From assembly GCA_016841205.1 (NCBI GenBank), contig JAENZP010000006.1, positions 62,001 through 126,000 of the forward strand: a DNA stretch of 64,000 nucleotides. Direction: 5' to 3'. Positions 1 through 64,000 of the stretch are shown here, one piece after another; within the stretch, counting starts at the first letter, position 1; each line of letters begins with the position of its first letter. The position numbers and the translations under genes were made by a program. Source of the stretch: Desulfoscipio geothermicus. GTDB lineage: Bacteria; Bacillota; Desulfotomaculia; Desulfotomaculales; Desulfallaceae. A model generated the notes under the pieces. It was not told the origin of the DNA, ran no database searches, and saw only the letters and a program-made list of their open reading frames with translations.

Positions 1-864
1 ATGGGAGCAGAAATCCACCTGGACAGTGGTTTTGCGGTGGGCCAAATTTCCCACCGCTTAAAGGGAGCCCGTATTTATTTGGACTTCCCCAGTGTAGGTG
101 CCACCGAAAATATTATGATGGCGGCTTGCCTGGCCGAGGGACAAACTGTACTGGAAAACGTAGCTAAGGAACCCGAGATAGTAGACCTGGCCAACTTTCT
201 TAACTGCCTGGGAGCTAAAGTTCGAGGTGCCGGTACCGATGTTATTAAGGTAGAAGGGGTTTCCAAACTGGGTGGGTGTGTGCGCTATGCTGTTATCCCG
301 GACCGTATTGAGTCCGGCACTTTTATGGTGGCCGCAGCGGCCACCCGGGGGAGTTTGGTGCTTGAGAATGTGATTCCCTTGCACGTGGAACCCATTTGTG
401 CCAAGTTGCGGGAGGCGGGTGTGCAAGTGTATGAGGATGACGATATGCTTACCGTTATTGCCACTGGCGAGTTACATCCTGTGGATATAAAAACGATGCC
501 TTACCCCGGTTTTCCTACCGACATGCAGTCCCAGATGATGGCATTTTTATCTACCATAGAAGGGACCAGTATAATCATAGAGAATATATTTGAAAATCGG
601 TATCAGATCGCAGATGAATTAACAAGAATGGGTGCCAATATCAAGGTAGAAGGACGTATGGCCGTGGTTGAAGGAGTCTCCGGTTTATGCGGCACCAGTA
701 TTAAAGCCACTGATTTGCGCGCCGGAGCGGCTCTGGTAATTGCAGCCCTAGTGGCCCGTGGTAAAACCGAGATATATAATACTCACTTTATTGACCGGGG
801 TTATCACATGTTGGAGGAAAAATTAAGCGGTTTGGGCGTAGAAATCAGAAGGGATCAGGAGTAA
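1..864 (+). CDS. murA: UDP-N-acetylglucosamine 1-carboxyvinyltransferase (MurA), 3' part
   Basis: C-terminal 287 residues of an EPSP-synthase-fold enolpyruvyl transferase; the 5' end lies outside the window, so the first ATG is an internal Met and not the start. MurA transfers enolpyruvate from PEP to UDP-GlcNAc, the first committed cytoplasmic step of peptidoglycan synthesis. Family signatures seen are DFPSVGATENIMMAA, IPDRIESGTFMVAAA, PGFPTDMQSQMMAFLS and ATDLRAGAALVIAALVARG. The catalytic Cys loop would lie upstream and cannot be checked. Full MurA is about 420 residues, so roughly 130 are missing. Whether this is the MurAA or MurAB paralog cannot be decided here. Confidence 0.95.
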   Translation: MGAEIHLDSGFAVGQISHRLKGARIYLDFPSVGATENIMMAACLAEGQTVLENVAKEPEIVDLANFLNCLGAKVRGAGTDVIKVEGVSKLGGCVRYAVIPDRIESGTFMVAAAATRGSLVLENVIPLHVEPICAKLREAGVQVYEDDDMLTVIATGELHPVDIKTMPYPGFPTDMQSQMMAFLSTIEGTSIIIENIFENRYQIADELTRMGANIKVEGRMAVVEGVSGLCGTSIKATDLRAGAALVIAALVARGKTEIYNTHFIDRGYHMLEEKLSGLGVEIRRDQE

Positions 865-1003
865 ATTTTAGTAACTTGTCAATAAAAGCGTAAATAGCAC
901 CTTTTTCTGCTTAGTGAAAGGGGTTGTTCAGAATATCAATGAAAGGAATATTTAGAATAATCATACTCGGTTAGTTTTGGCTAATTTTAGGACGGTGCCT
1001 AAG

Positions 1004-1483
1004 ATGCGGATTGCGGTGGCTGCTGTAGGTAAATTAAAAGAAAAATATTGGCGTGAGGCAATTGCTGAATACAGTAAGCGTCTCAGTGCTTATTGCCGTT
1101 TGGAAATAAGCGAAGTGATCGACGAAGGCTATACTGAGGGGCTTTCGGCAGCGGAAGAGGAAAAAGTAAAACAGCGAGAATGGCAAAAGCTGTTCCGCCT
1201 CCTTCGAGCAGATACTTATCTGGTGGCTTTAGATGTGCAAGGTGAACAGGTGTCTTCTGAGGAACTCGCCGCACGTATGGATAAGCTAACTCTGGGTGGG
1301 CACAGTGATATTACTTTTATAATAGGCGGCAGCCTGGGCTTACCGGACCAGGCTCTCAAACAAGCCCACTGGCGGCTGTCCTTTTCTTACATGACCTTCC
1401 CGCACCAACTCATGCGGGTGGTTTTATTAGAACAAATCTACCGCGCTTTTAAAATATCCCGTGGTGAACCATACCATAAGTAA
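1004..1483 (+). CDS. rlmH: 23S rRNA (pseudouridine-1915-N3)-methyltransferase RlmH
   Basis: A 159-residue SPOUT-family methyltransferase, exactly the usual RlmH length when started at ATG 1004 (an AGGA lies 11 bases upstream). An in-frame TTG at 977 would add nine residues not seen in the family. RlmH methylates pseudouridine 1915 in helix 69 of 23S rRNA using S-adenosylmethionine. Signatures: the N-terminal [16 protein letters not shown], the SAM-binding knot around [12 protein letters not shown], and the C-terminal [20 protein letters not shown] followed by GEPYHK. Stands alone, followed by a strong hairpin terminator. Confidence 0.96.
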
Positions 1484-1510
1484 CGGCGAAATTTTGAGAA
1501 AATGTAAGAG

Positions 1511-1558
1511 AGAAAGGCCGCAGGAGCGCTAAAATGTGTAACTTCCTACGGCCTTTCT
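1511..1558 (+). terminator. Terminator-like hairpin after rlmH
   Basis: A 10-bp perfect stem (AGAAAGGCCG with CGGCCTTTCT), extended by AGGAG/TTCCT after one mismatch, ends 75 bases after the rlmH stop. The bases after it (ATTTATCTC) are only moderately T-rich. Confidence 0.7.
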
Positions 1559-1746
1559 ATTTATCTCAATTTGTAAAAAAGTTGTTTTTGAGTTTCATGC
1601 GGTCTTGGAAATAAAATAATTCCAATGGCCTCCATGCACAGTTTGTCATTAGTAGTAATTTGCAGTTGGTAGCTAAAGCCATTTCCTCCCGACGTTTTTT
1701 AGACAAAAGCCGGTGCCGCGGAGCCATCGTAATTTCCTACAGTTCC

Positions 1747-1770
1747 ACTTGCCCTCAAACTAGGGCAAGT
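1747..1770. terminator. Short perfect hairpin, function unknown
   Basis: ACTTGCCCT pairs perfectly with AGGGCAAGT across a six-base loop, 52 bases before a small ORF. It could be a terminator or a leader hairpin. The rest of 1559-1800 shows no gene I can support. Confidence 0.4.
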
Positions 1771-1821
1771 TCTTGGCAAAACTGTTGAAGAATTATTTTA
1801 TTTTGAGGAGGAAATTGAAAG

Positions 1822-1896
1822 ATGAAGAAGCCCAAAATTACCCCGGTAATAGCTGCTGCTTTAGGTAACAAAGGGATCATCAAATCCTATCGATAG
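1822..1896 (+). CDS. Possible 24-residue peptide
   Basis: ATG follows a full Shine-Dalgarno (GAGGAGGAA, 10 bases upstream). The reading frame encodes a basic 24-residue peptide: MKKPKITPVIAAALG at the start and IIKSYR at the end. It has no signal peptide and no Cys. I do not recognise a family. It may be a real small protein or the 5' stub of a lost gene. It sits between two hairpins and upstream of a separate sigma-A promoter. Confidence 0.3.
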   Translation: MKKPKITPVIAAALGNKGIIKSYR

Positions 1897-1934
1897 CTGC
1901 ACACTTTATCATTTTTAGACGAATTTTGACAGCA

Positions 1935-1963
1935 TTGACAAAAGCTCGACAGTGTATTATTCT
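1935..1963 (+). promoter_or_regulatory. Sigma-A promoter for the DUF2294 gene leader
   Basis: TTGACA (1935-1940), 17-base spacer, TATTCT (1958-1963): a near-consensus vegetative promoter. Transcription from about 1970 would make a leader of about 155 bases that contains the first copy of the two-hairpin element. Confidence 0.7.
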
Positions 1964-2013
1964 ATATGAAAAGAATTTTATTTTAAAATTTTTGTGGGTA
2001 GGCTAAAGAAAAA

Positions 2014-2095
2014 CCTTCGGGTGGTTCGCAGAAGACCGATGTTATCTAGGGAAACTCTGATCAGATTATCCCTTAATAAAATTGGTCTTATCTCA
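2014..2095 (+). promoter_or_regulatory. Two-hairpin leader element, copy 1
   Basis: Small hairpin (CTTC/GAAG) with the loop core GGGTGGTTCG, running directly into a long imperfect stem (2032-2052 with 2069-2089) and then a T-rich tail. The same element recurs at 2589-2672 with the loop kept and stem bases changed, including one paired double substitution (T2040-A2081 versus G2615-C2655). It lies between a strong promoter and the DUF2294 start, the place of a transcription attenuator or riboswitch. It matches no riboswitch class I can recall. Confidence 0.55.
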
Positions 2096-2127
2096 TTTAA
2101 TGTTGACAAACTTTGGGGGCGAATTGG

Positions 2128-2535
2128 ATGGGGGATAACTTAAACAGCGCATACAAAAGAGAAAAAGTTGAACCTAAGCTTAGCGAGCAGCAACGCAAAA
2201 AGTTGCAGCATGAATTTAAAATACATATGGAGCAATATTTTAAACAAATATTAGGTAAAGGTGTTGACTATACCAAGGTTACTATTTGCGAGGATATGCT
2301 GATTATCCGGGGGGAAGGTTTTTTAACGGAGCCGGAAAAGTTTATTGCCCAGACCCACTTGGGCAGGAGAACGATCAGGGCATCAAGATCTCACGTAGCA
2401 ATGCAGCACTGGCATGACAACATAAGATATTTTGAGGAAAAATTAAACGCCAAGGTAATCCATAATATTGGCGGCATGGAACCGGATAGGGATTTTTGGA
2501 TTAATATTATGGTTTTTGACCGTTGTTTAACTTAA
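2128..2535 (+). CDS. DUF2294 / MpsC-like protein
   Basis: A soluble 135-residue protein from ATG 2128, with a GGGGGC ribosome site upstream; an in-frame TTG at 2113 would add five residues. The pattern GKGVDYTKVTICEDMLIIRGEGFLT..E, then R..I.ASRS and a C-terminal D..FWINIMVFDRCL matches the DUF2294 family, whose Staphylococcus member MpsC belongs to a membrane-potential-generating system. No mpsA or mpsB partner is visible, so a bioenergetic role cannot be claimed. It stands alone behind its own promoter and leader element. Family fit is by memory of the motif only. Confidence 0.65.
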   Translation: MGDNLNSAYKREKVEPKLSEQQRKKLQHEFKIHMEQYFKQILGKGVDYTKVTICEDMLIIRGEGFLTEPEKFIAQTHLGRRTIRASRSHVAMQHWHDNIRYFEEKLNAKVIHNIGGMEPDRDFWINIMVFDRCLT

Positions 2536-2588
2536 CTTAGTACATTGGCTAATTAAATAGAAAATATACTTGGTGGACTTAAAAAAAA

Positions 2589-2672
2589 CTTTCGGGTGGT
2601 TCGCGGAAGACCAAGGTTATTAAGGGAAACGCAGGTAGATTGTCCCTTAATAACCTTGGTCTTTCTTTTTTA
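2589..2672 (+). promoter_or_regulatory. Two-hairpin leader element, copy 2, with perfect 21-bp terminator stem
   Basis: First hairpin: CTTTCG (2589-2594) pairs with CGGAAG (2604-2609) around the nine-base loop GGTGGTTCG. Second hairpin: 2607-2627 pairs perfectly over 21 bp with 2643-2663, with a 15-base loop, followed by a run of T. The last three bases of hairpin 1 also start hairpin 2, so the two folds compete, as in an attenuator. It ends 90 bases before the alcohol dehydrogenase start. It could also simply terminate the DUF2294 transcript. Confidence 0.6.
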
Positions 2673-2761
2673 GTCAGAAAATGGGGATTAGGCTTATAAC
2701 AATTATTAAATGCACAAATAACCATGCAATGTTAAATAAAACAAAAAGGAGGAAAACAAAT

Positions 2762-3817
2762 ATGTCAGACACTATGAAAGCCTTGGTTTACCGCGGCCCG
2801 GAAAGGATCGGTTTGGAGGATGTGCCGGTACCTAAAATTATCCAGCCAGATGACGCCATTGTAAGGGTTACCACATCTACTATTTGTGGGACAGATATTC
2901 ATATCTGGCATGGCGGCATGCGGGAAGTTGAGCCCGGCAGAATAATTGGCCATGAGTTTGTGGGGGAAGTTGTAGAAGTAGGACCTGCAGTCAGAAACGC
3001 TAAAGTGGGGGATAAAGTTGCCGTTTCTTGTGTTACACAGTGTGGTGAATGCTTCTATTGCGTCCGCGGTATTTATTCGCATTGCACCACCGGCAGCTGG
3101 ATTTTCGGCTATATGATTGACGGCTGCCAGGCAGAATATGTTAAAGTTCCCCATGCTAACCTGGGGATGTTTGAGATACCAGATGGCTTGACTGAGGAAA
3201 ATGTACTATTCGTAGGTGACATTTTATCAACTGGTTACTTCGGTGCGGAAAATGCTGCGATTGAACCAGGGGATGTCGTAGCGGTGATGGGTTGCGGGCC
3301 TGTGGGTATGTGCGTCATGACAACAGCCAGGTTATGGGGACCTTCTAAAATAGTCGCTGTTGATATCAACCAGCAAAGGTTGGATGTTGCATTAGCTCAA
3401 GGTATTGCTGATGTTGCAGTCAACCCCTTGAATGGAGATGCCGTCGAACAAATCAAAGAATTGACCGGGGGTAGGGGAGCTGACAGAACTATTGAAGCCA
3501 ATGGTTTTAAAGCAACCTATGATATGGCCATCGATGCTGTAAGGCCAGGTGGTAACGTTTCCCTTATCGGCGTATTTGAAAAACCCCAGGAACTTGCTAT
3601 GAACACGCTATGGATAAAGAACATTAAAATTAGTATGGGTCTGGTTAATGCCAACCGCATTCCGGAATTAATCAAACTGATTCAAGCAGGGAAAATCAGC
3701 ACCGACTTCCTGATTACCCACCGGGCTCCCTTAAATGATATAGTCACCGGTTACGATGTGTTTGGCAATAAGAAAGACAACTGCTTGAAATGGGTCATAA
3801 CTCCTTATCAGAGATAA
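2762..3817 (+). CDS. Zinc-dependent alcohol dehydrogenase (MDR family)
   Basis: 351 residues from ATG 2762, with the ribosome site AAGGAGG eight bases upstream. The frame is open further upstream, but those codons lie between leader hairpin and SD. Medium-chain NAD(P)-dependent dehydrogenase: catalytic zinc ligands in TICGTDIH and the GHE of IIGHEFVGEV, a structural-zinc Cys cluster CGECFYCVRGIYSHC, and the Rossmann motif VMGCGPVGMCVM followed by VDINQQRLDVA. The structural-zinc loop separates it from the zinc-poor Thermoanaerobacter-type secondary ADH, though the rest is similar. Substrate is not decidable; short-chain primary or secondary alcohols are likely. Probably controlled by the leader element just upstream. 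Confidence 0.9.
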   Translation: MSDTMKALVYRGPERIGLEDVPVPKIIQPDDAIVRVTTSTICGTDIHIWHGGMREVEPGRIIGHEFVGEVVEVGPAVRNAKVGDKVAVSCVTQCGECFYCVRGIYSHCTTGSWIFGYMIDGCQAEYVKVPHANLGMFEIPDGLTEENVLFVGDILSTGYFGAENAAIEPGDVVAVMGCGPVGMCVMTTARLWGPSKIVAVDINQQRLDVALAQGIADVAVNPLNGDAVEQIKELTGGRGADRTIEANGFKATYDMAIDAVRPGGNVSLIGVFEKPQELAMNTLWIKNIKISMGLVNANRIPELIKLIQAGKISTDFLITHRAPLNDIVTGYDVFGNKKDNCLKWVITPYQR

Positions 3818-3844
3818 GTAAAAATATAAGCTTAAAAAAGGGCC

Positions 3845-3871
3845 GCACAATGAGTTTATAGTTCGTTGTGC
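3845..3871 (+). terminator. Hairpin after the alcohol dehydrogenase
   Basis: GCACAATGA pairs with TCGTTGTGC (nine pairs, one wobble) around a nine-base loop, 28 bases after the stop codon. There is no strong T run, so it may be a stabilising 3' hairpin. Confidence 0.45.
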
Positions 3872-3954
3872 AGTCATTAATAAATGAGTTTGGAAATTGT
3901 CATTAATAGTTGAAGATAATATTGTGCACATGTTTTAAATATAAGGTGATATTT

Positions 3955-4026
3955 ATGAAGGAACATCAACAGTATTTTTATCAAAATATGATAGCAAAGA
4001 TCAAGAGTTGGTTATTAAATTTATAG
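3955..4026 (+). CDS. Possible 23-residue upstream peptide
   Basis: ATG with AAGGTGAT upstream. It encodes a 23-residue peptide starting MKEHQQYFYQNM and ending WLLNL. Its TAG stop overlaps the GGAGG ribosome site of the tandem-repeat protein gene, an arrangement that could couple translation. No family recognised; it may be chance. Confidence 0.25.
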   Translation: MKEHQQYFYQNMIAKIKSWLLNL

Positions 4027-4038
4027 GAGGTTCTTATT

Positions 4039-4443
4039 ATGAAAAGATGGCGTGGCGACGTAGGCAGCTATATACATGAGCGGAATACGGCATCGGAGAA
4101 GAACCCCAACTGGGTTAACGAACTGCTTGATTATTATTTCCCCGACAACGAAAAAATAGACCTGGCCCGCGGGAAAACCAGAAATAATTTTGATATAATG
4201 ATAACCTCCGGTCCAGACCTTGTGTGGTCTGGCGACATATGCGGCTATGTACATGAGGGGTATGCGGAAACGGACAAGAGCCCCAACTGGGTTAACGAAT
4301 TGATTGATTATTATTTCCCCGATAAAGAAACAATAGACCTGGCCCGTGGGAAAACCAGAATTAATTTCAGATTTTGGAGATTGGAACAGCCTTCTAAAAA
4401 GGTATTTCCCAGAAGATTAATTTGCGGTAAATTGGTGGGCTAA
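4039..4443 (+). CDS. Small protein made of two tandem repeats, unknown function
   Basis: 134 residues behind a perfect TAGGAGG. The sequence holds two copies of a roughly 47-residue unit spaced 59 residues apart. Each has a G-D...Y.HE entry, then PNWVNEL.DYYFPD and E.IDLARGKTR.NF; about two-thirds of the unit is identical between copies. The C-terminus is basic (KKVFPRR, then CGKLVG). No signal peptide or membrane segment. I do not recognise the family. The near-invariant aromatic/acidic core followed by ARGKTR suggests a ligand- or nucleic-acid-binding unit, but that is speculation. Confidence 0.7.
   Translation: MKRWRGDVGSYIHERNTASEKNPNWVNELLDYYFPDNEKIDLARGKTRNNFDIMITSGPDLVWSGDICGYVHEGYAETDKSPNWVNELIDYYFPDKETIDLARGKTRINFRFWRLEQPSKKVFPRRLICGKLVG
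4054..4372 (+). repeat. In-frame tandem duplication (period 177 bases)
   Basis: The GGCGAC at 4054 recurs at 4231 and the two units stay aligned without a gap to the end of the second. Long identical tracts are shared (for example CCCCAACTGGGTTAACGAA and GATTATTATTTCCCCGA). The nucleotide similarity points to a fairly recent duplication within the gene. Confidence 0.8.
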
Positions 4444-4533
4444 AGCTAGTTCACACCGTCCTTATTTAATAACAGTATAAAAAATAAGATAGGTTAAATA
4501 ATAATAGCACAAATGTACAGGAGGTGAATCGCA

Positions 4534-5016
4534 TTGGTATTTAACATATCCCAGAAAGAAAACATGTTGTTTCAAGATCAACAGAAACACGAAGAAATGT
4601 GTGTACAAAAGTATCAAAACTACGCCCAGCAGGCTCAGGATCCCCAACTTAAACAGCTGTTTAATTCGTTGGCCCAACAAGAACAACAGCATTTGAATTC
4701 TGTAAATCAGCTGTTAAATGGTCAGATTCCAAATCTACAACAAAGTCAACAAAATCAGAACCAGGGTCAAAGCCAATATACACAAGCAGTTGCTCAAAAC
4801 AATACTCAAGGCATAGCAAGCCAAAATGATATTGGGATGTGTAACGATATGCTGGTAACCGAAAAATATATTTCCGGTGCTTACGATAACACAATTTTCG
4901 AATGTACAAATGCGGGTGCTCGGCAGGTATTAAACCACATCCAAAAAGAAGAGCAGCAACATGGCGAGGCTCTTTTTAATTATTTACAAAGCCAAGGGAT
5001 GTATAATGTGCAGTAA
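4534..5016 (+). CDS. Spore coat protein, CotF-like (ferritin-like fold)
   Basis: 160 residues from a TTG start nine bases after AGGAGGTG. Two predicted helical halves typical of the coat F family (residues about 1-68 and 98-158) carry E-E..H and EEQQH motifs; between them is a Gln/Asn-rich linker (about 69-97). These small proteins are part of the spore coat or spore-associated layers in Bacillus and Clostridia. The reading frame is followed directly by a perfect terminator, so it is a single-gene unit. Metal-binding ferritin residues are not convincingly complete, so an enzymatic role is not proposed. Confidence 0.8.
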   Translation: MVFNISQKENMLFQDQQKHEEMCVQKYQNYAQQAQDPQLKQLFNSLAQQEQQHLNSVNQLLNGQIPNLQQSQQNQNQGQSQYTQAVAQNNTQGIASQNDIGMCNDMLVTEKYISGAYDNTIFECTNAGARQVLNHIQKEEQQHGEALFNYLQSQGMYNVQ

Positions 5017-5033
5017 ATAGTTTTAAAAAAGTC

Positions 5034-5061
5034 AAGCCCAGGAAAAATTCCTGGGCTTTTC
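5034..5061 (+). terminator. Rho-independent terminator after the coat gene
   Basis: AAGCCCAGGAA pairs perfectly with TTCCTGGGCTT (11 bp, three-base loop), followed by TTTCC. Confidence 0.9.
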
Positions 5062-5167
5062 CTATTGTTTAGGTGATGAACCCCACCCCCTTGCTCTTTT
5101 CTGGTAAACGGAGATGTTGTATAATGTACAAATACGAAAATTGCCAGGGAAAGGGGAGTTGGTTATC

Positions 5168-6382
5168 ATGGGAGAAAAAATTCAAATGATCGTTCCATTA
5201 GTAGAAATGGACGGAGACGAAATGACCAGGGTAATCTGGCAGGATATCAAAGAGGTTTTATTAACTCCTTACATAGACTTAAATACAGACTATTATGATC
5301 TGGAGCTTAAGAAGCGGGATGAAACAGACGATCGGATTACGGTGGAAGCTGCTGAGGCTACTAAAAAATACGGTGTGGCGGTCAAATGCGCTACCATTAC
5401 CCCCAATGCCCAGCGGGTTGAGGAATATAACCTGAAACAGATGTGGAAAAGCCCTAACGGAACTATACGTGCAATTCTGGATGGCACGGTCTTTCGCACG
5501 CCTATAATTGTCAAGAATATAAAGCCCTTTATTAAAACCTGGGAGAAACCCATCACCATAGCTAGGCATGCTTATGGCGATGTTTACAAGGGTGTTGAGA
5601 TGAAAATTAAAGGGAAAGGGCGGGCTGAGATTGTTTTTACAGGGCAAGACGGACATGTAGATAGAGAGGTTATTCACGATTTTGCCGGTTCCGGTATTGT
5701 CATGGCTATGCATAACCTGGATGAGTCCATTGAGAGTTTCGCCAGGTCATGCTTTAACTACGCGCTGGGCCAAAAGCAGGACTTGTGGTTTGCCACAAAA
5801 GACACTATTTCTAAAACATACGACCATAACTTTAAAGATGTTTTTCAAGACGTTTATGACAGGGAGTATCAGGATAAATTTACAGCAGCGGGAATTGAAT
5901 ATTTCTATACACTTATTGATGACGCTGTGGCTAGAGTGGTGCGCAGTTCGGGTGGCTTTATCTGGGCTTGTAAAAATTATGACGGTGATGTGATGTCGGA
6001 CATGGTGGCCACTGCCTTTGGCAGCTTGGCCATGATGACTTCGGTTTTAGTTTCGCCCGATGGTTGTTATGAGTACGAAGCGGCCCATGGGACGGTAACC
6101 AGGCATTATTATCAATACCTCCAAGGTGAAAAAACTTCAACCAATCCTGTGGCCACTTTATTTGCCTGGACAGGCGCATTGAGAAAAAGAGGCGAGCTGG
6201 ACGGCAACCCCGGTTTAGTTCAATTTGCCGGTGATTTGGAACAAGCAGCCTTAAACACAATAGAAGAAGGAATAATGACCAAAGATTTGGCTTTGCTTGC
6301 AGAAGGGGAAAAGAAGATAGTCAATACCCGAGAATTTTTACAAGAAGTTAATGTGCGTTTGGGGCATAGTTTTGGTATCTGA
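5168..6382 (+). CDS. icd: Isocitrate dehydrogenase, NADP-dependent, eukaryote-like dimeric type
   Basis: 404 residues from ATG 5168 (AGGGGAG upstream). An in-frame ATG at 5114 lies upstream of a TATAAT at 5120-5125, so it is unlikely to be transcribed. Converts isocitrate to 2-oxoglutarate and CO2 with NADP reduction. Subfamily II signatures: [15 protein letters not shown], substrate loop [29 protein letters not shown], the metal/catalytic region [18 protein letters not shown] and [21 protein letters not shown], and [12 protein letters not shown] for coenzyme binding. In sulfate reducers this enzyme can work in complete acetyl oxidation or only in glutamate synthesis; the window does not decide which. 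Confidence 0.95.
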
Positions 6383-6484
6383 TTAGTCGGACGACATAAT
6401 TGAAAGCCTTTTTGGTTAATATATGGAAATATAAACCAGTTTATTGCGCAATTCTACGATCCTGTTCAAGGAGGAAATAAAAGT

Positions 6485-8176
6485 ATGATGGACCCGAATA
6501 ATGAATTGCCCAACAGTACAAATTTTATTCAAAGCATCATTAATGAGGATTTGAAAAGAAATAAAAATGATAGTCGGGTACACACCAGATTTCCACCCGA
6601 ACCAAACGGGTATCTGCATATTGGACATGCCAAATCAATTTGTTTGAATTTCGGCTTGGCTGAAGCATACCATGGCTTATGCAACCTGCGATTCGACGAT
6701 ACCAACCCAACCAAAGAGGAAGTCGAATATGTCGATTCCATTATGGCTGATGTTAGATGGCTGGGCTTTGACTGGGGTGACCGGTTGTTTTATGCCTCAG
6801 GTTATTTCGAGAAACTCTATGAATACGCCCTTGATTTAATCAAAGCGGGCAAAGCCTATGTCTGTGATTTGAATGCTGAGCAAATCAGGGAGTATCGAGG
6901 CACGCTGACAGAGCCGGGGAAGAACAGTCCCTACCGTAACCGTTCGATCGAGGAAAACCTGGATTTATTTCAGAGAATGGGGGCAGGCCAATTCCCGGAT
7001 GGATCCCGGGTGCTGCGGGCGAAAATAGATATGTCGTCACCTAATATAAATATGCGTGATCCGGTGCTGTATCGCATTCAGCGGGCCAATCATCATCGCA
7101 CAGGCGATAAGTGGTGCATCTATCCCATGTACGATTATGCTCACCCTTTATCTGATGCTATTGAGGGAGTAACCCATTCCATCTGCACTCTGGAGTTTGA
7201 AGATCACCGGCCGCTGTATGATTGGGTGCTGGATAATGTGGCCGTTCCATGCCACCCGCAGCAAATTGAGTTTGCCCGGCTCAACCTCAGCTATACCGTG
7301 ATGAGCAAACGTAAACTCCGGGCATTGGTGGAGCAAGGGATTGTCAATGGATGGGACGACCCGCGTATGCCTACCATATCGGGTTTGCGCAGGCGCGGTT
7401 ATACACCGGAAGCTATCCGGGACTTTTGTGAGCGGATCGGTGTAGCCAAAAGCAATAGTTTTGTTGATATAGCCATGCTTGAACATAGTATCCGGGAGGA
7501 TTTAAATACCCGGGCACCTCGAGTGATGGCGGTGCTGCGACCCCTTAAAGTAATTATTGATAATTACCCGGAAGACCAAGTGGAAATGCTGGATGCCGAG
7601 AATAATGCCGAGCATCCTGAAATGGGCTCTCGGCAGGTGCCCTTTGCACGGGCACTGTATATAGAACAGGATGATTTCCGGGAAGATCCGCCCAAGAAAT
7701 TCTTCCGCCTGGCCCCGGGCCGTGAAGTACGGCTTAAACACGCTTATATAATCAAGTGTGAGCGAGTGGTTAAGGACGAGCAAACCGGTCAGGTATTGGA
7801 ACTGCACTGTACTTATGATCCCGATACGCGCAGCGGCATGAGTAATGAGACGCGCAAGGTAAAGGGTACGCTGCACTGGGTTTCGGCCGCACATGCAGTT
7901 AAAGCTGAAGTGCGTTTGTATGATCATCTATTTATAAAGGAAAACCCGGAGGAAGACGAAGATTTTAGGGCCAATTTAAATCCCGGCTCGCAGGAGGTAT
8001 TGACCAACTGCTTGGTGGAACCAAGCCTGGCGGAGGTACAGCCGGGGAACCGGTACCAGTTTTTAAGACAAGGCTATTTTTGCGTTGATACGGATGCAAC
8101 TGCCGGTTATCCGGTGTTTAACCGGGTAGTTTCATTAAAGGATTCCTGGGCTAAAATACAAAAAGCAGGGCAATAA
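6485..8176 (+). CDS. glnS: Glutaminyl-tRNA synthetase
   Basis: 563-residue class I synthetase with [17 protein letters not shown] (HIGH motif, residues about 45-48), [14 protein letters not shown], and [13 protein letters not shown] as the KMSKS-equivalent, followed by the two beta-barrel anticodon-binding domains. Charges tRNA-Gln directly; the DDTNP motif with LCNLRF is typical of GlnRS and not of bacterial GluRS. ATG 6485 and ATG 6488 both fit the AAGGAGG site. Many Firmicutes make Gln-tRNA by amidation instead, so a bona fide GlnRS here is a lineage trait that may reflect old transfer. Shares a bidirectional terminator with hflX. Confidence 0.95.
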
Positions 8177-8195
8177 TTAGTTTAGAATGATTAAT

Positions 8196-8238
8196 AAAGG
8201 GCTTCTCCATGCAGATAGCAAAGGAGAGGCCCTTTTAT
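8196..8238. terminator. Bidirectional terminator between glnS and hflX
   Basis: AAAGGGCTTCTCC pairs with GGAGAGGCCCTTT (13 pairs, one wobble) and is followed by TTTATTG on the plus strand. It separates the convergent genes glnS (+) and hflX (-). Confidence 0.85.
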
Positions 8239-8241
8239 TGT

Positions 8242-10041
8242 TCACGGTTTGTTTTGCTTAATGTATGGCGCTACATCCGCCCAATGACATTCATCTATCG
8301 CTGCCTCTAACTGGATACCATCCGGACTGTATTGTTCGCTGTAAATTTCTCCGTGCCGGTGCAGCAGTGCCACCAGATCCGTTCTGTCATAAGGCAGCCA
8401 ACCTTTAAATAGACGCCGTTCGCGAAAGATATATTGGATAATTAATTCTTTTAGCTGAATAAGTCCTGTGCCGGTTAGGGCGGATAGTTCCACAGCCTGG
8501 CATTGGCATGATAATTTAACTTGCTCCAGTAGCTGGTGGTTTAGCGGCTGATCTATCTTGTTAAAAACCATTATAGTTTGCTTATCCTGTGCGCCTAGCT
8601 CTTTTAAAACACTTTCCACTGCGGCAATTTGCTCGGTAAGCTCGGCATGGCTTGCGTCCACCACGTGCAGTAGAAGATCTGCTTCGACGACCTCTTCCAG
8701 TGTGGCGCGAAAGGCTTTAATCAGATGGTGGGGCAAATTGCGAATGAAGCCCACTGTATCAGTTAAGAGCACTTCCCGGTTGCCGGTTAGCTGCAGACGG
8801 CGGGTGGTGGGGTCTAGGGTGGCAAACAGCTGGTTTGCTGTATATGCCTGTGCTTGGGTTAGGGCGTTTAGTAAAGTGCTTTTTCCGGCGTTGGTGTATC
8901 CCACCAGTGCTACTACAGACATGGCTGACTCCCGGCGGCTTTGCCTTTGCTGACTGCGGTGCCGGCGCACCTGTTCAAGGGCACCGGTAAGCTCATCAAT
9001 ACGTCGCCTGATGTGGCGGCGATCGGTTTCCAGTTTAGTTTCACCCGGGCCGCGGGTGCCGATGCCGCCGCCCAGGCGGGACAGGACGGTGCCCAGCCCG
9101 GTGAGGCGGGGTAGTGTGTAGTGCAGCTGGGCTAGTTCAACCTGCAATTGGCCTTCTTTGGTGCGGGCCCGCTGGGCAAAAATGTCCAGTATTAAAGTTG
9201 TACGGTCTACAATACGGCAGCCAATGGCGTTTTCCAGATTGCGGGCCTGGGTAGGGGTTAATTCACTGTCAAATATAACTAGCTGGGCTCCCAAGCGCTG
9301 TCGGAGTTGGGCTAACTCCTCCACTTTACCCCGCCCGATAAAAAAGGCTGTGTTAGGCTGGTTTCTGTGCTGGGCCACTCTGGCTACAGGAGTTGCCCCC
9401 GCAGTGTCGGCCAGCAAGGCTAGCTCGTCAAGGGTTTCCTCACTGACTATGGTGACCAGTATGGCTTTTTCAGCTTCCATGGCTTTAGTTGTGTTTACGG
9501 CTGCAGGGGGTTTGATGAGACCCTCGATGTCTTGGATTAACGTTGGCAAATTAAAATTGGTCAATTGGATTGCAGACATTGGTCCGAAATTTTGAAATTT
9601 TTTGGTAAGCTGTCCATCATGCGGTTCCAGACAGGCAAAGTGGACCTCTTTTATTTTACCGTCCAGCACTCCCAGTGCCACCATCACATCAAGGCGCATG
9701 TCGTAAAGGGCCGCGTAGTCCACCATGCTTAATTGCCCGCTGCCGGAAGGGTGGGTATGTATACAGCGCAGGCCTGCCAGTCGGTGCGCACCGCGCCGCC
9801 TGCTTTGTGCTTGAAGCTGCACTTTGGCAGCATCACCTACACCAACGGATACCACCCGCCCCTGCCGGTCTATAAAAACGGCCAACTCCCGCTGGCTGCT
9901 GCAGGATATATCGGCCATAATTTGGGCCATCTCCAGCGATATAATAATGTTTTTATCGATTACCAGGTTATAAATCCCCTGCAATAAATCCAGGTCAACC
10001 TTTTTGATGCCTCGAGTATTTCCGTAAATGGTTTTTGTCAA
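8242..10041 (-). CDS. hflX: GTPase HflX with N-terminal JAMM-like domain
   Basis: 599 residues; ordinary HflX is about 400-430. Residues about 190-599 are classic HflX: the glycine-rich N-domain (NTAFFIGRGKVEEL, FDSELTPTQARNLE, DRTTLILDIFAQRARTKEG), then the G domain with GYTNAGKSTLLNAL (G1), TDTVGFIRNLPHHLI (G3) and NKID (G4). HflX is a ribosome-associated GTPase that splits stalled ribosomes under stress. The extra N-terminus (about 1-185) carries ELAVFID, then HTHPSGSGQLSMVD, which fits the JAMM/MPN signature (H95-x-H97, S105, D108, candidate E52), resembling RadC. Start ATG at 10041; the gene diverges from dsrA across 268 bases. Confidence 0.95.
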   Translation of the reverse strand: MTKTIYGNTRGIKKVDLDLLQGIYNLVIDKNIIISLEMAQIMADISCSSQRELAVFIDRQGRVVSVGVGDAAKVQLQAQSRRRGAHRLAGLRCIHTHPSGSGQLSMVDYAALYDMRLDVMVALGVLDGKIKEVHFACLEPHDGQLTKKFQNFGPMSAIQLTNFNLPTLIQDIEGLIKPPAAVNTTKAMEAEKAILVTIVSEETLDELALLADTAGATPVARVAQHRNQPNTAFFIGRGKVEELAQLRQRLGAQLVIFDSELTPTQARNLENAIGCRIVDRTTLILDIFAQRARTKEGQLQVELAQLHYTLPRLTGLGTVLSRLGGGIGTRGPGETKLETDRRHIRRRIDELTGALEQVRRHRSQQRQSRRESAMSVVALVGYTNAGKSTLLNALTQAQAYTANQLFATLDPTTRRLQLTGNREVLLTDTVGFIRNLPHHLIKAFRATLEEVVEADLLLHVVDASHAELTEQIAAVESVLKELGAQDKQTIMVFNKIDQPLNHQLLEQVKLSCQCQAVELSALTGTGLIQLKELIIQYIFRERRLFKGWLPYDRTDLVALLHRHGEIYSEQYSPDGIQLEAAIDECHWADVAPYIKQNKP

Positions 10042-10240
10042 ATATAATCACATCCCAATGGTTAATTTCCATCTAAAAACAATTATAACATAGGAGGAAA
10101 TGTAACAAATAATCATACTTGGTTATCTTTTGGCCTATGCGGAGAGCTATGCTGAATAGGCTCGGTACTTAAAAAGCAGGCGATTTTGGGTAAGGAATAA
10201 TATTAAAAATTACGAATAGCATTACCTATAAGCAGATTTT

Positions 10241-10269
10241 TTGTTACTGAATAACGCTTAAAGTATAAA
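10241..10269 (+). promoter_or_regulatory. Sigma-A promoter of dsrABD
   Basis: TTGTTA (10241-10246), 17-base spacer, TATAAA (10264-10269). The predicted start near 10276 leaves a short 5' leader of about 34 bases to the dsrA GTG. Upstream 10042-10240 holds the hflX promoter region; no other feature seen. Confidence 0.6.
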
Positions 10270-10309
10270 TTTGCTAGTTAATTAGCGTATTCCCAAAGGA
10301 GGTATTATA

Positions 10310-11728
10310 GTGCCTTTTGAGCCTAATGAGCCACAAAAGGAGATTAAGTACGAAGAGACAAGGATATACACCGATGCGGAACTAAACAGCTGCTCAGACG
10401 AGGAACTGAAGAATTTTAAAATAAAGCATCAAATTCCCGATCTGGAAGAACTGGAAAATGGTCCGTGGCCCAGCTTTGTGGCCGATGCCAAGCAGGAAGC
10501 CCTGCACAGAAGGAAACTGGCAGATGAAAGAATGCTCATCGATCGGGACGTCGTTGAAGATATGCTTGGCCAGCTCCAGGTTTCCTTTGACGACGGTGAA
10601 ACCCACTGGAAACACGGTGGTATCGTCGGCGTATTTGGTTACGGCGGCGGGGTTATAGGTCGGTATTCCGATCTGCCGGAAAGATATCCTTCCATAGCTC
10701 ATTTTCATACTATTCGGGTAAACCAGCCGGCCAGCAAGTTTTATAATTCTGATTTACTGAGGACTATCTGTGACATGTGGGAATACCGGGGAAGCGGTTT
10801 GATGAACCTGCACGGTTCCACTGGCGACCTGGTGCTGCTGGGGACCACTACTGAGCAGTTGGAACCCATTTTCTTTGAGCTGACCCATGTACTGGGCCAG
10901 GATATCGGTGGCTCAGGCTCCAACCTGCGCACACCTTCCTGCTGCATAGGTAGGGCCCGCTGCGAGTTTGCCTGCTATGACACACAGAATCTGTGCTATG
11001 AATTGACTCAGTATTATCAGGATGAGCTGCACCGTCCGGCTTTTCCGTATAAGTTTAAGTTAAAATTTGACGGTTGCCCGAATGGCTGCGTGGCTTCGAT
11101 GGCTCGTTCGGATATGTCTTTTATCGGTACTTGGAGGGATAGTATCCGTATTGACCAGGACACAGTTAAAGCTTACATTGCCGGTGATGTCGTACCTAAT
11201 GGCGGTGCGCACATGGGCAGAGATTGGGGTAAATTTGATATTCATAAGGAAGTGATCGATCTCTGTCCCACCAAATGCATGTCCCTGGTGGACGATGAAT
11301 TGAGGATTGACAACCAGGAATGTACTCGTTGCATGCATTGTATCAACGTAATGCCGAAAGCGCTTAAGCCTGGTAAAGATAACGGTCTCAGCATACTTTT
11401 GGGAGCCAAAGCACCCATTTTGGAAGGCGCTCAAATGGCTACCCTTATTGTGCCTTTCATGAAGGCCGAACCGCCGTATGACAATATAAAAGAATTCATT
11501 GAGAAAGTATGGGAATTTTGGATAGAGGAGGGCAAAAACCGTGAGCGTTTGGGTGAGTTGATGCAGCGCACCGGGTTGCCGAAATTTCTGGAGACCATTG
11601 GCCTGCCTCCTGCGCCGCAGATGATTAAAACCCCTCGTGAAAACCCGTACATACTTTGGAAGGAAGAGGACGTGCCGGGCGGGTGGAACAGGAATGTTAA
11701 TGAATACCGGACCAGGCATAAGAGATAG
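10310..11728 (+). CDS. dsrA: Dissimilatory sulfite reductase, alpha subunit
   Basis: 472 residues from GTG 10310, eight bases after AAAGGAGG. With DsrB forms the cytoplasmic A2B2 siroheme enzyme that reduces sulfite, passing a DsrC-bound trisulfide in the established model. Visible: THWKHGGIVGVFGYGGGVIGRYSD, the siroheme-[4Fe-4S] cysteines C212-x5-C218 and C256-x3-C260 (FDGCPNGCVASMARSD), and an inserted ferredoxin domain with C319, C338, C341 and C344 (CTRCMHCINVMPKAL). Full family length. First gene of dsrA-dsrB-dsrD, 12 bases before dsrB. Confidence 0.98.
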   Translation: MPFEPNEPQKEIKYEETRIYTDAELNSCSDEELKNFKIKHQIPDLEELENGPWPSFVADAKQEALHRRKLADERMLIDRDVVEDMLGQLQVSFDDGETHWKHGGIVGVFGYGGGVIGRYSDLPERYPSIAHFHTIRVNQPASKFYNSDLLRTICDMWEYRGSGLMNLHGSTGDLVLLGTTTEQLEPIFFELTHVLGQDIGGSGSNLRTPSCCIGRARCEFACYDTQNLCYELTQYYQDELHRPAFPYKFKLKFDGCPNGCVASMARSDMSFIGTWRDSIRIDQDTVKAYIAGDVVPNGGAHMGRDWGKFDIHKEVIDLCPTKCMSLVDDELRIDNQECTRCMHCINVMPKALKPGKDNGLSILLGAKAPILEGAQMATLIVPFMKAEPPYDNIKEFIEKVWEFWIEEGKNRERLGELMQRTGLPKFLETIGLPPAPQMIKTPRENPYILWKEEDVPGGWNRNVNEYRTRHKR

Positions 11729-11740
11729 GAGGTGTGCTTG

Positions 11741-12928
11741 ATGGCGTTATCTTTAGACAGGCTCGGAATATATGATCCCAAGGATCCGCTTAAGAACAGG
11801 TTAACAGATTTGGGACCTAGACACTTCTGGCAATACTTTCCTCCAGTCATTCAGAATAACTATGGCAAATGGGCTTATCACGAAGTGTTGGAAACGGGTA
11901 TTTTAATGCACGTGTCGGAAACCGGTGACAAGATTTATACTGTAAGATGCGGTGCAGCCCGGTTTATGACCGTACAGCATGTCAGGGAAATCTGCGATAT
12001 TGCTGATCAATATTGTGATGGCTTTGTGCGTTTTACCACTCGTAACAATATCGAGTTCCTGGTGGATAGCGTTGAAAAACTAGAAGCTTTAAAGAAGGAT
12101 CTGGAAAGTCGTAAGTTTGTGTCCGGCAGTTATAAGTTCCCCATAGGGGGCACAGGCGCCGGCGTAACTAACATTGTACATACCCAGGGATATATACACT
12201 GCCACACTCCTGCTACAGACGCTTCCTCCATGGTTAAAGCCGTTTCTGACGAGTTGTTTAAATACTTCCAGGGTATGACTCTGCCGGCCAAAGTACGCGT
12301 GTCCATGGCCTGCTGTTTGAATATGTGCGGTGCCGTGCATTGCTCGGACATTGCTTTGTTGGGCAACCACCGCAAGCCTCCTATTGTTGACCATGAGGTG
12401 ATTGACAAAGTATGTGAAATTCCTCTGGCTATAGCGGCTTGCCCGGTGGGTGCCATTTCTCCGGATAAGACTCCGGAAGGCGGTAAAACCGTCAAGATTA
12501 AAAAAGAGCGCTGCATGTTCTGCGGTAACTGCTACACCATGTGCCAGGCGCTGCCTCTTTCCGATAAAGAAGGAGACGGTGTTACTATTTTGGCTGGTGG
12601 AAAGATCTCTAACCGGATTAGCGAGCCCAAGTTTTCCAAAGTTGTCGTACCCTGGTTGCCGAACAACTTCCCCAGATTCTCGGAAGTGGTGGAAAAAGTC
12701 AAGAAGATTTTGGAAGCCTATGCTGCTGATGCAAATAAGTATGAGCGTCTGGGTGATTGGGCAGAGCGGATCGGCTGGGAAAAATTCTTTGAGAAGACCG
12801 GCCTTGAATTCACTGAGCATCTCATAGACGACTATCGCTTGGCCTATGACACCTGGCGGACCAGCACACAGTTTAAATATACTGCCGCGGCTTGGGATGT
12901 TTCAAGATTTGCTGGTGGGATAGAATAG
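11741..12928 (+). CDS. dsrB: Dissimilatory sulfite reductase, beta subunit
   Basis: 395 residues from ATG 11741, eight bases after AGGAGG; an in-frame GTG at 11732 lies inside the ribosome site. DsrB carries the catalytically active siroheme in characterised enzymes. Visible: [56 protein letters not shown], the cluster cysteines in [17 protein letters not shown] (residues 189-205), and a ferredoxin domain with C234 plus C258, C261 and C264 ([11 protein letters not shown]). Same operon as dsrA; dsrD follows 82 bases later. Confidence 0.98.
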
Positions 12929-13010
12929 CCCGCGTTGCAGAACAAGTTGCAGCAGTGGTGGTAATCCTTTAGGCGCACTCACTTTCTGTTTAAAAGAGAG
13001 GGGTCTTGCA

Positions 13011-13244
13011 ATGGATGAGTTGAAAAAGATTATTGTGGAATTTGCCGAGACCAGTAAGAAAACCAAGTTTTATTTTAAAGATATTGAAAAAGCCGTACAG
13101 AAAGTAAATCCCGACGCCAAAATGAGAGAGATCAAAAATGCTTGCACGGCGCTGATTAATGAAGGAACAATGATTTATTTTTCAACTGGTAGCAGTACAA
13201 TGTATGGTCTAAAAGGCAAAGGCATGATGGAAGATCCGGAATAG
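13011..13244 (+). CDS. dsrD: DsrD, activator of sulfite reductase
   Basis: 77-residue winged-helix protein, the standard DsrD length, with KTKFYFKDIEKAV, AKMREIKNACTALINEG and the C-terminal MIYFSTGSSTMYGLKGKG. DsrD is found in organisms that reduce sulfite and has been reported to bind DsrAB and raise its activity; it is absent from sulfur oxidisers that run Dsr in reverse. Its presence therefore supports a reductive pathway here. AGAGAGGGG ribosome site nine bases before ATG. Third gene of the dsrABD unit. Confidence 0.97.
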   Translation: MDELKKIIVEFAETSKKTKFYFKDIEKAVQKVNPDAKMREIKNACTALINEGTMIYFSTGSSTMYGLKGKGMMEDPE

Positions 13245-13368
13245 ACCATCCTATGCTCATAAGTGACCGCTTGCCATGATCATTGTCTTGGTTAATAGTT
13301 CATCCAGCAAGCTATGTTATGCTGACCAATCATTACACTAGAATAATTGAATTCGAAAGGTCGGTAAC

Positions 13369-13992
13369 ATGATGAAGGAAGATTCCAGAGAGTTTATTGA
13401 AGAGCAACTAAATATGCTTAATGAAAACCCGGAATGTGCTAATGCCCAATACAATCTGGGTGTTTCGCTAATGCAGCAAGGTAAATTACACGAGGCCATT
13501 AATTTTTTCGAAGAGGCCATTGTTAATAGTGGCCGTATGTTTGAAGCCTGGGTCAATCTGGGATATATTTATTTTAAGCTGGGCGATCTGGAAAAAGTTA
13601 TCCAGGCTAATCAAAAAGCGGTGGAAATAGAACCCCGTTATGCCAGGGGTTATGCAAATCTGGGTTTCACTTATTTGCAAATGTCCCAATCTGATGAGGC
13701 CGTTGATGCACTGAGCAAGGCAATTAAATTAAATCCTGAAATTGCCCAGGCTTGGAGTAATTTAATTAACGCTTATATTCAAAAGGATGACATTGATAAT
13801 GCCATTGCCACTGGCAAAAAGCTGGTTGATTTTGCTCCGGATTTCGCTTTGGGACAAAATAATCTTGCCTTTGCATACTATCTAAAGGAAAATTATGAAA
13901 AAGCTATCGAATATATTGATAAGGCCATTAATCTAGGCTTTGGGGTACACCCCGATTTTTTAAAAGAATTGGAGCCATATCGTAAAAAATGA
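13369..13992 (+). CDS. TPR-repeat protein next to dsrABD
   Basis: 207 residues with about five tandem tetratricopeptide repeats (A-x-Y-x-L-G and A-W-x-N-L-x-x-A periodicity, residues about 22-180, for example AQYNLGVSLMQQGKLHEAI and GYANLGFTYLQMSQSDEAV). No signal peptide, so cytosolic. TPR proteins bind partner proteins. Its place 124 bases after dsrD, in the same direction, suggests a scaffold or chaperone for the sulfite reduction proteins, but that is inference from context. Start could be ATG 13369 or 13372. Its TGA overlaps the ATG of a decayed reading frame. Confidence 0.85.
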   Translation: MMKEDSREFIEEQLNMLNENPECANAQYNLGVSLMQQGKLHEAINFFEEAIVNSGRMFEAWVNLGYIYFKLGDLEKVIQANQKAVEIEPRYARGYANLGFTYLQMSQSDEAVDALSKAIKLNPEIAQAWSNLINAYIQKDDIDNAIATGKKLVDFAPDFALGQNNLAFAYYLKENYEKAIEYIDKAINLGFGVHPDFLKELEPYRKK

Positions 13993-14174
13993 AACAATAT
14001 GATGAAATATTCAAAGAGTATGAGCAGTAGGCAGCCAAGACAGATACTGTTTCCCGGGATGTGGAGAGAGATTACGCAGCATGCTTTACCGGTTGTCCAT
14101 CAATTTTGGGTAGAAGGTCGGAAGCAATGATCGGAGCGGGCTGTCTGTATTCAAATCTATTAAAACCCCTGTAG
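13989..14174 (+). pseudogene. Short frame with an in-frame TAG after the TPR gene
   Basis: ATG overlaps the TPR gene stop (ATGA). The frame reads MKQYDEIFKEYEQ, then TAG at 14028-14030, then stays open for another 47 codons (including DYAACFTGCPSILG and GAGCLYSNLLKPL) to a second TAG at 14172. This looks like a decayed gene of about 60 codons or a broken end of a longer one. I cannot name the family. The remaining bases to 14299 hold a terminator and nothing else I can support. Confidence 0.4.
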
Positions 14175-14248
14175 AAGACTTGCTAAAAGGAGATGCGAAC
14201 TGTTGACGTGGTACCTGCAGCACCTATATTGTATTGTAGTGTTATGTT

Positions 14249-14285
14249 AAAAGCACTTCTCGCATACCGGGTAGTGCTTTTTATC
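14249..14285. terminator. Terminator at the end of the dsrABD-TPR unit
   Basis: AAAAGCACT pairs with AGTGCTTTT around a 14-base loop, followed by TTATC. It sits between the plus-strand dsr genes and the minus-strand HEAT-repeat gene and could serve both. Confidence 0.7.
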
Positions 14286-14299
14286 GCCGGTTAAGCTAT

Positions 14300-15460
14300 T
14301 TAACCGAGTTTATCAAGTGCCTGCGCAGCCAGTTGGCCAATGCTTTTTTTCCCTAAAACACCCTTTGCATAAATGCTAATTGGCCGGTTGTCGCTAATAA
14401 TAGCAGTTAGCTTTGCCTTGGCCTCGGATGCGCCTGGTCTGGAATTGTTGGATGAAGCCAGTTGTTCCATTAGCCAAACGGCGTTGCCGCGGGTTTGAGG
14501 TTCGTTCATGTGGGCAAATCTAACAAAGTACGAGAATGTTTTTGTAATTAAGTCGGGTTTTTCTAGAGCAATGACAGCAATAGCCCTTAACACTTTCGGC
14601 CTGAGATTGTCGTCCTCTTCCTCTAAGATTTGGAATAAAGCGGGTATATAGCCGCCAAATATATCCGGTGAACCAGCGATGATTTCCCCTATGGCATCAA
14701 CGGCCCCCCAACTTGATACACCGTAACCGGCATCGGTTAAGGATGTAAATAATCTTTGCAGGAGCCTGGAAATCGCACCAGGTTCATGCTGTGCAATTAT
14801 TGCACATACCTGGCCCAGTGCGTCTGCGGTTTTTAAACACAGCAGTTCGTCGCCTGTATATAACATACGCTGTAGGTATCTGATAATTCTTTTGTCATGG
14901 GCCGCAATATTCAGAAGCGGTTTTAATTGATAGCTGTCGACTAATGTCTCAATTTCTTTTTTATCAATATTTATTCTTCTGTTTTGCCTGACTGGTATGG
15001 ATTTTGCGCCTACAGTGGTCTTGGTATGTTCTAATTTTTTTTGAACGCCCTGCCTGGTAACCTTTTGAATGTCATTGTGCATTCTAATAAAATAAAGGGC
15101 ACCTGAAATGCGCCTGCCCTCGTATGTCCCCACTGGAATTATATAATTGTTCTCAATATCGTAGTTTTCCGTCAACTCTTCCAGATAGTCTTCGTTGGGC
15201 AATAAGTTCCATGCTAAATCCCAATCCATGTTGCATGCAAATACCAGCGCTTCGGAAAAAGCGGCACCCAAATTGTGCCCCGTGGCGTCGTATGTGTATA
15301 CCGCGCCACAGGAACAAGATCCCACCGGCATTTCGAGCGGCCTGCGCAGGCTTTGCTCTGTGGGCCTTTCAATGGGTAAGCCGCAGAAAGGACATACCGG
15401 TTTAACTCGCGGGTCTCGACCTGCATACTCTTCTATCCGGTTACATTGGCGTTCATTCAT
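14300..15460 (-). CDS. HEAT-repeat protein with N-terminal zinc-binding site
   Basis: 386 residues. N-terminal Cys pairs (CPFCGLP at about 23-28 and GSCSCGAVYTYD at about 48-59) suggest a zinc ribbon. A central part is unassigned, and the C-terminal 200 residues form HEAT-like helical repeats (TADALGQVCAII, WGAVDAIGEIIAG, RPKVLRAIAVIAL, RGNAVWLMEQLA). It resembles the conserved proteins that accompany dsr genes in sulfate reducers (the DVU0298-type family comes to mind, unverified). Likely a protein-protein scaffold. Minus strand, downstream of the zinc-ribbon gene with a 60-base gap, so probably one operon. Confidence 0.75.
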   Translation of the reverse strand: MNERQCNRIEEYAGRDPRVKPVCPFCGLPIERPTEQSLRRPLEMPVGSCSCGAVYTYDATGHNLGAAFSEALVFACNMDWDLAWNLLPNEDYLEELTENYDIENNYIIPVGTYEGRRISGALYFIRMHNDIQKVTRQGVQKKLEHTKTTVGAKSIPVRQNRRINIDKKEIETLVDSYQLKPLLNIAAHDKRIIRYLQRMLYTGDELLCLKTADALGQVCAIIAQHEPGAISRLLQRLFTSLTDAGYGVSSWGAVDAIGEIIAGSPDIFGGYIPALFQILEEEDDNLRPKVLRAIAVIALEKPDLITKTFSYFVRFAHMNEPQTRGNAVWLMEQLASSNNSRPGASEAKAKLTAIISDNRPISIYAKGVLGKKSIGQLAAQALDKLG

Positions 15461-15520
15461 GGAAACTTAAACGCGCTCCTTTGCAAAAAAATTAAATGCT
15501 TTTAGGAAGCAGGCCCTAAA

Positions 15521-15763
15521 TTATTCGGGACCGGGTATTTCAAGTGACGTGCAGCTATTGCCGGAACCGCATGATTTTGTAGTCATCTTGGTTTTACCCC
15601 CGCCTTGGCCGGATCCCATAACATAATTGGTTTTGCTGATTACACGCTCTAGAGAGTATGCATTACACTCCGGGCACTGTACCACAAATTCTTCTTGTCT
15701 GGTAACAAAAAGTTTTTCAAAAATGTTGCCGCATTTCAAACAGCGAAATTCAAAGATGGGCAT
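15521..15763 (-). CDS. FmdB-type zinc-ribbon protein
   Basis: 80 residues starting MPIFEFRCLKCGNIFEK, with a second Cys pair CPECNAYSLERVIS, the typical FmdB-like regulatory zinc ribbon. The C-terminus is Gly/Ser rich with extra Cys (KSCGSGNSC). TAGGAGA ribosome site upstream on the minus strand. Such small proteins are common beside metalloenzyme genes in sulfate reducers; the name comes from a formylmethanofuran dehydrogenase regulator and says little about function here. Probably co-transcribed with the HEAT-repeat gene. Confidence 0.85.
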   Translation of the reverse strand: MPIFEFRCLKCGNIFEKLFVTRQEEFVVQCPECNAYSLERVISKTNYVMGSGQGGGKTKMTTKSCGSGNSCTSLEIPGPE

Positions 15764-16000
15764 AATTATCTTCTCCTAAAATTTTTTAGCAATAAAGTAC
15801 TTGTCACTACAATCGCTAGCCGCCTTTTTAAGGGTATCAACATAGCCAATGGGCTTTAAACAGTTTAGGGAACAGTCTTTTGTGTAAATATAATGGTTGG
15901 TACAGTGGTTGAGGATATTGTTGGTCTATAGCATTGCATGCAAGGTAAATTGGGTGTATTATTTTGAAAGCATGTAATATTAAAAAAAGGGGAGAGGAAT

Positions 16001-16843
16001 ATGTCTCAAGACGAAAAATGCAGCAGTTGCAATCAGAATACCGGGGATTGCTCACCGGATAAATGTGGTATTGATAAACTGCCCCAGAACGAATATAACG
16101 ACATCAAGCATGTGATTGCAGTGATGAGCGGTAAAGGTGGGGTTGGTAAATCTTCAGTGTCTGCCCTGGTGGCGCTCAGTCTGGCCAAAAAAGGTTACCA
16201 GGTGGGCATACTTGATGCCGATATCACCGGTCCAAGCATCCCTAAAATGTTTGGTGTAAGTGGTATGCCTGAGCATGATGGAAATGTTATGTATGCTAAA
16301 ACGACGGACAAAGGTATAAAAATGATGTCACTAAACTTGCTGTTGGAAAATGAAGACGTGCCAGTGATCTGGCGTGGTCCCGTCATAGCCGGTGCTGTTA
16401 AGCAATTTTGGACCGACGTTGCTTGGGGCAAAGTGGAATATATGATTGTGGATCTGCCTCCGGGAACTGGTGATGTGCCCCTTACTGTTATGCAATCGCT
16501 GCCGCTGGACGGCGTAATTATAGTTACCTCGCCCCAGGATTTGGCTAATATGGTGGTGCGCAAGGCTATCAACATGGTCAAACAAATGGATGTACCCTTG
16601 TTGGGGTTTGTGGAAAATATGAGCTATTTGAATTGTCCTGACTGCGGCAAGGAAATTAAAGTATTTGGTGAAAGTCATGCCGCTTCTCTAGTTACTTCCA
16701 TGGGCTTGCGCCTACTGGAGAAACTGCCTATTGATCCCGCCTTGACTGAATTGAGTGATACCGGTAAAATAGAAAATTATGACCGGGAGTTGTTTAAAGG
16801 TCTAGATGTTATTATAAATGATCGGAAGACCAGTGTTTCTTAA
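16001..16843 (+). CDS. mrp: Mrp/NBP35-family P-loop ATPase, Fe-S cluster carrier
   Basis: 280 residues. N-terminal cysteines (CSSCNQNTGDCSPDKCG) resemble the NBP35 N-terminal cluster site. Walker A MSGKGGVGKSS (deviant, MinD/Mrp type), then DADITGPSIPKMFG, VIWRGP and DLPPGTGDVPLT, and a C-terminal CPDCGKEIKVFG in which the CxxC bridges a dimeric [4Fe-4S] cluster in the family. Loads clusters onto target apoproteins in the cytosol. Located between dsrABD and dsrMK, it is a good candidate to assist assembly of the many Fe-S centres encoded here. GGGGAGAGG ribosome site; terminator directly after. Confidence 0.93.
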   Translation: MSQDEKCSSCNQNTGDCSPDKCGIDKLPQNEYNDIKHVIAVMSGKGGVGKSSVSALVALSLAKKGYQVGILDADITGPSIPKMFGVSGMPEHDGNVMYAKTTDKGIKMMSLNLLLENEDVPVIWRGPVIAGAVKQFWTDVAWGKVEYMIVDLPPGTGDVPLTVMQSLPLDGVIIVTSPQDLANMVVRKAINMVKQMDVPLLGFVENMSYLNCPDCGKEIKVFGESHAASLVTSMGLRLLEKLPIDPALTELSDTGKIENYDRELFKGLDVIINDRKTSVS

Positions 16844-16886
16844 TTAAACTCGAAAATTAGTGAATAACTTAATTGCTTTTTACTGC

Positions 16887-16909
16887 AAACCGCCTGGCAC
16901 AGGCGGTTT
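16887..16909 (+). terminator. Terminator after mrp
   Basis: AAACCGCCTG pairs perfectly with CAGGCGGTTT around a three-base loop. The tail is A/T-rich without a clean T run. Confidence 0.75.
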
Positions 16910-17119
16910 AACTTATTTAAAAATAATATATCAAGTCCTAGTGAGCCTGTTTATGTAATCAGAATATTAATCTTTGCAATCCTGTGTTTAAGGTTTTACT
17001 CCTATAAACCTACTCGGCCTAGGCATTTTAAATACCATTTTTCCCTGTGGACTGGCTATTTTATTTTGGTATACAATTAATTGCGGAGCATAAGGATTTA
17101 TCAATTAAATAAAAAAAGT

Positions 17120-17273
17120 GTAGTAACCGTAGACCATGACAAGTTGAGGGCTTGTGGTAAATGTGTCAATGGAGGACGGTAAAGCTATCGTAGCCAATGC
17201 CGACGGCTGCTTCGGTTGCGAGACTTGTATCAGCGTGTGCACCAGCTGGGCCGTTACAGTGAAAGAATCATAA
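17120..17273 (+). pseudogene. Decayed ferredoxin gene upstream of dsrMK
   Basis: Two pieces of an 8Fe-8S-type ferredoxin in different frames. 17120-17181 reads VVTVDHDKLRACGKCVN and then hits TAA; the first expected Cys is Leu and the rest of the first cluster motif is deleted. 17169-17273 (another frame) reads MEDGKAIVANADGC, then the intact FGCETCISVC motif, and ends VTVKES. No start codon with a ribosome site serves either piece. The order suggests a former ferredoxin partner of dsrMK, now broken by a substitution plus a small deletion. A sequencing error could explain the frameshift, but not the lost Cys. Confidence 0.65.
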
Positions 17274-17327
17274 AATATGATTTTTGATCCGTAAGCCAAG
17301 AGCTTATGCTCCGTGGGGGGAATGTGA

Positions 17328-18170
17328 GTGAAGTTACTAATTGGACAGATACTTCCTTATATAACAGTAACATTGTTTACTTTGGGTATACTTTACCGTT
17401 TGGGACGCTGGGCCGGTGCACGTATTGTACATAATATTACGCTATCGCCCTGGCTGCAGACCAGTGGCCAGGTTGCCCTAAGGGTGGGCTCGGAAGCATT
17501 TTTATTCCGCAACTTGTTTAGATTTGATAAAGCCCTGTGGGCCGGTGCATTGCTAATGCATTTTGCGCTGCTTAATATTCTTGTCGGGCACATTGTGGGC
17601 TTTAGCTTTTTGGGCAAGCAGTTTGCACTAATTCCTGGCTTGGGTATTACACCGGAACTTAGTAAAAAAATGTCCGATTTGTTGGGTTCTGTTTTTGGTA
17701 TAGTATTATTTGTAGCATTATTATACTTGCTTTACAGGCGTTTTGCCAAAGATACGGTTAAGTTTGTAACCAAGCCCAGCGATAATTTGTGGCTGATATA
17801 CCTGCTGGTGCTGGTGGGTATGGGCGATATCATGCGTTTGGTTCCTGACTTTCATATTGAGTATGTACTAGTGCGCGATTATATTGCGGCGCTTATCCTG
17901 TTCCAGCCCGTAGTGCATATGGAGCTTTTGAACAGCGTATTTTTTTTGGCCCACTTACTGTTGGTGCAGATTTTGTTAATTGTGTTCCCGTTCAGTAAGC
18001 TAATGCACTTCTTCGGCATGTTTGCGGAACGTTATATTGTCAACCGGGTCTATCATGATACCGCCCCAGGTTTGCCTAATATTGAAGTGGCGACGGCCCG
18101 AAAAGCCGGTCTTGGTGTGCCCGCCGGAGATGCTGCCGGGGAGGGGGGCGTAAGCTGTGCCGGAGTATAA
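17328..18170 (+). CDS. dsrM: DsrM, membrane cytochrome b subunit
   Basis: 280 residues from GTG 17328 (GGGGGG upstream). About six membrane helices (residues about 5-25, 70-95, 115-138, 150-172, 185-205, 205-225) with His residues in them suited to bind heme b, as in the NarI/DsrM family (LLMHFALLNILVGHIVGF, NSVFFLAHLLLVQILLIVFPFSKLMHFFG). It takes electrons from menaquinol and passes them to DsrK. The hydrophilic C-terminus is Gly/Ala rich. Its end overlaps dsrK by 14 bases, so the two are translationally coupled. No dsrJOP follows, the two-subunit DsrMK form known in Gram-positive sulfate reducers. Confidence 0.93.
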   Translation: MKLLIGQILPYITVTLFTLGILYRLGRWAGARIVHNITLSPWLQTSGQVALRVGSEAFLFRNLFRFDKALWAGALLMHFALLNILVGHIVGFSFLGKQFALIPGLGITPELSKKMSDLLGSVFGIVLFVALLYLLYRRFAKDTVKFVTKPSDNLWLIYLLVLVGMGDIMRLVPDFHIEYVLVRDYIAALILFQPVVHMELLNSVFFLAHLLLVQILLIVFPFSKLMHFFGMFAERYIVNRVYHDTAPGLPNIEVATARKAGLGVPAGDAAGEGGVSCAGV

Positions 18171-19539
18171 AGGTATGGTGCAGCCGACTCGGGCGTCAGT
18201 AGCTGAGATGCGTAAAATTTACATTGAGCCGGTTCCCGATGAGTTAAAACCGGAAAAAGCAATTGAGTTTTTGGATCAAATCCGTAAAAAATTTCGCTCC
18301 TTTGTCCTGGCCATGGAATCCTGCACCAAGTGCGGCCAATGTGCGGAGAACTGCCACACCTATCTTGGCACCAGGGACCCCAACAATATTCCCGCAAACC
18401 GGGCTGAGTTAATCCGTAAAATTTATAAGCGTTACTTTACTCCGGAAGGCCGTTGGTTCGGCAAACTGGTAGGGGCCGAAGATATTACTCTGGATGTAAT
18501 TGAACAATGGTATTCTTATTTTTACCAGTGCAGCCAGTGCCGACGTTGTGCCCATGTATGCCCCTTTGGTATTGACACTTGTGAAGTAACCTTTATTGGC
18601 CGCCAGATCTTGCACTGGCTGGGTATTACACCCAAACTGCATGCCACAACGGGAGCGGCCATGGAGAAGGCGGGTAACCATACTGCCCTGCCCAAACCCG
18701 GCATTGTGGATACCCTGAAGTTTATGGCAGAAGAAGTCATGGATGAATTCGGCGTGGAAGTTGAATTCCCCGTTGACAAACCCGGCTCCGATATTTTGTA
18801 CATACCTTCTTCGGCGGACTTTTTGCTGAACCCCTATACCCTGATGGGCGCGGGCATGTTCTTTACCTATATCGGTGCCAACTGGACCATTCCCAGTGCC
18901 GTCACGGAGGCCGGTAACTTTGGCTTTTTATTTGACCAGTTCTGGACACAGCGAGGTAATGTAATGCGCCTTTTAAACGCTGCTCAAGAACTGGGTGTTA
19001 AAAAAATTGTTTGGGGTGAGTGCGGGCATGGTTGGCGGGCAGCTAAAATGTACATTCCGACCCTGGCTGACCGGCCGGTACGTTGGCCCCTTACCCACAT
19101 TCATGATGAAATAGCCAATTTAATTTGTAATAACGAGTTGAAGCTTGATCCATCTAAGAACAGCAAGCCTGTTACGCTCCATGACCCCTGTAACTATGTG
19201 CGGGCTTGCGGACTAAACGATAATATGAGAGTGATTATGAATGCTTGTGTTACCGATTTCCGGGAGATGAGCCCTCACGGTGCGGATAACTTCTGCTGCG
19301 GCGGTGGTTCAGCTATTTTGTTCGATGACCCGGAAATGTACCGGCGCCGCATTTTATTCAGTAAGAAAAAGGCTGAACAGGTAAGAGCTACCGGGGTTGG
19401 TAGAGACGGCGACGGTATTCTTTGCGCGCCTTGTTCTATTTGTAAAGCTCAGCTGTATCCTATGGTGGAAGAGCATGAACTGGGTGTGGAAGTTAAAGGC
19501 TTAATTGACCTCGTAGGTAAGGCGCTGGTCTGGAAATAA
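18157..19539 (+). CDS. dsrK: DsrK, Fe-S reductase subunit (HdrD-like)
   Basis: 460 residues from GTG 18157, behind GAGGGGGG. Two [4Fe-4S] sites: C56, C59, C62, C66 (CTKCGQCAENC) and C125, C128, C131, C135 (CSQCRRCAHVC). The C-terminus has CCG-domain cysteines (HDPCNYVRACG, DNFCCGGGSA, CAPCSIC) that bind the unusual catalytic cluster of heterodisulfide reductases. DsrK is proposed to reduce the DsrC trisulfide at the cytoplasmic face of the membrane. Pairs with DsrM. No dsrC gene is in this window. Confidence 0.96.
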   Translation: MPEYKGMVQPTRASVAEMRKIYIEPVPDELKPEKAIEFLDQIRKKFRSFVLAMESCTKCGQCAENCHTYLGTRDPNNIPANRAELIRKIYKRYFTPEGRWFGKLVGAEDITLDVIEQWYSYFYQCSQCRRCAHVCPFGIDTCEVTFIGRQILHWLGITPKLHATTGAAMEKAGNHTALPKPGIVDTLKFMAEEVMDEFGVEVEFPVDKPGSDILYIPSSADFLLNPYTLMGAGMFFTYIGANWTIPSAVTEAGNFGFLFDQFWTQRGNVMRLLNAAQELGVKKIVWGECGHGWRAAKMYIPTLADRPVRWPLTHIHDEIANLICNNELKLDPSKNSKPVTLHDPCNYVRACGLNDNMRVIMNACVTDFREMSPHGADNFCCGGGSAILFDDPEMYRRRILFSKKKAEQVRATGVGRDGDGILCAPCSICKAQLYPMVEEHELGVEVKGLIDLVGKALVWK

Positions 19540-19688
19540 TGTTTTTAGGTGCCTGCAAGCCGGCGAAGCTGTCCAGGCTAATAGGATGTGTATGATGCTC
19601 TTAGTGGGGCAAATATACTAAAATACAGGTTATCACCGCCGCGCTATGTGACGGGAATGCCGGAACACTGGAAAGACGGTGATGTGAA

Positions 19689-21110
19689 ATGAGGTTATAT
19701 AATATTCCCCGTGTGGTAGTGGCTGCACCCCACGGGCGGTCCGGCAAAACTACTATCACCATTGGGCTGTTGTCAGCATTGAAATCAGCCGGTTACCGTG
19801 TGCAACCATATAAGAAAGGGCCTGATTTTATTGACCCCAGCTGGATGACCAGGATAACCGGGCGTCCCTGTCGTAATTTAGACAGCTTTTTGATGGATCG
19901 GGAGGTGCTGCGGGCTTCGTTTGTACGCAGCGCTTTGGATGTTGATATCGCGGTGGTGGAGGGGGCCATGGGTCTTTTCGATGGTGTGGATTTGGATGGC
20001 AGCGGTAGCACAGCTGAAATTGCTAGAGCCATTGATGCGCCGGTACTGCTGGTGGTGGACACCACCCGGATGACTCGCAGTGTAGCGGCCATGGTCTCGG
20101 GTTACCAGTATTTTGATCCCGGTGTACAGGTGGCAGGGGTGATTTTAAATAAAGTAGCTCGCCCGCGCCATGAAAAAATGCTCAGGGCAGCTATAGGACG
20201 TTATTGTAGTATACCTGTACTGGGGGTTATTCCTAATGAGGAAAAATTACATATTCCCGAGCGGCACCTGGGTCTTGTCCCGGCTGCTGAGGACGATGAA
20301 CTAGCGGAAGCAGTGGACGAGTTTGGTAGTACTGTCGGTGCGTTTCTTGATCTGCCTGGTATTGTCAAGGTGGCCGGCCAAGCACCGCCGCTAACAGTGG
20401 ATACATTGCCTGGACATGCTCCGGCCATGCGGGCACCGGGTTTTAACGGGCTAAGGTGCGCCGTTCCCCGTGCCAGAGTGGCCGTGTTTTTTGACCGGGC
20501 GTTTACATTTTATTATCCGGAAAACCTAGAGGCCTTGGCGGCTGCAGGGGCGGAACTGATGCTGGTGAATGCCCTGCGGGATGCGCAATTACCCGAGGTG
20601 GATGCAGTCTATATCGGAGGCGGATTTCCCGAGCTGTTTGCTGCTGAACTCAGTGCCAATGTGGGTTTGCTCAGCGATTTGCGCGCGCGTATAGAAACGG
20701 GATTGCCGGTTTATGCCGAATGCGGCGGGCTAATGTTTTTAGGCCGCAGTATTTGCTGGCAGGGCGTAAAACATGCTATGACCGGCGCACTGCCCTTTGA
20801 TGTAACTATACTGGATAAGCCCCAGGGGCATGGTTATATTACCTTGCAGGTGGAAAACAATAGTCCTTATTTTACTGCCGGGGAAAGTTTGAGAGGTCAC
20901 GAGTTTCATAACTCTCGGGTGGAGAACATGGCGGAGGATAATATTAAATTTGCCTTTCGGGTAACCAAAGGACACGGTATTAATGGTCAAAGTGACGGTG
21001 TGCTGTATAAAAATGTACTGGCCTGTTACACACACCTGCACGCGTTGGCTACGACCGGCTGGGCATCAGGGCTGGTGGCCGCAGGTGAGAAGTATGGTGC
21101 AGCAAGGTAA
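19689..21110 (+). CDS. dsrN: CbiA/CobB-family amidotransferase, probably DsrN (siroheme amidation)
   Basis: 473 residues. N-terminal ATP-binding amidoligase domain with AAPHGRSGKTTITIGLLSAL and YKKGPDFIDPSWM, then a class I glutaminase domain with Cys in VYAECGGLMFLG and the C-terminal His region ACYTHLHA. Enzymes of this family amidate cobyrinic acid. The copy linked to dsr genes is named DsrN and is held to amidate siroheme for sulfite reductase. Location 150 bases after dsrK, in the same direction, with no other cobalamin gene nearby favours DsrN; a cobalamin role cannot be excluded. Terminator overlaps its stop codon. Confidence 0.85.
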   Translation: MRLYNIPRVVVAAPHGRSGKTTITIGLLSALKSAGYRVQPYKKGPDFIDPSWMTRITGRPCRNLDSFLMDREVLRASFVRSALDVDIAVVEGAMGLFDGVDLDGSGSTAEIARAIDAPVLLVVDTTRMTRSVAAMVSGYQYFDPGVQVAGVILNKVARPRHEKMLRAAIGRYCSIPVLGVIPNEEKLHIPERHLGLVPAAEDDELAEAVDEFGSTVGAFLDLPGIVKVAGQAPPLTVDTLPGHAPAMRAPGFNGLRCAVPRARVAVFFDRAFTFYYPENLEALAAAGAELMLVNALRDAQLPEVDAVYIGGGFPELFAAELSANVGLLSDLRARIETGLPVYAECGGLMFLGRSICWQGVKHAMTGALPFDVTILDKPQGHGYITLQVENNSPYFTAGESLRGHEFHNSRVENMAEDNIKFAFRVTKGHGINGQSDGVLYKNVLACYTHLHALATTGWASGLVAAGEKYGAAR

Positions 21111-21147
21111 GCAGACCATTTAGGTCAGCTTTACCTTGCTTTTTATT
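21101..21147 (+). terminator. Terminator overlapping the dsrN stop codon
   Basis: AGCAAGGTAA (its last three bases are the TAA stop) pairs perfectly with TTACCTTGCT, with an inner GACC/GGTC stem, then TTTTTATTT. Confidence 0.85.
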
Positions 21148-21183
21148 TGTTGGTTGCTTGTTGCCATAATGATGATAATCGCG

Positions 21184-21444
21184 TTAGTGATCCATGCCTC
21201 CGTTACCTGTTGCATATTCGGAGTTAATCATATCCGCCACTAGGCGCAGCGTGGACACTGTATTGGTAATCAGAACTTCATATAAAAGTACAGGCAGTAC
21301 ATCTTGCATAGTAGCGTTTATTTCACCGGCAGCCACCTTTTGCTGTATAATGTCTCCGGCCCGGTTTAATGCCGTATTAACCAGCTGGGTAATATCATTT
21401 TGTCGTGTTTTAACAAATTCGTCTACATCAATATATCGTTCCAA
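21184..21444 (-). CDS. Small conserved-looking protein, unknown
   Basis: 86 residues from a TTG start with AGGTGA about nine bases upstream on the minus strand. Helical and mostly hydrophilic: ERYIDVDEFVKTRQNDITQL, then AGDIIQQKVAAGEIN and LLYEVLITNTVSTLRLVADMI. No Cys, signal peptide or membrane segment. I do not recognise it. An overlapping plus-strand frame is less protein-like. The upstream 290 bases to sleB hold no other supported gene. Confidence 0.55.
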   Translation of the reverse strand: MERYIDVDEFVKTRQNDITQLVNTALNRAGDIIQQKVAAGEINATMQDVLPVLLYEVLITNTVSTLRLVADMINSEYATGNGGMDH

Positions 21445-21736
21445 AAAAATTCACCTGGTTTTTAAATAAATCACCATTCGACGGTTGGCAGTATTATGTT
21501 TACACAGATTTTTCTTAAGACTGCCGCAAAAACCAGGTTATACACCTCCTTTATAGTTTCTTGGATGTACTGCCACTACTCACAAAAACTTGCGTGTAAG
21601 TATAAAGCAGCTTATTTTGGTATTATTCTGCCCTGATACTGCCAATCCTTGCTATTGTAATAAAATTTTTATTTCGGCACATAGGTTGTGTCAATTTTAG
21701 AAAAACTATTGGCAAATAAATCAGGGGGTGCTGTTC

Positions 21737-22459
21737 TTGTCAGCATGTAGGAAAAAAATTATAGCTATAATGTTAAGTACTATCGTGATATCTTTTGCCG
21801 CCCTGATGTTGTTGCCAGGTAGTGCAGTCCGGGCCCAGGAAAAGACACTTTATTGGGGCAGCAGAGGCAGCGAGGTAACTACGTTGCAGCAAAAACTTAA
21901 ACAGTGGGGTTATTTTCATGGCTTCGTAGACGGTGCATATGGTTCTGCAACCTACCAGGCCGTGCGTGATTTTCAACTTAAAAATGGACTGCTGGTCGAT
22001 GGCGTAGTCGGTTCCAACACGCGGGCTGCGTTGGGCATGAGTGGCGGGCAAGCTAAGGCTGGTATCGCCGGGGCCGGGCCATATGTCGACCGTGGTTTTT
22101 TAGAAACATCTTGGCAAACACAACTGCTGGCCCGGGTTATTGAAGGCGAAGCGGCCAATGAATCGTATTTTGGTAAGATGGCGGTGGGTGCTGTAATCAT
22201 GAATAGGGTTAAAAGCTCTGCCTTTCCAAATACCCTATCAGGAGTTATTTATCAGACCCATGCGTTTGAATCTGTAACCAACGGCCAATATAACCGGCCA
22301 CTCACGAAGGAGTCGTTACAAGCGGCTAGTCAGGCTATGGCGGGGATGGACCCTACGGGTGGCGCTACGTTCTTTTGGAACCCGTCCAAGCCGGTCAGCC
22401 CCTGGATATGGGGTAGGAGCATTATCACCAGTATAGGTCGCCATGTTTTTGCCCGTTAA
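21737..22459 (+). CDS. sleB: Spore cortex-lytic enzyme SleB
   Basis: 240 residues from TTG 21737, with GGGGG about eight bases upstream; the in-frame GTG at 21728 lies within that ribosome site. Signal peptide (about 1-33), then a peptidoglycan-binding repeat (TLYWGSRGSEVTTLQQKLKQ through VDGVVGSNTRAALG), then the hydrolase-2 catalytic domain beginning LARVIEGEAANESYFGKMAVG with the catalytic Glu, and NPSKPVSPWIWGRSI. Cuts cortex peptidoglycan at muramic-lactam sites during germination; exported in the forespore. Followed by ypeB, its usual partner. Confidence 0.93.
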   Translation: MSACRKKIIAIMLSTIVISFAALMLLPGSAVRAQEKTLYWGSRGSEVTTLQQKLKQWGYFHGFVDGAYGSATYQAVRDFQLKNGLLVDGVVGSNTRAALGMSGGQAKAGIAGAGPYVDRGFLETSWQTQLLARVIEGEAANESYFGKMAVGAVIMNRVKSSAFPNTLSGVIYQTHAFESVTNGQYNRPLTKESLQAASQAMAGMDPTGGATFFWNPSKPVSPWIWGRSIITSIGRHVFAR

Positions 22460-22773
22460 TTTGGGGGCAGGTTGGCAACAGTTCCTCAAAAATTATTTAA
22501 TTCTGCTCAAGAAACAATAAAACAGGAGGTGTCAAAACCTGTTTCTTCCAGTTTCACAAAAATAAGAAAGCGATACAACTGTTAGAATTATAGTGTGCAT
22601 ATCTCCATGTTGCATAGACATGCTGTGCAATTCCGGCATGGAACATTATAGAATATAGGCGAAAGCCTATGATTTAATAGTTGAATCCTGTGAAACTGCC
22701 TCTCGTTCGTCGGCGGGAGAGAAACCTTAATAAATGTTATTTACTTAGGTTTCAGAAACCAGGGAATTGGCCT
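22460..22773 (+). other. sleB-ypeB intergenic stretch
   Basis: Holds one short hairpin (AAACAGG at 22520 with CCTGTTT at 22538) just after an AGGAGGTG-like run and no supported gene. A frame that joins ypeB is open from 22681, but it lacks a ribosome site and a family-like N-terminus. Confidence 0.4.
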
Positions 22774-24141
22774 ATGAAGAAGTGGCTTGCCGCCCTTGGA
22801 TTAATGACTATTGCTGCGCTCGGTATTGGCTACTGGGGTTATCAGGAGCACAACTCCAAGCTAATGTTGCAGACAGCTGTAAACAATAATTATCAGCGGG
22901 CATTTTATAATTTAACCGACCATGTGCAAACTATGGAAATTCTGCTGGGCAAGAGTTTGATATTATCAGGTCCGGAAAAAAACGCACAATTTTTTGAGCA
23001 AATCTGGCAGCAATCCAACCAGGCACTGGACAGCCTGACCCAGTTGCCGGTGGACGATGCTTTGCTGGGTAGGACAGCCAAATTTATTACCCAGTTGGGG
23101 GATTATTCAAATACACTAGCCAGACAGGTGTCCGAGGGCAAACCGCTTACCCAGGAACAGTGGGATACGGTGAACCAGCTTTATAACCAGTCTTCAGATC
23201 TAAACAAGGAGCTTGGTAAAATTCATGCCGGTATTGCGGATGGGTCGTTAAATCTCTATGAACTCGCCATAACCAGCTCAAATCGCTTGGCCAAGGAAGG
23301 TCAAAAACTAGCTACCGGCAACTTTCAAACTATGAACCGGCAGATGCAAGCCTACCCTACCCTTATATATGACGGTCCTTTTTCGGATAACATGGAGCAA
23401 GGGCGAGCCCGTGGTGCAACCGGTGAAAAGATTAGTCAGGCCAAAGCCAAGTCTATAGCCATGCAATATTTTCATAATCCCGGGGACGAAAATGTGCTGG
23501 CCCAGGTAACCGGTGAAGTGGAAGGCAATATCAGGGCCTACCGGGTGGAGATAGCTCGGCGCCAGGGGGGGTCGGTAATTGGAGAACCTACTGTGGCAGA
23601 TGTTTCCATGCAAGGAGGGCATCTAATATGGATGGTTACTCCCAGAAACGTAGCCGGTTCCAGCTGGAGTATTGATAAGGCCAGGTCCCGTGCGGAAGAT
23701 TATTTGCGTGAGCATGGATATCGAAACATGCAAAGTAACTACTATCAGCGCAATGACAATACAGTTACTTTTAACTATGCGCTTACGCAGGACGGGGCCA
23801 TTGTATATCCGGATCTGGTCAAGGTAACGGTAGCCCTGGATAACGGTCAGGTGGTAGCCTTAGATGCCAGGGGCTACTTAATGTCACATCATAAACGCAA
23901 TCTGGACAAGCCAAAGCTAGCAGAGCGTGAAGCCCGCATGATGGTTAGTGACAGGCTGAATATAGAGGGAATGGGAAGGCTGGCCATTATCCCGGTGGGT
24001 GTGGAAAAAGAAATACTTACCTGGGAGTTTAAGGGAACTCAGGGTGGTGAGACCTACCTGGTATATATCAACGCATTAACCGGTGATGAGGAAAATGTGC
24101 TCAGGCTAGTTAATACCTCAGGTGGTAAACTTACCCTATAA
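22774..24141 (+). CDS. ypeB: Germination protein YpeB
   Basis: 455 residues from ATG 22774 (MKKWLAALGLMTIAALGIGYWGY), which places the N-terminal membrane anchor at the start; the ribosome site (AGGGAA) is weak. After a coiled, Gln-rich middle, the C-terminal half has PepSY-type repeats (KISQAKAKSIAMQYF, WSIDKARSRAEDYLREHGY, LAEREARMMVSDRLNIEG). YpeB is needed to stabilise and localise SleB in the dormant spore; the two form a conserved sporulation pair in Bacillus and Clostridia. Probably expressed with sleB under forespore control, though I could not fix a sigma-G promoter. Confidence 0.92.
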   Translation: MKKWLAALGLMTIAALGIGYWGYQEHNSKLMLQTAVNNNYQRAFYNLTDHVQTMEILLGKSLILSGPEKNAQFFEQIWQQSNQALDSLTQLPVDDALLGRTAKFITQLGDYSNTLARQVSEGKPLTQEQWDTVNQLYNQSSDLNKELGKIHAGIADGSLNLYELAITSSNRLAKEGQKLATGNFQTMNRQMQAYPTLIYDGPFSDNMEQGRARGATGEKISQAKAKSIAMQYFHNPGDENVLAQVTGEVEGNIRAYRVEIARRQGGSVIGEPTVADVSMQGGHLIWMVTPRNVAGSSWSIDKARSRAEDYLREHGYRNMQSNYYQRNDNTVTFNYALTQDGAIVYPDLVKVTVALDNGQVVALDARGYLMSHHKRNLDKPKLAEREARMMVSDRLNIEGMGRLAIIPVGVEKEILTWEFKGTQGGETYLVYINALTGDEENVLRLVNTSGGKLTL

Positions 24142-24245
24142 TAGGCACCGGCACAATATTTTCCTTCAAGTTTTTAAGCCGGGTATTATTGACACCCATA
24201 GTAGTGCATGCTAAAATACCTTTAGTTTATTCATAATAACAAAGC

Positions 24246-24482
24246 ATTGAAGGGGAATAAGGGTAATTATACTTCGCACAGCGAGCCGGGAATTGGTGTG
24301 AGCCCGGTGGTTGTAGATGTCCGTGCCGCCCCTGAGCCGCAGGCTGAAATTCAATGGATAGTAGGCTGAGCCGTTTTGCCCCCGTTAAAGGGCCCCGAGA
24401 GGATCGTACTTTGAAATAACGATCAACCAGGGTGGTACCGCGAGCAAATCCTCGTCCCTTGTCCAGGGGCGGGGTTTTTTAA
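24246..24482 (+). promoter_or_regulatory. T-box leader (tRNA-sensing attenuator)
   Basis: Stem I has the usual AG bulge and distal GGTGTGAG loop (GCCGGG...GGTGTGAGCCCGG). A CCCCT at 24329-24333 pairs back to AGGGG near 24250. The T-box sequence AGGGTGGTACCGCG is at 24429-24442, and the terminator stem (CCTCGTCCCT with AGGGGCGGGG) with six T ends at 24480. By alignment with glyQS-type stem I, the specifier would be GCC at 24325-24327, which means alanine; that reading is tentative. Controls the lrp-aminotransferase unit. Confidence 0.9.
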
Positions 24483-24530
24483 TGCCTTTTAGCAACTATA
24501 CATGAATTATAACCGGAAAGGGGTGACTAT

Positions 24531-25022
24531 GTGGATAACATTACCAGACAAATCCTAGAACTGCTTGAGGATAATGCCAAATTGACTTCCGAAGAAATCG
24601 CCATCATGCTTAATATTGACGTGGTTAAGGTGCGGGGCATTATCAAAGATCTAGAGAATAAAAAGGCCATCCTCAGCTACTTAACGCTGATTAATTGGGA
24701 AAAAGTGGGCGAGGAAAAAGTTAACGCCTTAATTGAAGTGCGCATCACCCCCCAGCGTGATGTGGGCTTCGATGCCGTGGCCGAACGTATTTACCGGTTT
24801 CCGGAAGTGCGCAGCATGCACTTGATGAGCGGTACATATGATCTGGCGGTTCTTCTGGAAGGTCGCAGCATGAAGGAAGTATCCCATTTTGTAGCTACTA
24901 AACTGGCTACCATTGAAGGGGTGGTAAGTACCACCTCGCATTTTGTCCTAAAGACATTTAAACAGGATGGGGTAATTATGGAAGATAATGAGGAAGACAG
25001 GAGGCTGATGGTTTCCCCATGA
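24531..25022 (+). CDS. Lrp/AsnC-family transcriptional regulator
   Basis: 163 residues from GTG 24531 (AAAGGGGTGA upstream). N-terminal winged HTH (DNITRQILELLEDNAKLTSEE through VRGIIKDLENK, about 1-60) and a C-terminal RAM ligand-binding domain (about 68-148, with MHLMSGTYDLAVLLEG). Such proteins sense amino acids. Its stop overlaps the ATG of the aminotransferase by four bases, so the two are coupled, and both lie behind the T-box. It probably adjusts the aminotransferase, and maybe the following iorAB genes, to amino-acid supply. Confidence 0.92.
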   Translation: MDNITRQILELLEDNAKLTSEEIAIMLNIDVVKVRGIIKDLENKKAILSYLTLINWEKVGEEKVNALIEVRITPQRDVGFDAVAERIYRFPEVRSMHLMSGTYDLAVLLEGRSMKEVSHFVATKLATIEGVVSTTSHFVLKTFKQDGVIMEDNEEDRRLMVSP

Positions 25023-26275
25023 CGCAAAAAATTTGGTCGGAGAGAATTAACCCGGTGGTGCGCAATCTCCCGCCCTCGGGCATTAGAAAGTTTTTTGATT
25101 TGGTTTCCGAAACCAAAGGTGTAATTTCCCTGGGGGTGGGTGAGCCTGATTTTGTAACCCCCTGGCATATCCGGGAGGCCTGTATTTACTCTCTTGAAAA
25201 AGGCTATACCATGTACACCTCCAACTGGGGCCTTTTAGAATTAAGAGAGGCTGTGGCTGCTGATGTGGAGGGTACCTATAATATTAAATATAACCCCCGC
25301 GATGAGATACTTATCACTGTGGGGGTTAGCGAAGCGATGGATCTGGCTATGCGTGTGCTGCTTGAGCCCGGGGATGAGGTATTAATACCCGAGCCTTCTT
25401 ATGTTTCCTACGCTCCCTGCACTACCCTGGCGGGCGGGGTACCTGTATTCATGCCCACCGGTATGGAAAATAATTTTCGCATTTCGGCAGAACAAGTGCA
25501 GGCGTCTATTACGCCCCGGACCAAAGTTTTACTATTATGTTATCCCAACAACCCGACCGGCGCTGTGATGGATCGGGAGGAATTGCTCAAAATTGCTGAA
25601 GTGGCAGTGCAAAATGACCTGATCGTTATTTCCGATGAAATATATGACCGGCTGACCTATGTAGGCCAGCATACCTGTATGGCATCACTGCCCGGTATGT
25701 GGGACCGCACCGTGCTGCTTAACGGTTTCAGCAAGGCTTATGCTATGACAGGCTGGCGAGTTGGTTATGCTGCCGGCCACCCCGACATTATTGGTGCCAT
25801 GACCAAAATACACCAGTATACCATGCTATGCGCTTCTATTACCGCACAGATGGCCGCACTGGAGGCACTTAGAAACGGTCAGCCCGCCATGCGCCATATG
25901 GTGGAGAACTATAACCGCCGCCGTCACTTAGTGATGCAGGCCTTCCGGGATATGGGGTTGCCTTGTTTTGAGCCCGGTGGAGCGTTTTACGCATTTCCTG
26001 AAGTTTCCGCTACGGGACTTAATTGCGAAGAATTTGCCGAGGAATTGCTCAAGCAAGAGCAAGTCGCTTTGGTGCCCGGCAATGCTTTTGGTCAGTCCGG
26101 TGAAGGTTTTGTAAGGGTCTCATACGCTGCGTCCCTTGATGACCTGAGTGAGGCTTTCCGGCGTATGGCTCGTTTTGTGCGTCGCTGCGGTGTTCGCCCA
26201 AAAGTAATTTCTGCACCTGTAAAAATTGCAAACGGTCAAAGTGCTTTGAAAGAAGGAATTTTGTCTAGTTTATAG
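25019..26275 (+). CDS. Class I/II aminotransferase (PLP)
   Basis: 418 residues. PLP lysine in NGFSKAYAMTGWRVGY, with VGEPDFVTP, PSYVSYAP, CYPNNPTGAVM and SDEIYDRLTY of fold-type I aminotransferases; the C-terminal Arg is in GFVRVSYAASLDDL. The family covers aspartate, alanine and aromatic aminotransferases, so the substrate is open. Two hints from context: a tentative alanine T-box and, downstream, an indolepyruvate oxidoreductase that would oxidise the 2-oxo acids made by an aromatic aminotransferase. Has about 30 extra C-terminal residues beyond the usual end. Confidence 0.92.
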   Translation: MTQKIWSERINPVVRNLPPSGIRKFFDLVSETKGVISLGVGEPDFVTPWHIREACIYSLEKGYTMYTSNWGLLELREAVAADVEGTYNIKYNPRDEILITVGVSEAMDLAMRVLLEPGDEVLIPEPSYVSYAPCTTLAGGVPVFMPTGMENNFRISAEQVQASITPRTKVLLLCYPNNPTGAVMDREELLKIAEVAVQNDLIVISDEIYDRLTYVGQHTCMASLPGMWDRTVLLNGFSKAYAMTGWRVGYAAGHPDIIGAMTKIHQYTMLCASITAQMAALEALRNGQPAMRHMVENYNRRRHLVMQAFRDMGLPCFEPGGAFYAFPEVSATGLNCEEFAEELLKQEQVALVPGNAFGQSGEGFVRVSYAASLDDLSEAFRRMARFVRRCGVRPKVISAPVKIANGQSALKEGILSSL

Positions 26276-26348
26276 AAACATAACCTCAATAATTAAATAC
26301 ATTTGAATTAATACATTGTCAAACTGAGTGATATAGGAGGCTGAAGCT

Positions 26349-28106
26349 TTGAAGGAATTGCTTTCCGGCAACGTTGCTATCGCCAGGGGAGCCTATGAAA
26401 ATGGTGTTATCCTTGCTGCGGGTTATCCAGGTACACCCAGCACTGAAATCCTGGAGACCCTTTCCCGTTATGAGGGAATATACAGCGAGTGGGCACCCAA
26501 TGAAAAGGTCGCTCTGGAAGTAGGTATTGGTGCAGCCATGGCTGGTGCCCGGACGATTGTGACTATGAAACATGTGGGGGTTAACGTGGCTGCCGATCCG
26601 CTATTATCTTTGGCCTATACCGGGGTTAACGGGGGGTTGGTGCTTGTTTCAGCGGATGACCCCGGCATGCACAGTTCCCAGAATGAACAAGATAATCGTT
26701 ATTACGCTAAATTTGCCAAATTGGCTATGCTGGAGCCGTCTGATAGCCAGGAGGCCAAGGACATGATGGGTTTGGGACTGGCTATTAGCGAGCAGTTTGA
26801 TATTCCCGTGATGTTGCGCACCACTACCCGGGTAGCCCATTCCCAAAGCATGGTTGAACTGGGTGAGCCGGTGGCGCGGGAAATTAAGCCATACAGCAAA
26901 GATGTCAAGAAAAACCTTATGGTACCTGCTTTCGGAAGATTGCGCCGGATCAGCCTGGCGGAAAGAATGGCTAAGCTTGCGGAATATAGCGAAAACACTA
27001 CGTTGAATTTTATTGTCCCGGGTAACGACAAGGTTGGTGTAATCACCAGCGGTATCAGCTTTCAATTGGTCAGGGAAGTGTTGCCCGATGCTGCTGTGCT
27101 TAAACTTGGTATGACCAACCCGCTGCCTCTTGAACTTATTAAAAAGTTTGCCGCCCAGGTAGAGACCCTCTTTGTAGTAGAAGAACTGGAACCTTACCTG
27201 GAAGAACAAATTCGTATGCTGGGTATTAAAGTAACCGGTAAAGATTTGTTCCCGTACACCGGTGAATATAATCAGGGTTTGCTCCGGCGCTGTTTTGTAG
27301 AAGCCGGAGTGTTATCCACACCGACCCAATTGGTAGATCCGACTGCCGGGTTGTCCCAGGCACCGCCTCGTCCGCCGGTGCTGTGCGCGGGTTGCCCGCA
27401 CCGCGCAGTGTTTTATACACTGCGCAGGCTTAAACTAACTGTTACCGGTGATATCGGATGTTATACACTAGGTGGTCTGCCTCCCTTGGAAGGGATCGAC
27501 AGCTGTGTTTGTATGGGAGCCAGCATAGGTATGGCTCACGGCATTGATAAGGCGGTGCCGAATCTCAAAGGACGTACCGTTGCGGTAATTGGTGATTCCA
27601 CTTTCCTGCATTCAGGTATTACCGGGCTGCTAAATGCTGTTTATAACAATAGCGATAGTACCATAATTATTTTAGATAATCGTACTACCGCTATGACGGG
27701 GCACCAGGATCACCCGGCTACAGGGCGTAACCTTATGGGTCAGGTAGCCCCCGAGGTGGATATAACTATGCTGTGCCGTTCATTGGGGGTAAAACGGGTA
27801 GAAGTAGTGGACCCCATGGATCTTTCACGTTTGCAGGAGGTAATTAAGTCTGAAATTAATGCGCCCGGCCCGTCGGTAATCATTGCCCGGCGTCCTTGCG
27901 CCCTGCTCAAGCGGGAGATCAAACCGGCTGTCACGGTGAATCAGGAAAAATGCACCGGTTGTAAAACTTGTTTGAAACTAAGCTGCCCGGCTATTTCAAT
28001 AATTGAAAATAAAGCTTTGGTTACTGCAGATGCTTGTGTAGGCTGTAATTTGTGCGTGCAAGTATGTAAAACCGGAGCGATGCAAGGGGGTCAGGCTGAT
28101 GCTTAA
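26349..28106 (+). CDS. iorA: Indolepyruvate:ferredoxin oxidoreductase, alpha subunit
   Basis: 585 residues from TTG 26349, with TAGGAGG upstream. Domains in order: pyrimidine-binding part (VILAAGYPGTPSTEIL), a middle transketolase-like domain, the TPP domain (GDIGCYTLGGLPPL, CMGASIGMAHG, VIGDSTFLHSGITGL, DNRTTAMTGHQDHP), and two C-terminal [4Fe-4S] sites (CTGCKTCLKLSC and CVGCNLCVQVC). Oxidatively decarboxylates aryl pyruvates to aryl-acetyl-CoA while reducing ferredoxin. Overlaps iorB by eight bases. Fits amino-acid fermentation or oxidation together with the upstream aminotransferase. Confidence 0.95.
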   Translation: MKELLSGNVAIARGAYENGVILAAGYPGTPSTEILETLSRYEGIYSEWAPNEKVALEVGIGAAMAGARTIVTMKHVGVNVAADPLLSLAYTGVNGGLVLVSADDPGMHSSQNEQDNRYYAKFAKLAMLEPSDSQEAKDMMGLGLAISEQFDIPVMLRTTTRVAHSQSMVELGEPVAREIKPYSKDVKKNLMVPAFGRLRRISLAERMAKLAEYSENTTLNFIVPGNDKVGVITSGISFQLVREVLPDAAVLKLGMTNPLPLELIKKFAAQVETLFVVEELEPYLEEQIRMLGIKVTGKDLFPYTGEYNQGLLRRCFVEAGVLSTPTQLVDPTAGLSQAPPRPPVLCAGCPHRAVFYTLRRLKLTVTGDIGCYTLGGLPPLEGIDSCVCMGASIGMAHGIDKAVPNLKGRTVAVIGDSTFLHSGITGLLNAVYNNSDSTIIILDNRTTAMTGHQDHPATGRNLMGQVAPEVDITMLCRSLGVKRVEVVDPMDLSRLQEVIKSEINAPGPSVIIARRPCALLKREIKPAVTVNQEKCTGCKTCLKLSCPAISIIENKALVTADACVGCNLCVQVCKTGAMQGGQADA

Positions 28107-28695
28107 ACCAGTGGATGTTCTTATGGTGGGTGTAGGCGGTCAGGGCACTATACTGGCAAGCAAAGTGCTGGCCGCAGCTGCCCAGGCCGTTGGTTATGAT
28201 ATCAAGGTTTCCGAGATCCACGGTATGGCCCAGCGGGGCGGCAGTGTGGTCACCCAGGTGCGTCTAGGTGAAAAGGTATATTCACCGCTCATTTCAGAAG
28301 GAGAAGCCGATGTTATTCTGGCTTTTGAAGAGCTGGAAGCGCTGCGCTGGCTTTCCTTTCTCAAACCAGGTGGTACATTAATCATCAACAACCAGCAGAT
28401 TTACCCGGTGCCCGTGTTAGCGGGGGTCGCCGAATACCCGCAAAATATCATTGCTCAAATACAATCACGGGGAGTAAACGTGCAGGTGCTTAAAGCCTTG
28501 GAGCAGGCCATCTCCTGCGGCAACGCCAAAGCAGCCAATGTAGTGCTGCTGGGTGCCTTGGCCCAAAAACTGCCCATTGAAGAAAAAATTTGGCGGGATG
28601 CCCTTGCGGCTACAATACCACCCCGCTTGCTGGAAGTAAATAACACTGCCTTTACCGCTGGTTTTATTGCCGGCAATGTATGTGCGGGGTGTTAA
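28099..28695 (+). CDS. iorB: Indolepyruvate:ferredoxin oxidoreductase, beta subunit
   Basis: 198 residues, the gamma-type domain of 2-oxoacid oxidoreductases: DVLMVGVGGQGTILASKVLA, then SEIHGMAQRGGSVVTQVRLG and ADVILAFEELEALRWL. Partner of IorA in the two-subunit enzyme. ATG 28099 lies inside the iorA end, so the two are translationally coupled. A perfect hairpin terminator follows 65 bases later. Confidence 0.94.
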   Translation: MLKPVDVLMVGVGGQGTILASKVLAAAAQAVGYDIKVSEIHGMAQRGGSVVTQVRLGEKVYSPLISEGEADVILAFEELEALRWLSFLKPGGTLIINNQQIYPVPVLAGVAEYPQNIIAQIQSRGVNVQVLKALEQAISCGNAKAANVVLLGALAQKLPIEEKIWRDALAATIPPRLLEVNNTAFTAGFIAGNVCAGC

Positions 28696-28760
28696 AAGTT
28701 CATAAGCTGGATACCGCCACCTTCTTTAGTGCCGGTGTTGAAAATTGTAGCTTTTTTTGG

Positions 28761-28792
28761 ATAGATGGCATTGCTTGCCATCTATTTCTTTG
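28761..28792 (+). terminator. Terminator after iorAB
   Basis: ATAGATGGCA pairs perfectly with TGCCATCTAT around five bases, followed by TTCTTTG. Confidence 0.8.
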
Positions 28793-29002
28793 TGCAGGTC
28801 ATTCGTTCGGGATGTTGCTATTATCTGCTTTCCGGTTAAATTCCATGAAACTCAGGCGAGCTTTTTCTGCGTTTTGGTTAAAATAATAATTAAATAGACA
28901 ATTTGTTCACGCCAAATTGTTTTTTCGTCATATATCCAATAACAAAAATAATCCCGATTATCTATAAAAGTAAGTTAACGGTTATTCCACCGGCAGATAA
29001 CA

Positions 29003-29011
29003 TGATATACT
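29003..29011 (+). promoter_or_regulatory. Extended -10 promoter candidate for argS
   Basis: TGA-TATACT (extended -10) with a weak TTATTC 17 bases upstream. It would give a leader of about 145 bases that holds GAGGAGG with a nine-codon open stretch. The rest of 28793-29165 shows no supported gene and no T-box motif. Confidence 0.4.
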
Positions 29012-29165
29012 ATATCTGGTGTCAAAACGCGAGGAGGACGTCTCATAATCCCCGGATTATCTACAACTTTGTAGCTGATGCGGGCACAGTACGGATCTAG
29101 CAGCAATATTGATAGGTTATGGAGGTAGAGTCTGTTTCGGCACCAAAGGAGGCTGATTTAACAAG

Positions 29166-30860
29166 GTGAGCAGAGTTATCAGTGTAGTGGAAGAAATGCG
29201 CGTGACGCTTGAAAAGGCCTTGGTGAAGGCTGTGGGTAAGGCGGTCGATGCGGGGGAGATACCGCCGGTGGAATTGCCCGGCTTTGTGGTGGAGGTTCCC
29301 CGGGAGCGGGGGCATGGTGATTTTGCCACCAATCTAGCCATGCTGTTGCCCAAGCAAGCCCGTATGGCCCCACGAAAAATTGCTGAATCAATAATTCAGA
29401 GCCTGCCCCGCTTCACTCGTTGGCTGGAACGGGTTGAAGTTGCCGGTCCCGGCTTTATTAATTTTATTCTGGACCCTCGCTGGGTGCTGGAGTCGGTGCC
29501 GCTGGCGGTAAATTGCCAGGCTGACTATGGCCGGGTGCAGCTGGGGGAGAACAAAAAGGTACAGGTGGAGTTTGTCAGTGCCAACCCCACCGGTCTATTG
29601 CATATGGGTAATGCCCGGGGTGCCGCCTTGGGAGATAGCATTGCCTCCATACTGGATTTCGCCGGCTGGCAGGTTACTCGTGAGTATTACATTAATGACG
29701 CAGGCAACCAGGTGGAAAACTTCGCTCTTTCCCTGGAGGCCCGTTATTTTGAGTTGCTGGGACTGGAAGGAGAGGTGCCCGAAGGTGGCTACCATGGGCA
29801 GGACATCATGGACACGGTACGCCGCTACATAAAGGAGCATGGGGATAAGCTGCTAAACGCTGACCGCCGTATCCGTTTGGATACACTGGCGCAGTATGCT
29901 CTGGCTGAAAAAATCGGAGGTATTAAAAAAGCTCTGGCTGACTTTGGTGTGCATTACGATGTTTGGTTTTCCGAGCAGTCACTACATGATTCCAATAAAG
30001 TTGATGAGGCTCTGCAGCGCTTGCGGGAACGGGGATTTCTTTATGAGCATGAGGGTGCCCTATGGTTTAAAGCCAGCCTTTTGGGTTTAGAGAAGGACGA
30101 AGTGCTAGTGCGTAAAAACGGGGTGCCTACCTATTACGCTGCAGACATTGCTTATCACATGGATAAGTTTACTCGGGGTTTTGACCGGATAATAAATATT
30201 TGGGGAGCAGACCATCACGGCCATGTGGCTCGGCTGAAAAGTGCCGTACAGGCTCTGGGCTATGACCCGGATGCGTTGCAGGTGCTGCTGATGCAGTTGG
30301 TTAGGCTGTTTTCTGGTGGAGAAATTGTACGTATGTCCAAGCGTACCGGGCAATTTATTACTCTGGAGGAACTGGTGGATGAGGTGGGATTAGATGCCGC
30401 ACGCTATTTCTTTATTATGCGCAGCGCGGATAGCCACTTGGACTTTGATTTGGATTTAGCCCGTACTCAGTCAAACGATAACCCGGTTTATTACGTGCAA
30501 TACGCCCATGCTCGCATCTGCAGCATTTTCCGCCAGCTTGCCGGGCAAGGCCGGCAGGTACCCCGGGTAGATAGCGTGAACATGGAGCTGCTGCGGGAAG
30601 AAGCCGAACTGGCCCTGGCGCGGCGCCTGGCGGACTTTCCCGAAGAGGTCGCCCTGGCGGCCCGTCAGTTGGCACCGCACCGCATCACGCGGTATGTACA
30701 CGAAGTGGCCGGGTTGTTACACAGTTTTTATAACATACACCGGGTCATCACTGATGATATGGAATTAACCGACGCCCGGCTGCTGCTAATGGAAGCTACC
30801 AGAGTGGTGTTGCGCAACGCGCTGACACTACTGGGTGTACGGGCACCTGAAAAAATGTAA
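29166..30860 (+). CDS. argS: Arginyl-tRNA synthetase
   Basis: 564 residues. The GTG start lies 13 bases after AAAGGAGG, a rather long spacing. Class I synthetase with the N-terminal ArgRS-specific Add-1 domain (about 10-95: ELPGFVVEVPRERGHGDFATN), FVSANPTGLLHMGNARGAA (HMGN as HIGH motif), EYYINDAGNQVENFA, WGADHHGHVARLKSA, MSKRTGQFITLEEL (MSK as KMSKS), and the C-terminal DALR anticodon-binding domain. Charges tRNA-Arg and, unlike most synthetases, needs the tRNA for amino-acid activation. Monocistronic by its flanking promoter and the separate pyrG promoter. Confidence 0.96.
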   Translation: MSRVISVVEEMRVTLEKALVKAVGKAVDAGEIPPVELPGFVVEVPRERGHGDFATNLAMLLPKQARMAPRKIAESIIQSLPRFTRWLERVEVAGPGFINFILDPRWVLESVPLAVNCQADYGRVQLGENKKVQVEFVSANPTGLLHMGNARGAALGDSIASILDFAGWQVTREYYINDAGNQVENFALSLEARYFELLGLEGEVPEGGYHGQDIMDTVRRYIKEHGDKLLNADRRIRLDTLAQYALAEKIGGIKKALADFGVHYDVWFSEQSLHDSNKVDEALQRLRERGFLYEHEGALWFKASLLGLEKDEVLVRKNGVPTYYAADIAYHMDKFTRGFDRIINIWGADHHGHVARLKSAVQALGYDPDALQVLLMQLVRLFSGGEIVRMSKRTGQFITLEELVDEVGLDAARYFFIMRSADSHLDFDLDLARTQSNDNPVYYVQYAHARICSIFRQLAGQGRQVPRVDSVNMELLREEAELALARRLADFPEEVALAARQLAPHRITRYVHEVAGLLHSFYNIHRVITDDMELTDARLLLMEATRVVLRNALTLLGVRAPEKM

Positions 30861-32588
<1,728 letters not shown>

Positions 32589-32612
32589 GTTTATTACAGT
32601 GCGTCTTTTATT

Positions 32613-32645
32613 AAGCTTTGGTGAATAATCCGAAGCTTTTTTTGT
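32613..32645 (+). terminator. Terminator after pyrG
   Basis: AAGCTTTGG pairs with CCGAAGCTT (one wobble), then a run of seven T. Confidence 0.85.
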
Positions 32646-32698
32646 ATCTAACTACAAAAGTAATCTTTGGAATATGTATATTTTATGGTAACGTATAT

Positions 32699-32727
32699 TT
32701 GATCTTACAAAAGAGGCTACTTAATAT
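32699..32727 (+). promoter_or_regulatory. Sigma-A promoter for sppA
   Basis: TTGATC (32699-32704), 17-base spacer, TAATAT (32722-32727), about 95 bases before the sppA start. Confidence 0.5.
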
Positions 32728-32820
32728 ATGCCGGCAGTAAATCAAACTGCTAATCATATATTATTAACAAGTATTGGTGTATATAAACGAAATGTAGATA
32801 TTGGGGAAGGATTGTGAACT

Positions 32821-33738
32821 ATGGTCAAACGTAAAGTAGCAGCCGGCCTGATCATTGGCATAGCCTTGCTGTCAATTATAACCGCCGCCTTGTATGGAAA
32901 AGGCGGGGGAACTAAATATTATGGGGAAAATAGTTTCGGCGGCGTAGTGGGGGTTATTCAAATCAATGGTGCGATTGTCAGCGGTGCCGACTCAAGCACT
33001 TTGTTTTCTACTGTGGCCGGTTCTAAGCCTATCATGGAGCAATTGCGCAGGGCTGCCGATGACCCTTCTATTAAAGCAGTAGTACTAAGGCTGAATACCC
33101 CCGGTGGTTCTGCAGCGGCATCTCAGGAAATAGCTTTGGAGGTGGACCGGCTGCGTCAGACAGGTAAAAAAGTGGTGGCTTCCATGGGCGACGTGGCAGC
33201 GTCCGGTGGATATTGGATTGCCTGTCGCTGTGATAAAATAGTAGCCAATCCCGGTACTATGACCGGTAGTATCGGAGTGATCATGGAAACCCAGAATTTG
33301 CAGGGGCTTTACGAAAAACTGGGTGTAAATCCCGTAGTTTTTAAAAGTGGCCCGCACAAGGATATGGGTTCATCCTCCCGGGTCGTTACCGAGCAGGAAC
33401 AGCAGATTTTTCAGAGCATGGTAGATGATATATATAAACAATTTTTGGAAACGGTATCCGAAGGCCGGGGCATGGATCAAGCCCGCGTACGAGAAGTGGC
33501 CGACGGCCGAGTTTTCACCGGAAGCCAAGCTGTGGAAAACGGCCTGGTGGATGATCTGGGCAATTATTATGATGCAATTGATCTAGCAGCCGATTTGGCC
33601 GGTATCAAAGGTGAGCCTGAGGTGATTAGTTTATCACCCGAATATCCCTGGTGGGGAGTGCTTAGCGGCATGCCAACCGGGGCATTATCAATTAACCAGT
33701 GGGCCTGGCTGCTTTTTGACAAACCGCAAGTTAAGTAA
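32821..33738 (+). CDS. sppA: Signal peptide peptidase SppA
   Basis: 305 residues, the short Gram-positive form. One N-terminal membrane helix (about 7-25), then a Clp-fold serine protease domain facing outside. Catalytic Ser128 in GDVAASGGYW and Lys180 in FKSGPHKDMG; their spacing of 52 equals that of the Bacillus Ser/Lys dyad. Also LRLNTPGGSAAASQEI. Degrades signal peptides left in the membrane after secretion. Followed by a Yip1-like gene in the same direction, perhaps one unit. Confidence 0.94.
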   Translation: MVKRKVAAGLIIGIALLSIITAALYGKGGGTKYYGENSFGGVVGVIQINGAIVSGADSSTLFSTVAGSKPIMEQLRRAADDPSIKAVVLRLNTPGGSAAASQEIALEVDRLRQTGKKVVASMGDVAASGGYWIACRCDKIVANPGTMTGSIGVIMETQNLQGLYEKLGVNPVVFKSGPHKDMGSSSRVVTEQEQQIFQSMVDDIYKQFLETVSEGRGMDQARVREVADGRVFTGSQAVENGLVDDLGNYYDAIDLAADLAGIKGEPEVISLSPEYPWWGVLSGMPTGALSINQWAWLLFDKPQVK

Positions 33739-33808
33739 CTTTGTAATCATGCACTTGCACCGTGTGCAATGAATCCCTACGGTTCAAGCGCATTAAGGGA
33801 GGCAGTAA

Positions 33809-34612
33809 ATGGATAATTCGCAAAAAAATAATGACCATCCCCGGCCAACAGATATATCAGATGAACAAATACCGTCGGATGAGTTGGATTCGCCGGTTGG
33901 CAGTACCGTTGTTCCGGATAGCAGTAATGAAAATGTATACCCGGCGGAACAAAAGGATAATATCGTTAATAGCGGTCAGGATAAAAGTGGTATTTTAGAT
34001 ATTTTTTATGGAGTTCTTTTTGAACCGGCACGGACATTTGCCGGTTTTGCCCCCAAACCGCCAATTGTTCTTATCACAATCATTTTCGTAGCGCTTAACC
34101 TGGCGGAGGCTCTAACAGGCATTTTTACCACCCCGGTTTATCTTGACAAAATAGGGCAGTTGCCTGGAATAACCGGGGCAGGCGCAAAGCAGGCCATGCT
34201 ATCATTTGTTGCAATAGCCGGTTTTTTGTTTAGTCTAATTAAATGGTTTTTTATGGCCGGTTTATTGCATTTGCTGGCGGAACTATACGGCGGCAATGGC
34301 ACAGCCCGCAGTGTTTGGGCGGTATATGGCGTAGCCGGCTTACCTGCAGTATTTATGATACCGGTACGAATAATTAGTAATCTGGTTACTAACGGTGGAC
34401 CGTTCGATTATATAGCCGGAATGCTAACCCTGGGGTTATATGCCTGGGGCGTTATATTGTTGATTATCGGGCTTCGGGAAGTTCATCATTTCAGTACTGG
34501 CCGTGCTGCGTTTACTGTTATAACACCCTGGTTAATGCTGGTATTTTTGACATTGGTAACTTTAATTTTCATCGGCACCACAGTTTCAACCATTATTATG
34601 CAGGGTTTTTAG
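33809..34612 (+). CDS. Yip1-domain integral membrane protein
   Basis: 267 residues. An acidic, Ser/Asn-rich soluble N-terminus (about 1-60) precedes about five membrane helices (about 83-105, 125-150, 150-170, 185-205, 210-228, 245-264). GVLFEPARTFAGFAPKPP entering the first helix is typical of bacterial Yip1-type proteins. Function unknown; such proteins are found in many clostridia. GGGAGGCAG ribosome site upstream. Confidence 0.75.
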   Translation: MDNSQKNNDHPRPTDISDEQIPSDELDSPVGSTVVPDSSNENVYPAEQKDNIVNSGQDKSGILDIFYGVLFEPARTFAGFAPKPPIVLITIIFVALNLAEALTGIFTTPVYLDKIGQLPGITGAGAKQAMLSFVAIAGFLFSLIKWFFMAGLLHLLAELYGGNGTARSVWAVYGVAGLPAVFMIPVRIISNLVTNGGPFDYIAGMLTLGLYAWGVILLIIGLREVHHFSTGRAAFTVITPWLMLVFLTLVTLIFIGTTVSTIIMQGF

Positions 34613-34663
34613 CAATACCGGCGAAATTATGTGTTTAGTATGTGATGGATGGGGGACGAAAAA

Positions 34664-35053
34664 ATGCCTGGTCAAAATTATGATCTACTTGTTGTTGATG
34701 ATCAAGCCGGTTTACGCAAGTTAATTTGTGAAGCTTTAATTGATGAAGGGTATTTGATTGATCAGGCTGCCAGCGGCCTGGAGGCTCTGGATAGAATGAA
34801 CCGGAATAAGTATCGCCTTATTTTATTGGATGTAAAAATGCCGGGGATGAACGGTCTGGAAACTTTGCAGGAAATCAGAAAAGTGAACAATGATGTGCCG
34901 GTGGTGATGATGACGGCTTATAGTGAGTTGGACATGTTGCAAGAGACCGACCAAAAAGTAAAGCCTGTAAAGCATATTAGCAAGCCCTTTGATTTAGATG
35001 ATTTACGTTGTTTAGTTCGAGGCTATTTATCAAAAAATAATGCTCTTTGTTAG
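34664..35053 (+). CDS. spo0F: Sporulation response regulator Spo0F
   Basis: 129 residues, a lone receiver domain. Acidic pocket VVDDQAGLRKL, phosphoacceptor Asp in ILLDVKMPGMNGLETL, Thr in VVMMTAYSELDMLQE and Lys in HISKPFDLDDLRCLV: the MTAY-ELDM and KPFD strings are those of Spo0F. Relays phosphate in the sporulation phosphorelay towards Spo0B/Spo0A. ATG 34664 has GGGGGA eight bases upstream; ATG 34649 has none. As in Bacillus, it lies between pyrG and fba, which supports the identity. Whether a Spo0B exists in this organism is unknown. Confidence 0.88.
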   Translation: MPGQNYDLLVVDDQAGLRKLICEALIDEGYLIDQAASGLEALDRMNRNKYRLILLDVKMPGMNGLETLQEIRKVNNDVPVVMMTAYSELDMLQETDQKVKPVKHISKPFDLDDLRCLVRGYLSKNNALC

Positions 35054-35158
35054 TTTGATTTTCTGTTTGGCTTAGTATATGGGACAAAAAAAGGGTATAT
35101 ATATTGTTCTGTCGAATACCCAAGAAGATGAGTAAACATATAGGGCAGGAGGATAGCC

Positions 35159-35842
35159 ATGATTATAGTTACCGATACATTAATAGCCATGCGGTGCCCT
35201 GAATGTGGAAAGCTGGATTATCACACTCTTTCTCGTTTTGAATTTAGTGGTAAAAAAAGAGTCGAAATAAAATGTTTATGCGGTTATGTGAAACTTGTTA
35301 TAACAACTAAAGATCGTAATAACTTTTGGCTTCAGGTGCCCTGTGTGGTTTGTGAGGGCAAGCATGTAATGTCCTTAAGCTCAAAGATGCTTTGGTCCGA
35401 CGAAGTTAATTATCTTTTTTGCCATGAGACCGGACTTGAGCTGGGCTATATTGGGCCTTGTGATGAAGTTAAGGCGCTGGCCGCTGCACAGCAGGAAACC
35501 ATGGAGGCGCTGGGAGATGATTTTGATGCGGAAGATGAGTATTTTCATAACTCGGAGGTAATGTATGAAGTGCTTAATTGCCTGCATGACATTGCCGAGC
35601 AGGGATTACTATACTGCCAGTGCGGCAATCAGGATGTTGAGGTGGATATATTCCCCGACCGCTTGGAGTTGCATTGCAAAGATTGTGACAGTGTAAATAT
35701 TATATACGCTGAAACAGATGATGACTTGCGGGTTATCAAAGATGTTGGATCTATTGAATTAACCCAAAATGGTTTTGAATGTTTGGACAGTCTGTCAAAC
35801 ACGACAAAGACTGGTAAGAAACCAAATCGTAAACATAAATAA
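35159..35842 (+). CDS. Cys-rich (zinc-ribbon-like) protein between spo0F and fba
   Basis: 227 residues behind CAGGAGG. Several CxxC pairs: CPECGK (near residue 13), CLCGY (near 40), CVVCEGKHV (near 61), then near the C-terminus CQCGNQ and CKDCDS. This suggests two zinc-ribbon modules around an acidic helical middle (EALGDDFDAEDEYFHNSEVM). The C-terminal tail is Lys rich. No membrane segment. I do not recognise the family beyond knowing that proteins of this kind sit here in related genomes. Role unknown. Confidence 0.7.
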   Translation: MIIVTDTLIAMRCPECGKLDYHTLSRFEFSGKKRVEIKCLCGYVKLVITTKDRNNFWLQVPCVVCEGKHVMSLSSKMLWSDEVNYLFCHETGLELGYIGPCDEVKALAAAQQETMEALGDDFDAEDEYFHNSEVMYEVLNCLHDIAEQGLLYCQCGNQDVEVDIFPDRLELHCKDCDSVNIIYAETDDDLRVIKDVGSIELTQNGFECLDSLSNTTKTGKKPNRKHK

Positions 35843-35851
35843 AATAATAAG

Positions 35852-35868
35852 CACCCCTACGGGGGTGT
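35852..35868 (+). terminator. Short GC hairpin after the Cys-rich gene
   Basis: CACCCC pairs with GGGGTG around a four-base loop (TACG) within CACCCCTACGGGGGTG; the following bases are A/T rich without a clean T run. Confidence 0.55.
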
Positions 35869-35925
35869 ATAATAATTATATCCAGATTATTCTTTCCATG
35901 CATATCTATATAGTATAACTATTCT

Positions 35926-35954
35926 TTGTTGGAAAATTAACTTATGGATATATA
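35926..35954 (+). promoter_or_regulatory. Sigma-A promoter for fba
   Basis: TTGTTG (35926-35931), 17-base spacer, TATATA (35949-35954), 50 bases before the fba start. Confidence 0.45.
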
Positions 35955-36004
35955 TATAAAATTAAGGTAAAATAATGTATATACATTTATGAGGAGGTTC
36001 GTAT

Positions 36005-36859
36005 ATGAGTTTGGTTCCGGTAAGTGCATTACTGCGCCATGCGCAGGCGGGCGGTTATGCTGTGGGCGCTTTTAACTGCAACAATATGGAGATTGTGCAG
36101 GCCATTGCCGCCGCTGCCGAGGCAGAAAAATCACCGGTTATTATGCAGGCCAGCCAGGGGGCTATACAATATGCCGGTATTGAATATATCACTGCCATGG
36201 CGAATGTTGCTGCAGCGATGGTAAGTGTGCCTGTAGCGCTGCACCTTGATCACGGCACCAGTTTTGAGCAAGTAATGCACTGTATCAGATCTGGTTTTTC
36301 ATCAGTGATGATCGACGGTTCCAAACATTCACTTAAAGACAATATTGCCTTAACCAGGCAGGTCATAGCTGCTGCCAGGCCGGTTGGCGTATCTGTTGAG
36401 GCTGAGCTGGGCAAGATAGGCGGCACTGAGGATGATATCCATGTCAGCGATGCTGATGCTTTTTTTACCGACCCTGAAGAGGCCCGGGTTTTTGCGCAGG
36501 AAACCGAAGTAGACGCGCTGGCCATAGCTATTGGTACCGCCCATGGCCGCTACAAGGGCGAGCCCAAGTTGGATTTTGCCCGGCTGGAAAAAATACGTTC
36601 CCTGGTGAACATCCCTATTGTACTGCACGGTTCCTCAGGTGTGCCCGAGGAAGCCATCCGGGAAGCTATCCGCCTGGGGGTATGTAAAGTAAACATTGAC
36701 ACCAATATCCGTGAAGCTTTTGTGGATTGCTGCCGGAAAGTAATGACCGACTTTCCCGATGAAATAGACCCACGTAAAATACTGGGCCCTGCCCGGGAGG
36801 CGACAGTGGAACTAATCAGAGAAAAAATTAGAATTTTTGGCAGCTCCGGTAAGGCTTAA
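36005..36859 (+). CDS. fba: Fructose-1,6-bisphosphate aldolase, class II
   Basis: 284 residues, ATG 36005 after GAGGAGG. Zinc-dependent aldolase of glycolysis/gluconeogenesis: FNCNNMEIVQAI, zinc His in LHLDHGTSFEQV, EAELGKIGGTEDD, then IGTAHGRYKGEPKLDF and LHGSSGVPEEAIREAI for the second zinc and phosphate sites, NIDTNIREAF near the end. Splits or forms fructose 1,6-bisphosphate from DHAP and glyceraldehyde 3-phosphate. The order spo0F-fba-transaldolase-rho is the Firmicutes order. Confidence 0.96.
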   Translation: MSLVPVSALLRHAQAGGYAVGAFNCNNMEIVQAIAAAAEAEKSPVIMQASQGAIQYAGIEYITAMANVAAAMVSVPVALHLDHGTSFEQVMHCIRSGFSSVMIDGSKHSLKDNIALTRQVIAAARPVGVSVEAELGKIGGTEDDIHVSDADAFFTDPEEARVFAQETEVDALAIAIGTAHGRYKGEPKLDFARLEKIRSLVNIPIVLHGSSGVPEEAIREAIRLGVCKVNIDTNIREAFVDCCRKVMTDFPDEIDPRKILGPAREATVELIREKIRIFGSSGKA

Positions 36860-36970
36860 TGCATAGCTTAATAAAGGCCTCTTGCTTATTAACACCGCAT
36901 TGAGCACCTTATCAAATGCCAATGCAATGGGTTATAATGACATCAGACGTTATAGACGTCAGATACCATT

Positions 36971-37633
36971 ATGGAGGTGTCTACAATAAAACTATTCATA
37001 GATTCCGCTAATGTGGATGAGATTAGGTCAGCTAATGAGTTGGGCGTGGTCAGTGGTGTGACCACCAATCCGTCGTTAATAGCCCGTGAAGGACGGGACT
37101 TTGGTGAAGTAGTCCGGGAAATTACAGCTATTGTTGACGGCCCCATCAGTGCCGAAGCAGTGAGTACCGAGGCCGGGCCAATGATTGCTGAAGCAGAGGA
37201 GTTAGCTGCTATTCACCCCAATATAGTGGTAAAGATACCCATGAACGCGGAAGGCCTGAAAGCTGTCAGCGTTCTGGCAAAAAAAGGCATTAGGACCAAC
37301 GTGACCCTAGTCTTTTCAGCCAATCAAGCCCTGCTGGCCGCTCTGGCCGGGGCGACTTACGCTAGCCCGTTTGTCGGCCGGCTGGACGATATTGGTCATG
37401 ATGGGCTGGAGTTGATAAAAGAAATTGTCGAGATTTATGAACTGCACGGTTTGGAAACACAAATTATTTCTGCCAGCATCAGACATCCATTACATGTGAC
37501 GCAATCGGCGCTGGCTGGTGCCCATATTGCCACCGTGCCGTATAAAGTTTTGATGCAAATGCTTAAACATCCCCTGACTGATTTGGGTATAGAACAATTT
37601 TTATCCGATTGGGCCAAGGTGCCAAAAAAATAA
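36971..37633 (+). CDS. Transaldolase / fructose-6-phosphate aldolase-like
   Basis: About 215-220 residues of the short transaldolase family (TalC/Fsa): [26 protein letters not shown], the Schiff-base Lys in [39 protein letters not shown]. Family proteins start MKLFIDSA. That Lys is preceded here by ATA (36986), eight bases after a perfect GGAGG, while the in-frame ATG 36971 and GTG 36977 lie before or inside that site. I give the ATG as the formal start; initiation at ATA is quite possible. Moves dihydroxyacetone units in sugar-phosphate metabolism. Confidence 0.92.
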
Positions 37634-37646
37634 GGAGGAGTCCCCC

Positions 37647-38120
37647 TTGAAAATTATAGGGCGCCTCAGAGATTATTACAACCGGGTCATGGACCTGCCG
37701 GATGCGCCCACAAAGGTAGCCCTTGGCGCAGCCCTTGGGGTGGCCTTTGATTTTTTACCTATCCCGATCATCAGTATTCCCATTGCCTATATGGTGGCGC
37801 GGGTAGTTGGCGGTAATGGTTTGGCCGGTGCTTTAACGGCTGCTTTCTTTAAGTGGGCGGTACCCTTTTTCTACATTTTAAACGTAGCTACGGGTAACCT
37901 GCTGCTGGGCTTTAAATTGCCCGAAGATACGGTAACGGTAGCGGCGTTGGGTACGCCGGACCTTTGGATAGCTCAGCTGGCAGAACTGGGCTTACCATTT
38001 TTGGTAGGGGCTGCTGTTAATGCCACATTAGCTTGGCTGGCATTATATTTTGTAGTGCGGCGCTTGCTGCTGCTTAGACATTCCCGTAAAGGTATTAAGC
38101 GTGATGAGATGAAATGCTAG
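37647..38120 (+). CDS. DUF2062 membrane protein
   Basis: 157 residues from TTG 37647, with AAGGAGG upstream and 13 bases after the transaldolase stop. Three to four hydrophobic segments (about 24-58, 62-88, 108-140) with the pattern [22 protein letters not shown] and [20 protein letters not shown], matching the DUF2062 family of small membrane proteins. Basic C-terminus. Function unknown. Co-transcribed with neighbours in the fba-rho stretch. Confidence 0.82.
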
Positions 38121-38145
38121 ACTATTAAAATTAGGTGGGATGCCC

Positions 38146-39438
38146 TTGAACAATAATGAATTGGAAAATAAAACACTGGCGGAACTATATGCCCTGGCCA
38201 AGGAGCTTGAGCTGACCGGGTATTCCCGGTTGCGCAAAAAGGAATTGGTTGAAGAAATTATCAGGGCACAGATGGAGAAAAGCGGGCTGCAGTATTCCAG
38301 CGGTGTGCTGGAAATACTCCCTGACGGTTATGGTTTTTTGAGACCCGGGCATTTTTTGCGTAGCTATGATGATATCTATGTTTCTTCTTCCCAGATCAGG
38401 CGTTTTGACTTGCGTACCGGTGACATGGTAGCCGGGCAAGTTCGCGGTCCCAAGGACACTGAACGTTATTCAGCGCTGTTGCGTGTTGAACAGGTTAACA
38501 ATACCGACCCCGAGGAAGCTGCAAAAAGGCTGCATTTTGCCGGACTCACCCCTCTATTTCCCCAAGAGCGGATTACTCTGGAAACCGATAAAGATAAGCT
38601 ATCCACGCGAATCATCGATTTAATTGCTCCCATTGGTAAAGGCCAGCGCGGGCTTTTAGTGTCGCCTCCCAAGGCGGGCAAAACCGTGCTACTAAAGTCG
38701 ATCGCCAACAGTGTTACTGCAAATCATCCGGAAATTTACCTAATCGTACTACTTATTGATGAACGCCCCGAAGAAGTTACTGATATGGAGCGTTCGGTGC
38801 GCGGCGATGTAATAAGTTCTACATTTGACGAGCCGCCGGAAAATCATGTGCGGGTGGCTGATTTGGTACTGGAGCGGGCCAAACGGCTGGTGGAACACGG
38901 CCGGGATGTGCTGATTTTGTTGGATAGCATCACCCGCCTGGCCAGGGCGCACAATTTAGTGGTACCGCCCAGCGGTCGTACGCTGAGTGGCGGCGTGGAT
39001 CCGGCTTCGTTGCACAGGCCGAAGCGGTTTTTTGGTGCCGCCCGTAATTTAGAGGAGGGCGGTTCACTTACAATTTTGGCCACTGCGCTTGTCGAGACCG
39101 GCAGTCGAATGGACGATGTGATTTTCGAAGAATTCAAAGGTACCGGTAATATGGAGCTTATCCTGGATCGTCGTTTGGCCGAGCGGCGGATTTTCCCTGC
39201 TATTGACGTACTGCGCTCCGGCACCCGTCGGGAAGACCTGCTTTTTACTAAAGATGAACTAGAGCTGAATTGGTATTTTCGTAAAGCCACCGCAGGTCTC
39301 TCGCCCACGGAGGCTCTGGAGTATATAGGTGAGCGACTGAAAAAAACCAAATCTAATAGCGAATTGCTCCGAGCCTTTCGTAATATTCGCGCACAAAAGC
39401 CAGCCAAACCAGGGACCGGTATCCCTTCTATATTCTAA
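38146..39438 (+). CDS. rho: Transcription termination factor Rho
   Basis: 430 residues from TTG 38146, seven bases after AGGTGG; the in-frame ATG 38140 touches the ribosome site and is less likely. Hexameric RNA helicase: N-terminal SAP-like helix bundle ([17 protein letters not shown]), the RNA-binding cold-shock domain ([17 protein letters not shown]), Walker [13 protein letters not shown], Walker B region [17 protein letters not shown], and RRTLSGG-type R loop ([13 protein letters not shown]). Ends Rho-dependent transcripts and limits antisense transcription. Confidence 0.97.
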
Positions 39439-39539
39439 ATTATCCTATCTGGGGTCAAGTATAAATTATGGCTTTTCCGGCAATAATTAAGGTGAAAATA
39501 AAATTTTCACTAATTTTGTGGGAGAGGTTAAATTAGAAA

Positions 39540-40445
39540 ATGCTGAAAACCAGTAAGAAAACTATAATAACCGTGGGTTTGGCGGCTCTTTTTGTGGCCG
39601 GTTGCCTTACAGTTTCACATCAGCCGGCTCAGGCCAGGCTGGACGAACTGCTGAGTCCGGATGACCCTTATATTACACCGCCGGGAGCCAAACAAACAGA
39701 ACAGCTAGCCAGCCAGATGCTAGCAGCTGTACCCCGTGCTTATGTTGTGCAAAAGGGTGATACTTTAAGTTATATAGCTATCAAATATGACCTTGATGTT
39801 GACCATTTAGCCGAGATCAATAATCTGCGCGATAGTAATCATATTATTAAAGGACAGATGATTATGCTGCCTGGTACTGCGATACCTTATCAGGTGGGCC
39901 GTGGTGAAACGCTTGGTTCAATTGCTTTGCGGTTTGGTTGTTCGGAAGAAAAGCTGGTGGAAATGAACGAGCTGCGTGACCCGGACCATTTATTAGCCGG
40001 GCAGCAACTAATGATCCCGGCCGGACAGGGTGGCGGAGACAGGCAGGTTTCCCGGGGACTTCCTCTGAACCAGTTAGGCTGGCCCGTGGTTGGTTGGATT
40101 AGTTCCCCGTATGGTATGCGCGACGGTGCTATGCACGAAGGCCTTGATATTGCCGCCGACCAGGGGCAGCCGGTTCGGGTGGTTAAGGCTGGGCGTGTTG
40201 TTTTTGCAGGGCCTCGGGGCACTTATGGCAATGCTATAATCGTTGACCACGGTAACGGGCTGCGCACTCTTTACGCGCACAACTCGCGCGTATTGGTGAG
40301 TAAAGGGCAATGGGTAACCGCAGGTCAGCGCATCGCCTTGGTGGGTAGCACCGGGCGATCCACCGGTCCGCACCTGCATTTTGAAGTACTGCTAAATGGT
40401 ATTCCTGTTGACCCGATGCTTTGTCTTGAACGTGCCTATGCTTAG
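39540..40445 (+). CDS. LysM-LysM-M23 endopeptidase, secreted
   Basis: 301 residues. Signal peptide with a Cys near its end (AALFVAGCLTVS; cleavable or lipobox-like). Two LysM peptidoglycan-binding repeats (YVVQKGDTLSYIAIKYDLDV, about 68-111; YQVGRGETLGSIALRFGC, about 116-158), then an M23 metallopeptidase domain with HEGLDIAA (H and D zinc ligands), LYAHNSRV and HLHFE. Cuts peptidoglycan cross-bridges outside the membrane, perhaps in spore or cell-wall remodelling. Terminator after the gene. Confidence 0.93.
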   Translation: MLKTSKKTIITVGLAALFVAGCLTVSHQPAQARLDELLSPDDPYITPPGAKQTEQLASQMLAAVPRAYVVQKGDTLSYIAIKYDLDVDHLAEINNLRDSNHIIKGQMIMLPGTAIPYQVGRGETLGSIALRFGCSEEKLVEMNELRDPDHLLAGQQLMIPAGQGGGDRQVSRGLPLNQLGWPVVGWISSPYGMRDGAMHEGLDIAADQGQPVRVVKAGRVVFAGPRGTYGNAIIVDHGNGLRTLYAHNSRVLVSKGQWVTAGQRIALVGSTGRSTGPHLHFEVLLNGIPVDPMLCLERAYA

Positions 40446-40474
40446 GCTATCTATATAATTACGCTATTAATGAA

Positions 40475-40516
40475 AACAGGGGGTGCCCCGGGTGGCAACC
40501 CCCTGTTGTTTTTATA
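40475..40516. terminator. Bidirectional terminator after the M23 peptidase gene
   Basis: AACAGGGGGT pairs perfectly with ACCCCCTGTT, with an inner GCC/GGC stem, then TGTTTTTAT on the plus strand and TTTTCATT on the minus strand. It also lies just past the end of the small minus-strand gene. Confidence 0.85.
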
Positions 40517-40527
40517 AGGCTAAAATA

Positions 40528-40653
40528 TCAGCATTGCTGCCGGACAGTATTTTCCCGGTTAAAGCCGAACCAAAAATTATAATCAGGTAAGGTGCTATTT
40601 GTTGCCTGCAAGTATGTTTTAATTAGCTCAATTTGGAGTCGATCTAAGTACAT
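40528..40653 (-). CDS. Small 41-residue protein, unknown
   Basis: On the minus strand an ATG lies seven bases after GGAGGG and opens a 41-codon frame: MYLDRLQIELIKTYLQAT, then LPDYNFWFGFN and ending RQQC. It ends 12 bases before the bidirectional terminator, so it has a complete gene layout in an otherwise empty 400-base gap. Amphipathic N-terminal helix, aromatic C-terminal half, one terminal Cys, no signal. No family recognised. Bases 40654-40847 hold nothing else I can support. Confidence 0.5.
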   Translation of the reverse strand: MYLDRLQIELIKTYLQATNSTLPDYNFWFGFNRENTVRQQC

Positions 40654-40847
40654 AATGACACCCTCCACTAGCAAAACATATTGCCAACTTGGTTGCAGTG
40701 TAATTATTTCATTGTTCTAGTAAAAAATGGTTGCCGCAAGTGCAGATCAATACTTGATAAATGCAGCTTCACCTGTATAACAAATTGCTTTATACTGAAA
40801 GATGATAAATAAAGGTAGGAAATGTAGAAAAGTAGGTGCCAGGTATC

Positions 40848-42092
40848 ATGCAATTATTGTATGCTGATGAACAAGGTCGTATGTATGACCATGGGCTGGG
40901 GGCGGTGGGGCGTACCGGTGACCGGTTGGTGGAGATAGTCGCCGAGGATATGTTGGAGTTACCACCGGGGGCATCTTTAACGTTATTGCCCGGCAGTGCA
41001 CCTGTGGGTATGGATAAACACGGAGATTTCAAACTGTTGCGGCAAGTGCCCGGTGATGGCGGTTCAGCTATGGCCGTAGGCGCTTTGTTGCCCCAGGGAT
41101 ATACTCGCACCCTGCTGCCCGGTTACCGGCTCCAGGCGAACCAAATGCTGCCTTTGCTGGGCTACGCGGCGGTAGCCTGGAGGGAAGGCCGGGTTTATGT
41201 TGCCGCTGTTCGCACCGACGACCCCGACCATTGGGCTCCCGTACACTATAATTCAATAGATTTGCCCAGGTTGGTACAGGACAGGTTGTCCCGGGCACCG
41301 CAGAACCGTGTGCTGACTCAGCTGGCTCATTGTGCTCTGGAATATAGCTGCTATACCGCCCAAAATATTTTTTACAGCCGCTGGGAAGGCGGGCTGCCCA
41401 TGTCCCCGGTCTGTAACGCCCGTTGCCTGGGTTGTATATCACTGCAGCCTGCCCAATGCTGTCCTTCTCCTCAGACCCGGCTGACCTTCCGCCCGACCTG
41501 CACTGAAGCCTTGGAGGTGGCTCTACATCACCTGCGGTATGCTTCGGAGGGGATTATCAGTTTTGGCCAGGGCTGTGAAGGTGAACCGGCGCTGGCGGCG
41601 GACGAAATAGCAGAAGTGATCAGCGCAATACGCCAAAAAACCAGCCGGGGTACCATTAACATGAACAGCAATGCGGGTTATACACGTGGAGTGAATAAAA
41701 TTTGCAGCTCCGGGCTGGATTCACTGCGGGTCAGTCTTATAAGTGCTCGGGAACAAGTTTACCAGGCCTATTACCGGTCCCGGGATTACTGCCTGGCCGA
41801 TGTTTCAGAATCTATCAGGATTGCCCGTTCCCTGGGCGTGTATGTATCGCTGAATCTGCTGGTGCTGCCTGGATTAAACGACCGTGATGCTGAAATTGAA
41901 GCACTGGTTAATTTTATTGATGACAACAGTGTAAATAAGGTGCAGCTGCGTAATTTAAACATTGACCCCGACTATTTCTTTAGCCAGGTAACTGCCGATG
42001 GTGAAATTTGCGGGGTTGAACAGCTCATTGAAACACTACGCAACATATCTGGCCTGGAGTTGGGCAATTTTTCAAGGCCGGTTTCTGAATGA
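40848..42092 (+). CDS. Radical SAM protein with a large N-terminal extension
   Basis: 414 residues from ATG 40848 (AGGTG nine bases upstream); an in-frame GTG at 40836 would add four. The radical SAM core begins about residue 184 with CNARCLGC (C-x3-C-x2-C), followed by a Cys-rich loop (AQCCPS, then TFRPTC), the glycine-rich ISFGQGCEGEP, and SLRVSLISAREQVYQAYYR. The first 180 residues are a beta-rich domain (LPPGASLTLLPGSAPVGMDK) with no match I know. Probably a modification enzyme; substrate unknown. Lies between a cell-wall peptidase and rpmE. Confidence 0.8.
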   Translation: MQLLYADEQGRMYDHGLGAVGRTGDRLVEIVAEDMLELPPGASLTLLPGSAPVGMDKHGDFKLLRQVPGDGGSAMAVGALLPQGYTRTLLPGYRLQANQMLPLLGYAAVAWREGRVYVAAVRTDDPDHWAPVHYNSIDLPRLVQDRLSRAPQNRVLTQLAHCALEYSCYTAQNIFYSRWEGGLPMSPVCNARCLGCISLQPAQCCPSPQTRLTFRPTCTEALEVALHHLRYASEGIISFGQGCEGEPALAADEIAEVISAIRQKTSRGTINMNSNAGYTRGVNKICSSGLDSLRVSLISAREQVYQAYYRSRDYCLADVSESIRIARSLGVYVSLNLLVLPGLNDRDAEIEALVNFIDDNSVNKVQLRNLNIDPDYFFSQVTADGEICGVEQLIETLRNISGLELGNFSRPVSE

Positions 42093-42118
42093 TAAGTTAA
42101 TAAGCGATGCAATATTTT

Positions 42119-42148
42119 CTTGCTTGACAAAAATCGTTATGCTATAAT
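42119..42148 (+). promoter_or_regulatory. Extended -10 promoter for rpmE
   Basis: TGC-TATAAT (42140-42148) is a perfect extended -10, with TTGCTT 18 bases upstream. It gives a leader of about 75 bases to rpmE. Confidence 0.6.
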
Positions 42149-42227
42149 AACTAAGTGTCTCATAAGGAAGCTTACGTTTACTTTGTTATCTGACCATATA
42201 TATTTTACCGGAAAGAGGTGAGCCTTT

Positions 42228-42428
42228 GTGAAAGAAAAAATTCATCCCCAATATGGAGAAGCTAAAGTAACCTGCGTTTGCGGCGAGACTTTTACCACCG
42301 GTTCCACACAAAAAGAGATTAAGGTGGAAATTTGCTCCAAGTGTCACCCGTTTTACACCGGTTCCCAGCGAACTGTTGAAACAGGCGGGCGGGCGGAAAA
42401 ATTCCGCAAAAAGTATGGCTTGAAATAA
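42228..42428 (+). CDS. rpmE: 50S ribosomal protein L31, zinc-binding form
   Basis: 66 residues from GTG 42228 (AAAGAGGTGA upstream). Zinc ligands C16, C18, C36 and C39 mark the Cys-plus type: [10 protein letters not shown] and [12 protein letters not shown]. Bridges the two subunits near the central protuberance. The usual neighbour of rho and prfA in Firmicutes. Confidence 0.97.
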
Positions 42429-42488
42429 GTCTCATCAGCAGGGCGGGCGCTCTGCTTTTATTTTATCTATAAGGAAATGGTGATAATT

Positions 42489-43376
42489 ATGCGTCCTGAA
42501 TTTAGTTACGGAGGGCAGGCTGTCATCGAGGGCGTAATGATGCGGGGGCCGGATAGCCGGGCCGTGGCGGTGCGCCGCCCGGACAGTACTATTGTAATCG
42601 ACCATCAGCCGGTGTCGTCCATCACATCCCGTATTAAGCCGCTAAAATGGCCTATGGTGCGGGGCGTAGTGGCCCTGTTGGAATCACTAGTCATGGGCCT
42701 GCAGGCGCTTTCTTTCTCAGCCAATCAAGCCATGGAAGAAGAGGAGGAAGAGCTGACCACCCGGGATATTGTCATCACCATGACTATTGCGTTTGCTCTG
42801 GCCATTGTGCTGTTTGTAGTGGTTCCCACCGGAGCTACCCACTATCTCACTCGCTGGGTGCCCGGTAGTATGCTGCAAAACCTGGTGGAAGGTGTTATCC
42901 GCATTGGCGTGTTTTTAGCCTACGTGGTGGCCATTGCCCGGATGAATGACATCAAGCGGGTCTTTCGCTATCATGGTGCCGAGCACAAAGTGATTAACGC
43001 CTATGAGGCCGGTGAGGAACTGACGGTGGATCGGGTACAGCGCTACACCACTTACCACCCTCGCTGTGGTACTAGCTTTTTAATTATTGTTTTGGTGGTC
43101 AGTATATTTGTCTTTGCTATGTTGGGTGAGCAAGTGTTGTGGTGGCGCATATTGTCCCGCATACTGCTTTTGCCCGTGGTGGCGGGCATTTCTTACGAGT
43201 TTCTCAAAGCTACAGCCCGGTATAAAGATAATCTTTTGTTGCGCCTAATTGCCTTGCCCGGTAAGTGGGTGCAGGGATTGACTACCGCAGAGCCTGATGA
43301 TGACATGGTGGAAGTGGCTATGACAGCCCTAAAGGCCGTGCTTAGTGAAAATAGAGGTGAGGTCAGTGTTAGATAA
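42489..43376 (+). CDS. yqhQ: DUF1385 membrane protein (YqhQ)
   Basis: 295 residues from ATG 42489 (GGTGAT upstream); ATG 42477 would add four residues but sits too close to its AAGGA. Signature [15 protein letters not shown] at the start, then [24 protein letters not shown], several membrane helices (about 100-120, 135-160, 205-245), [20 protein letters not shown] and [14 protein letters not shown]1385 proteins are conserved next to prfA in Firmicutes; their molecular role is unclear. prfA starts within its last codons. Confidence 0.9.
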
Positions 43377-44433
43377 GCTGGAAAGCTTGGAAAACAAATA
43401 TGAAGAATTAAGTGAGCTAATTGCCGATCCCAAGGTAATTGAAGATCAGGGTCGATGGCAGCAATATGTAAAATCCCACTCCGAACTTACTGATGTGGTC
43501 ACGGCATACCGCGAGTATAAAAAAGTACTGTCCGAGCTTGAGGATGTTAGCCAGATGCTCAAGGATAAGCTGGATAACGATATGCGGGAAATGGCGGAGC
43601 TGGAAGCAGAAGAATTAAAAGATAAAAAGCAGGAATTGGAAAACAGGCTCAAGATACTGCTGTTGCCCAAGGATCCTAATGATGATAAGAACGTAATTAT
43701 GGAAATTCGGGCCGGAACCGGCGGTGAAGAGGCGGCCTTGTTTGGCTCTGATCTGTTCCGTATGTATACGCGTTTTGCTGAGCTAAAAGGCTGGCGCACT
43801 GAAATACTGGATTCCCATTATACCGATATCGGTGGGATTAAGGAAATAGTTTTTCTTATTGAAGGAAAAGGTGCGTTCAGCCAACTTAAATTTGAAAGTG
43901 GTGTGCACCGGGTTCAGCGTGTGCCTACCACCGAGTCCGGCGGGCGTATCCATACCTCTGCGGCTACGGTGGCGGTGCTGCCTGAGGCTGAGGAAGTGGA
44001 GGTAGATATAAACCCCAATGAATTGCGCATTGATGTGTTTTGTTCCACTGGTCCCGGCGGTCAATCGGTAAACACTACCCAATCGGCGGTTCGGATAACC
44101 CATGTTCCTACCGGGTTAGTGGTGTCTTGCCAGGATGAGAAATCGCAGCTTAAGAATAAAGATAAAGCCATGAAGGTATTGCGGGCCAGGCTGCTGGATC
44201 AAGCCCAGCTAGAACAACAGCAGCAAATGGCTAGTGTGCGTAAATCCCAGGTGGGCTCCGGCGATCGGAGCGAGCGTATTCGCACCTATAACTTCCCCCA
44301 AAACAGGGTTACCGACCACCGTATTGGGCTGACCTTACACCGGTTACAGGAAGTGCTGATGGGTAGTTTGCAAGAAGTGATAGATGCTCTGATTACAACT
44401 GACCAGGCCGAGCGCCTGCGGCAGGTGGATTAA
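43366..44433 (+). CDS. prfA: Peptide chain release factor 1
   Basis: 355 residues from GTG 43366 (AGGTGAGG just upstream), which gives the family start [15 protein letters not shown]; it overlaps yqhQ by 11 bases. Ends translation at UAA and UAG. Signatures: coiled N-terminus, [30 protein letters not shown], and the GGQ loop [17 protein letters not shown] that triggers peptide release. GGQ is the site methylated by PrmC, encoded two bases downstream. Confidence 0.97.
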
Positions 44434-44434
44434 C

Positions 44435-45298
44435 ATGCCGGGTATAAAGGTGCGGGACAGCCTAATTCAGGCAACCCGTTATTTACGCGGTAGCGGTGCG
44501 TTTTCACCCCGGCTGGATGCCGAGCTGCTGCTGGCTCATGTGCTGGGCCGGGATCGGGTGTATCTATATCGTGAAGCCGACCTGGTGCTTGATGAAGGTT
44601 ATGAACGTCATTACAGGGCACTTGTGAAGCGCCGGGCGGGCGGTGAGCCCGTGGCCTACCTTACGGGGCTTAAAGAGTTCATGGGGCTTGACTTTGAAGT
44701 TGGGCCCCATGTTTTAATTCCCCGGCCTGAAACCGAGCTGATGGTGGAAAAGGCACTGGAGATACTGACCGGTTGGTCCGGGCCGCGGGTGATGGTTGAT
44801 GTGGGTACGGGCAGTGGGGCGGTAGCCGTAAGCTTAGCTTGCCTAGCTCCAACTGATATACAGGTACACGCTATCGACATATCACCACAGGCCTTAAATA
44901 TTGCCCGGGCCAATGCTTTGCGGCATAGCGTAACGGTGGTTTTTTATACCGGTGATTTGCTGGCTCCCCTGCAGGGGGTGCTTGCGCCCGGCTCGGTGGC
45001 CGTGATAACCGCCAACTTGCCCTATATTCCCAGTGGTGCCATGGCCGGGCTACCCCGGGATGTGCGTGGCTATGAGCCTGCTCTGGCTTTGGATGGTGGT
45101 TTTGATGGTTTGGAAATATACCGCCGGCTTATACCACAGGCGGAAGCTTGGCTTGCCCCCGGTGGACAGCTGCTCATGGAAATTGGTCCGGAGCAGGGTG
45201 AGCAAGCCCTGGCTTTGCTGGTGCCGCCGTGTTGGCATGCCAGCTTATACCCGGATCTGGCCGGACGTCAGCGGCTTATATGTGGAATCAAGCAATAA
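44435..45298 (+). CDS. prmC: Release factor glutamine methyltransferase PrmC
   Basis: 287 residues starting two bases after prfA, so translation is probably coupled. Methylates the Gln of the GGQ motif of release factors with SAM. N-terminal helical domain (about 1-85), then a class I methyltransferase fold: LIPRPETELMVEKAL, VDVGTGSGAVAVSLA (SAM loop), and the substrate motif reads NLPYIPSG where the canonical form is NPPY. The Pro-to-Leu change occurs in some clostridial members as far as I recall; the side-chain-binding Asn and Tyr are kept. Confidence 0.93.
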   Translation: MPGIKVRDSLIQATRYLRGSGAFSPRLDAELLLAHVLGRDRVYLYREADLVLDEGYERHYRALVKRRAGGEPVAYLTGLKEFMGLDFEVGPHVLIPRPETELMVEKALEILTGWSGPRVMVDVGTGSGAVAVSLACLAPTDIQVHAIDISPQALNIARANALRHSVTVVFYTGDLLAPLQGVLAPGSVAVITANLPYIPSGAMAGLPRDVRGYEPALALDGGFDGLEIYRRLIPQAEAWLAPGGQLLMEIGPEQGEQALALLVPPCWHASLYPDLAGRQRLICGIKQ

Positions 45299-45582
45299 AA
45301 AATATTAATAACCCGGGTTTTCCGACTCAATATGTGGTGGTTTGGTGATTGCTTGCGTTCTTTTATCGCCTGATCCTTTGTGGTATACTATTCCAGGGAG
45401 TACGCACGCTGGTACCGGTCAGATTAGTTGCCGGCCATAACTCTGGAAATATCTTAACCGTTGGGTATTTATGTAGAACAGTTTTGCGTATCCAAGATAA
45501 CCGGGTGTTGTTGTGGCCTCGGATACAAACTAAACTGGATCCTTCGTATAGAAGTTTAATAATATTGTAGGAAGGATTTAAT

Positions 45583-46656
45583 GTGGAAAAAGCACGTAAA
45601 ACGCGCCATCTGGTAGTAGATCCCAGGCAACCGGATGTGGCCTTAATCAAGGAGGCCGGTGCCATATTGCGGGAGGGCGGCCTGGTGGCATTCCCTACTG
45701 AAACTGTTTACGGCCTGGGAGCCAATGCACTGGATGCCCGGGCGGTGACCGGTATTTTTGAGGCCAAGGGACGGCCTGCTGACAATCCCTTGATCGTGCA
45801 TATTGATAGCCTCCGGACTCTGGGCCGATATGTTTATAAAGTTCCACCTGTTGTGTCGCGGTTGGCCTCGCGCTTTTGGCCAGGCCCTTTGACTCTGGTT
45901 TTACGGGGCGGGCATGTTTTTCATCCGGTGGTTACCGGCGGGCTTGATACAGTAGCGGTGCGGGTGCCCGCTCATCCTGTGGCACTGGAATTAATCCGGG
46001 CGGCGGGTGTACCGGTGGCTGCTCCTAGTGCCAATGTATCAGGGCGGCCTAGTCCCACCACGGCAGCTCACGTTCTGGAGGATCTTTCGGGAAAGATTGC
46101 GCTGGTGCTCGACGGGGGGCCGTCTGGCCTGGGCGTGGAATCGACCGTGCTGGATATCTCCGGCGATTGCCCGGTGATTTTGCGACCCGGTGGGACAATT
46201 CTGCGGGATTTGGAGGAAGTGCTTGGCCCGGTGGAAGTCGACCCGGCGGTTAACGCTAGTGCTGTGGACGGGGGCTGCCCCCGGTCGCCGGGCATGAAAT
46301 ATGCCCACTATGCTCCCCGGGCCACGCTGATACTCTTTGACGGACATGACCAAAGGAGGGTGGTGGCCGCCGTATTGGCTGAGGCCAGACGTTTTGCTGC
46401 GGGCGGTCACAAAGTGGGTATATTTACTTATAGTGAAACAGCGTCACTGTATGATGGAAAGGGCTACAGCGTTATCGTGGCTGGTCAACGTTCCGAACCC
46501 GGCACGGTGGCCGCTTTATTATATGAATCGCTGCGCCGGTTTGACTGCCTGGATGTAGATGTGATACTTGCTGAAGGCATGACCCCCGATGGTCTGGGGA
46601 TGGCGGTCATGAATAGGCTGCGCCGGGCTTCGGGGGGGCATGTGGTAACTATATAG
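45583..46656 (+). CDS. Threonylcarbamoyl-AMP synthase (Sua5/YwlC type)
   Basis: 357 residues from GTG 45583 (AGGAAGG upstream). N-terminal YrdC domain (about 15-205): GGLVAFPTETVYGLGANALD, KGRPADNPLIVHI, FWPGPLTLVL, APSANVSGRPSPT. A C-terminal Sua5 domain (about 225-357) makes it the two-domain form. Makes threonylcarbamoyl-AMP from threonine, bicarbonate and ATP for the t6A tRNA modification at position 37 of ANN-decoding tRNAs. The 284 bases before it hold no supported gene. Confidence 0.95.
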   Translation: MEKARKTRHLVVDPRQPDVALIKEAGAILREGGLVAFPTETVYGLGANALDARAVTGIFEAKGRPADNPLIVHIDSLRTLGRYVYKVPPVVSRLASRFWPGPLTLVLRGGHVFHPVVTGGLDTVAVRVPAHPVALELIRAAGVPVAAPSANVSGRPSPTTAAHVLEDLSGKIALVLDGGPSGLGVESTVLDISGDCPVILRPGGTILRDLEEVLGPVEVDPAVNASAVDGGCPRSPGMKYAHYAPRATLILFDGHDQRRVVAAVLAEARRFAAGGHKVGIFTYSETASLYDGKGYSVIVAGQRSEPGTVAALLYESLRRFDCLDVDVILAEGMTPDGLGMAVMNRLRRASGGHVVTI

Positions 46657-46739
46657 TTCTAATCGTAGTACTTTTTACTTTGAGCGCATAAATATTAAGT
46701 TAGTAGATAAGCAAACGCGAAACTGTTGGGGGAAATAGT

Positions 46740-47285
46740 TTGGAGCTTTACACATTGCTCGCACTGGCCATTGCCCTAGGCACCGACGCTTTTTCCATGT
46801 GTCTTGGCCTGGGTCTGGCAGGCGTAACTAGGCGCCAAATAATGGTAGTTAGCATTACAGTACTGGTGTTCCATATTGTTATGCCTCTGCTGGGCTGGTA
46901 CGCCGGCGAATTCGTTGGCGCTCTGGCAGGCCGGGCCGCCAGTATTGCCGGGGCTTTATTGCTGGTGTATCTGGGGGTAAATATGATTCGCTCGGCTTTA
47001 AAAGGCGGCGATGCCCTGGATCCAAAAATAGTGCTGGTTAATACCTGGGGACTGTTATTGCTTGCCGCCAGTGTTAGTATGGATGCCTTAAGTGTTGGTT
47101 TTTCCCTGGGCACCAGACAGGTTAACCTACCACTTACCGCCGGGGTTATTGGTGCCGTGGCCGGGGTTATGACGGCCCTCGGGTTGTTGCTGGGGCGTTT
47201 TGTGGGTACCCGCTTTGGTGAACGGGCCGTGCTGGGTGGCGGTATATTATTAATTGGTATTGGTATACATATGGTTTTATCGTAA
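46740..47285 (+). CDS. mntP: Manganese efflux pump MntP
   Basis: 181 residues from TTG 46740 (GGGGGA seven bases upstream). Six membrane helices in two related halves, with the paired acidic motifs ALGTDAFSMCLGLG and SVSMDALSVGFSLG typical of MntP. Exports Mn(II). In many bacteria mntP is under a yybP-ykoY manganese riboswitch; the 83 bases upstream do not show one. The next gene begins 16-19 bases after the stop. Confidence 0.92.
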   Translation: MELYTLLALAIALGTDAFSMCLGLGLAGVTRRQIMVVSITVLVFHIVMPLLGWYAGEFVGALAGRAASIAGALLLVYLGVNMIRSALKGGDALDPKIVLVNTWGLLLLAASVSMDALSVGFSLGTRQVNLPLTAGVIGAVAGVMTALGLLLGRFVGTRFGERAVLGGGILLIGIGIHMVLS

Positions 47286-47301
47286 TGGCTAGGAGGCGAT
47301 A

Positions 47302-47775
47302 TTGTTGGTCAATAAAAAGATACTTTTTGTATGTACCGGTAATACCTGTCGCAGTCCCATGGCTGAGGCGCTGGCCCGCCGGGCGTTGGCCGAACTTTAC
47401 CCGGATCACCAGTATGTAGAATTTGCCTCCGCGGGGATTGCTGCATTGTCAAATGGCGGTGCTTCATACCAGGCCATTAGTGTATTAAAGATGATGGGTC
47501 TTGACCTGAGTAAGCATAAGTCAGCCCAGGTTAGTCCGGAAGACATTGAACAGGCCGAATTGGTGTTGACCATGACCCATGCCCACCGAGATAATTTAAA
47601 ACGTCTTGTTCCCGGTGCCGCGAATAAAATCTTTACCTTGTCCGAATATGCCGGCTCTGACGATGATATACCGGACCCCTTCGGTTCCAGTATAGAATTC
47701 TACCGAATGGTGGCCGTTGAGCTGGACAACCTGTCCCGCACCATACTGCGCCGGTTTATTAACGGGTCAGCTTAA
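47302..47775 (+). CDS. Low-molecular-weight protein phosphatase
   Basis: 157 residues. Phosphate loop FVCTGNTCRSPMAEAL (Cys-x5-Arg-Ser) and the general-acid Asp in DDIPDPFG. Family includes protein arginine phosphatase YwlE, which sits in a similar sua5-mntP-ywlE-rpiB-glyA order in Bacillus, so a YwlE-like role is favoured by context. The Thr after CTGN is the residue linked to phospho-arginine selectivity in YwlE. Start TTG 47302 or, with better spacing from GGAGG, TTG 47305. Confidence 0.9.
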   Translation: MLVNKKILFVCTGNTCRSPMAEALARRALAELYPDHQYVEFASAGIAALSNGGASYQAISVLKMMGLDLSKHKSAQVSPEDIEQAELVLTMTHAHRDNLKRLVPGAANKIFTLSEYAGSDDDIPDPFGSSIEFYRMVAVELDNLSRTILRRFINGSA

Positions 47776-47922
47776 ATGTATTACGTTAATATTGCAAAGT
47801 AATAGCGGGTTAATGGTAATAATACATTTTGACAGAATTATAGAGGAAACCAAGTGGATACTGTAGAATATTTTTAGGTTAGTGCGGGACATCGGATAAT
47901 ATCATTGAAGGAAGTGTAGCTA

Positions 47923-48387
47923 TTGCAGGTGGCTATTGGTAGCGATCATGGAGGGTTCAGGTTAAAAACGGAGATAATTGCTTACTTAAAGGAACAAGGA
48001 ATTGATTATAAAGATTTTGGTACATATTCCACTGATTCGGTGGATTACCCTGATTTTGCGCGGGCAGTAGCCGAGGCCGTTGCCGGTGGAAAATTTGAGC
48101 GGGGAATTCTTTGTTGCGGCACTGGGATTGGTGTAAGTATAGCCGCCAATAAAGTAGCGGGCATTAGGGCCGCTCTTTGTCATGATACCTTTTCCGCCCG
48201 CATGGCCGGAGAACATAATATGGCCAATATTATTACCATGGGTGAGCGTGTAATTGGATTTGGTTTAGCCCGGGATATTGTGAGGGCCTGGATGAAAGCA
48301 AAATTTGCCGGGGGAAGGCATGCTCAAAGGTTGGAGAAAATAGCGGCTATTGAAAAAGATGTCGCTGCCGTTAGTGTTTGCCGGTGA
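47923..48387 (+). CDS. rpiB: Ribose-5-phosphate isomerase B
   Basis: 154 residues from TTG 47923 (AAGGAAG upstream). RpiB/LacAB family: [46 protein letters not shown] (catalytic Cys and phosphate loop), and [18 protein letters not shown]. Interconverts ribose 5-phosphate and ribulose 5-phosphate. Ends 32 bases before the glyA start, as in the Bacillus ywlF-glyA pair. Confidence 0.96.
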
Positions 48388-48419
48388 TACAGAGTTTAAT
48401 AAGTCTAGGAGGAAGTGTT

Positions 48420-49697
48420 ATGAGTTTTTACAGCCCGCTTTCCGAAGCGGATCCCGAAATCTCACAGGTCGTTGCACAGGAACTGAACAGGCAGCGTAAT
48501 ACCCTGGAACTGATTGCCTCGGAAAATATTGTCAGCCGGGCCGTTATGGAAGCCCAGGGTACCGTGCTAACCAACAAATATGCCGAAGGGCTGCCCGGGA
48601 GGCGTTACTACGGGGGCTGCGCTTACGTAGATGTGGCGGAAACGCTGGCTATTGAACGAGCCAAAAAACTTTTTAACGCCGAACATGTCAATGTGCAACC
48701 CCATTCCGGCTCACAGGCCAATACGGCTGTTTATTTTGCCTTGCTTGAGCCGGGCGATACCATCTTAGGAATGAGCCTGGCCCACGGCGGTCACCTGACT
48801 CACGGCAGCCCGCTAAACATTTCTGGCCGTTATTTTAATGTGGAATTTTATGGCGTGGAACAAGATACTGGCCGGATTAATTATGACAAGGTTATGGATG
48901 CGGCATTAAAAAGTAAGGCCAAGATGATCGTCGCCGGGGCCAGCGCTTATCCACGGGAAATTGATTTTGCCCGCATGTCTGAAATTGCTGCTGCCGTGGG
49001 CGCTTATTTGATGGTGGACATGGCACATATTGCCGGCCTGGTGGCAATGGGTTTGCATAATAGCCCTGTTCCCTATGCCGATGTGGTTACAACGACCACG
49101 CATAAAACATTGCGGGGCCCCCGTGGCGGCATGATTCTATGCAAGGAAAAATACGGTGCCAAAGTGGACAAGGCCGTTTTCCCCGGTATACAAGGTGGCC
49201 CGCTGATGCACGTGATTGCAGCCAAGGCGGTGGCTTTTGGCGAAGCGCTGCAGCCGGGTTTCAAGGAATACCAGCAGCAGATAGTTAATAACGCTCGGGT
49301 ACTGGCTGAAGCGCTATCCGAGCGTGGTTTTGAGCTGATTTCCGGTGGTACCGACAACCACATGATCCTGGTCGATTTGCGTAACAAGCAAGTTACCGGC
49401 CGTGAGGCGGAACAAACACTGGATGAAGTGGGGGTCACTGTGAATAAAAACGCTATTCCCTTTGACCCGCAGCCGCCGCTGATTACCAGCGGTGTTCGGA
49501 TTGGTACGCCTGCCGTAACCACCCGGGGGCTAAAGGAAACCGAGATGGTTGAAATAGCGGAAATAATTCATTTGGCTCTAAGCTTTGGCAGTGATGCCGG
49601 GCGGCAGGCCCAGGCCAGGGCTATGGCCGCAGACTTATGCTGCCGTTTCCCCATATATGAAGAAGGTGGTATCTATGCAGCGCCCCGCCTGGGATGA
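48420..49697 (+). CDS. glyA: Serine hydroxymethyltransferase
   Basis: 425 residues from ATG 48420 (TAGGAGGAA upstream). PLP enzyme that converts serine and tetrahydrofolate to glycine and 5,10-methylene-THF. Signatures: [37 protein letters not shown], the PLP Lys in [33 protein letters not shown]. In a sulfate reducer with a Wood-Ljungdahl-type pathway it links one-carbon units to amino acids. Overlaps the dCMP deaminase start by 23 bases. Confidence 0.97.
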
Positions 49698-50124
49698 TTA
49701 TTTCATGGAGATAACCGAAGTGGTATCCCGACGTTCTACTTGTTTGCGCCGCCAGGTTGGGGCGCTTATCGTACGGGATCACCGCATTTTGGCCACCGGA
49801 TATAACGGTGCCCCGTCCGGTATGCGCCATTGCCTGGAAACAGGCTGTTTACGGGAAAAGCAGGGAATACCATCCGGTGAACGGCATGAGCTGTGCCGGG
49901 GGCTGCATGCTGAGCAAAACGCCCTTTTACAGGCGGCTGTCCATGGCATTCCTATAGCGGGAGGCATCTTTTACGTTACTCACCAACCCTGTGTGCTTTG
50001 CGCCAAGATGATAGCCAACGCCAGCATTAGCAAGGTAGTTTACCGGGGTGATTACCCCGATCAGCTGTCCCTGGATATATTTGAGGAATCCGGTGTCAAG
50101 CTGGTACGGCTCGAGGTTTTATAA
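49675..50124 (+). CDS. dCMP deaminase-type cytidine/deoxycytidylate deaminase
   Basis: 149 residues from ATG 49675 (AAGGTGG upstream), inside the end of glyA. Zinc site: [11 protein letters not shown] (His and catalytic Glu) and [11 protein letters not shown] (CxxC); [13 protein letters not shown] is typical of dCMP deaminases (ComEB family). Provides dUMP for thymidylate synthesis; in Firmicutes with glyA next door this fits the link to methylene-THF. The next ATG follows the stop directly. Confidence 0.93.
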
Positions 50125-50445
50125 ATGCAAAAAAAAATAGTTGCTTTGCCAAAACTAAATAATTTAACTCCCTCCCTGGAATCCACCGCCCTCAAATTGA
50201 TGGAAGAAGCGGGAGAACTGGCCCAGGCAATTGGTAAACTGCGCGGTATGAGCGGAGAGCGTTCAGTGGTTGGCGAGGCCGAAGCTTTGGACTGTATTAC
50301 CCGGGAGTTACTGGATGTAGCACAGACTGCTGTTTCCATGATGTTTGTGCTGGAAGAAAACTATGGTGTCAGCATTGAAAAAGCCCTTGATGGTCATATT
50401 GCCAAGCTAATGCGTAAAGGATATTTAGTGGATAAGCCAAAATAG
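50125..50445 (+). CDS. MazG-like nucleotide pyrophosphohydrolase domain protein
   Basis: 106 residues beginning with no gap after the deaminase stop. Helical MazG-type metal-binding motif: LMEEAGELAQAIGKLRG and, after a loop, LLDVAQTAVSMMF. Such single-domain proteins hydrolyse non-canonical or excess NTPs/dNTPs. Its position after a dCMP deaminase suggests dCTP or dUTP pool cleaning, but this is inference. Length fits the short MazG-like group. Confidence 0.8.
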   Translation: MQKKIVALPKLNNLTPSLESTALKLMEEAGELAQAIGKLRGMSGERSVVGEAEALDCITRELLDVAQTAVSMMFVLEENYGVSIEKALDGHIAKLMRKGYLVDKPK

Positions 50446-50494
50446 GTATAACTTTACAAAGAGAATGTTACCAATCGGGGAGTTGGGAGTTAAT

Positions 50495-51667
50495 ATGGTT
50501 AGTTTGAGGAAGTTTAATCCTGATCCTAAAATTTTAGTTGCTTTTGGAACCAGACCTGAAGCTATTAAGATGGCTCCCCTTGTGCGGATGCTGAAGAAGG
50601 ATGACCGGCTGGTGTGCCGGGTGGTGGTAACAGCCCAACACCGGGAAATGCTGGATCAGGTGCTGCAGTTGTTTGATATTGTACCCGACCACGATTTAAA
50701 TATCATGCAGGCCGGCCAAACTCTGTTTGATATTACAGGGCGGGCTTTAGCTGGACTCCAGGGAGTGCTGGAGGCCGAAAGGCCTGATTTGGTGTTGGTC
50801 CATGGTGATACCACCACCACTTTTGTGGCTGCACTGGCCGCCTATTATATGCAAATACCGGTCGGGCATGTGGAAGCGGGGCTACGTACCGGCAACAAAT
50901 ATTCTCCCTTTCCAGAGGAGATGAACCGGCGTTTGGCCGGGGCGCTGTGTGATATACATTTTGCCCCTACCGCCGGTGCCCGGAACAACTTACTGCGGGA
51001 AGGGGTTGACCTGGAGTGGGTTTATGTTACCGGCAATACTGTTATTGATGCCCTATTGGCCACAGTACGTGACGAATACCAGTTCAGCGATTCGCTGCTT
51101 GGCGGGCTGGATTTTAACAGGCACCGTTTGATTTTAATGACCACTCACCGCCGGGAAAACCTGGGCGATCCTATGCGGGATATTTACCTTGCCCTTAGGG
51201 ATGTTTTAGAAAAGCATCCCGATGTACGAGTTATTTTCCCCGTGCACAAAAACCCCGCTGTTCGCCGGGTGGTTCAGCAAATTTTGGGGGATTCCCGGCA
51301 GGTGGATTTAATCGAGCCCATGGATTACGAGCCCTTTGTTAATTTAATGGCCCGCTGCCACTTGGTGCTCACTGATTCCGGGGGTATGCAGGAGGAGGCC
51401 CCCTCGTTGGGTAAGCCCGTGCTGGTGCTGCGCAACACCACCGAGCGTCCTGAGGCTGTGGATGCCGGTACTGTGCGCTTGGTAGGCACTGATCGTACGG
51501 CTGTACGTACCGAGACCGATCGCCTGCTTAATGACGAAGCTTATTACCGGGCCATGTCCGAGGCTGTCAACCCGTACGGCGATGGTATGGCTTGCGGCCG
51601 GATAGTGCAGGCCATCAAGCATGCTTTTAAGATTTCCGACTACAGACCTCCGGAATTTGGTCTATAA
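50495..51667 (+). CDS. wecB: UDP-N-acetylglucosamine 2-epimerase (non-hydrolysing)
   Basis: 390 residues from ATG 50495 (GGGAG six bases upstream); ATG 50465 has no good site. Interconverts UDP-GlcNAc and UDP-ManNAc for wall polysaccharide or teichoic-acid linkage units. GT-B fold: VAFGTRPEAIKMAPLV, VHGDTTTTFVAALAA, HVEAGLRTGNKYSPFPEE, TTHRRENLG, and LTDSGGMQEEAPSLGKPVLV. Often found upstream of the atp operon in Firmicutes (mnaA). Here an acyl-CoA cluster lies in between. Confidence 0.95.
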   Translation: MVSLRKFNPDPKILVAFGTRPEAIKMAPLVRMLKKDDRLVCRVVVTAQHREMLDQVLQLFDIVPDHDLNIMQAGQTLFDITGRALAGLQGVLEAERPDLVLVHGDTTTTFVAALAAYYMQIPVGHVEAGLRTGNKYSPFPEEMNRRLAGALCDIHFAPTAGARNNLLREGVDLEWVYVTGNTVIDALLATVRDEYQFSDSLLGGLDFNRHRLILMTTHRRENLGDPMRDIYLALRDVLEKHPDVRVIFPVHKNPAVRRVVQQILGDSRQVDLIEPMDYEPFVNLMARCHLVLTDSGGMQEEAPSLGKPVLVLRNTTERPEAVDAGTVRLVGTDRTAVRTETDRLLNDEAYYRAMSEAVNPYGDGMACGRIVQAIKHAFKISDYRPPEFGL

Positions 51668-51705
51668 ACGGTGGTCTTTAGGATATTTAGGTAATATCAA
51701 AGTTG

Positions 51706-51734
51706 TTGATCTTGTCCACTATATAGCGTATAAT
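51706..51734 (+). promoter_or_regulatory. Sigma-A promoter candidate upstream of the acyl-CoA dehydrogenase
   Basis: TTGATC (51706-51711), 17-base spacer, TATAAT (51729-51734). It would give a second, longer transcript in addition to the sigma-54 promoter. Confidence 0.55.
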
Positions 51735-51838
51735 GAATAAGTAATTATAGTTTAAGAAAAAGTTCACAGGTGCCATTAATTCAGAGTTGATTAAATAACT
51801 TTTTAATGAATAATATTTTTACAACTCTTAATATGTTA

Positions 51839-51854
51839 TGGCACAGTCCTTGCA
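51839..51854 (+). promoter_or_regulatory. Sigma-54 (-24/-12) promoter of the acyl-CoA dehydrogenase
   Basis: TGGCAC-AGTCC-TTGCA, a full match to the sigma-54 consensus with correct spacing, 83 bases before the ATG. A sigma-54 activator gene lies 4 kb downstream. Confidence 0.85.
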
Positions 51855-51936
51855 AATATTTAATAATCAAAATGTTTTTGGTGGCTTTTGTATCACCATT
51901 GCAGTAATATTATTTAAAATTAGGAGGGGATAATTA

Positions 51937-53094
51937 ATGGATTTTGGTTTAACTGACGAACAACAAATGGTACAGGATATGGCTCGCAATTTTGCCGAAA
52001 AGGAAATTGCTCCTTATGTTGAAGAGGATGAAAAAAACCATCACTATCGCAGAGAGATCTTAACTAAAATGGGCGATTTGGGCCTGTTGGGTTGGACCCT
52101 GCCGGAGGAATACGGCGGAAACGGCATGGGTTGGCAGGAAGGCTGTATTGCACTGTATGAAATAGCTAAAGTTCATACTTCCTGGAGACTTGCCATCAGC
52201 GGTAACAACTGGGGTCCGGCCATGACCATTAATGAATATGGTACCGAAGAGCAAAAAGAGAAATTTATCCCCGGGCTGCTGGATGGAACGTCGGTAGGAA
52301 GCTTTGCCATCACCGAGCCTAATACGGGTTCCGATGTTGCCAGCATGAAGACAATTGCGGTTGATAAGGGCGACCATTGGCTGATGAATGGCACTAAGAT
52401 GTGGATTTCCGGCGGACACTCTTGTGATGTTGGGCTAGTCTATGCTGTCACTGAAAAAGGCAAAGGTGCTAAAGGGATATCTTGTTTCGTAATTGACTAT
52501 AACAATACCCCGGGCATTGAAAGAGTTCCCATTCACGATAAAGTCGGTATGTGGGCTGCTCCGACTTCGGAACTGATTTTTGAAAATGCAGTGATTCCTA
52601 AAGAAAATCTATTAGGGGAATTAAACAAAGGCTTCTTCATTTGTATGTGGCAGTTAAATAATACCCGCATGGGTTGTGCCACCGGTTCAGCCGCCCTTTC
52701 CCGGGCATGCCTGGAAGGCTCTGTTCAATATGCTACCGAACGTATACAGTTTGGCGTACCGATCGGAAAACATCAAATGATTCAAGCTCAGATCGCTGAG
52801 ATGATCATAGAAGATGAGGCTGCTAAAAACCTCGTTTTCCGCGCTGCATGGTTAAAAGATAATGGTTTACCCTGCCAGCAGGCCGTTTCTACCGCTAAGC
52901 TGGCCGGTTGCCAGGCAGCTGTTCATGGCGCCAACCTGGCCATGAAAATCTACGGTTCATATGGTTATTCCGATGAATATCCTTGTGGTAGGTGGCTCCG
53001 CGATTCTAAACAGTTTGAAACCCTAGAAGGAACCTCCAACATGCACCAGCAGATCATTGCCAACATTGAACTTGGTTTCTCACCTAACCGGTAG
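51937..53094 (+). CDS. Acyl-CoA dehydrogenase
   Basis: 385 residues, ATG after TAGGAGGGG. FAD-dependent: MDFGLTDEQQMVQDMARNFA, LPEEYGGNGMGW, FAITEPNTGSDVASMKT, KMWISGGHSCDVGLVYA, QFGVPIGKHQMIQAQIAEM, and the catalytic Glu in TLEGTSNMHQQII. Oxidises an acyl-CoA at C2-C3 and passes electrons to ETF. The substrate is not decidable from sequence. The carboxyltransferase and biotin carrier downstream would suit a glutaryl-CoA dehydrogenase of the non-decarboxylating type followed by glutaconyl-CoA decarboxylation, as described for aromatic-degrading sulfate reducers. Expressed from a sigma-54 promoter. Confidence 0.92.
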   Translation: MDFGLTDEQQMVQDMARNFAEKEIAPYVEEDEKNHHYRREILTKMGDLGLLGWTLPEEYGGNGMGWQEGCIALYEIAKVHTSWRLAISGNNWGPAMTINEYGTEEQKEKFIPGLLDGTSVGSFAITEPNTGSDVASMKTIAVDKGDHWLMNGTKMWISGGHSCDVGLVYAVTEKGKGAKGISCFVIDYNNTPGIERVPIHDKVGMWAAPTSELIFENAVIPKENLLGELNKGFFICMWQLNNTRMGCATGSAALSRACLEGSVQYATERIQFGVPIGKHQMIQAQIAEMIIEDEAAKNLVFRAAWLKDNGLPCQQAVSTAKLAGCQAAVHGANLAMKIYGSYGYSDEYPCGRWLRDSKQFETLEGTSNMHQQIIANIELGFSPNR

Positions 53095-53145
53095 GATTAA
53101 AATATTCTTAATGATTAATTAGTTATTCCATTATCATTAAATATT

Positions 53146-53193
53146 AAGCCACTTTTTTATGACCATCATAAGGGCATAGGAAGTGGCTTTTTA
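53146..53193 (+). terminator. Terminator after the acyl-CoA dehydrogenase
   Basis: AAGCCACTT pairs perfectly with AAGTGGCTT around a 26-base loop, then TTTTATAAC. Confidence 0.8.
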
Positions 53194-53294
53194 TAACATG
53201 GGCCCTATTTTTAATAAAATTTGTTAATAAATAGTGAACAATGCAAAAATACATCATGTAAGGTTGCATTAAATTGGCACTTACGTAGATTATT

Positions 53295-53325
53295 TGCATA
53301 AATGCATTGATAATGCATTTATGCA
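53295..53325. promoter_or_regulatory. Perfect 13-bp palindrome, probable activator site
   Basis: TGCATAAATGCAT and its exact reverse complement ATGCATTTATGCA, five bases apart. It lies about 140 bases upstream of a -24/-12 promoter, the usual distance for an enhancer-type site of a sigma-54 activator. Each arm itself has the form TGCA-N4-TGCA, also seen twice at 58685-58716. Confidence 0.6.
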
Positions 53326-53448
53326 GCACCAGCTATGCTTTAAGAGGGCTGGTTTTTCTTTTAATATGCGTTATTATAAGTGTGAAAAACTACTATTTTA
53401 AACAGCTTGGACGAAGTTCGCTGTTAGTTACAGGCAATAAGTTAATTC

Positions 53449-53464
53449 TGGCATGTTTATTGCG
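53449..53464 (+). promoter_or_regulatory. Sigma-54 (-24/-12) promoter of the carboxyltransferase
   Basis: TGGCAT-GTTTA-TTGCG: TGG and TTGC at exact sigma-54 spacing. Predicted start near 53475, giving a leader of about 215 bases that contains a 42-codon open frame. Confidence 0.65.
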
Positions 53465-53530
53465 ATATGAATTTTGTAAGGTATTCGAGCCCTAATTTGT
53501 AATTTGTAAATTGGAAAGGAGGCCGGCAAT

Positions 53531-53659
53531 ATACGGAAGGCCACCGTTGCCGAGAATGCACTCGGTTATTACAAGGCCGTTAATTATATAGGAAATTGCG
53601 AGTCGATCAAAAACTATATTAAATATTTGTATGATATTGGCCAGTGTTGCACACGATAA
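53531..53659 (+). CDS. Possible 42-residue protein with an ATA start
   Basis: A perfect AAAGGAGG lies eight bases before ATA, which opens a 42-codon frame ending in TAA: RKATVAENALGYYKAV, then NYIGNCESIKNYI and a C-terminal DIGQCCTR. The composition looks protein-like (helical, three Cys). It sits in the leader of the carboxyltransferase, 31 bases before its ATG, so it would be co-transcribed. No ATG, GTG or TTG is available at that place. Either non-canonical initiation, a mutated gene, or chance. The rest of the 595-base gap holds the terminator, palindrome and promoter listed. Confidence 0.35.
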   Translation: MRKATVAENALGYYKAVNYIGNCESIKNYIKYLYDIGQCCTR

Positions 53660-53689
53660 GGCCAAGTAAAATATGAGGAGGACCGTTAA

Positions 53690-55243
53690 ATGGGAGAAAT
53701 GAGTGCAAAGTATCAGGATTTTCTACGCAGAAGAGAGGAAATAATGCAGCAGGGCGGCGAAGCGGCCGTTGCAAAGCAGCACAAAGAAGGCAAATTAACT
53801 GCTAGAGAAAGAGTCGAATATTTCTTCGATCCCGGCACCTTTACTGAAATTGGTACTTTTATTAAACATCGGACCACTGAGTTTGGTATGAAGGAAAAGA
53901 AAGTTCCCGCCGAAGGCGTTGTCTGTGGTTATGGTACAGTTAATGGCCGTATGGTCATGGTGGGCGCAGAAGACTATACCGCTATGGCCGGTACTTTTGG
54001 TGAATATCATGGTAAAAAATTCGCCAACGCTATCGATATGGCCAAGGAAATGGGCATTCCCTTTTTCGGCTTGAATGACTCCGGCGGAGCCAGATTACAG
54101 GAAGGTATGGACACTCTGCAGGCTTATGCATGGCTGTTCAAATCCCAAAACCTGGCTTCCGGTATTATCCCGCAAATCGCCCTGCTGCTGGGCCCCTGCT
54201 TGGGCGGACAGGCTTACCACCCGGTTATGCAGGACTTCGTTATCCAGAGCCGCACCCACGGCTACATGGGCATTGCTGGCCCGGCCTTTGTGAAGGCTCA
54301 GTTGGGTATTGAAATCAGTTTGGAAGATCTGTGCGGCGTGCAAGCCCATGCCGTCAAGTCCGGTTGTACTCACATTGTGGCCGGCGACGATAAGGACTGC
54401 CTGGATAAGGCCAAGCAATTGCTGGATTACCTGCCTCAAAACAACATGGAAAAACCGGAACGCAAGGTAACCGGTGATGATCCTAACCGCCTGGTTCCCG
54501 AGCTGGATGGATTTATCCCCGAAGAGACCTTTATGCCTTATGATATGCACGATGTTATTAACAAAATCGTTGATAATGGCGAGTTCTTTGAAATAATGGA
54601 AGACTATGCCAAGAACGCTATTATTGGCTTTGCCCGCTTTGACGGCCGGAGTACTGGTATCGTAGCTGCTCAGCCCAGCTGGATGGGTGCCGTTATCGAT
54701 TGTGATACATCGGATAAGGTTGCCCGGTTTGTCCGGTTCTGCGACCTGTTTAATATCCCGCTGGTCAACATCCATGACACACCAGCTTACATGATCGGCC
54801 CCGACCAGGAGCATAAGGGAATCCTGCGCCACGGCGCCAAGATGCTGTATGCTTATATTGACGCTACGGTACCCAAAATTGCCATCATGATGCGTAAATC
54901 CTTCGCCGGCGCTTACCTGGGGATGTGCTGCAAAGATACCGGTGCTGACATTGTGTACGCTTGGCCTGAAGCTACCCTCACCATTGTGGGTGCGAAAACC
55001 GCTGCCAGCGTAATTTTTGCCAAGGAAATTAGGAATGCCGAAGACCCGGCTGCAAAACAAGCAGAACGGGAGAAGGAATACAGCGATACCTTTGAAAACC
55101 CATACCATGCTGCAGCCCGCGGCTATGTTGATGATGTCATTCTGCCCTCTGAAACCAGAAAGAAGATCTGCGCTACGCTGGCTATGTTAGAGAAAAAGAA
55201 TCCTGCAAGACCTTGGAGAAAATACTCCAACATTAATATGTAA
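53690..55243 (+). CDS. Biotin-dependent acyl-CoA carboxyltransferase / decarboxylase alpha subunit
   Basis: 517 residues, ATG eight bases after GAGGAGG. Two crotonase-fold halves of the PccB/MmdA/GcdA family: GKLTARERVEYFFDPGTF, FFGLNDSGGARLQEGMDTL, LGPCLGGQAYHPV and, in the second half, DTPAYMIGPDQEHKGILRHGAK and KSFAGAYLGMCC. Moves CO2 between an acyl-CoA (methylmalonyl-, glutaconyl- or similar) and biotin on a carrier protein. Rather divergent from typical methylmalonyl-CoA enzymes. With the acyl-CoA dehydrogenase upstream, glutaconyl-CoA is a reasonable guess. No membrane sodium-pump subunit or biotin carboxylase is nearby. Confidence 0.88.
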   Translation: MGEMSAKYQDFLRRREEIMQQGGEAAVAKQHKEGKLTARERVEYFFDPGTFTEIGTFIKHRTTEFGMKEKKVPAEGVVCGYGTVNGRMVMVGAEDYTAMAGTFGEYHGKKFANAIDMAKEMGIPFFGLNDSGGARLQEGMDTLQAYAWLFKSQNLASGIIPQIALLLGPCLGGQAYHPVMQDFVIQSRTHGYMGIAGPAFVKAQLGIEISLEDLCGVQAHAVKSGCTHIVAGDDKDCLDKAKQLLDYLPQNNMEKPERKVTGDDPNRLVPELDGFIPEETFMPYDMHDVINKIVDNGEFFEIMEDYAKNAIIGFARFDGRSTGIVAAQPSWMGAVIDCDTSDKVARFVRFCDLFNIPLVNIHDTPAYMIGPDQEHKGILRHGAKMLYAYIDATVPKIAIMMRKSFAGAYLGMCCKDTGADIVYAWPEATLTIVGAKTAASVIFAKEIRNAEDPAAKQAEREKEYSDTFENPYHAAARGYVDDVILPSETRKKICATLAMLEKKNPARPWRKYSNINM

Positions 55244-55261
55244 TTTTTAAGCCTTAGCACA

Positions 55262-55349
55262 CCTTGTTGGACAAGGGTTGTTATTGCTGTGTAAATAGGC
55301 TGTGCCGGCTATAGGGCATTAATATTGCCATAAAGAATAGTCGGCACAG
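55262..55349 (+). terminator. Hairpins after the carboxyltransferase
   Basis: A short stem (CCTTGT/ACAAGG, 55262-55276) is followed by a larger one (CTGTGCCG 55300-55307 with CGGCACAG 55342-55349, with inner GGCA/TGCC pairing) ending in TTTATAT. Bases 55350-55580 show no supported gene. Confidence 0.6.
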
Positions 55350-55580
55350 TTTATATAAAATCATATCTTAAATGGTTATAGTCACTGCCATAGAGAAAAT
55401 AAGTTTTATATATTCACTTAATACAAAAAATGCTTAAATATATTGGCAACTCTGTGCAGGGTAATGTCTGTTTTTGCAATGCCTGCAGTTATACATAACT
55501 GCCGTGCAAATCACCGGTAAAGGGGTACAGCCAGGCTTAAAAAGCAAAAACAAAATGGATTAATTCAGGTGGTAAGTAAA

Positions 55581-55793
55581 ATGGTACAAGTTAATGCTCC
55601 CATGGTCGGAAAAGTGCTTTCGGTAAATGCAAAAGTAGGAACCCAAGTAAAAAAGAATGATGTACTGGTTACCCTGGAAGCTATGAAAATGCTTTTTAAA
55701 GTTTACGCGCCGAGCAGCGGTGAAGTGGCCGAAGTAAACGTAGGTTCCGGTGATGTGGTGAACACAGAGACGGTTCTGGTAACTCTGAAATAG
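55581..55793 (+). CDS. Biotin carrier (biotinyl-lipoyl) protein
   Basis: 70 residues from ATG 55581 (AGGTGGT upstream); GTG 55569 would add four. A stand-alone biotinyl domain with the biotinylation site LEAMKMLFKV and the flanking NAPMVGKVLSV and PSSGEVAEVNVGSGDVV. Carries CO2 for the carboxyltransferase encoded 340 bases upstream. The usual Ala/Pro-rich linker of decarboxylase gamma subunits is missing, so it is the minimal form. Followed by a strong terminator shared with the regulator gene. Confidence 0.93.
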   Translation: MVQVNAPMVGKVLSVNAKVGTQVKKNDVLVTLEAMKMLFKVYAPSSGEVAEVNVGSGDVVNTETVLVTLK

Positions 55794-56018
55794 GTTAAAC
55801 CTAAAAATTAAATGCTTTACTCATTGCTGTCAGGTTGGTTCAAAATATGGATACAGAGGCCAATCCGCAAAAACCTGCTATGCGGCAACGTGGCTAGTGT
55901 TATAGGCAAGGTTGTGGCGAAGCAGTTTTTATATATTAAATGGTTCAAATTCAGCAAGTACCAATGCCAGGTTAAATGAGTTGATTTATGGTATGGGTGG
56001 TTAACTGTAAAATGTGCC

Positions 56019-56058
56019 AAAAAACGGACTGCTATAAATAGGGCAATCCGTTTTTTTT
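56019..56058. terminator. Bidirectional terminator between biotin carrier and sigma-54 regulator
   Basis: ACGGA-TGC pairs with GCA-TCCGT (one mismatch inside), flanked by six A on the left and nine T on the right, so it works for both convergent genes. Confidence 0.9.
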
Positions 56059-56072
56059 TAACTGGTCTTTGG

Positions 56073-58193
56073 TTATAGTAAAAAGCCGTTCTCTTTAAGT
56101 CGGTTTACCTTTCGTACAATGGTTGATTGGTCTACATGCAGCGCTTTGGCTACCTTGTAGGTGCTGCCCAGTTCTTTTAATGCCGTACCAATAAGCTGGC
56201 GTTCCAGCTCCAGCTGGGCTGCTTTCAAAGGGAGGATGCCTTGTACGGTTACTTTATGCGGTTCGTGACGCTGGGGCGGTGTAATATTGAGTGGTATATC
56301 CACAGACTTGATCACCGGTTCGGTGCAAGTGACTAGTAATCGTTCCACTACATTCTTTATTTCCCGCACATTCCCCGGCCACTGGTATTCCACAAGGTCC
56401 TTAAATACTTGGGGTGAGAATTCTTTTTTCATATCGTAGACCTTTTCAAAGTGTTTTTTAAAGGTATAAACAAGAGGTATAATATCGTCCTTTCTTTCCC
56501 GCAAAGGTGGTATAGTAATGGGTACCACATTGAGCCGGAAATATAAATCCTCCCGGAATTTGCCGTCTTGAACCAATTCCTCCAAATGCCTGTTGGTCGC
56601 TGTGATAATGCGCACATTGACCGGAATAGGTTTTGTGCCGCCTATGCGGGTGATCTCTCTTTCTTGCAGGGCTCGCAATAGTTTTACTTGAAAAAGTAGC
56701 GGCAAATCACCAATTTCATCTAGGAACAATGTGCCGTTATCCGCCAGCTCAAACATGCCGGGCTTGCCTTCCCGGTTGGCTCCCGTGAAGGCCCCCTTCT
56801 CATAGCCGAACATTTCCGATTCTATCAGGTTTTCTGGTATGGCACCGCAGTTTACAGTAATAAATGGGCCGTTGCTCCGTTTACTGTGTTTATGGATGGC
56901 TTTGGCTACCACTTCCTTGCCCACACCCGACTCGCCCAGCAGCAGTACTGTGGAGTTAACCTGAGCCAGCCGCAGAGCGACTTCCACCACTTGTTTCATC
57001 TTTAGTGACTTTACTATTAAGCCCGATTGGTCAATTAGCTTGCTGCGCAACTGAGTTAGTTCTCCATGGTAGCGCTCGCTTAAGGCAATGCTTTGTTCCA
57101 ACTGGTTTTTTAAATTATTTAAATCCGACATATCCCTGGTATTGATAACTACCCGCACAATTTCGCTCTGCAGGTTGCGTACAGGGTTGCCCGTAATGAG
57201 CAATTGGTTATGGTTAGCGGTTAGACCGGACAGGGTAACGGCACCATTCCTCTCAATCACTGCGTCAACGACTGACTGGGAATAAACACCCATGGCGATT
57301 AAATCCGCCATGGTTATGTTTTGTATGGATGACGCAGGAATTCCTGTGATGCGCTCGTGAGCCTTATTAGCCCGAATGATTTGACCGCTGCGGTCAGTAA
57401 TAATAATGCCGTCATAAGATGACTCGATAATTGTCTCCAGTTCTTTGTTTAATTGCTTGACTGAGCTTAACTCCTCGGAAATAAATTCAATCTCAGAAAT
57501 ATCCTGGAATACTCCAATGGCTCCTATTACTTGGCCGTTTTCAATGATCGGGCTGCGGTTAGTTAGGTAAGTATGTGTGCCCGAGGAATATTCCACAGAA
57601 AATTTATAATGGGACTGGTAGTTGCCGTTCTCCAAAATATCCAATAGACCACGTGGGATGATTACTTCCGATAGGTGCTGCCCCAAAGCGTCGGTTTTTT
57701 TGCGGCGGGTTATTCTTTCCGCCGCAAGGTTGAATGTGCTAATTATACCGTCTTTATCAATGGAGACAATACCGTTATGAGCTGAATCCATGATCGTTTC
57801 TATTTGCTGAAACATCTGGCTGGCCACCTTGAAAAGGGCATGTCCCACTTCAGAGCGATCTAGAATGCCGGTTATGCGCCCGCTGTTGTCCACCACCGGA
57901 AAGACATTGGCCGGCAAAGTCCAGGCATCGGAAACAGGTGCGTCCTCTTTAAGAACATAGACCTCTTGCTGCATGATATCCTGAACTTTTATATTATCTT
58001 CAAGCACTCGGGGGCCAAAATTAATTATTTCATTCCGGGATACAATGCCGATGATTATGCCTTGCCGGTCTGTGACGGGAATGCCAATGAGCTGTGTCTG
58101 TTTAATAATTTTCCAAGCTTCACGAGCGGTTTGTCCCGGTAGGACAGAGGTATTATTTGGGATCATGATATCCTGAACCAACATTTTTTTCAC
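56073..58193 (-). CDS. Sigma-54-dependent activator with CBS, PAS, AAA+ and HTH domains
   Basis: 706 residues on the minus strand; AAGGCGGTG seven bases before ATG. Two CBS domains (about 5-55 and 68-118), two PAS domains (about 128-235 and 250-355), a coiled linker, the AAA+ domain with Walker A GESGVGKE (420-427) and the sigma-54 contact GAFTGA (467-472), and a C-terminal HTH (about 660-703, [21 protein letters not shown]). CBS domains bind adenine nucleotides or CoA-like ligands and PAS domains small molecules or redox cofactors. It almost certainly drives the -24/-12 promoters at 51839 and 53449. This single protein type is common in clostridial catabolic clusters. Confidence 0.95.
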
Positions 58194-58358
58194 CGCCTTT
58201 GTATTACCCTGTGAAATCTAAGTCCATATTTATATACTAATTAATTTATCGCTTTTTAATAATAAAATCAACTTAATACCGGCTTGGGTTCCAATTGTTA
58301 AAAGTTATATGGTAGAAGACAAGCAGAAGACCAATTATGTTTCGTTGATTCTAGGTAT

Positions 58359-58388
58359 TTGTACAATGCAATTGCCTTTTGTTATAAT
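58359..58388 (+). promoter_or_regulatory. Extended -10 promoter reading towards the atp operon
   Basis: TTGTAC (58359-58364), 18-base spacer, TGT-TATAAT (58380-58388). A transcript would have a leader of about 430 bases before atpZ. Apart from this and the repeats at 58685, the 633-base gap 58194-58826 holds no supported gene; it must also contain the minus-strand promoter of the regulator. Confidence 0.5.
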
Positions 58389-58684
58389 TCTTTGTAACGA
58401 AGTTTAACTATATGCGATAATGCAATTGGCGAGCTATATTTCATTGTATTACTACGTCACCGGGTGATTTGTATTATTCTGGCCTCACCTAAATACCTAC
58501 CAAATATTGCGCGACAAAAAAGTCCATATAATAAGTGGGCATTGAAGGAATAGAATATTTGATGGAGAATCTTTTCTATACATTGTTTTGGTAGAGGTCA
58601 CCAGTCCGTAGTGACAAGTATCCCTTAAATGATTATTTGTGAAGAGTTAAATAAAATTAAGATGTCTATAAGTTTAGCTTCCTG

Positions 58685-58716
58685 TGCAAAAATGCAACTC
58701 CTTCTGCAAAAATGCA
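58685..58716. repeat. Two TGCA-AAAA-TGCA repeats, 20 bases apart
   Basis: TGCAAAAATGCA at 58685-58696 and again at 58705-58716, spaced two helical turns. Same TGCA-N4-TGCA form as in the palindrome at 53295-53325. Lies between the divergent sigma-54 regulator and the atp operon, so it may be the regulator's own binding site. Confidence 0.55.
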
Positions 58717-58826
58717 GATCCCTCTGAAGGAATAATGTCTTTTTTGTAGAAGTGTATCTATTGTGAAGAATTATAGAGCATATGACAGAAAATTGTATTT
58801 TATTCGACAATTTTGGCGAGGTTGAT

Positions 58827-59054
58827 ATGGAAGAACCCAAGAGCAAGAAAAACAATGGAGCACTAATGGCCATAGCTGTCACCACCACCATTGGCACCGA
58901 GTTAGCCATCACGACCCTGTTGGGGTTTTATGGCGGGAGATTGTTGGATGACCAATTTGGTACAGAGCCTTGGTTTTTAGTAGCAGGTGTTTTGACAGGC
59001 GTAGCCATTGGCATATTTGGTATTATTCAAACAATGCAGCGGTTTTTTAAATAG
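58827..59054 (+). CDS. atpZ: AtpZ-like small membrane protein
   Basis: 75 residues from ATG 58827 (GAGGTTG upstream). Two membrane helices (about 14-33 and 45-67) with the family pattern TTTIGTELAITTLLGFYGGRLLDDQFGTEPWFLVAG cut by a short polar loop. AtpZ precedes atpI in many Firmicutes F-type operons and may form a cation channel with AtpI. Stop lies six bases before atpI. Confidence 0.85.
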   Translation: MEEPKSKKNNGALMAIAVTTTIGTELAITTLLGFYGGRLLDDQFGTEPWFLVAGVLTGVAIGIFGIIQTMQRFFK

Positions 59055-59060
59055 GGGGCG

Positions 59061-59501
59061 ATGAGGTTGTATAAACCGGCACCCATACGTAATATCGATG
59101 AACAATTGAAGCGCACAACCGGAATTATGGGTTTCATTTTAGTGCTGACCCTGCCGGGCTTGATCATGAATCCCGGGGATGCGTTGATTCTGGGGTTTAT
59201 TGTCGGCGGTATTTTTGGTATTATTAGCTGTATCTTATTGGTAAAAAGAATGAACATGCTTATAGAATTGATGAAGCAAACGGATATCAATCAACAAAAG
59301 GCCAAGGCATTTATGCGGGCAGGCTTTTATCCTCGCATGGCGCTCATTGTAGGTATTATTGCCCTGGCCAGCCAAGTTGATTTTTTAAGCATTTATGGTG
59401 TGGGGGCCGGGCTTTTGGTACCCACCGTAATTACGGTAGTGGACGCTAATATAGCGCTGTACCGTTATTATACGGCGCGTGACGCCGTTGATAAAATATA
59501 A
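59061..59501 (+). CDS. atpI: ATP synthase assembly protein AtpI
   Basis: 146 residues with four hydrophobic helices (about 18-40, 42-64, 90-108, 110-130). Weakly conserved family (ATP synthase I chain) that helps assemble the c-ring and may carry Mg. ATG 59061 sits very close to GGGGG; TTG 59067 has better spacing. Identified by position between atpZ and atpB and by topology. Confidence 0.82.
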   Translation: MRLYKPAPIRNIDEQLKRTTGIMGFILVLTLPGLIMNPGDALILGFIVGGIFGIISCILLVKRMNMLIELMKQTDINQQKAKAFMRAGFYPRMALIVGIIALASQVDFLSIYGVGAGLLVPTVITVVDANIALYRYYTARDAVDKI

Positions 59502-59539
59502 TGAATAAAAATTTATAAAAGAAAAGGGGTGAGAAAGAG

Positions 59540-60292
59540 TTGTCTGCAACCGCTGGTCAAGAAGCAAGTAAAGATATGCTAGCCTTGGTACACGAGAATT
59601 TAAATGTGTGGGGTTTTCCTCATGAGGCAGTGAACCTTGGGTTTGGAGCTGTGAACCTTAAAACACTGGTCATGACCTGGATAGTTATGGGGTTAATCAT
59701 TATTTTTACGGTTGCCGCCACCCGTAGCATGCAGTTGAAAAGACCCGGTAAGTTACAAATAGTGGTGGAGGAGATGTTCCAATTTTTAAGGGGACTGGCT
59801 TTTGAAAACTTGGATCCCAAGAAGGGCGCCAGCTTAATGTGCCTTATATTCAGTATTTTTATTTTTCTTCTATTCAGCAACCTCTGGGGTCTTATTCCCA
59901 CCATGATGTCGCCTACGGCGGATGTCAATACCACGCTGGGTATGGCGCTGTTTGTGTTTATACTGGTACAGGTGTTGGGATTGTATTATCGCAAACTCAG
60001 TTATTTCAAGCACTTTGTTGAACCATTTGTATTTTTCCTGCCTATTACCCTCATTGAGGAGTTATCCAAACCCTTAACGCTGGCTTTCCGTCTTTACGGT
60101 AATATTTACGCCGGTGAGGTACTAATCGCGGTATTGCTGGGGCTTATACCCCTGACCGCCACCATTTTTGGTGGATTTCTGGCATCCATGATATGGCTGT
60201 CATTTAGTATTTTTGTTAGCTGCATTCAAGCATTCATTTTTACCATGCTGACCATTGCGTATATATCCCAGGTAACTGCCGAACATCATTAG
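59540..60292 (+). CDS. atpB: ATP synthase F0 subunit a
   Basis: 250 residues from TTG 59540 (AAGGGGTGAG upstream). Five to six membrane helices; the essential Arg lies in LSKPLTLAFRLYGNIYAGEVLIAVL. Forms the two half-channels for ion flow against the c-ring. FFLPITLIEELSKP is typical of Firmicutes subunit a. Confidence 0.95.
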   Translation: MSATAGQEASKDMLALVHENLNVWGFPHEAVNLGFGAVNLKTLVMTWIVMGLIIIFTVAATRSMQLKRPGKLQIVVEEMFQFLRGLAFENLDPKKGASLMCLIFSIFIFLLFSNLWGLIPTMMSPTADVNTTLGMALFVFILVQVLGLYYRKLSYFKHFVEPFVFFLPITLIEELSKPLTLAFRLYGNIYAGEVLIAVLLGLIPLTATIFGGFLASMIWLSFSIFVSCIQAFIFTMLTIAYISQVTAEHH

Positions 60293-60363
60293 CCATAATG
60301 CTTTTTAACTAGCTGATATCTCAATAATAAAATAGAGATATGCCACCATAATTTATGTTTTAA

Positions 60364-60624
<261 letters not shown>

Positions 60625-60654
60625 GTCTTATCAATACTTAAAGAATACTGTGGC

Positions 60655-60716
60655 GAAAGGCGCAATAGCAGGTTTTGTTCTTAAGGCTTGCCTAACCTGC
60701 TATCGCCTTCCTTTTG
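60655..60716 (+). promoter_or_regulatory. Strong intra-operon hairpin between atpE and atpF
   Basis: ATAGCAGGTT (60665-60674) pairs perfectly with AACCTGCTAT (60694-60703), extended outward by AAGGCG/CGCCTT past a two-base bulge, then CCTTTTGTCC. Acts as a partial terminator or as an RNA-stability or processing element after the highly needed c subunit. Confidence 0.75.
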
Positions 60717-60746
60717 TCCACGGACCAAAGGAAGGAGGGTAATTTT

Positions 60747-61253
60747 TTGGATGCCATTGTTCAGGTTTTAAACCTCAATAATACATTGGTGGCGCAAGTT
60801 TTTAACTTTATTGTGTTACTCATCTTCCTTCGCATTGTTGTATATCCGCATATAGTCAGAATGCTGGAAGATCGGCAAAATTTTATTGCTAATAATGTGG
60901 CCGCCGCCGAAGAGGAAAGAAAACAAGCGGAGGCACTTCGCCAGCAGTATTTGGATGAGTTGCAAAAGGCCAAAAATGAGGCCCAAAGCATTATTCAGAA
61001 AGCCGGTAAGGCCGCCGAGGAACAGGCCCATGAGATTATCGAGGCGGCCAAGGCGGAATCCAACCGTATTAAAGAATCCGCCTTGCAGGATATAAACATG
61101 GAGAAGGAAAAGGCTGTTGCAGAATTGCGCGATCAGGTGGCTACACTGTCTATTCTGGTAGCCGGCAAGGTTATTAACGAAAAAATTACTGCCGACATAC
61201 AGCGCAGCATGATAGATGAGTTTATTAAAGAGGCAGGGGATCTGCCATGCTAA
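60747..61253 (+). CDS. atpF: ATP synthase F0 subunit b
   Basis: 168 residues from TTG 60747, nine bases after AAGGAGG; an upstream TTG at 60714 would start inside the hairpin. One N-terminal membrane helix (about 14-33, FNFIVLLIFLRIVVYPHIV) and a long charged coiled coil, the peripheral stalk. Overlaps atpH by seven bases. Confidence 0.94.
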   Translation: MDAIVQVLNLNNTLVAQVFNFIVLLIFLRIVVYPHIVRMLEDRQNFIANNVAAAEEERKQAEALRQQYLDELQKAKNEAQSIIQKAGKAAEEQAHEIIEAAKAESNRIKESALQDINMEKEKAVAELRDQVATLSILVAGKVINEKITADIQRSMIDEFIKEAGDLPC

Positions 61254-61789
61254 GAGGAGCTGTAGCCGGGCGCTATGCCGAGGCGCTTTATGAAATTGCG
61301 GTGCGGGAGAATCTTGTGGACCAGTTGGAATCTGAATTATTGGCTGTGAACAGCGTGCTCAACGAATCTGAACCGCTGAAAAAAATAATTATTCATCCCC
61401 GTATTACTGCCAACGAGAAAAAAGAAGTGCTGGCTAATTTATTTAAAGACCATATTTCTGAAATTATGATGAATTTTCTGGCCTTTGTGTTGGACCGCCA
61501 GCGTGAACTGTTCTTGGCAGATATTACGGAATATTTTACCGGATTGGCCAATAAAGCCCGCAACATAAGCGATGTCCAGGTAACCTCGGCAGTTGAACTA
61601 ACTGAAGAGGAAAAGAAAAATATGGATGCTGCTATGGCCAAAAGCACCGGCAAAAAAGTTAGACTTACTTACAATGTTGATCAGGAATTGCTGGGCGGAG
61701 TGGTGGTTCGTATTGGTGACAAGGTCATCGATGGCAGCGTGCGCACCCGCTTGCAAACCCTGCGCGAGCACCTCAGACAAATAAGTTAA
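61247..61789 (+). CDS. atpH: ATP synthase F1 subunit delta
   Basis: 180 residues. Helical N-terminal domain (GAVAGRYAEALYEIA, about 3-105) and C-terminal LLGGVVVRIGDKVIDGSVRTRL, the family hallmark. Links the peripheral stalk to the alpha-beta head. ATG lies within the end of atpF; atpA follows 24 bases later. Confidence 0.96.
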   Translation: MLRGAVAGRYAEALYEIAVRENLVDQLESELLAVNSVLNESEPLKKIIIHPRITANEKKEVLANLFKDHISEIMMNFLAFVLDRQRELFLADITEYFTGLANKARNISDVQVTSAVELTEEEKKNMDAAMAKSTGKKVRLTYNVDQELLGGVVVRIGDKVIDGSVRTRLQTLREHLRQIS

Positions 61790-61813
61790 TAGTGGATAGG
61801 GGTGAAACAGTAG

Positions 61814-63322
<1,509 letters not shown>

Positions 63323-63362
63323 AGTACCCGGCGAATGCTATAGCGAGGTGGTGAAACAGTAA

Positions 63363-64000
63363 ATGGCTAGTTTGCGCGACCTGAAGCGTCGTATTAAAAG
63401 TATTAGCAGTACCCAGAAGATTACCAAGGCCATGAAGGCGGTAGCAGCAGCTAAAATGCGGCGTGCCCAGGATAGTGTGCTGGCTGCCAGGCCCTTCGCA
63501 CGGCGGGTGCGAGATGTTCTGGGCAGGGTTGGCTCTGCTTCCGTAGGCATGAAACATCCATTACTTGCCGTACGCGAGCCGCAAAAGGTAGCTTATATTA
63601 TAGTAACTGCGGACCGCGGCCTGTGCGGAGGCTTTAACGCCAATGTTCTCAAATTGGGCGTTCAGGAGACCAAAAAACATCCGAACGCTGATCTAATTAC
63701 TATCGGCCGTAAAGGCAGAGATTTCTACCGCCGCCGTCAATACAACATTGCTCAGCAATATATCGGCACTGAAAAAGCTGATCTAGGCTTGACCAATGAA
63801 GTTGCCAGGTTTGTCATTGACAAATACTCGGTCGAAGAATATGATGAGGTTTATTTGATTTATAGCCAGTTTGTAAACGTGATTGTTCAAAGACCCGTGG
63901 TGCAGAAGATTCTGCCTGTTGAGCCCCCCGAAGGGGAAGCCGACGAAAAGAAAGTGGATTATATTTTTGAGCCTGATGCGGAAACGATCATGGACAGCAT
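63363..64000 (+). CDS. atpG: ATP synthase F1 subunit gamma, 5' part
   Basis: ATG 63363 after GAGGTGGTGA; 212 codons visible before the window ends, out of about 285-290. N-terminal coiled coil MASLRDLKRRIKSISSTQKI and TKAMKAVAAAKMRRAQ, then the Rossmann-like core with VTADRGLCGGFNANVLK. Forms the rotating central shaft. atpD and atpC should follow outside the window. Confidence 0.96.
   Translation, partial: MASLRDLKRRIKSISSTQKITKAMKAVAAAKMRRAQDSVLAARPFARRVRDVLGRVGSASVGMKHPLLAVREPQKVAYIIVTADRGLCGGFNANVLKLGVQETKKHPNADLITIGRKGRDFYRRRQYNIAQQYIGTEKADLGLTNEVARFVIDKYSVEEYDEVYLIYSQFVNVIVQRPVVQKILPVEPPEGEADEKKVDYIFEPDAETIMDS

What the first reader, a model, noticed from the sequence alone, without database searches (positions are those of the whole stretch)
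2014..2672. Same two-hairpin leader element in front of two different genes
Copies at 2014-2095 and 2589-2672 share a small hairpin with the loop core GGTGGTTCG and then a 21-position stem with a T-rich tail. The second stem is perfect; the first keeps 18 of 21 pairs, with a compensatory change (T-A to G-C). Hairpin 1 and hairpin 2 share bases, so they compete. Copy 1 lies in a leader behind a consensus promoter and before a DUF2294 gene; copy 2 lies before a zinc alcohol dehydrogenase. This is the layout of an attenuator that reads a signal common to both genes. It matches no riboswitch class I know.
Basis: partly seen in the sequence, partly recalled or inferred. Interest (0 to 1): 0.65.

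Follow-up and report, generated by a model that had tools for sequence, protein, structure and literature searches.

The report
RNA off-switch paired with DUF2294
Two copies of a small RNA structure that can block its own transcription stop signal sit before a DUF2294 gene and an alcohol dehydrogenase gene; the same pair of switch and DUF2294 recurs, always together, across many Bacillota families, so the little-known DUF2294 protein is probably the regulator that throws the switch.

Summary
The element is real, conserved and apparently undescribed. Both window copies are a 45-50 nt antiterminator hairpin whose 3' foot (ACCAA) is also the 5' foot of a Rho-independent terminator. Its small hairpin 1 is replaced by a longer one: P1 UUGGU/ACCAA, then P2 GGAG/CUCC, a purine internal loop, P3 ACC/GGU and a tetraloop, with strong covariation over 55 copies. 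No Rfam family matches. In genomes from about nine Bacillota families the layout is [element]-DUF2294-[element]-dehydrogenase, always in sense orientation. In 398 phylum genomes, the 19 with the element are exactly the 19 with one DUF2294 (PF10057) subfamily. Within the window's genus, three relatives have both and three have neither. Close dehydrogenase homologues without this DUF2294 lack an intact element. The layout matches the E. coli bgl operon, where antiterminator sites flank bglG, but no BglG-type RNA-binding domain (PF03123) exists in any of 22 element genomes. Best explanation: DUF2294 is a new family of RNA-binding antiterminator that controls its own gene and dehydrogenases, and occasionally genes elsewhere such as an [FeFe]-hydrogenase operon. 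Protein-RNA binding is inferred, not shown; a riboswitch for a shared ligand remains the main rival.

The parts
1935..1963 (+). promoter-like site (TTGACA, 17 nt, TATTCT) of the DUF2294-ADH operon
   Evidence: consensus scan, 10 of 12; not above chance number for the region
1981..2044 (+). element copy 1 (antiterminator): P1 GGU 1997-1999 / ACC 2035-2037; P2 GAA 2008-2010 / UUC 2025-2027; P3 ACC 2013-2015 / GGU 2020-2022; UUCG loop 2016-2019
   Evidence: covariance models R1-R3, 70-84 bits; its isolated MFE is this structure, -10.4 kcal/mol
2032..2098 (+). terminator 1 (18 of 21 pairs) and T-rich tail; its 5' arm holds the P1 3' strand
2128..2535 (+). DUF2294 (PF10057, MpsC-domain) gene, proposed RNA-binding antiterminator
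   Evidence: Pfam E 2.8e-22; subfamily co-occurs with element in 19 of 19 genomes
2556..2619 (+). element copy 2 (antiterminator): P1 UUGGU 2570-2574 / ACCAA 2610-2614; P3 ACU 2588-2590 / GGU 2595-2597; UUCG 2591-2594; P2 reduced to about 2 A-U pairs
   Evidence: 62-75 bits; weakened P2
2605..2671 (+). terminator 2 (perfect stem) and U tract
   Evidence: z -6.1
2762..3817 (+). zinc-dependent alcohol dehydrogenase (medium-chain), regulated gene
   Evidence: ADH_N and ADH_zinc_N; same position in most cassettes

Best explanation
The element is a transcription attenuator of an autoregulated antitermination cassette. By default the terminator stem forms and RNA polymerase stops before DUF2294 and again before the dehydrogenase. 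When the weak hairpin P1-P2-P3 is stabilised, its 3' foot ACCAA is no longer free for the terminator and transcription continues. The stabilising factor is most likely the DUF2294 protein, in a form that responds to a metabolic signal (perhaps alcohol, aldehyde or redox state), bound to the purine-rich internal loops, as BglG binds RAT in the bgl operon. Shown: the RNA structure, its overlap with the terminator, sense orientation before genes, and complete co-occurrence with one DUF2294 subfamily. Inferred: binding by DUF2294, direction of control (ON when bound) and the nature of the signal.
For: Structure: RNAalifold on 13 genus copies finds P1-P2-P3 unaided. On 55 copies P2 pairs in 97.6% of cells, 8 of 11 pairs have double changes, 31 double-change cells against 7.7 in shuffles. 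Competition: in full-length MFE folds ACCA pairs with the terminator arm in 48 of 55; folded alone, P2 forms in 46 and P1 in 43 of 55 (stems). Layout (tallied by hand): 29 copies before an MDR dehydrogenase, 19 before DUF2294, 3 before an ORF fused to ADH codons, 1 before an SDR, 1 before a hydrogenase operon, 2 unclear. Co-occurrence: element and DUF2294 subfamily (E <= 4e-59, next best 2e-17) each in 19 of 398 genomes, the same 19; 1/C(398,19) is about 8e-33 if genomes were independent. Genus: G002-G004 have both, G001, G005, G006 neither. Genomes with only generic or no DUF2294: best hit E 0.03, inside a coding gene. Element follows DUF2294, not ADH: close ADH homologues (77-79%) at loci without it lack the element. 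Layout equals bgl, where terminators with BglG sites flank bglG (PMC9678765). No CAT_RBD protein in 22 element genomes.
Against: No binding data. The DUF2294 model (pLDDT 87) matches no known RNA-binding fold (best Z 6.8, too low to interpret) and no solved relative was found by sequence. The subfamily is not consistently basic. Genomes are related and the cassette is one linked unit, so complete co-occurrence overstates the number of independent events. The only DUF2294-family protein met in the literature searches is MpsC of the MpsABC bicarbonate system, and no RNA role was met there (abstracts only).
Confidence: 0.55

Rival explanations
1. A new riboswitch class: the P1-P2-P3 hairpin binds a small molecule directly and controls DUF2294, dehydrogenases and a hydrogenase as a regulon; DUF2294 is only a regulated gene.
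For: Conserved unpaired purines in two internal loops, aptamer sharing bases with a terminator, several non-homologous downstream genes including ADH, SDR, hydrogenase and an ABM-domain gene, tandem copies (L074, L075).
Against: No element in any genome without the DUF2294 subfamily, although close ADH homologues exist without it. The aptamer would be small, with a single hairpin and no evident pseudoknot.
Confidence: 0.3
2. Another unlinked RNA-binding protein, such as a BglG/LicT, ANTAR or NusG-like antiterminator, reads the element.
For: The hairpin with two internal loops overlapping a terminator is built like a RAT, which proteins bind in known systems (PMC9981650).
Against: PF03123 (CAT_RBD) absent from all 22 element genomes while four control genomes ring. 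ANTAR motifs are two hairpins with hexaloops (own knowledge), not seen here. Distribution follows DUF2294.
Confidence: 0.08
3. Plain intergenic terminators plus a duplicated sequence, no regulation.
For: Strong terminators; the fused LAGLIDADG-like copies and segmental paralogues show that the region duplicates.
Against: A terminator in front of the first gene after a promoter and between DUF2294 and ADH makes no sense without control; 31 double changes preserve a second, competing fold across about nine families.
Confidence: 0.03

Closest known systems
BglG/SacY/LicT family antiterminators and their RAT hairpins (E. coli bgl operon; NagY, PMC9981650)
   Same: Regulator gene flanked by two terminators, each overlapped by a regulator-binding hairpin; autoregulation plus target genes elsewhere; antiterminator and terminator exclude each other.
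   Different: Regulator is DUF2294, not a CAT-PRD protein (PF03123 absent); RNA hairpin is longer (about 45 against 30 nt, the latter from own knowledge) and of other sequence; targets are dehydrogenases, not PTS sugar genes.
Guanidine-IV riboswitch and Gd4v motif
   Same: Leader with a 5' hairpin and a Rho-independent terminator that acts as expression platform.
   Different: Those are two hairpins joined by a pseudoknot with highly conserved loop bases (PMC7736828, PMC9788692). Here the terminator loops vary and can shrink to 3-4 nt (L017, L023) and the 5' hairpin shares its foot with the terminator.
T-box leader (RF00230)
   Same: Antiterminator/terminator competition; the stretch GGGTGGTTCGC resembles the T-box sequence (own knowledge).
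   Different: No Stem I (only about 50 nt before copy 2); Rfam finds the window's one T-box at 24238-24462 and not this element.

Membership tests
BglG/LicT antiterminator - RAT system | CAT_RBD (PF03123) regulator protein in the genome | tested here: not met
   0 of 22 element genomes; four control genomes positive
BglG/LicT antiterminator - RAT system | RNA hairpin whose 3' part overlaps the 5' arm of a Rho-independent terminator | tested here: met
BglG/LicT antiterminator - RAT system | regulator gene flanked by two such sites | tested here: met
   DUF2294 takes this place in many cassettes; bgl layout from PMC9678765
Any Rfam 15 family (T-box, riboswitches and others) | score at or above the family's gathering cut-off | tested here: not met
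   no match on the element in the window or in 11 further loci; only chance-level matches at E up to 10
Guanidine-IV / Gd4v | conserved bases in the terminator loop that pair with hairpin 1 | tested here: not met
   terminator loops differ in length and sequence, down to 3-4 nt
PF10057 (DUF2294, MpsC) | profile match above gathering score | tested here: met
   79.3 bits against 23; a separate subfamily by score gap 4e-59 to 2e-17 and specific residues
Riboswitch (new class) | direct binding of a small ligand | not testable with these tools
   needs in-line probing or transcription in vitro
Protein-dependent antiterminator | DUF2294 binds the element | not testable with these tools
   needs EMSA; only co-occurrence shown

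The most novel reading that the evidence does not exclude
DUF2294 (PF10057) contains a previously unrecognised family of metabolite- or redox-sensing RNA-binding antiterminators with its own RNA target class, controlling alcohol dehydrogenases, its own gene and, at a distance, hydrogenase genes in anaerobic Bacillota.
Probability: 0.5. Interest if true: 0.82.

Novelty: new variant of a known kind. Interest (0 to 1): 0.72.

Why it matters
It gives a conserved, so far uncatalogued regulatory RNA with a named candidate partner protein. DUF2294/MpsC proteins occur in many Bacillota genomes and their molecular function is poorly known; this makes a concrete function directly testable with two small parts. 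It would also add an antiterminator family outside the known BglG, ANTAR, HutP and NusG types, tied to alcohol and hydrogen metabolism of anaerobes.

Tried and rejected
T-box remnant (GGGTGGTTCGC looks like a T-box): rejected, no Rfam match and no room for Stem I. Guanidine-IV variant: rejected on terminator loop. LicT/BglG regulator: rejected. Mobile repeat: rejected, sense orientation before genes in all inspected copies. Fold of DUF2294 as a clue to RNA binding: uninformative; best matches (BcsD, TRAPP, FtsK, Z up to 6.8) are not above background. Charge of DUF2294: uninformative. Weak hits at E 0.01-1 (G172:C24, G000:C6, G000:C19, G155:C37, G001:C1, G431:C7) lie in coding genes without a terminator and were discarded. 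Early pattern hits in G001, G016, G024, G069 lack the flanking structure. Viral contigs: two exact-pattern matches (L069, L070), not examined. Literature: no paper linking DUF2294, PF10057 or COG5609 with RNA was found; most subscription papers are not held. A middle helix between P1 and P2 (e.g. UUC/GAA) appears in many single folds but was not tested statistically beyond the genus.

Full report
What is there. The two copies share a longer unit than the finding says. From 1981 and 2556 on, both read ..GGTrGrCT-A-rich-ACyTTCGGGTGGTTCGCrGAAGACCrA.. and run into a long stem with a T-rich tail. The 21-position stem is as described: 21 of 21 pairs in copy 2, 18 of 21 in copy 1 with one T-A to G-C double change.

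More copies at home. The own genome has further copies: C21 before a paralogous ADH (also after a DUF2294 gene), C15 before an ORF that starts with the first 18 ADH codons, C31 before both genes of a third cassette, and C35 before a NuoE/NuoF/[FeFe]-hydrogenase operon. Three congeners carry copies before DUF2294 and ADH genes as well.

Structure. RNAalifold on 13 genus copies finds, without being told, P1 UUGGU/ACCAA, a short CU/GG, P2 GAA/UUC and P3 ACC-UUCG-GGU, with changes on both sides at three pairs. A covariance model from these copies (R1) found distant relatives in other Bacillota families, and R2/R3 found more. In the 55-copy alignment P2 shows G-C, A-U and G-U in all three positions and 97.6% pairing; 31 cells change on both sides against 7.7 in shuffles and at most 14 in slid versions. 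The apical loop varies (UUCG, UGCG, UGAG, UACG and longer). The alignment was fitted to the model, which leans towards the structure, but the RNAalifold result came before any model.

Competition. Copies are followed by a stem whose 5' arm contains the P1 3' strand. Folded alone, P2 forms in 46 and P1 in 43 of 55; with the downstream arm present, ACCA pairs with the terminator arm in 48 of 55. Copy 1 alone folds exactly into the antiterminator (-10.4 kcal/mol) and with the arm into the terminator (-30.0). Copy 2 has a weakened P2 and alone prefers another hairpin on P1. The terminator wins by a wide margin, so the antiterminator needs help: this suggests an ON switch (inference).

Context. The recurring layout is element-DUF2294-element-dehydrogenase. 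By hand tally, 19 copies precede DUF2294, 29 an MDR dehydrogenase (in L073 a different type), 1 an SDR (L079), 3 the ADH-fused ORF, 1 the hydrogenase operon, 2 (divergent, in G127 and G243) an unclear gene. L079 and L105 have two cassettes in a row; L074 and L075 have tandem copies. Two further sites far from DUF2294 precede an ABM-domain gene (G172, G296). All are on the strand of the gene that follows.

Co-occurrence. A profile of the associated DUF2294 proteins (A7) was searched in the same 398 phylum genomes as the RNA model. It gives 19 genomes at E <= 4e-59, then a gap to 2e-17. The RNA model gives 19 genomes at E <= 0.01. The two lists are identical. In the window's genus G002, G003 and G004 have both, G001, G005 and G006 neither. 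With laxer filters, 22 genomes with the subfamily all have hits at E < 2e-7, while the best hit in 22 genomes without it is E 0.03, inside a coding gene; 14 genomes without it, one of them already in the earlier set, have none at 0.1 (which lacks its own positive control). Models were built from hits in the same genomes and the genomes are related, so the figure 8e-33 is an upper measure of surprise, not a probability.

Element follows DUF2294, not ADH. ADH homologues 77-79% identical to the window's exist at loci without this DUF2294 (G188; G431:C20); they lack the element and carry a palindrome TTGCAGCGCTG(C/T)A near a promoter-like stretch instead. G452 (84%), without the DUF2294, keeps only the 3' half of an element with its terminator.

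Mechanism. The layout is that of the E. coli bgl operon, where two terminators flank bglG and BglG binds a region overlapping each (PMC9678765), and resembles nagY with its distant target hylA (PMC9981650). No CAT_RBD protein exists in any of 22 element genomes. The simplest reading is that DUF2294 plays BglG's part. Its predicted fold (helix, two strands, two helices, two strands; pLDDT 87) has no clear relative among solved structures, so the fold neither supports nor excludes RNA binding. Subfamily-specific invariants include Q27, H28, Y37, G62, E63, F65 and W124. In S. aureus mpsC belongs to the mpsABC bicarbonate system, whose papers were seen only as abstracts.

Known or new. No Rfam 15 family matches the element here or in 11 further loci, and no paper connects DUF2294 with RNA in the library held. 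It works like a RAT system; it is not a member, because the defining protein family is absent. It is not a T-box or guanidine-IV relative by the features tested. Novelty is therefore 'new variant of a known kind': protein-type attenuation with, probably, a new protein and RNA family. If the RNA itself senses a ligand, it would be a new riboswitch class.

Limits. No expression data, no binding data, genome names withheld for most hits. Confirmed named hosts are Sporotomaculum syntrophicum and MAGs filed as Desulfoscipio geothermicus; two other exact-pattern hits (Sphingobacterium, Mycobacterium MAG) were not examined and may be chance.

Noticed in passing
L005 (C15 of own genome), L017, L023: A ~205-aa ORF resembling LAGLIDADG proteins by eye (two 'AYVLGILWA'/'DFILAYLEIH'-like stretches, no Pfam or NCBIfam match) is fused in frame behind the element and the first ~18 ADH codons in three genomes: a leader captured by another gene.
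   Followed up: partly
L081:5473-5537 (G000:C35:90472-90536): Element before a NuoE-NuoF-[FeFe] hydrogenase operon, far from any DUF2294 gene; P1 and terminator present.
   Followed up: partly
L150, L151: Element with promoter-like stretch and terminator before an ABM-domain (PF03992) gene, in G296 and G172.
   Followed up: partly
L170, L188: ADH homologues without DUF2294 carry a palindrome TTGCAGCGCTG(C/T)A near the promoter, perhaps an operator of a DNA-binding repressor.
   Followed up: no
L164 (G452:C25): ADH with only the 3' half of the element plus terminator; 5' half and the DUF2294 gene are missing.
   Followed up: no
L101:3195-3256 and L099:2551-2612 (minus strand): A further element points away from the DUF2294 element in G127 and G243; its downstream gene is unclear.
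   Followed up: partly
window 24238-24462: T-box leader (RF00230, 99 bits).
   Followed up: no
window 4039-4443: Small ORF with an internal duplication (W.GD..YIHE/YVHE..PNWVNEL..YYFPD..IDLARGKTR twice), no family above Pfam cut-off.
   Followed up: no
terminator loops of many copies, e.g. L079, L071, window 2050: The upper part of the terminator often contains GAAACTC or AGGCTC; a possible extra conserved contact not tested.
   Followed up: no
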